A stretch of 20,148 nucleotides of DNA from the IMG/VR virus record IMGVR_UViG_3300042691_010316, positions 1 through 20,148 of that record, one strand, 5' to 3'. This DNA is from a virus. The notes beneath the pieces were generated by a model. It had not been told where the DNA came from. It worked only from the letters and a program-made list of their open reading frames with translations, and searched no databases. Positions 1 through 20,148 of the stretch are shown in pieces. Position numbers and translations under genes: made by a program. Each line of letters begins with the position of its first letter. Position 1 is the first letter of the stretch.

Positions 1-455
1 TTCGCGGCGTCGGAGAGGTTGACGCCGTTGCCCACGCGGATGATGCGATTGCCGCGCGCGTCCCACACGAAGCCGCCGGCGCCGTCGGGCACGAGCTGCA
101 GCGAATTGGCCAGCCCGTCGGAGAGCTGCTGCGCGATCATGGTGAGCTTGTCGAGCCCTTCCTCGTGCGACTGCGCCGGGAACGGGTCGTTCTCGACGTA
201 GTCAATCTCCTGCGTGATCGGCACGGTGCGCTGGATCGTGACCGTGGTGCCGGTCGGCGGCGCGACGAAGAACTGCACACTGCCGGAGGGGGTGACGACG
301 TAGTCGGCGCCGAGCACCTTGGTCGTGACGAGCGACCCGACGGTGAACGTGACCGCCAGGTGCGCGGGCTCGAGAAACCGGTACGGCACCGGGAACACCG
401 TGGTGACCCCGTTGCCGGCGTAGGGGACGGATCGCTGCGAAGTCGGGACGGTCAT
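1..455 (-). CDS. Tail fibre/tailspike N-terminal attachment domain (C-terminus beyond the window)
   Basis: The reading frame opens at ATG 455 and stays open for 151 codons to the left edge, so only the N-terminus is present. The start follows a GAGG ribosome-binding sequence and lies 29 bases after the stop of the upstream gene. The protein begins MTVPTSQRSVPYAGNGVTTV, then FPVPYRFLEPAHLAVTF, a G-x-DY element near residue 50, TVTIQRTVPITQEIDY at 71-86 and a helical EEGLDKLTMIAQQLSDGLA stretch near 98-116. This is the usual layout of T7 gp17-type N-terminal domains that fix a receptor-binding fibre or spike to the tail. Position agrees: in T7 the fibre gene follows the internal virion proteins. 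The receptor-binding part is not visible, so fibre versus enzymatic spike cannot be decided. Confidence 0.8.
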   Translation of the reverse strand, partial: MTVPTSQRSVPYAGNGVTTVFPVPYRFLEPAHLAVTFTVGSLVTTKVLGADYVVTPSGSVQFFVAPPTGTTVTIQRTVPITQEIDYVENDPFPAQSHEEGLDKLTMIAQQLSDGLANSLQLVPDGAGGFVWDARGNRIIRVGNGVNLSDAA

Positions 456-484
456 GGGGTGCCCTCAGTTTCCGATATTGTGCA

Positions 485-3028
485 TTACTCGCCGACAGCC
501 TGCGCGACGTCGACCGGGCGGACGCGGTCGGGGTCGGCCGGGTCCCACCAATACGTTGCACCGTTAAACGCCTGCTGGTTCGCCTGCATCCGGCGCAAGT
601 AGCCAGGGTTAGCCAGCTCCTGCATGTTGAAGAAGATGAGCCGGTCCGTGGCGGCCTTGGTGTACCAAAGGTTCGCGCCGGGGGTGTAGCCGCGGAGGAA
701 GCGCGCCGCCTCGGCGCCGAAGTCGGTTTCCTCGCCCTTGGCTGCCTGCTGGATGTTGCCGACCGTGAGCTTGAAGCCGTCCTCGATCAGCCCGACGGTC
801 GGGCCGCCCAAGGCGCCCACCAGCGTGCGGCCGAACGTGTTGGTGTCGGCGAACAGGAAGTCGCCGTAAAGCGACAGCGCGCCGCCCTTGAGCACCGCGG
901 CGAGGATGTTCTGCGCGCCGTGCTCGCCCTCGAAGGGGTTAAGGTTGCGCGGGTTGCGCCCCTGCAGGACCTCGTTGATCTGCATGGCGATGGCGCCCAT
1001 GAGCGTCTGCGTGGCCACCAGCGCGGCCAGGTATCCGACTTTGCTGGGGGTGTCCTTGTAGAGCGAGAGCGCCCGCCCCCAGTGCCGCATAATCATGGCG
1101 ATCGGGAAAGACTTGAACTGCAGCACGGAACGGATCAGCTCGCCCGGGACGGTGCCTCGAGCGGTGCCGGCGGTGAGCAGCGTGCGCTCGCGGGCGCCCG
1201 GCTCGATGACGGCGAAGTCGCGCTCGTCGAGCACAACCGCCAGGAGCTTGGTCGCGGCGCGCTCGCGCGCGAGCTTGGGGTCGACGCCCGGCATGATGCG
1301 GGCGACGTCGGTGTCGGAGATGGCGTAGATGCGCTCCGGGGTGAGCACGGTGTAGCCCTGCCCCCAGTCGTCTGGTTGCGCCGCGCGCCAGAGCTGCCAT
1401 TCGTCGGCCGTGATGCCCTTGCCGCGCAGGATGCGCCAGTCGTCGGGGTCGAGCTTCGAGACGTCTTCGAAGTCGCGGGTCAGCTGCCCGATGGTGTCCA
1501 GCATGGTGACGGAGAACGCGCGCCGGCGGGCCTCGGTCATGGCGTTCAAGCCCGACGCGCGCAGGACCGTCGAGGCGACCTTCTGCGCAACGTCGGTCCC
1601 CAGCGTCTCGGTGCCGAACCGGTCGATGTCGTCGAGCATGGTGTTGACCATAAGGCCGGCGCGCATAGCGCGGCGCTTCTCGGCCTGGTCCAGCGGGTTA
1701 AACGCCCGGACCTCGTTCATGAAGGTTTTGAACAGCGGGAGGTTGTTCACCTTGCTGGTGATGTAGAGCGTACCCTCGTCGGTCAGCGAGGTGATCGCCG
1801 CGGAGCCCAGCTTCGATGCGGTCATCCACGCGCGCAGCGAGGCCATGCCGTTGGCCAGCCAGCGACGCGCCGGCGGCGGGTTGTTGCCGGCGACGTGGTT
1901 GTAGAGGTCGGCCGCGCGCCGCGCCGTGGTCTCGATGTCGCTCGACTTCGCCGGGTCGGCCTTGACCGCCTCGGCGGTGTAGCGGTCGATGAAGTGCGAC
2001 ACGGCGAGGTCGGCGTTTGGCCCGAACTGCTCCACCAGCGCGACGTCGCGGGACATGCGCGCCACGTGGCCGGACATGGCCTCGAACACCGAGCGCCCGG
2101 ACCAGCGCTGCAGCGCGGCGACCGCGGCGTCGGGGTCCTTGAGGTGGATTTGCCGTGCCTGGTTGTTGCGGTTCGCCTTGATGGCGCCGCCCGGGCCCGA
2201 CTGCCCCGGCTGAATTGGCTTGTTCGCGCCGTCCGTCGCGATGGTGACGTAGGCCTCGCCGAGAAAGTCGCGCATCTCGGCATCGGTGAATGGCGTGCCG
2301 TCGGGCTTCACGTAGATCGAGCGGTCGACCCACCCCATGAACTCGTCGACGAACGCCTGCTTGCCCAGCTTGATCGCGACGTCCTGGTTCCACGCCTGAG
2401 GGAGCCCCCAGTTGTCGAGCTTGCCGACGTCACCGCCGGCCGCGTTGAAGCGCTGGCGCAGCGCGTCGGTGGCCTCGGCCCATGACTTCGCGGCCTTGAC
2501 CAGCTCCGGCGGCAAGTTGGCGGTGTCGCCGTAGACCGCGCGGATGAAGGCCTCCTCGGCCTTGCGGTCCGCCAGCAGGCCGAGCATGCGCGGCGAGATG
2601 GTGTCCCAGGCGTCAACCAGCTTCGACATCGTCGTCGCGGCGATGGCCTTGGCGTTGACCTCGGCGCTGGTGGCGTTGTTCTTGCCGTCACCCTTGCCTG
2701 CAATGAGGCGCTGCAGCGCGACCACCGGATTGGAGTCGGCGCCGCTGGCGACCTGCGCGGCGACGTAGTTCTCGACCCGGTCGTGCGCGATGATCGTCTG
2801 CGCAATGCGCTGCTTCTTGAGCTGGGCCTCGGCGACGAGCTCCTGCGCGGCGCGCTGGGCGCCCTCGGTGAGGCGCTGGGCCTGAGACAGCGTCTGCCAG
2901 CGGGCGGCGTCCTGCCGGGCGATCGCAAGCATGGCGTCGCGCACGCGCTGCTCGATGTTGCGCGACTCGGCGACGGTGATCGAGCGGCCGACAGCCTGAG
3001 AGACCGCCTGGATGCACTGGGCTTTCAT
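485..3028 (-). CDS. Large internal virion protein (847 aa) in the second half of the T7 gp16 slot
   Basis: This 847-residue protein starts at ATG 3028 inside the stop of the preceding gene (ATGA overlap), with AGGAG seven bases upstream. Residues 20-90 are charged and helical. The middle is soluble-looking. Residues about 660-685 (VGYLAALVATQTLMGAIAM) and 705-760 are hydrophobic or glycine-rich and could touch a membrane. The C-terminus has the sequence GANLWYTKAATDRLIF, then NPGYLRRMQANQQAFNGATYWW (split here as NPGYLRRM and ATYWW at about 808-828), a type of ending I associate with large phage virion proteins and proteins linked to polyvalent proteins. No catalytic motif is evident. Its place between the polyvalent protein and the tail fibre makes an ejected or channel-forming virion protein the best guess. 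The family assignment rests on pattern memory. Confidence 0.68.
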   Translation of the reverse strand: MKAQCIQAVSQAVGRSITVAESRNIEQRVRDAMLAIARQDAARWQTLSQAQRLTEGAQRAAQELVAEAQLKKQRIAQTIIAHDRVENYVAAQVASGADSNPVVALQRLIAGKGDGKNNATSAEVNAKAIAATTMSKLVDAWDTISPRMLGLLADRKAEEAFIRAVYGDTANLPPELVKAAKSWAEATDALRQRFNAAGGDVGKLDNWGLPQAWNQDVAIKLGKQAFVDEFMGWVDRSIYVKPDGTPFTDAEMRDFLGEAYVTIATDGANKPIQPGQSGPGGAIKANRNNQARQIHLKDPDAAVAALQRWSGRSVFEAMSGHVARMSRDVALVEQFGPNADLAVSHFIDRYTAEAVKADPAKSSDIETTARRAADLYNHVAGNNPPPARRWLANGMASLRAWMTASKLGSAAITSLTDEGTLYITSKVNNLPLFKTFMNEVRAFNPLDQAEKRRAMRAGLMVNTMLDDIDRFGTETLGTDVAQKVASTVLRASGLNAMTEARRRAFSVTMLDTIGQLTRDFEDVSKLDPDDWRILRGKGITADEWQLWRAAQPDDWGQGYTVLTPERIYAISDTDVARIMPGVDPKLARERAATKLLAVVLDERDFAVIEPGARERTLLTAGTARGTVPGELIRSVLQFKSFPIAMIMRHWGRALSLYKDTPSKVGYLAALVATQTLMGAIAMQINEVLQGRNPRNLNPFEGEHGAQNILAAVLKGGALSLYGDFLFADTNTFGRTLVGALGGPTVGLIEDGFKLTVGNIQQAAKGEETDFGAEAARFLRGYTPGANLWYTKAATDRLIFFNMQELANPGYLRRMQANQQAFNGATYWWDPADPDRVRPVDVAQAVGE

Positions 3029-6000
3029 GCCGAGCTCCTGAGGTAGCAGTTGATTGCAGCCTCGAAGCCCAGCGCGTCGTTGCCCGCCCGCGCGACGGCG
3101 ACGTCGGCGGCGATCAGTGTATCGGCCGCGGGGGCCGCGCTTCCACTTTCGGTGATGACCGTCATGCCAGGCCGCTCGGTGACGACCTGCAGCTCCGGCG
3201 TCAGTCCTTCGCTGGGAACACCACCGGCACGCCCGGTGCGTTCAGCGCCCGCCGGCGCTCGGTTTCCTTGTCCGCCTTGGCTCGCACCTCGTCCGGTATC
3301 GCCGGGTTCGCCAGGAACTCGGCCCAGCTCGGTCGATTCGCGGAGTTGTCGGATGGTTTCGGCGTTTTCATTCAAGTACCCTTTTTGGGCGAATTCATTG
3401 TAACCCCTTTCGTCCACGACCCGCAAGGCGCCGTCCTCGCCTTTCACGGCCAGCGGCTTGGCGTCGGCGCCCTGCGCGACGTCGTTGTCGAACAGGACCG
3501 CGGAGTCGGCCAGCGCGGCGTAGGTGTCGAACCCCTGCGCGAAGCCCTTGTGTGCGGCCAGCAGGTCGCGGAGCGGCACGTAGCGCATCTCTTTGCCGCC
3601 GGCACGCTTGACCGCGCGCTTGATCGCCGTCTCGGGCTTCACCGTGATGCCAATAAGGCGGATCTCGTAGCCCGCGGCCTTGAGGTCCTGCAGCTCCTTG
3701 AGTGCGGTCGCCGGGCTGCCCAGCGTGCGGTCGAGCACGACGTTGAACTTGCCGCCGACGGCACGGGCGAGCGCCTGCTTGTAGATAAGGCTCGACTCCT
3801 TGTGCACGACCCCGGCCGCGCGCGCGTCGCCGCGGCCGACGATGTCCCAGTATTCCGGGATGCCGCCCCAGCCCTCGGCCTTGTCGCCGACCTTGAAGCT
3901 ATCCGGATCCAGCGTGACGAACTCGTCGCCGACCTGCCCCATTTCACGCAGGCGGCGAAGGATCGTCCCCTTGCCCGAGGCGCCACCGCCGCCCATGACG
4001 AACGCGACCGGGCGGCCCGTGGCCGGCGCCTTGCCGGCAAAGCGCTGCTCGACCAGCTCGGTGCGCATGGCGACGCGCTCCGGCGACATGTCCTCGGCCC
4101 GGCCCTCGAGGAGCGGGTCGCCGTCGGGGATCGTGCGCGGCGGCGGGGCGAGCCCGAAGTTGGCCGCGTCCAGCTCGGCGGCCTTGATGTCCTCGTCGGC
4201 GCGCACCGGCATCTCGGGCTTGGTCGGCCGAAAAAGCGTGTCCTGCACGATGTCGGCGGCCTTCGCCGGCGCGGCCTCGGCGATCGCGCTGGCCAACAGC
4301 TGCTCCTTGGTCGGAGCGCCACCGCCCAGCATGTCGCCCTGCCCGGGGTTGCCGGCGGCGACGACGCGGTCGTAGTAGCCGACCATGGCGTCGGCCATGG
4401 CCCGGCCGCTGCGGGAGTTGGCGCCGACGAAGCGCAGCAGCGCCAGCGTGGCCGGCGACTCGCCAGGGTTGAACATGTCTAGCTGCGCCATCCAGCCCTC
4501 GACCGTCTGCCCGCGGTTGCGGATCGAGTCGTAGAGGTCGGCCATGCGGACGATCTCGTCGGAGAGGTCGAGCTGGTGCAGCTCGCCGCGCTCGATCGAA
4601 TCCTTGACCTCGGCCACCTTGGGCGCGACGCGGACCAGCGCGTTCGCCACGTTGCGCGCGCCCGGATCGGTGGACTCAACCAGGCGCTGCAGCGTCGTGG
4701 AATCGCCGTAGGCGCGGAACAACAGCGCGTTGCGCAGGCGGGTCATGCCTTCCTGCGACAGCTCGCCGGCGGCGTCGAACAGGGCCGCGCGCTGGCTGGC
4801 CGGGAACTGCGCAGCCCAGCCGCGCACGACGTCGCGCAGACTCGCCGCGGAGAGGTCGGCGCCGTCGGGAAGATCCACGCCGGAGAGCTGCGGCAGGCGG
4901 CCAGCGTCGACGCGGGCCTGCTCGAGCCCCGACATGCGCATCGCCCCGCCCTCGTTGGACAGGATCGCCGCGCGCTCGATGTCGACGTTCTGCTGCAGCA
5001 CGCGCACGAGCACCGGCTGCTGCATGCCCTCAACCTCGGCGCGGGTCATGCCGAAGCGCTCGGCGGCCTCGGCCAGCGCGGTGCGGTAGCCGGCGCCGGT
5101 GTCCATGCCGTAGGCCTTGCGGATGGCCAGCGCCCGGCCGTTGCCGGCGACGACGCGGCCGTCGGCCGTCATGGTCGGGGCGCCCACGTCCATGGTCGGC
5201 GTCTCGGTCAGCAGCAGACGCGGGTCGAGCTTGGCGGCGATCTCGTTGACCTGCAGCTCGGACGCGGCGCGGGTGCGGTCGCGGAGCTGATTCTCGGACA
5301 CGCGCGTCGTCGGCGCGACTTGCTCGGCTTCCATGAGCGCCCAGCGAACCGGCACGTATTCCTCGCCGACCTTGACCCCGTCCAGCCTGCCCACGCGCGC
5401 GCCGGCCTGCTCGAGCGAAGCCATGGCGGCATTGACGTCGATCAGCGGGGCGCTATCGTCGACCAGCCCGCGCGTCTCGAGCTCGCGCGACAGCGCGGCG
5501 ACCTCGTCGGCGAGGCCGGCGAAGTTGGTCTCCTTGAGCGCCTGGGCCAGTGCTCGGGCCTCAGCGGTCGAGCCCTGCCCCGGCTTGGGGATGAACCGGG
5601 CGCCGGCCATGCCGTCGGCGACGGCAACCTGCTGGCCGCCGAGCAGCTGCTCGGTCGCGGTGTCGAGCGCCTTCACGTGGGCCGCGCGAGTCTGCATGTT
5701 CGCCGGGATTCCCGGCGCGGTGTCGACCTCGGCATGGATGGCCGCGCGCGACACCATGGCAGCGTCGACGGCCTGCTGCGGCGGCCGGGCGCCGTTAGGC
5801 AGTACGCCGAACGCCGCGCCAAGCACCATGTCCGTCGCAACGGCCGTTGCGTCCAGCGCATCGTAGCGGGCCGCGATGTCGCCGTAGCCGGCGCCGCGCA
5901 GGTACTCGCCCATTGCGTAGCGCTGGCCAGCGCCGAGCGCGACGTTGACGCCCGCACCGGTGGCGACCTTGGTCAGCAGCTTGGCGCCCATGCTGGCCGG

Positions 6001-6534
6001 AGCGAGCACGCCCACGCCCGTCGCGAACGCGTCGATGCCGGCAGCGCGGAGCGCCGTGTCGCGGTCGACGCCCTCGCCCGTGAGGTCGGCGAACGTGCCA
6101 GTGCCGACAGCGCCGCCGGCGAGGATGGCGCCACCAGCCGGACCAGCGACAGCCGAGCCGATGATCGCCGGCAGCAGCACAGCGCCCGCGCCATAGCTGA
6201 TCTGCCCGGCGAAGCCCGTGGTCTGCGGGTCGGGTCGGTAATAGTCGATAGCTCCGCGGACCGCTTCGTCCTGCAGCCGCTCGTTCTCTCGGAACTGCTC
6301 GCCCTGCCCGAACAGCTCGGAAAGCCCTTCCTGCATTCGGTATGTGGGCGACTTCCGCGCCACCTCGAGAAGGAACCCGCCGGTCGTGGCAAGGCCGCGG
6401 CCGATGCCGAGGCCCGTAGCGGTGCCGAAGCCCTCGAACGCCGCCGGTCCGCCGATCTCGAACGTGCCCGGGCCCATGCCGGCGCCCTGCACAAGCTGGC
6501 GCTGCTCGCGCTCGTTGCTGGCAAGGAACGTCAC
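3025..6534 (-). CDS. Polyvalent phage protein: DdrB-type ParB-like domain plus zeta-toxin-type P-loop kinase (1169 aa)
   Basis: The start is GTG 6534, overlapping the preceding stop as GTGA; ATG 6477 (residue 20) is an alternative. Residues about 107-200 are Gly/Ala-rich and hydrophobic, suggesting membrane insertion. Residues about 395-480 match DdrB-type ParB-like domains: RVSENQLRDRTRA, EIAAKLDPRLLL, then VVAGNGRALAIRKAYG at 461-476. Residues about 840-1020 match the zeta-toxin family: FVMGGGGASGKGT (845-857, P-loop with G854-K855), LDPDSFK (875-881), HKESSLIYKQAL (911-922), VVLDRTLGSP (932-941) and a GYEIRLIGITV strand. Zeta toxins phosphorylate UDP-activated sugars such as UDP-GlcNAc. 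DdrB of phage P1 belongs to its defence-against-restriction set. Such fusions are known as polyvalent proteins. The gene sits where T7 encodes gp16, so delivery into the host with the DNA is likely. Residues 1056-1111 are a Gly/Arg/Ala-rich linker overlapped by another ORF. Confidence 0.85.
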   Translation of the reverse strand: MTFLASNEREQRQLVQGAGMGPGTFEIGGPAAFEGFGTATGLGIGRGLATTGGFLLEVARKSPTYRMQEGLSELFGQGEQFRENERLQDEAVRGAIDYYRPDPQTTGFAGQISYGAGAVLLPAIIGSAVAGPAGGAILAGGAVGTGTFADLTGEGVDRDTALRAAGIDAFATGVGVLAPASMGAKLLTKVATGAGVNVALGAGQRYAMGEYLRGAGYGDIAARYDALDATAVATDMVLGAAFGVLPNGARPPQQAVDAAMVSRAAIHAEVDTAPGIPANMQTRAAHVKALDTATEQLLGGQQVAVADGMAGARFIPKPGQGSTAEARALAQALKETNFAGLADEVAALSRELETRGLVDDSAPLIDVNAAMASLEQAGARVGRLDGVKVGEEYVPVRWALMEAEQVAPTTRVSENQLRDRTRAASELQVNEIAAKLDPRLLLTETPTMDVGAPTMTADGRVVAGNGRALAIRKAYGMDTGAGYRTALAEAAERFGMTRAEVEGMQQPVLVRVLQQNVDIERAAILSNEGGAMRMSGLEQARVDAGRLPQLSGVDLPDGADLSAASLRDVVRGWAAQFPASQRAALFDAAGELSQEGMTRLRNALLFRAYGDSTTLQRLVESTDPGARNVANALVRVAPKVAEVKDSIERGELHQLDLSDEIVRMADLYDSIRNRGQTVEGWMAQLDMFNPGESPATLALLRFVGANSRSGRAMADAMVGYYDRVVAAGNPGQGDMLGGGAPTKEQLLASAIAEAAPAKAADIVQDTLFRPTKPEMPVRADEDIKAAELDAANFGLAPPPRTIPDGDPLLEGRAEDMSPERVAMRTELVEQRFAGKAPATGRPVAFVMGGGGASGKGTILRRLREMGQVGDEFVTLDPDSFKVGDKAEGWGGIPEYWDIVGRGDARAAGVVHKESSLIYKQALARAVGGKFNVVLDRTLGSPATALKELQDLKAAGYEIRLIGITVKPETAIKRAVKRAGGKEMRYVPLRDLLAAHKGFAQGFDTYAALADSAVLFDNDVAQGADAKPLAVKGEDGALRVVDERGYNEFAQKGYLNENAETIRQLRESTELGRVPGEPGDTGRGASQGGQGNRAPAGAERTGRAGGVPSEGLTPELQVVTERPGMTVITESGSAAPAADTLIAADVAVARAGNDALGFEAAINCYLRSSA
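3201..3371 (-). CDS. Nested 56-aa ORF in the +1 frame inside the zeta/polyvalent gene; unknown function, candidate regulator
   Basis: The ORF starts at ATG 3371, with AAGGG about seven bases upstream, and ends at TGA 3201-3203. It begins MKTPKPSDNSANRPSWAEFL, continues through NPAIPDEVRAKADKETERRR and ends VPVVFPAKD. It therefore looks like a small soluble, mostly helical, charged protein. Third codon positions are G or C in 45 of 55 codons here. In the overlapping frame of the large gene only 30 of 56 are, against 19 of 20 around that gene's P-loop. Over the same stretch the large protein is a low-complexity Gly/Arg/Ala linker. An in-frame stop directly precedes ATG 3371, so this is a separate ORF and not a frameshift extension. 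I do not recognise the family. Its position just behind the kinase domain suggests an antitoxin or modulator, which is inference. Confidence 0.55.
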   Translation of the reverse strand: MKTPKPSDNSANRPSWAEFLANPAIPDEVRAKADKETERRRALNAPGVPVVFPAKD

Positions 6535-9119
6535 TGCGCGGCCCCCCGTGCGCGGATGTCCTCGGGCGTGAGCGCCTGGGCCGTCTGGTCAATGCGGAAG
6601 GTCAGCGGGCGGCCCTGCGCGTCGGTGAGCGGCATGGTGCCGTCGACCGCCATGTAGACGCCGTTGCCGATCGTCTGCAGCGCGACGGAGTCGAAGTCGG
6701 CCGGCACGCCGGCACGCTGGGCGGCCTGCGCGAACGAGATGCGCGCGGCGTCCATGAAGGTGTCCTCGGGCATGCCCCACGGCAGCACGATGCTCGAGCC
6801 GTTGACCTCGGCCACGCCGCCGGTGACGGCGCGCGACGCGAGCTCGGCGATGTCGCGGTCGAGCTGCCCGGTGTTGTTGCCGCGGGACGCGGCCTCGCCG
6901 GCGTAGAAGGCGCGGAAGGCCTGAAACGCGGTAGCCTCGGCCTGCGGGCTGCCGCGGTAGGCGTCGCCGACGGTGGCGACCCACTCGGCGCGCAGGTCGG
7001 TCTCTTTCGGCATCGGGAACGACGCGCCGCGGCCGTCCTGCTGGCCCTGCGCCCGGGTCGGGTTTAGCAGGTCCTCGCCCTCGAGGATGCGCGAGGCGAC
7101 CTTGTCCGGGGTGATCGCCTGCGCGCGCGAGAACAGCCCGCCGGGCGAGACGATCGGCGTGCCCTTTTGCACCATGATCGAGCCGGCCAGCGCGGTGACG
7201 GGCGAGTCGGCGCGCACCTGGGCCATGATCGACTGATAGGGCGCGTCGTCCGGCAGGGCGCCGCGCATGTCCTTGAGCAGCTTGGCGCGCTCCGGCGCCG
7301 TCATCGTCTGGAATGCAGCGGCGAGGCCGGTAGCTTCCGACTTCGACAGCAGCGTGTAGCCGGTGCCGTACTTGTCGCGCATGGTCGCCGCGACGCCGAC
7401 GCGCGCGCGCAGCTCGGCGGTGAAGGCCTGCGGGTCGTTGAGGTCGAGCGGCTGCACGGTGGCGAGCCCGGCCGATGCTGCGAACGCGATCGGGTCCTCG
7501 GCGCGCTGCTCCATGACCTGCCGGGCCGCCTGCTGCAGCACGTTGTAGCGGGCCGCCTCCTGCCGGTAGCCCTCGCCGCCGCTGGTCGGCCGGCGGGTCT
7601 CGAGCACGCGCTGGATCTCAGCCGGCGGCATGGTTTTCAGCGACGCGAGCTCGCCGGCGTACTGCTGACTGCGGGCGTACTGGGCGAAGCGGCGCGAGCC
7701 CTCCTCGTCGCCGTAGGCGCGCAGGTAGTCGGCCTGCGTGAGCGGCTGCGGCACCTCCTGCCCGTCGCCGTAGGCGGCCAGGTCGTCGGCCTCGCGGTTC
7801 GAGACGTAGCTGCGGAAGGTCGCATCCTCGCGCTCGACGGCCGCGTTGGTGGCGTTGCGCAGCGCGATGACCTCGGGCACGGAGAGCCGGTCGTAGGCCG
7901 CGTTGCCGGTCGTGCCGCCACCCTCGGCGAGCATGGCCGCGTCCGCGGTCGGGGTCGGCGCATCCGGCAGCGTCGAGCGGCCGAGCGCGGCATCGACGCC
8001 GGCGACGATGTCGGCCTCGGCATACGGCTGCTGCCCGTTCTCGTGCTTGATGACGGCCGCGGTGAACTTGGCCAGCGTCTCGGGGTTGGTGAGGTCGACC
8101 GGGTCCTCGGGGTTGACGCCCAGGGCCTTGGCCACCTGCGCGGCGTAGGCCGCGGTGTTGTTCTCGGTCGGCGGCGCCCAGCGGTCGATCAGCTCGTTGA
8201 CGGTGTCGTTGCCGTGGATGCGCTGCGAGTTGACCGCGTTCAGCGCCAGCGCGCGGATGCCGTGGGCCGGCGTGGCGAAGGTGGCGAACCGGCCGTCGGT
8301 GCCGATCTCGCCCTTCCAGCCGATGCCGGCCTCGATGTTGCCCGGGTTGTTGTTGCGGATGCCGCGCGGGGCGCTCGGATCTCCGGCGCGCACCGGGGCG
8401 CCCTGCGGCGTCGGCGCGATGCCGAGGCGCTGGTCGAGCATGCGGCGGGCGCCGCGCGGGTCGCGCTCGACGTCGCCGAGCACCACGCCCTTGCTGATCT
8501 TCTGGATGGCGTCGTCGCGGAGCTTCGAGCGCATCTCCGGCGGGACGTCCAGCGCGTCGATGACGGCCAGCTGCTCGCCCAGGGTCGTGGCATAGGAGCT
8601 CGGGTCAGCAGCGACCACGCCGGCGGCGGTGTCGGTGGCCTGCCCCAGCGTCTCGACGCGCCAGCGGCGGCGCTCGCCCTCCTCGAAGGACATGGCGTTG
8701 CCGCCCAGGTCGGAGCGCAGCGCGAGCATGCGCTCCTGCGCGAACCGGCGCGCGGACTCGGTCGGGGCGTTGGCGAGCAGCTGCTCCTCGTAGGTATTCG
8801 AGAACTCCTCGAGGCCGGCGGTGAACCCGGATGCGCCGGGCGCCACGCCGTTCTGTCGGCTCACGAATTCTCGCGTGAGGTCCTGCCGGGCCTTGGCGAT
8901 GGCATTGGCGGCCCAGACGCGGCCGTTCTCCTCCTCCTCGCGGCGGGCCTCCTCGCGCTGCTGCTGGCCGATGCCGTAGGCAGTCGCGGCGGCATTCCCG
9001 AGTGCACGGCCGATACCCTGCAGGCCCTCGGCGACGCCACTGCGGCCCGAGGCCATGGCGGGCCCGGGGCCAGCGTCGACGCTGGTGCGCTGGTCGTAGA
9101 CGGGGACGCGAACGGCCAT
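6531..9119 (-). CDS. Large internal virion protein (gp15 slot) with embedded peptidoglycan-hydrolase-like domain
   Basis: This 862-residue protein starts at ATG 9119 after GAGGAAG. Residues about 50-90 are a charged, likely coiled-coil segment. Residues about 250-380 form a distinct domain opening with RGIRNNNPGNIEAGIGWKG (252-270), then DGRFATFATPAHGIRAL (275-291), NELIDRWAPPTENNTAAYAA (308-327) and FTAAVIKHENGQQP (352-365). This pattern recurs in phage structural proteins and is usually described as peptidoglycan-hydrolase or transglycosylase-like. I cannot assign a catalytic residue with certainty; the glutamates in this domain are candidates. The rest is a long helical region of unknown fold. 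T7 gp15 is 747 residues and is ejected; in T7 the wall-degrading domain is in gp16. Here the wall-active module appears in the gp15 position, and the gene overlaps the polyvalent gene by four bases. Confidence 0.72.
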   Translation of the reverse strand: MAVRVPVYDQRTSVDAGPGPAMASGRSGVAEGLQGIGRALGNAAATAYGIGQQQREEARREEEENGRVWAANAIAKARQDLTREFVSRQNGVAPGASGFTAGLEEFSNTYEEQLLANAPTESARRFAQERMLALRSDLGGNAMSFEEGERRRWRVETLGQATDTAAGVVAADPSSYATTLGEQLAVIDALDVPPEMRSKLRDDAIQKISKGVVLGDVERDPRGARRMLDQRLGIAPTPQGAPVRAGDPSAPRGIRNNNPGNIEAGIGWKGEIGTDGRFATFATPAHGIRALALNAVNSQRIHGNDTVNELIDRWAPPTENNTAAYAAQVAKALGVNPEDPVDLTNPETLAKFTAAVIKHENGQQPYAEADIVAGVDAALGRSTLPDAPTPTADAAMLAEGGGTTGNAAYDRLSVPEVIALRNATNAAVEREDATFRSYVSNREADDLAAYGDGQEVPQPLTQADYLRAYGDEEGSRRFAQYARSQQYAGELASLKTMPPAEIQRVLETRRPTSGGEGYRQEAARYNVLQQAARQVMEQRAEDPIAFAASAGLATVQPLDLNDPQAFTAELRARVGVAATMRDKYGTGYTLLSKSEATGLAAAFQTMTAPERAKLLKDMRGALPDDAPYQSIMAQVRADSPVTALAGSIMVQKGTPIVSPGGLFSRAQAITPDKVASRILEGEDLLNPTRAQGQQDGRGASFPMPKETDLRAEWVATVGDAYRGSPQAEATAFQAFRAFYAGEAASRGNNTGQLDRDIAELASRAVTGGVAEVNGSSIVLPWGMPEDTFMDAARISFAQAAQRAGVPADFDSVALQTIGNGVYMAVDGTMPLTDAQGRPLTFRIDQTAQALTPEDIRARGAAQ

Positions 9120-9122
9120 GAT

Positions 9123-9626
9123 TTAACGCTTCCTCGGTGCGGCCGGCGGCCGGTAGGCTTTCGACGGCGCAGCGTTGCCCGCCTTCATGCCGGCGTAGCT
9201 GGATGCGCCCTGCAGCAGCGCGGCACCGGCGCCGAGGAAGCCGGCGGTGCGCGCCTGCTTGCCCTCGAAGCGCTGCATCGTCGCCTGGTCGCGCAGCCCC
9301 TTGGCGGCGAGCTGGCCCTCGTAGCGGATGTTGAGCGCGTCGAGTTCGGCGTTGACCGCCGACTGCCGGTTGATGTCGTAGGCCGAGCCCGTGAGGCCAA
9401 TGCCGGCCTGCGCCAGAGATGCGCGCTGGCCGCCAAGGAACTGCCGGGCCTGCCGGCGCTGCTGCTCCTCGCGCGCACCGGCTGCACGGTTCTCGGCGTC
9501 GGCCTGCTGGGTCAGCGCGTCGGCGTTGGATTGTGCCGCGGCGTTCGCGGCGTTGCCCTGCGCGATCGAGCCGATGGCCGAAAAGGCCGTCGAGGCGATC
9601 AACAGGGGAGCGGCGAGCATTGCCAT
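9123..9626 (-). CDS. Internal virion protein, T7 gp14-like
   Basis: The ORF encodes 167 residues from ATG 9626, which overlaps the upstream TAA as TAATG; a GAGG ribosome-binding sequence lies about 9 bases upstream. Residues 1-24 (MAMLAAPLLIASTAFSAIGS onward) are hydrophobic. Residues about 25-75 form an Ala/Gln/Glu-rich helix. The segment LAQAGIGLTGSAYDINRQSA matches the alanine-glycine 'aGv-G-S' element common in gp14-like core proteins, and is followed by further helix and a GFLGAGAALLQGASSY tail. T7 gp14 (196 residues) is ejected and inserts in the outer membrane as the first part of the DNA conduit. The gene order gp13-like, gp14-like, gp15-slot supports the call. Longer versions of this ORF that start upstream overlap the gp13-like gene and are rejected. 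Confidence 0.75.
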   Translation of the reverse strand: MAMLAAPLLIASTAFSAIGSIAQGNAANAAAQSNADALTQQADAENRAAGAREEQQRRQARQFLGGQRASLAQAGIGLTGSAYDINRQSAVNAELDALNIRYEGQLAAKGLRDQATMQRFEGKQARTAGFLGAGAALLQGASSYAGMKAGNAAPSKAYRPPAAPRKR

Positions 9627-10045
9627 TACCGGACCCTCGCGTACAGGTTTGCGTCGTTGCCGTTGGGAAGGAAGGCGCGGAGCTTGGCCTCGTGGGTGAA
9701 TCCTAACAGACGCGCCCAGCGTTCGCCCTGCCGGAACCCCGCGTCGACGTAGCACTCGACCCGGCGCTCGGGCAGCAGGTCGAGGTAGCGCAGCGTCGAG
9801 CGGGTGAGCCGCGGCATGATGCTGCCGGCGGACTCGGAAAGTATGGCCCAGACGACTGTGCGGCCGGGCCAGAGGTTCCACGCGCCGCCACAGAACACCG
9901 GGCGCCCCTGATCCATCACGGTCCAGGTCGCCGGGCCCTCGAGGCTTGCCGCATATTCCGGCGTGATCCAGCCGGCGGCGTCGAGCTGCGCGGGCTGCAG
10001 CTTGATGGCCAGCAGGTGATCGCGGGCGTAGGGCAGGATCTCCAC
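9626..10045 (-). CDS. T7 gp13-like protein with GNAT-like look (139 aa, GTG start)
   Basis: The frame is open much further upstream, but the likely start is GTG 10045, one base after the stop of the preceding gene (TGA-C-GTG) and about eight bases after AAAGG. From there the product is 139 residues, against 138 for T7 gp13. It begins (M)EILPYARDHLLAIKLQPAQL, has TWTVMDQGRPVFCGGAWNLW in the first half (beta hairpin of an acetyltransferase-like fold), a helix at LTRSTLRYLDLLPERRVECY and GERWARLLGFTHEAKLRAF near the end. The 'WARLLGFTHE' element resembles the C-terminal strand of GNAT folds. In T7, gp13 is needed for virion assembly with the core proteins. No evidence for acetyl-CoA binding was seen, so enzymatic activity is not claimed. 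Confidence 0.72.
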   Translation of the reverse strand: MEILPYARDHLLAIKLQPAQLDAAGWITPEYAASLEGPATWTVMDQGRPVFCGGAWNLWPGRTVVWAILSESAGSIMPRLTRSTLRYLDLLPERRVECYVDAGFRQGERWARLLGFTHEAKLRAFLPNGNDANLYARVR

Positions 10046-10046
10046 G

Positions 10047-10301
10047 TCAGTACCTTTGAACCGGGCCGTAGGGGTTGCGGCCGAACCCGCGGTCGCCGGC
10101 ATCGCCACCGCCACCACCGGTACTGCCCGGCGAGCCGGTGCCGCCACGCACGCGCTGGTCGCGATCGGCCACCTTGCCACGCGCCGCCGAGACGACGGCC
10201 ATGCCCGCGCTGCTGCGCCCACCGGTGCCGGACTCGCCCGAGAACGAGCCGCCGAGCAGGTCCGGCATGCTGGGCTCTCCCTCCCCCGTTGAATTGCGCA
10301 T
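10047..10301 (-). CDS. Small glycine-rich protein between tail tube B and gp13-like genes (84 aa)
   Basis: The ORF runs from ATG 10301, one base after the stop of the gp12-like gene (TGA-C-ATG, with GAGGA just upstream), to TGA 10047-10049. A second possible start, ATG 10268, has a stronger purine-rich ribosome-binding run (GGAGGGAGAG) and would give 73 residues starting MPDLLGGSFSGESGTGG. The protein is rich in Gly, Ser and Arg, with SPGSTGGGGGDAGDRGFGRN near the C-terminus, and has no hydrophobic segment or recognised domain. It looks largely disordered. Tight placement within the tail operon suggests a minor virion or assembly protein, but no function can be assigned. Confidence 0.6.
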   Translation of the reverse strand: MRNSTGEGEPSMPDLLGGSFSGESGTGGRSSAGMAVVSAARGKVADRDQRVRGGTGSPGSTGGGGGDAGDRGFGRNPYGPVQRY

Positions 10302-10302
10302 G

Positions 10303-12753
10303 TCAGTCCTCGGTGTTGACGGTTGGCATGATAGCCACAACGGTGGCCGGCAGCGGCTGGTCCTGCAGGTAGACAACCCGGGCCGCGGTCTCGAAGCCGG
10401 ACGGGGGGCGCAGGTCCTTGTCGCCCGTGAACACAGGCGGCGGCCGGTTCATCGGGTCCGACGACGAACGGAATTGGATAATGTCGAGCGCGTCCTCGGT
10501 CGTGCCGCCCTTGCCGCCGAGCGTGTCGAGGAAGCGGTAGATCAGTTTGGAGACCTTCTTGGTCTTGCCCTGCGCGGTGCCGTTGCCGGCGCCAGCCTCG
10601 AGCCGCCCGGTAATCAGCACGGCCGGGCACGGCAGGCCCACGTGCACGATCGAGGCGTGCCGGTCCAGCGTGACCACGCCAGCGGTGACGACCTTCTGCG
10701 GGTGCACGGCACCGTCGGCCAGCACGTCGACCGTGCGGCCCTCGAGGTGTCCCAGCCCGGAGACCGCGTCGCGCGAGAACCACCAGGTCGCAGCGGCGTC
10801 GCTTACCGCGTCGAAGTAGCCCGGCAGGCCGCCGGGCGCAATCACGGTGACGACCGTCGGCGAGACGAACGCGTCGATAACGAGCCGCGCCTCGTCGCTC
10901 TGCCCGCGGCGCAGGACGATGATGTCGCCCACGTCGCCGGCGGCGAAGATCGCCGAGGCGGCCGTCACCTGCAGCGGCGACAGGCTCGACAGCGTAAGCG
11001 TGTTGCCGGTGATCGTGCCGTCGTAGGTGAGGCCGGAGTCGACGAAGAACGCATCGTCGATGATGCTGCCCTCGTAGCTGATCCAGTCGCGCTCCATCCA
11101 CTCGACATAGCGGCGGGTCACGCCGTTGATCGTGCGGCGGGCGATGATCCAGAGCTCGTCTCGCGTGCCGTCCGGGCTCGGGATCGAGGCCACCGACTCG
11201 ACGATCGCGCCGCCGCCGATCGGGTGCGGGTGCCAGCCCTGCACGTCCTGCTCGCGGTTGTAGGTGAACCCCAGCAGGTCGCCGTTGGCGCAGCAGGCCC
11301 AGACGATCGAGTGCGGCTCCTGCTGGTAGGTGAGCTGCACAATCTGCCCGCGGGTGATGTGCTCGGCGCGCAGGCTCACGTCGCTGGTCGAGTAGCCCTC
11401 GCTCTCGAACGTGAAGCGGATCTCGCGGAGCTTTCGCCCGGCGCGCTGCACGAACAGCACGGTGTCATTGACGCGCACCGGCTGAACCTGCCGGGAGCCG
11501 TGAGACGTCTGCTGCTTGGCCTGGATGTTGGCCGGGCCGATGGGCTCGTTGCTGGTCGTCTCGCCGACCGCGAACTCGTTGCCGACCGTGCCCACGAGCA
11601 GCGCATCGCCGGCGGCCAGCCAGGCGAGGTCGTTAATCTGATCCGAGGCAATGTCGATCGAGATGGCCATGTCCGGCGTGACGTCGGCGCCGTCGCGGCT
11701 CGAGAAATTCTCGAAGTCGGCGACGACCGAGGCCCAGAGTTTCGTGCCGCGGCCCACCCAAAGCCGTTCACGGAAGAACGCCACGTGCGAAGGCCAGCCG
11801 AGGTCGTCGGACCATTCGGAGAACGCCCAGCGATTCGTCGCCTGCAGGGCGCCGACGGCCTGCGTCGGGATGCGCTGCACGACGTCGGCCGTGGCCGTGG
11901 TGCCGCTCGCCGCGGTGATGCGCACGTAGCCATAGCCGGAGTGCCGGTACTCCCACTGCACGCCGGAGTCGCCGTCGAAGCGCGCGCCAATGGTGTGCGT
12001 CGGGCGCACCGTTCCCGTCGTGGCCGAGTTGACCGCGCCGTAAATGTTGCCGTCGCTGCGGCGCTCGTTGCCGGCCGTGACGGCCTTGTTGGTCTCCCAC
12101 GGGCGCACGTCGTCGACCGGGCGGGATTCGATCAGGAACAGCGCGCCGACCTTGTCGGCCGTGAAGATCGCCGACGACGCGGTGAGCGTGATGCCGGTGC
12201 CAGTCGCCGCGCTCGCGTGTACCGTGATCGTCTGGTCGGGGTCGACCGTCTGGAAAGGGCCGCCGCGGAAGTTGGCCGGGCCCAGCGTCCAGCTCGTGTT
12301 GCTTACGCGGATCAGTTTCTGCGTTGGGTGCCGCGGGTGCGCGATGTAGATGACGTCGGCCGACTGCACCATCGAAAGGCGCAGCGTGCCGTCGGGCCCG
12401 GTGAGGTCCGCGGTCGTCCATGGCGTCACCACCTCGAGCGGCACCGGCGGGCCGCCGGTCACGACCTGCCCGTGCTGGGTGTAGAACCGGATGTATAGGT
12501 CGCCGAACTCGAGCACGAACGCGACGTCGTCGGAGAACTTGAACGGCACCAACCAGGTGCGGTCGGCGCTGTCCTTGACCTCGGCGACGAAGCGCGTGCC
12601 GGAGCGGCGCCGCGCCGGGCCCTGCACCAGCGGAATAAAGTTGCGGAGCTTGTGGCAGCCGTTGCCGTACCAGGCGATGTCGACGCGACCCTCAAGGGTC
12701 GGTGACAGCTCGCCGGCGTTGAAATTGGCCTGCAGGGGCGCAGCCTTGGGCAT
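10303..12753 (-). CDS. Tail tubular protein B, T7 gp12-like (816 aa)
   Basis: Start ATG 12753 lies three bases after the stop of the gp11-like gene. The N-terminus has the family's signature: QANFNAGELSPTLEGRVDIA, then WYGNGCHKLRNFIPLVQGPA and RRRSGTRFVAEVKD at about 8-60. The remainder is rich in short beta strands (for example LSMVQSADVIYIAHPRHPTQ and VAFFRERLWVGRGTKLWASV). The length (816) is close to T7 gp12 (794 residues), which forms the nozzle of the short tail together with gp11. Position directly after the gp11-like gene agrees. The C-terminal 150 residues (about 10.3-10.75 kb) are beta-rich and end LPATVVAIMPTVNTED. No enzymatic motif is visible. Confidence 0.9.
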   Translation of the reverse strand: MPKAAPLQANFNAGELSPTLEGRVDIAWYGNGCHKLRNFIPLVQGPARRRSGTRFVAEVKDSADRTWLVPFKFSDDVAFVLEFGDLYIRFYTQHGQVVTGGPPVPLEVVTPWTTADLTGPDGTLRLSMVQSADVIYIAHPRHPTQKLIRVSNTSWTLGPANFRGGPFQTVDPDQTITVHASAATGTGITLTASSAIFTADKVGALFLIESRPVDDVRPWETNKAVTAGNERRSDGNIYGAVNSATTGTVRPTHTIGARFDGDSGVQWEYRHSGYGYVRITAASGTTATADVVQRIPTQAVGALQATNRWAFSEWSDDLGWPSHVAFFRERLWVGRGTKLWASVVADFENFSSRDGADVTPDMAISIDIASDQINDLAWLAAGDALLVGTVGNEFAVGETTSNEPIGPANIQAKQQTSHGSRQVQPVRVNDTVLFVQRAGRKLREIRFTFESEGYSTSDVSLRAEHITRGQIVQLTYQQEPHSIVWACCANGDLLGFTYNREQDVQGWHPHPIGGGAIVESVASIPSPDGTRDELWIIARRTINGVTRRYVEWMERDWISYEGSIIDDAFFVDSGLTYDGTITGNTLTLSSLSPLQVTAASAIFAAGDVGDIIVLRRGQSDEARLVIDAFVSPTVVTVIAPGGLPGYFDAVSDAAATWWFSRDAVSGLGHLEGRTVDVLADGAVHPQKVVTAGVVTLDRHASIVHVGLPCPAVLITGRLEAGAGNGTAQGKTKKVSKLIYRFLDTLGGKGGTTEDALDIIQFRSSSDPMNRPPPVFTGDKDLRPPSGFETAARVVYLQDQPLPATVVAIMPTVNTED

Positions 12754-12756
12754 CGG

Positions 12757-13356
12757 TCAAAGCCTCGCGATCATCCAGGTGTCGTCGGCCATCTTCTGCG
12801 GCGGGCGCTCGATGGCGTTCGCCTTGCGGGCGTCCATCATGGCGCGCTCATAGTCGCGCTCGAGCTGCTGTTTGCGGGTCGTCGAGTCGGTGATCGCCTC
12901 GGCGGACTCGAAGGCCAGCCGGCAGGCCAGCGCCTCGACGAAGCACGCATCGAACAACGTGGGGTCGGTGATGCTGGCCACGTAGCGCACGCGCAGCGGC
13001 GCGGCCCAGTTGGTCAGAATCGCGTTGCCCTCGATCGCGTAGTCGCTGTTGTCCGTCTGCACGTAGTCCGACAGGTCGACGCCGGGATAGCGGTCGCCGG
13101 CCTCGAGCACCTTGAGGCAGTCGGTCGGGAGCTGGAATTGCCGGACGAAGCCGTACTCCGGCGGCGAGGCCAGCTCGGCGAGGCTCGCGCGCTTGATCGA
13201 GAAGCGCCAGCGGGAGGCGCGCAGCTCGGCGTCGCGGACGATCGCGTACATGCTGTTGAGCGTGCGCGCGGCCTTACTGTCATCGGTGAGCGCGAGGATG
13301 CGCGACTCGCCCAGCTTGGTGAGCGCCCGATTGCAGATCTCGATGACGCTGGCCAT
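12757..13356 (-). CDS. Tail tubular protein A, T7 gp11-like (199 aa)
   Basis: The start is ATG 13356, with a near-ideal GGAGG six or seven bases upstream that lies inside the end of the 40-aa mini-gene before it. The product starts MASVIEICNRALTKLGESRI and has TLNSMYAIVRDAELRASRWR then FSIKRASLAELASPP, the helical N-terminal pattern of gp11-type proteins ending in 'W-x-F'. It continues with a FVRQFQLPTDCLKVLEAGD strand region and a C-terminal helix (ATRKQQ-type segment near 165-185). The length of 199 residues matches T7 gp11 (196). In T7 a ring of gp11 joins the portal to the gp12 nozzle and holds the fibres. Confidence 0.9.
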   Translation of the reverse strand: MASVIEICNRALTKLGESRILALTDDSKAARTLNSMYAIVRDAELRASRWRFSIKRASLAELASPPEYGFVRQFQLPTDCLKVLEAGDRYPGVDLSDYVQTDNSDYAIEGNAILTNWAAPLRVRYVASITDPTLFDACFVEALACRLAFESAEAITDSTTRKQQLERDYERAMMDARKANAIERPPQKMADDTWMIARL

Positions 13357-13360
13357 GGGC

Positions 13361-13483
13361 TTACCTCCGGCGACGACGGCGCAGGACGATGGGGTAGATG
13401 GATTCTGCCACAGTCGGACCCGGGCCGCCGCCCTGCTCGCTGGCGCCTGGGATCAACCGGACCATGAGCAGGAAGGTCATCAT
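13361..13483 (-). CDS. 40-aa mini-gene upstream of the gp11-like gene; function unknown
   Basis: Between the 385-aa structural gene and the gp11-like gene lie about 120 bases, filled by a short ORF. ATG 13483 overlaps the preceding TGA as ATGA; a second in-frame ATG is at 13480. The stop is TAA 13361-13363. The protein starts MMTFLLMVRLIPGASEQ, contains a GGGPGPTV turn and ends YPIVLRRRRRR. Its last codons carry the GGAGG that serves the gp11-like gene four bases further on, so its translation would be linked to that gene. The overlap geometry is the same as at other junctions in this operon, which is the main support. It could also be an untranslated spacer with a chance ORF. Confidence 0.45.
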   Translation of the reverse strand: MMTFLLMVRLIPGASEQGGGPGPTVAESIYPIVLRRRRRR

Positions 13484-14637
13484 GCGAAGAAAATGTCTCC
13501 GACCACGGCGTTAAGCGTCGTGGCCGTGGTGTCCGCGTCAGCCGGCCCCGTGACGATGGAGCGGCTAATGGCCGTGGCAAAGCCGATGCCGTGAGGAATG
13601 TTGCATTCGGCCTTGCCGTTGGGCGGAATGCCTACCGTCATCACGACGCCCGCGCCAGCCGTAGCAGACGCGACGTTGTGAAATTTTACATACTGCCAAG
13701 TCGCCGTGGTGTTGCTAAAGCAGTAGCCGATGACGCGGCCCGCCGTCGCCTTGATCTGCGCGACGTTGGTCGTCGCCGCCGAGACGATGTGATGGATCGA
13801 CGCAGCGCCCGTGGCATTGGCGCGGACTTGCAGGCCAACGTCGCCAACAAGGTTCGTGCCAGCCGCCAGCGAGCCCGTGCCGATGTTCGCCGTGACCGTG
13901 CCCGACACCGGCTGCGTGCCGCTGATCTGAGCGGCGGGAATCGGCTCGGTCGCATACGCGCCGGGCTGAATCTGGATATTCGCCGTGCCGCTAACCCAAG
14001 CCGTCGCACGGACGCGGAACCAGTTCAGGCCGTTGACCGACAGTTCCCAGCCGTAGGCCGGGGCAGCACCAAGCACGCCAGAGGTCGTTTCGATGGTGTT
14101 CGCGTTAGACCGGACGGCTTGGATGGCGAACCAGTTGCCGTCGGTGCCGTTGGTCGAGTTCAGCGAGCCCTCGAACGTGAAGTTCACGCCAGCGAAGGTG
14201 CCCGCAACGTAGACCATAACGTTGCTGATGCGGCTCACGTTCAGCGGCACAGCGCTGGCCGCACTGGTGATGTTGCCAGTGGTCAGCGAGTAGAACGCGG
14301 GCTGGGCGGAAACCTTGAGCCGCCCAAACTGGTTCAGCTTGAGCGCGGTGTAATCGCCGTCAGAGCCAGCGCTGGGGCCGTCCGCATCCTGCCGAACGCC
14401 GAGCATGAAAACGCCAAGGTCGCCGGTGCCGCTTGGGGCGTCCTCGACCTTGACCGCACCGGCAATCGTAGCGAGCTCCGGAGCCTGCACCGGGAGCGGG
14501 AACGAATCGGACACGTCGTTGTACGTGCCCGGCGCACCCCAGCCGGTTTTGCTGCGCGCGTGGTGGACGCCGCCGATCTCGTTGGTGGCGACCAGCGGGC
14601 CGCCAGTTCCCTCTTGGGTGACGAGATTGTCGGCCAT
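13480..14637 (-). CDS. Phage virion structural protein, possible head fibre or decoration protein (385 aa)
   Basis: Start ATG 14637 lies three bases after the stop of the coiled-coil gene, with a G-rich ribosome-binding run. The N-terminus has the phage virion pattern VTQEGTGGPLVATNEIGGVH then HARSKTGWGAP and DSFPLPVQAP. Residues about 110-230 resemble a beta sandwich (FEGSLNSTNGTDGNWFAIQ, GWELSVNGLNWFRVRATAWV), as in carbohydrate-binding or decoration domains. The C-terminal part is beta-rich and hydrophobic (VIGYCFSNTTATWQYVKFHN, GKAECNIPHGIGFATAIS). Third positions contain visibly more A and T than in neighbouring genes, judged by eye, so it may have a separate origin. Location between capsid and tail genes suggests an accessory surface protein. 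Function is unproven. Confidence 0.6.
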   Translation of the reverse strand: MADNLVTQEGTGGPLVATNEIGGVHHARSKTGWGAPGTYNDVSDSFPLPVQAPELATIAGAVKVEDAPSGTGDLGVFMLGVRQDADGPSAGSDGDYTALKLNQFGRLKVSAQPAFYSLTTGNITSAASAVPLNVSRISNVMVYVAGTFAGVNFTFEGSLNSTNGTDGNWFAIQAVRSNANTIETTSGVLGAAPAYGWELSVNGLNWFRVRATAWVSGTANIQIQPGAYATEPIPAAQISGTQPVSGTVTANIGTGSLAAGTNLVGDVGLQVRANATGAASIHHIVSAATTNVAQIKATAGRVIGYCFSNTTATWQYVKFHNVASATAGAGVVMTVGIPPNGKAECNIPHGIGFATAISRSIVTGPADADTTATTLNAVVGDIFFA

Positions 14638-14640
14638 CCC

Positions 14641-15111
14641 TTAGCCCCCCAGCAGGGCGCGCGCCTGCTCCTTGGCCTTGCCGATGCGGGCCTCGAGGTC
14701 GGCGAGCTCGGCGCGCTTGGCTTCGACCGTGCGGTCGATCTCGGCGGCCTTGGCGTTGGCGTCGGCCAGCACTGCGGCAGCAGCGTCGCGGTCGGCCGAA
14801 GCCTCGGCGACCAGCTTGGAGGCCTTGGCCTCGGCGTTGTCGATTGCGGCGGCGGCCTTGCCCTTGCCGTCGGCGATGACCTGCGCGGCGGATTCCTTGG
14901 CGGCGGCGAGCTCGGCGCCAGCGGCAGCGATGTCGCCCCGCAAGCCTTCAAGCTCGGCGCGCGCCTTGTCGGTCGCGGCGGCCGATTCCTTCGCCAGCTG
15001 CTCGGCCGAGACCGCAACGTCGATCACCTCGGTGAGCTTGGAAAACGCGCGGATCGTCTGCGCGAACTTCTGCGCCTCGGCCGCGGCCTGGGTGACAGTC
15101 ATCTCGATCAT
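14641..15111 (-). CDS. Alanine-rich coiled-coil protein (156 aa)
   Basis: ATG 15111 overlaps the stop of the preceding gene as ATGA and follows AGGGGG. The product starts MIEMTVTQAAAEAQKFAQTI and from residue about 40 to 150 is almost continuous Ala/Glu/Lys/Asp helix with heptad-like spacing (for example AELEGLRGDIAAAGAELAA and AKAAEIDRTVEAKRAELADL). Such a protein could form a fibre, a trimerisation stalk or an assembly chaperone. No homology is claimed. Its position directly before the 385-aa virion protein, with only three bases between them, suggests the two are made together and perhaps associate. Confidence 0.6.
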   Translation of the reverse strand: MIEMTVTQAAAEAQKFAQTIRAFSKLTEVIDVAVSAEQLAKESAAATDKARAELEGLRGDIAAAGAELAAAKESAAQVIADGKGKAAAAIDNAEAKASKLVAEASADRDAAAAVLADANAKAAEIDRTVEAKRAELADLEARIGKAKEQARALLGG

Positions 15112-15458
15112 CGCAGCCCCCTACGGCAGAACATGCTCACGGTGAGGTTGGTCGTGCCGTCGCCGGCGGTCACCAGCGGGCGGATGAACCGCGGGATCTC
15201 GAGCACCTGCTCGATGCGGCCCGTGGTGAACGTCAGCGCGTTGCCCTGCGGGTCGGCGAGGATGTTCCAGTTGGTGCCGTTGTTGCTGCCCTCGAGCTGC
15301 ACAGAGCCGGCGGCGCCGAACGTGCCGAATACCTGCGCCGTGCGGTCCGCGAACTCGGCACCCTCGAACGGATTGCCGTCGTCGGTGTTGAGCAGGCCGG
15401 ACCAGGTGACGAGCCGAGCGTGCGGAAGCTCGGTGATGACTGCGTTGCGCGTCGGCAT
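15108..15458 (-). CDS. Small beta-rich virion-type protein (116 aa)
   Basis: Start ATG 15458 follows an AAGGGG sequence that overlaps the preceding stop. The product starts MPTRNAVITELPHARLVTWS and contains FADRTAQVFGTFGAAGSVQL, EGSNNGTNWNILADPQGNAL, and TNLTVSMFCRRGLR at the end. The 'EGSNxGTNW' and 'F-G-SV-LEGS' elements recur in phage structural proteins of beta-sandwich type. This points to a decoration or minor capsid protein. The same 'EGSLNSTNGTDGNW' theme appears in the 385-aa protein downstream, so the two may share a fold. No specific function is assigned. Confidence 0.6.
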   Translation of the reverse strand: MPTRNAVITELPHARLVTWSGLLNTDDGNPFEGAEFADRTAQVFGTFGAAGSVQLEGSNNGTNWNILADPQGNALTFTTGRIEQVLEIPRFIRPLVTAGDGTTNLTVSMFCRRGLR

Positions 15459-15468
15459 GGTCTACCCC

Positions 15469-15663
15469 TTAGGCCGGCGGCCAGGTGTCCTCGACCATGC
15501 GGTCGCGGATCGCGGTCAGCTGGCGGATGGCTTCTTGCTTGGAGCCGGCGTTGATGTCGTCGACGATGACGCGGACGGCAGCGGTGCCGATGCTGGCGCC
15601 GCCGGCCTTGACGACCTCGTCGGTGTGGCCGACCCGGTTCAACGTGTACTGAAACTGCGGCAT
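15469..15663 (-). CDS. Small hypothetical phage protein (64 aa)
   Basis: ATG 15663 follows GGGAGA and lies just after a strong hairpin. The product starts MPQFQYTLNRVGHTDEVVKA, has GTAAVRVIVDDINAGSKQEA in the middle and ends MVEDTWPPA. It appears to be a compact alpha/beta protein with no membrane segment. It is the first gene after the capsid block, and its stop is 10 bases before the next start. I do not recognise the family. Codon use, ribosome-binding sequence and spacing support a real gene. Confidence 0.6.
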   Translation of the reverse strand: MPQFQYTLNRVGHTDEVVKAGGASIGTAAVRVIVDDINAGSKQEAIRQLTAIRDRMVEDTWPPA

Positions 15664-15682
15664 AGCGGTCTCCCGATGGATA

Positions 15683-15704
15683 GGGGCCCGGCGAACCGGG
15701 CCCC
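15683..15704 (-). terminator. Strong stem-loop after the decoration-like gene; possible (partial) terminator
   Basis: A perfect 9-bp G/C stem (GGGGCCCGG paired with CCGGGCCCC) closes a four-base loop that reads TTCG in the minus-strand transcript. It begins seven bases after the TAA of the decoration-like gene and precedes the ribosome-binding site of the 64-aa gene. The sequence after the stem (TATCCATC) has no long T tract, so complete factor-independent termination is doubtful. It could instead protect the 3' end of the abundant capsid messages or reduce read-through into the accessory genes. Confidence 0.5.
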
Positions 15705-15711
15705 GTTTGCC

Positions 15712-16203
15712 TTACTGCGCGTAGGTCGCCTCGGCGCCGACCGAGCCGGCAGACGCCACGTTGGCCGTCAGCGTGATGGCCAAGTCGAACGTCGTGCGCG
15801 GGTCAGCGGCGAAGCCGAGCGCCTGCCACAGTGGCTGAGCGCGCAGGACCGGCGTCAGCGTGCCGACCTGCTCGGCACCGTTCACGGCCGAGACCAGCGA
15901 CACCGCGGAGCCGAGCTGGTTGCCCGAGCCGACGATGGCGCCACCGTCGCGGATGTTGCGGTAGAAGCCGATGTTGCCGGCCGCCGTGCCGCCCAGAGCC
16001 GTCGAGTAGAGACGGGTCTGCGACAGGCGCGCGTTGGACGGAACCTCGAGCAAGCGCAGGATGTTGGTCGACACTTCGCCCGTGGTCACGGAGACGTGAC
16101 CATAGGTGGCCTGCAGCGCGCCGCGCGAGCCGTTGTTGGAGTTGTTGAGCGTGGTCGCGACAGAGTCACGATTCTGGAGGAGCTGAGAAGTCTGGTTCGG
16201 CAT
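15712..16203 (-). CDS. Capsid decoration/cement-like protein (163 aa)
   Basis: ATG 16203 follows CGGAGAA, 27 bases after the capsid gene stop. The product starts MPNQTSQLLQNRDSVATTLN and continues with GEVSTNILRLLEVPSNARL (about 42-60), QTRLYSTALGGTAAGNIGFY and a beta-rich second half (TTFDLAITLTANVASAGSV). The combination of a 'LRLLEVPSNARL' strand followed by a G-x-IG(F/Y) strand is common in small virion proteins encoded just after the major capsid gene. BPP-1 encodes its cement protein in this position, but I cannot show sequence homology to it. It is probably made in large amounts, since it sits between the capsid gene and a stem-loop. Confidence 0.6.
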   Translation of the reverse strand: MPNQTSQLLQNRDSVATTLNNSNNGSRGALQATYGHVSVTTGEVSTNILRLLEVPSNARLSQTRLYSTALGGTAAGNIGFYRNIRDGGAIVGSGNQLGSAVSLVSAVNGAEQVGTLTPVLRAQPLWQALGFAADPRTTFDLAITLTANVASAGSVGAEATYAQ

Positions 16204-16230
16204 GGTCGTTCTCCGGGTTCAGGGGGCCAG

Positions 16231-17148
16231 TTACTCGCGGCACCAGACGCGCACGATCTTGGGCTCCTCGAGGCGGGTCGCGCCGAAGGTGCCCCAGGTG
16301 TACGCCTGGTAGGGGAGGCCCTGCAGATCCGGGCGCTGGCGGAGGTCGTTCTGGATGTCGTTCCAGACGCCGAGGTGCATGCCCGACTTCGCGTAGAGCG
16401 GGATCGCGCGCGAGGTGCCGGCGGCGTCGTCGGTGCCGAGCGTCAGACGCTCGCACTGCACGAAGTTGATGCCGAGGAAGCGCTCGAGCTTGCCTTCCTT
16501 GAGGACCGGGGTCTCCTGCCGGTTGAAGTCGGCCGAGATGACCTGGATCTCGTTCAGCAGGTTGTCGTGCTGCGTGGCGGTGACGACGCAGATCAGCGGA
16601 TCGTTGTCGGTGTCGACCTCGTTCTGCATGAGGCGCTTCTTGGCCTCGCGCAGCTTGGCGACGTTGAGGCCCGAGGTCGTGCCGCCGACGCTCACGCCGA
16701 CGTTCTGGCCGCCGGCCGTGGTGAGCGCGGTGCCGAACGTGCGGGCGGTGCCGCCCTGCTCGCCGACCTGCGCGGTACCGAAGTACGACGCGATGATCTC
16801 GTCGTCCATCGCGCGGCCCATGGCGTAGGTCGCGTTGGTGACGTACGTGCTGGTCGGGTCGATCAGCAGGCGCAGCTTGTCGAAGGTGTCGATCAGCTGC
16901 GGCAGGTCGTAGTCCTGCGGGTACACCCAGCGACGATCGACGGCAGCGTCGACGCGCGACATGGGGTTGAAGCGGCCCGAGACCTTCTGGGCGGCGATGG
17001 CGGCGACCTGGTCGACAGGCGAGGCCTGCTTGCCGGTGTAGCTGCCGACGGTGACGGTGTCGCGCAGCTTCGAGCCCTTCTGCTGCAAAAGCAGCTGGAT
17101 GTTGGTCGCGAACTGAACGACGTAGTGCTGCGGAATATTCACGGACAT
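16231..17148 (-). CDS. Major capsid protein (305 aa)
   Basis: The chosen start is ATG 17148, giving MSVNIPQHYVVQFATNIQLL. It has GGAG eight bases upstream. The frame remains open to 17238, but the extra 30 residues are Arg/His/Pro-rich and not protein-like. Recognisable elements are YTGKQASPVDQVAAIAAQKV, RRWVYPQDYDLPQLIDTFDK (about 81-100), TYVTNATYAMGRAMDDEIIA (about 110-130) and LICVVTATQHDNLLNEIQVI, a pattern seen in BPP-1-type podovirus capsid proteins with an HK97-like fold. Neighbours agree: the scaffold lies upstream and a decoration-like gene downstream. Unlike other genes here it has a long (217-bp) structured leader, which may allow its own level of expression. Confidence 0.88.
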   Translation of the reverse strand: MSVNIPQHYVVQFATNIQLLLQQKGSKLRDTVTVGSYTGKQASPVDQVAAIAAQKVSGRFNPMSRVDAAVDRRWVYPQDYDLPQLIDTFDKLRLLIDPTSTYVTNATYAMGRAMDDEIIASYFGTAQVGEQGGTARTFGTALTTAGGQNVGVSVGGTTSGLNVAKLREAKKRLMQNEVDTDNDPLICVVTATQHDNLLNEIQVISADFNRQETPVLKEGKLERFLGINFVQCERLTLGTDDAAGTSRAIPLYAKSGMHLGVWNDIQNDLRQRPDLQGLPYQAYTWGTFGATRLEEPKIVRVWCRE

Positions 17149-17365
17149 GAGGATGTCTCCGAGAGTCAGGGATAGGCTTGACGGTCGGGCTTCCCCGCGA
17201 TGGCCGCGGAACCCATGCCCCCGATGCGCCGGAGGCACGCGCCGGTCTTTCCCGGCGTCAGCGGGGGCGCGTGGCCTTGTCCGCTGCGATCACTGCGGCA
17301 CGCGATGCGTGTGCCGCAACATTGGGCGCAGCCTACGCCAGCGCTGCGCCCATTGCAACAGGAGA
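17149..17365 (-). promoter_or_regulatory. 217-bp spacer between scaffold and capsid genes with stacked stem-loops
   Basis: No minus-strand gene fits here, which is exceptional in a region where other gaps are under 50 bases. Reading the minus transcript, a 10-bp perfect stem (arms 17343-17352 and 17323-17332, 10-base loop) is followed by an 11-position stem with one mismatch (arms 17308-17318 and 17294-17304, three-base loop) and a 6-bp stem (arms 17252-17257 and 17240-17245). None is followed by a T tract, so they are not typical terminators. A leader structure, RNA-processing site or phage promoter region controlling the capsid gene are possible roles. No convincing sigma-70 promoter was found. 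Confidence 0.45.
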
Positions 17366-18193
17366 TCAGCCCCCGGCCGCGACGCGGCTCAAGCGCTCCA
17401 TTTCCTGCCGGGCGTTGACGTCGCCGGCCAGGTACCTCGAGGTCCAGTCGCGGTCGTTGCGCAGCTGGCTGATTCGGGCCTTGGCCGCCTCGGGGGTCAG
17501 CCCGAAACCGCCGCCGCCGTCACCGCCGCCGGCATCGAACGCCTTGGGCTCGGCCAGCTTCGAGCCGATCGAGTTAAACAGCTTGAGCATGCCGGCGGTG
17601 CCGAGCGCACCCTCGAGCGCCTTGGCCTGGTCCTCGGAGACGCCGAACTCACGGGCGGCCCGCTTGGACAGCTCGGCGTTCTCGTCGTACTTCGCGCCCC
17701 ACTCGGATTTCAGCTGCGACAGCTCGGCCGCCGACTTCTCGGCGAGCTGGCGCTCGTGGGCCTCGACCAGCCTGCCCACGTAGTCGTTGTTGAACTGGGC
17801 CAGCGCCTGCGCGGCGCCCTTGGGCACGCCATGCTTGTGCATGACCTCGGCGATGCCCTTGGCGAACTCGGGGTCGCCGTGGCCGTCGGGCACCGGCAGC
17901 TCGTAGGCCTCGGGCTTCTCGGGGCGGCCGAGTCGCGCATAGACGTCGCTCCAGCCCGGGTCGTCGGGCTTCTCCGGCAGCTTGAGCACGCGCTCCTTGG
18001 GGGCGCCGATCAGCCGCTCGAGATTGCGGTAACCGTCGACGACGCTTGCCGGGTCTTTCCAGCCTTTCGTCTGGGCAAAGCCCTTGAGCTCGGCGTCGGG
18101 GATCGAGTCGAACCAGCTCCCGCCCGTGCCGCCATTGTCTCCGGCGCCGGGCGCCGGGTTGCCCGCACCTGCGGACCCGTTCTCAGTGGTCAT
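17366..18193 (-). CDS. Capsid assembly scaffolding protein (275 aa)
   Basis: ATG 18193 follows GAGGTGA. The N-terminus is a Gly/Asn-rich disordered segment. It is followed by WFDSIPDAELKGFAQTKGW (about 27-45), DPASVVDGYRNLERLIGAP and a PEKPEAYELPVPDG segment, a combination that is frequent in podovirus scaffolds. Residues about 120-185 are long charged helices (LVEAHERQLAEKSAAELSQL), and the last 60 residues contain GLTPEAAKARISQLRNDRDW and a basic helical tail. Length is near T7 gp9 (307 residues). Scaffolds guide capsid protein assembly and leave the head afterwards. The position between portal and capsid genes supports this call. Confidence 0.85.
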   Translation of the reverse strand: MTTENGSAGAGNPAPGAGDNGGTGGSWFDSIPDAELKGFAQTKGWKDPASVVDGYRNLERLIGAPKERVLKLPEKPDDPGWSDVYARLGRPEKPEAYELPVPDGHGDPEFAKGIAEVMHKHGVPKGAAQALAQFNNDYVGRLVEAHERQLAEKSAAELSQLKSEWGAKYDENAELSKRAAREFGVSEDQAKALEGALGTAGMLKLFNSIGSKLAEPKAFDAGGGDGGGGFGLTPEAAKARISQLRNDRDWTSRYLAGDVNARQEMERLSRVAAGG

Positions 18194-18217
18194 GGTGTCA
18201 CCTCACGTTGTGCTGGA

Positions 18218-18682
18218 TTAGGCCAGCGCCTTGCCCTCGGACGCCAGCCAGGCGCCCACGGCGGAACGGTACGCGGCCTCGCGGGTCTCGCCGCGGCCGT
18301 TGAACTTGAGCTTGCCGACGCGGATCTCGCAGAGATCGCCGGTGTAGTCAGCGCCGAGGATCTGCAGCTCGGCGACGGCCAGCGTGACGGCCTCGCCATC
18401 GGGCAGAACCGGGGCCGGCTCCGAGACGTGCGGCGGCAGGCCTGGGCCTTCGCCCTCGGCGGCCGGCGGGTCGACGAAGTCCTCGGGCTTGGGCTCCGGC
18501 ACGTCGAGCGTGACGCCACCCTCACGCGCGGCCAGCTCCTCGTCGATCGCCTTCACGACCGTGATGCGGGTCTTGCCCGCGGTCTCAGCGTCGCGCAGCG
18601 CGACCAGCGACTCGGTCGACAGGTTCGGCAGCTCGGCCGCGATCTCGCGCACCGTCAGGTCCAGCAGGTTGGTGTCGCTCAT
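18218..18682 (-). CDS. Small head-module protein with N-terminal helical domain and Pro/Glu linker (154 aa)
   Basis: The frame is open to 18739, but ATG 18682 is preferred. It overlaps the upstream stop as ATGA and follows GAGGAG. The product then starts MSDTNLLDLTVREIAAELPN. Residues about 6-55 (LSTESLVALRDAETAGKTRI, AIDEELAAREG) form a short helical domain of the type 'L-x-x-L-x-x-E-x-x-x-x-x-R' seen in small phage head proteins and in SAP/HeH-like helices. Residues 55-95 are a Pro/Glu linker. The C-terminal part (AELQILGADYTGDLCEIRVG and a following helix) looks like an alpha/beta fold. Function is unknown; the position suggests a role in head assembly. Confidence 0.65.
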   Translation of the reverse strand: MSDTNLLDLTVREIAAELPNLSTESLVALRDAETAGKTRITVVKAIDEELAAREGGVTLDVPEPKPEDFVDPPAAEGEGPGLPPHVSEPAPVLPDGEAVTLAVAELQILGADYTGDLCEIRVGKLKFNGRGETREAAYRSAVGAWLASEGKALA

Positions 18683-18963
18683 TCTCGGAACTCCTCGATC
18701 TCGAACAACTGATTGATGGGCAGGCGCAACATGCGCCAAACCCGGACGAACACCTCGCGGCGCCCTTCGCGCTGCATGGTGGCGGGAACGTCGGTCGACC
18801 GGCTCACCGGCGACACGACCGTCGTGCCCTCGGTGGCGGCGCAGAACTTGGCCAGGTCAGCCATGACGACCTTGGCGGCCGGCGTGAGCTGGCCCTTGTC
18901 GTCGAGGAAGCACTGCCGGTAGGCGGTGTTTTTGCGGAACAGCGCGGCGAGCTTGGGGTGCAT
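18679..18963 (-). CDS. Bbp19-like small phage protein (94 aa)
   Basis: ATG 18963 lies three bases after the portal stop. The product starts MHPKLAALFRKNTAYRQCFL and contains QLTPAAKVVMADLAKFCAA, a Ser/Thr-rich segment, then QREGRREVFVRVWRMLRLP near the end. The order 'F-x-x-x-x-G-x-x-(V/L)-x-x-D-L-x-x-(F/Y)-C' followed by 'EG-R-x-V' resembles the Bbp19 family of Bordetella phage BPP-1 and related podoviruses, which is encoded next to the portal gene. Its biochemical role is not established. The last four bases overlap the next gene, implying coupled translation. Confidence 0.65.
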   Translation of the reverse strand: MHPKLAALFRKNTAYRQCFLDDKGQLTPAAKVVMADLAKFCAATEGTTVVSPVSRSTDVPATMQREGRREVFVRVWRMLRLPINQLFEIEEFRE

Positions 18964-18966
18964 GCG

Positions 18967-20148
18967 TCAGCCCAGCGGCAGCGGCGCGGGGTTGTTGCGC
19001 GCGACAGCCTGCGCCTCGGCCAGCGTCTTGGCCGTGGTGGCGGCGATCGGCGCGGCCTGCAGGACCTCGCCAAGCTGCTGCTGCTCGGCACGGCCGTCGC
19101 GGATGGCCTGCACGCGCTTGGGCGAGCGCATGACCTTCGACGGCACGCCGTTGACCTCGGCCATGATGCGGGCGCCCTGCTCCGAGTCGAACACGTCCAC
19201 GATGGTCGGGTCGAGCTGCGCCAGCGGGCCCAAGGCCTCGAGCGTGCGCAGGATGCCGACGCCGTCCTCGGACTTCTGCAGGCGGTTGAGCGGCGACTCG
19301 TAGGCAATCTCGATAAGCCCGCCGGCCTCGAGCAGCTGCTCGGGCATTGGCGGGAGCTGGCCAGCGGCGGCGAGGATGTCGAGCTCGCGCTCGATGCACG
19401 GGCCGATCATCTCGGACTGCGCGCGGCCCATGGTCGGGGCGAGCAGCTGGCCCTTCTCCTGGGCGCGGAGCATCGCCTCGGTGGCCGTCATTTGCGGCGT
19501 CTCGACGAGGATCTGGAACAGCGTCACGAGGAACGCGTCGTTGATGACGGTGCGGCACTGGGCCAGCATCTCCTCGCCGATGTCGACGCGGCCGATGCCC
19601 TGCAGCGCCGTGACCAGCGGGTTGCCGTTGGCGTCGACGCCGCCGTAGTTGAGCGAGCCGGCGCGCAGGTCGAAGGCGCGCAACAGCCCATCCTCAGGCA
19701 GCAGCAGCGGCGGGTCGACCGCTTTCTGGGCCGCGCGCAGGATCGACTTGCGCATCTCGTTGAGCATCTTGATCTCGGGCAGCACGAGCATGCCCGGGCC
19801 GCGGCCGTAGACCTCGCGCGGCGTGGTCGAGTAGCGGCCGATGCAGTATGGCATCGAGCGGTAGCCCGACGTCTCGAGGATTGAGCGCGTCTCCTGCAGC
19901 ACGTAGTAGGAGGCGAACTTCCGGCCGCGGTAGTCCGAGCGGCGCGAGTCGAACTCCTCGTTCGGCTTGACGCAGTGGATCACCTCGGTGCGCGCCTCGG
20001 GCGACTTCTCGAGCATCGCGCGCAGCTTGGGCGGCATGGCCTCGACGCCGAAGCGCTGGGCGATCTGCCGGAGCGTCGGGCGCTGGCGCCGGTGCACCTT
20101 GTCGATGCGGCCCGACATGTCGTCGGCGAAGAACAGCTCCGACAGGTG
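18967..20148 (-). CDS. Portal (head-tail connector) protein, T7 gp8-like; N-terminus beyond the window
   Basis: The frame is open to the right edge: ten codons precede the internal methionine at 20118, so the true start lies outside and 393 residues are seen. Typical elements in order are GRIDKVHRRQRPTLRQIAQR, VYGRGPGMLVLPEIKMLNEM (about 130-150), the AQKAVDPPLLLPEDG wing segment, QMTATEAMLRAQEKGQLLAP (about 225-245), ERELDILAAAGQLPPMP and AYESPLNRLQKSEDGVGI. This is the T7-type head-tail connector family, in which twelve subunits form the DNA entry and exit ring. The C-terminal tail is Ala-rich (IAATTAKTLAEAQAVARNNP). Its position at the head of scaffold and capsid genes matches T7 gene order. 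Confidence 0.92.
   Translation of the reverse strand, partial: HLSELFFADDMSGRIDKVHRRQRPTLRQIAQRFGVEAMPPKLRAMLEKSPEARTEVIHCVKPNEEFDSRRSDYRGRKFASYYVLQETRSILETSGYRSMPYCIGRYSTTPREVYGRGPGMLVLPEIKMLNEMRKSILRAAQKAVDPPLLLPEDGLLRAFDLRAGSLNYGGVDANGNPLVTALQGIGRVDIGEEMLAQCRTVINDAFLVTLFQILVETPQMTATEAMLRAQEKGQLLAPTMGRAQSEMIGPCIERELDILAAAGQLPPMPEQLLEAGGLIEIAYESPLNRLQKSEDGVGILRTLEALGPLAQLDPTIVDVFDSEQGARIMAEVNGVPSKVMRSPKRVQAIRDGRAEQQQLGEVLQAAPIAATTAKTLAEAQAVARNNPAPLPLG

What the first reader, a model, noticed from the sequence alone, without database searches (positions are those of the whole stretch)
3201..3371. Overlapping gene hidden inside the linker that follows the kinase domain
In the +1 frame, 55 sense codons have G/C third positions in 45 cases, while the host frame has only 30 of 56 in the same stretch and recovers on both sides. 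The host frame reads as low-complexity linker. The nested ORF has its own ATG and ribosome-binding sequence and encodes a protein-like charged sequence. Position right behind a zeta-like kinase suggests a small antitoxin or modulator (inference).
Basis: partly seen in the sequence, partly recalled or inferred. Interest (0 to 1): 0.75.

Follow-up and report, generated by a model that had tools for sequence, protein, structure and literature searches.

The report
Partner gene hidden inside phage toxin
Inside the gene for a toxin-like kinase that a phage probably injects into its host, a second small gene is written in another reading frame; the same arrangement recurs beside related kinases in many viruses of bacteria and archaea, so it probably encodes the kinase's dedicated partner, most likely its off-switch.

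Summary
Window 3201-3371 (-) is a 56-codon ORF in the +1 frame of a 1169-codon epsilon15-gp16-like polyvalent gene (ddrB-ParB plus Zeta_toxin kinase), directly behind the kinase. Host-frame GC3 there is the lowest of 1114 windows (z about -8.5). Against its one close relative, host-frame wobble substitutions fall from about 23% to 3.5% and changes move to the nested frame's wobble position. A Shine-Dalgarno-like site lies at the usual distance; a stop codon abuts the ATG.

Other zeta-like kinases have the same arrangement. In a second kinase family, all 83 viral loci carry a +1-frame ORF at the kinase end: 47 as an ordinary 3'-overlapping gene beside a standalone kinase, 36 fully nested in fused proteins. 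About 15 nested C-termini are recognisably homologous to the standalone partners, and starts have strong Shine-Dalgarno sites. Four isolated haloarchaeal viruses carry an unannotated acidic nested ORF under a strongly basic linker.

Best reading: a co-inherited kinase partner overprinted by the host linker, probably an inhibitor (out-of-frame intragenic antitoxin). Coding status is strongly supported; inhibition is inferred. The window's own partner has one known homologue and matches no family.

The parts
3201..3371 (-). Nested +1-frame ORF, 56 aa, candidate kinase partner / intragenic antitoxin
   Evidence: translation; GC3 inversion; substitution pattern [4,0,2] against kinase [13,8,55]; 96% aa identity in L002/L004
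3379..3386 (-). Shine-Dalgarno-like AAAAAGGG, 7 nt before the nested ATG
3372..3374 (-). TGA stop in the nested frame directly before the ATG; argues against entry by frameshifting upstream of this point
   Evidence: kept in L002
3025..6534 (-). Host gene: epsilon15-gp16-like polyvalent virion protein, 1169 aa
   Evidence: N-terminal region matches phiV10/SPN1S-type phages
3511..4026 (-). Zeta_toxin (PF06414) kinase domain, host aa 837-1008, P-loop GGGGASGKGT and LDPD motif
   Evidence: E 2.2e-31; PezT 2P5T E 4e-4
4996..5358 (-). ddrB-ParB domain (PF18763), host aa 393-513
   Evidence: E 9.8e-27
3028..3204 (-). Host C-terminal tail (..TERPGMTVITESG..AADVAVA..GFEAAINCYLR), similar in gp16-like proteins that carry other effector modules
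   Evidence: Seen directly in L008, L009, L066, L084 and L062/L079-L081
485..3028 (-). gp17-like pilot/ejection protein gene, overlapping the host gene stop by 4 nt

Best explanation
Window 3201-3371 (-) is a real, separately started gene in the +1 frame of the polyvalent virion-protein gene. It encodes the dedicated partner of the zeta-like kinase whose coding sequence it follows. I propose that the ancestral unit was a kinase gene with a small downstream gene overlapping its 3' end. When the kinase was recruited into longer proteins such as epsilon15-gp16-like ejection proteins, the host frame stayed open across the partner gene. The partner thus became fully nested, and the host polypeptide acquired a low-complexity linker as a by-product. 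Most likely the 56-aa product binds and silences the kinase in the cell that makes the virions; the kinase, packaged and injected in the larger protein, acts in the new host without it. Shown here: coding signal, linkage to the kinase, recurrence, ribosome-binding site. Inferred: translation, inhibition, injection, order of evolutionary events. Separate estimates: real gene about 0.93, dedicated kinase partner about 0.85, inhibitor about 0.6.
For: Window: GC3 minimum exactly at the ORF; substitutions by host codon position [4,0,2] in the nested stretch against [13,8,55] in the kinase, nested aa identity 96%. Pooled over seven fused pairs, host wobble divergence falls from 0.281 (kinase) to 0.109 (nested) while position 1 rises from 0.099 to 0.217 (Fisher p about 1.6e-14, approximate); a merely relaxed linker would not lower wobble divergence. 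L022/L029: nested 71% identical where the host frame is 40%. Second kinase family: 83/83 loci have a +1 ORF at the kinase end and 0/83 a +2 ORF; 47 are ordinary overlapping genes beside standalone kinases. Nested C-termini match a profile built from standalone partners, best E 4e-9, no shuffle reaching the best ones. Host GC3 drops over the nested part in 32 of 34 distinct fused loci. Nested starts have Shine-Dalgarno energies of -5.9 against -2.1 at control ATGs, p 3e-18. Haloviruses: nested ORF pI 4.05 under a linker of pI 12, in a host protein of pI 4.1.
Against: No expression or neutralisation data. The window's partner has one close homologue only and matches neither the second-family profile nor Pfam, NCBIfam or PADLOC; PHROGs gives only a weak hit at E 0.05. 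Several relatives of the kinase (PSS2, DAC16, pLPE-9K, pRA2) show no such ORF. In GC-rich fused genes a +1 ORF of at least 40 aa is expected by chance in about 22 of 34, so ORF presence alone is weak; the weight rests on codon, substitution and Shine-Dalgarno evidence. Nested C-termini of L022/L029, L009 and others do not match the partner profile. Kinase activity and packaging of the host protein are untested.
Confidence: 0.62

Rival explanations
1. The nested product is a real kinase partner but not an inhibitor: a chaperone or adaptor that loads the kinase-bearing protein into the virion or keeps it export-competent, or an activating subunit.
For: All loci are viral; the host proteins sit among virion/ejection genes; partner sequences are short and probably helical with variable N-termini, as in small chaperones.
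Against: The partner also accompanies standalone kinases of about 300 aa, and moves with the kinase whether the kinase lies before the ParB domain (L022, L029) or after it (window). It tracks the kinase, not the packaging tail.
Confidence: 0.25
2. The nested stretch is translated only as part of a frameshift product of the kinase protein (an alternative C-terminus), not as a separate protein.
For: Always the same +1 frame.
Against: A TGA abuts the ATG in the nested frame in both the window and L002; strong Shine-Dalgarno sites precede the starts; standalone kinases end at their own stop with the partner starting upstream of it.
Confidence: 0.03
3. No second gene: a low-complexity linker with odd codon usage and low substitution rate by chance or from an RNA element.
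For: Plain linkers elsewhere in gp16-like genes reach GC3 z of about -5; long +1 ORFs are common by chance in GC-rich genes.
Against: z of about -8.5 here; boundaries match the ORF; wobble divergence drops while position 1 rises when seven fused pairs are pooled; homology to separate genes; acidic nested product under a basic linker in haloviruses.
Confidence: 0.05

Closest known systems
Rpn intragenic antitoxins (RpnS within RpnL; Zhong et al. 2023, PMC10327210)
   Same: A small antitoxin encoded inside its toxin gene and started internally.
   Different: RpnS is the C-terminal part of the toxin itself; here the partner is in the +1 frame and shares no residues with the host protein.
Epsilon/zeta and PezA/PezT type II toxin-antitoxin systems
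   Same: Kinase homologous to zeta/PezT (PF06414; PezT 2P5T; Zeta_1 toxin 6EPH for the second family).
   Different: No match of the nested protein to a known antitoxin family; the partner lies downstream, overlaps the kinase and is often fully nested; about 39-90 aa; the kinase is often embedded in a virion or polyvalent protein.
Polyvalent proteins of phages and conjugative elements (Iyer et al. 2017, PMC5512222)
   Same: Host gene architecture (ddrB-ParB plus effector domains); that paper notes zeta-like kinases in polyvalent proteins and fused to phage MuF domains.
   Different: A nested partner gene is not described there: the term 'overlap' does not occur in its main text and the single 'zeta' passage mentions none.
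Zeta toxin proteins of haloarchaeal tailed viruses HVTV-1, HCTV-1, HCTV-5, HCTV-16
   Same: PF06414-like kinase in a large protein with a +1-frame ORF directly behind it.
   Different: The nested ORF is unannotated there and not recognisably homologous to the window's; the role of the zeta protein is stated as unknown (PMC4284463).

Membership tests
Zeta_toxin kinase (PF06414), for the host domain | Profile match above curated cut-off with Walker A motif | tested here: met
   109 bits against a cut-off of 22.3, E 2.2e-31; GGGGASGKGT in P0002
Zeta_toxin kinase (PF06414), for the host domain | UDP-N-acetylglucosamine kinase activity / toxicity | not testable with these tools
   Needs biochemistry
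Epsilon / PezA antitoxin family, for the nested protein | Sequence match to a known antitoxin family | tested here: not met
   No Pfam, NCBIfam or PADLOC match for P0001
Epsilon / PezA antitoxin family, for the nested protein | Gene precedes the toxin gene | tested here: not met
   The nested ORF follows the kinase domain
Intragenic toxin-antitoxin pair (genes within genes) | Small ORF within the toxin gene with its own start and ribosome-binding site | tested here: met
Intragenic toxin-antitoxin pair (genes within genes) | Small product neutralises the large one | not testable with these tools
   Inferred only
Second-family kinase partner (..LNxx.. C-terminal motif, defined here) | C-terminus matches the profile from standalone partners | tested here: not met
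   P0001 E 3.5, 56/200 shuffles score as high
Polyvalent / epsilon15 gp16-like virion protein, for the host gene | ddrB-ParB domain, gp16-like N-terminus, gp17-like gene next door | tested here: met

The most novel reading that the evidence does not exclude
Zeta-like kinases carried by tailed viruses of bacteria and archaea come with an immunity protein encoded in the +1 frame across the kinase's 3' end. When the kinase becomes part of an injected virion protein, this immunity gene is wholly overprinted by the host linker, giving effector and antidote as one inseparable, out-of-frame genetic unit that annotation pipelines have missed.
Probability: 0.5. Interest if true: 0.85.

Novelty: new variant of a known kind. 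Interest (0 to 1): 0.76.

Why it matters
Zeta kinases in virions have been described as effectors of unknown role and regulation. A conserved hidden partner would explain how the producing cell survives them, and makes the kinase's role testable in isolated viruses. It would extend genes-within-genes antitoxins from in-frame to out-of-frame, and the GC3 and substitution-pattern tests used here could reveal more missed partner genes in polyvalent toxins. It is also a natural case in which the overlapping host frame, not the small gene, looks like the by-product.

Tried and rejected
tblastn of the 56-aa product in phages (3 chance hits) and plasmids (none). Degenerate motif scan for the nested protein: only the known relative; the relaxed motif hit five unrelated lake-virus contigs with no kinase. 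Genome-contig scan for the nested protein: nothing. Kinase search in 399 genomes of one order: no match at E 1e-10, no positive control, so uninformative. ORF length as evidence: rejected, openness is expected by chance. The second tandem +1 ORF in L119-L122: tested, substitution pattern not inverted, not claimed. mis-set the host frame for the window/L002 pair; replaced. AlphaFold of the kinase without an alignment failed (pLDDT 42); the nested protein gave a modest helical model (pLDDT 68.6, helices 16-20 and 27-44), not searched further.

Full report
Setting. The window is a 20,148-base virus record. Gene 3025-6534 (-) encodes 1169 aa with a ddrB-ParB domain (aa 393-513) and a Zeta_toxin kinase (aa 837-1008, E 2.2e-31). 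Its N-terminal region matches the gp16-type protein of epsilon15/phiV10-like phages and the next gene is the gp17-like pilot protein. The C-terminal tail recurs in gp16-like proteins that carry other effector modules. That this protein is packaged and injected is inferred from these relatives.

Observation. The 56-codon ORF at 3201-3371 (-) starts at host codon 1054 in the +1 frame. Its GC3 is 45/55; the host frame falls to 30/57 against 0.89 for the gene. Of 1114 windows the lowest starts at exactly this codon, and none of 5000 synonymous shuffles reaches it. The stretch would be open in 97.5% of shuffles, so openness carries no weight.

Selection in the window. The only close relative (L002/L004, IMG/VR 3300045921_000096) differs at [13,8,55] host codon positions 1,2,3 over 234 kinase codons but [4,0,2] over 56 nested codons. 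Host wobble sites, which are nested second positions, are held; nested wobble sites vary. The nested protein is 96% identical.

Recurrence in gp16-like genes. A scan anchored on the gp17-like neighbour gave 80 loci. Host GC3 dips with z below -7 appear in the window, L022 and L029; the last two have a different zeta-like kinase with a 74-75 aa +1 ORF directly behind it. Between L022 and L029 the host frame falls to 40% identity there while the nested proteins are 71% identical, and substitutions shift to host position 1. L062/L079-L081, with an unidentified effector, show a similar +1 ORF before the tail.

The second kinase family. A scan with these kinases gave 80 loci. With L009, L022 and L029, all 83 have a +1 ORF of at least 40 aa at the kinase end and none has a +2 ORF. 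In 47 the kinase stands alone and the small gene overlaps its 3' end and runs past its stop; in 36 the kinase is fused and the ORF is nested. These loci include near-duplicates (60 distinct partner sequences). A profile built only from standalone partner C-termini beyond the kinase finds nested C-termini: E 4e-9 (L185), 1e-8 (L180), and about a dozen more that no shuffle, or one or two of 200, reaches; others, including P0001, do not match. ORF presence by chance is expected in 22 of 34 distinct fused loci, but GC3 falls over the nested part in 32 of 34.

Translation signals. Nested starts have a mean Shine-Dalgarno duplex energy of -5.9 against -2.1 at other +1-frame ATGs inside the kinases (p 3e-18). 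The window start is moderate (-4.5), its relative stronger (-7.9). A TGA abuts the window ATG in its own frame.

Archaeal viruses. HVTV-1, HCTV-1, HCTV-5 and HCTV-16 zeta proteins have a 39-44 aa +1 ORF directly behind the kinase. The product is acidic (pI 4.05), as is usual for halophiles, while the host linker it overlaps (HCTV-1) has pI 12 in a protein of pI 4.1. Two pairs show the same shift of substitutions. No gene is annotated there.

Pooled test. Over seven fused pairs, divergence at host positions 1,2,3 is 0.099/0.063/0.281 in kinases and 0.217/0.135/0.109 in nested stretches. The p values treat sites as independent and are approximate, and two pairs (L123/L177, L120/L122) show a flat rather than an inverted pattern; but the fall at wobble sites is not what a relaxed linker gives.

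Limits. P0001 has one homologue and no family match. Cyanophage PSS2, Bacteroides phage DAC16 and two plasmid zeta toxins lack such an ORF. The second +1 ORF in L119-L122 failed the substitution test. Nothing here measures translation, binding or inhibition.

Literature. Zeta-like kinases in polyvalent proteins are known (PMC5512222) and intragenic antitoxins that are part of the toxin itself are known (PMC10327210). Searches of the held open-access library found no description of an out-of-frame partner of zeta kinases; subscription papers are mostly not held, so novelty is provisional.

Verdict. Real nested gene: about 0.93. Dedicated kinase partner: about 0.85. Inhibitor or antitoxin: about 0.6.

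Noticed in passing
L002:997-999: In-frame TAG (window has TCG) in the polyvalent host gene of the close relative, between the ParB and kinase domains; sequencing error, decay or a split protein.
   Followed up: partly
L025:1130-1402: Host GC3 dip (z about -6) over a +1 ORF just before an ART-PolyVal domain; a possible nested partner for an ADP-ribosyltransferase effector.
   Followed up: partly
L062, L079-L081; L079 host codons 1173-1235: Gp16-like proteins with an unidentified effector carry a conserved +1 ORF (..TPESPARAKERELFQRMARVKQYPIAPDEEP..) before the tail.
   Followed up: partly
L119-L122, 76-184 nt past the kinase end: A second +1 ORF of about 60 aa with an ASIR motif; substitution pattern not inverted, and the motif may be forced by the conserved host frame.
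   Followed up: yes
L008, L009, L025, L066, L084 gp16-like genes: N-terminus and tail are kept while the effector slot is swapped (two zeta families, a weak RelA/SpoT hit, ART), like polymorphic-toxin cassettes.
   Followed up: partly
L009 host codons about 130-180: Host GC3 dip (z -6.7) near the N-terminus, not near a kinase; unexplained.
   Followed up: no
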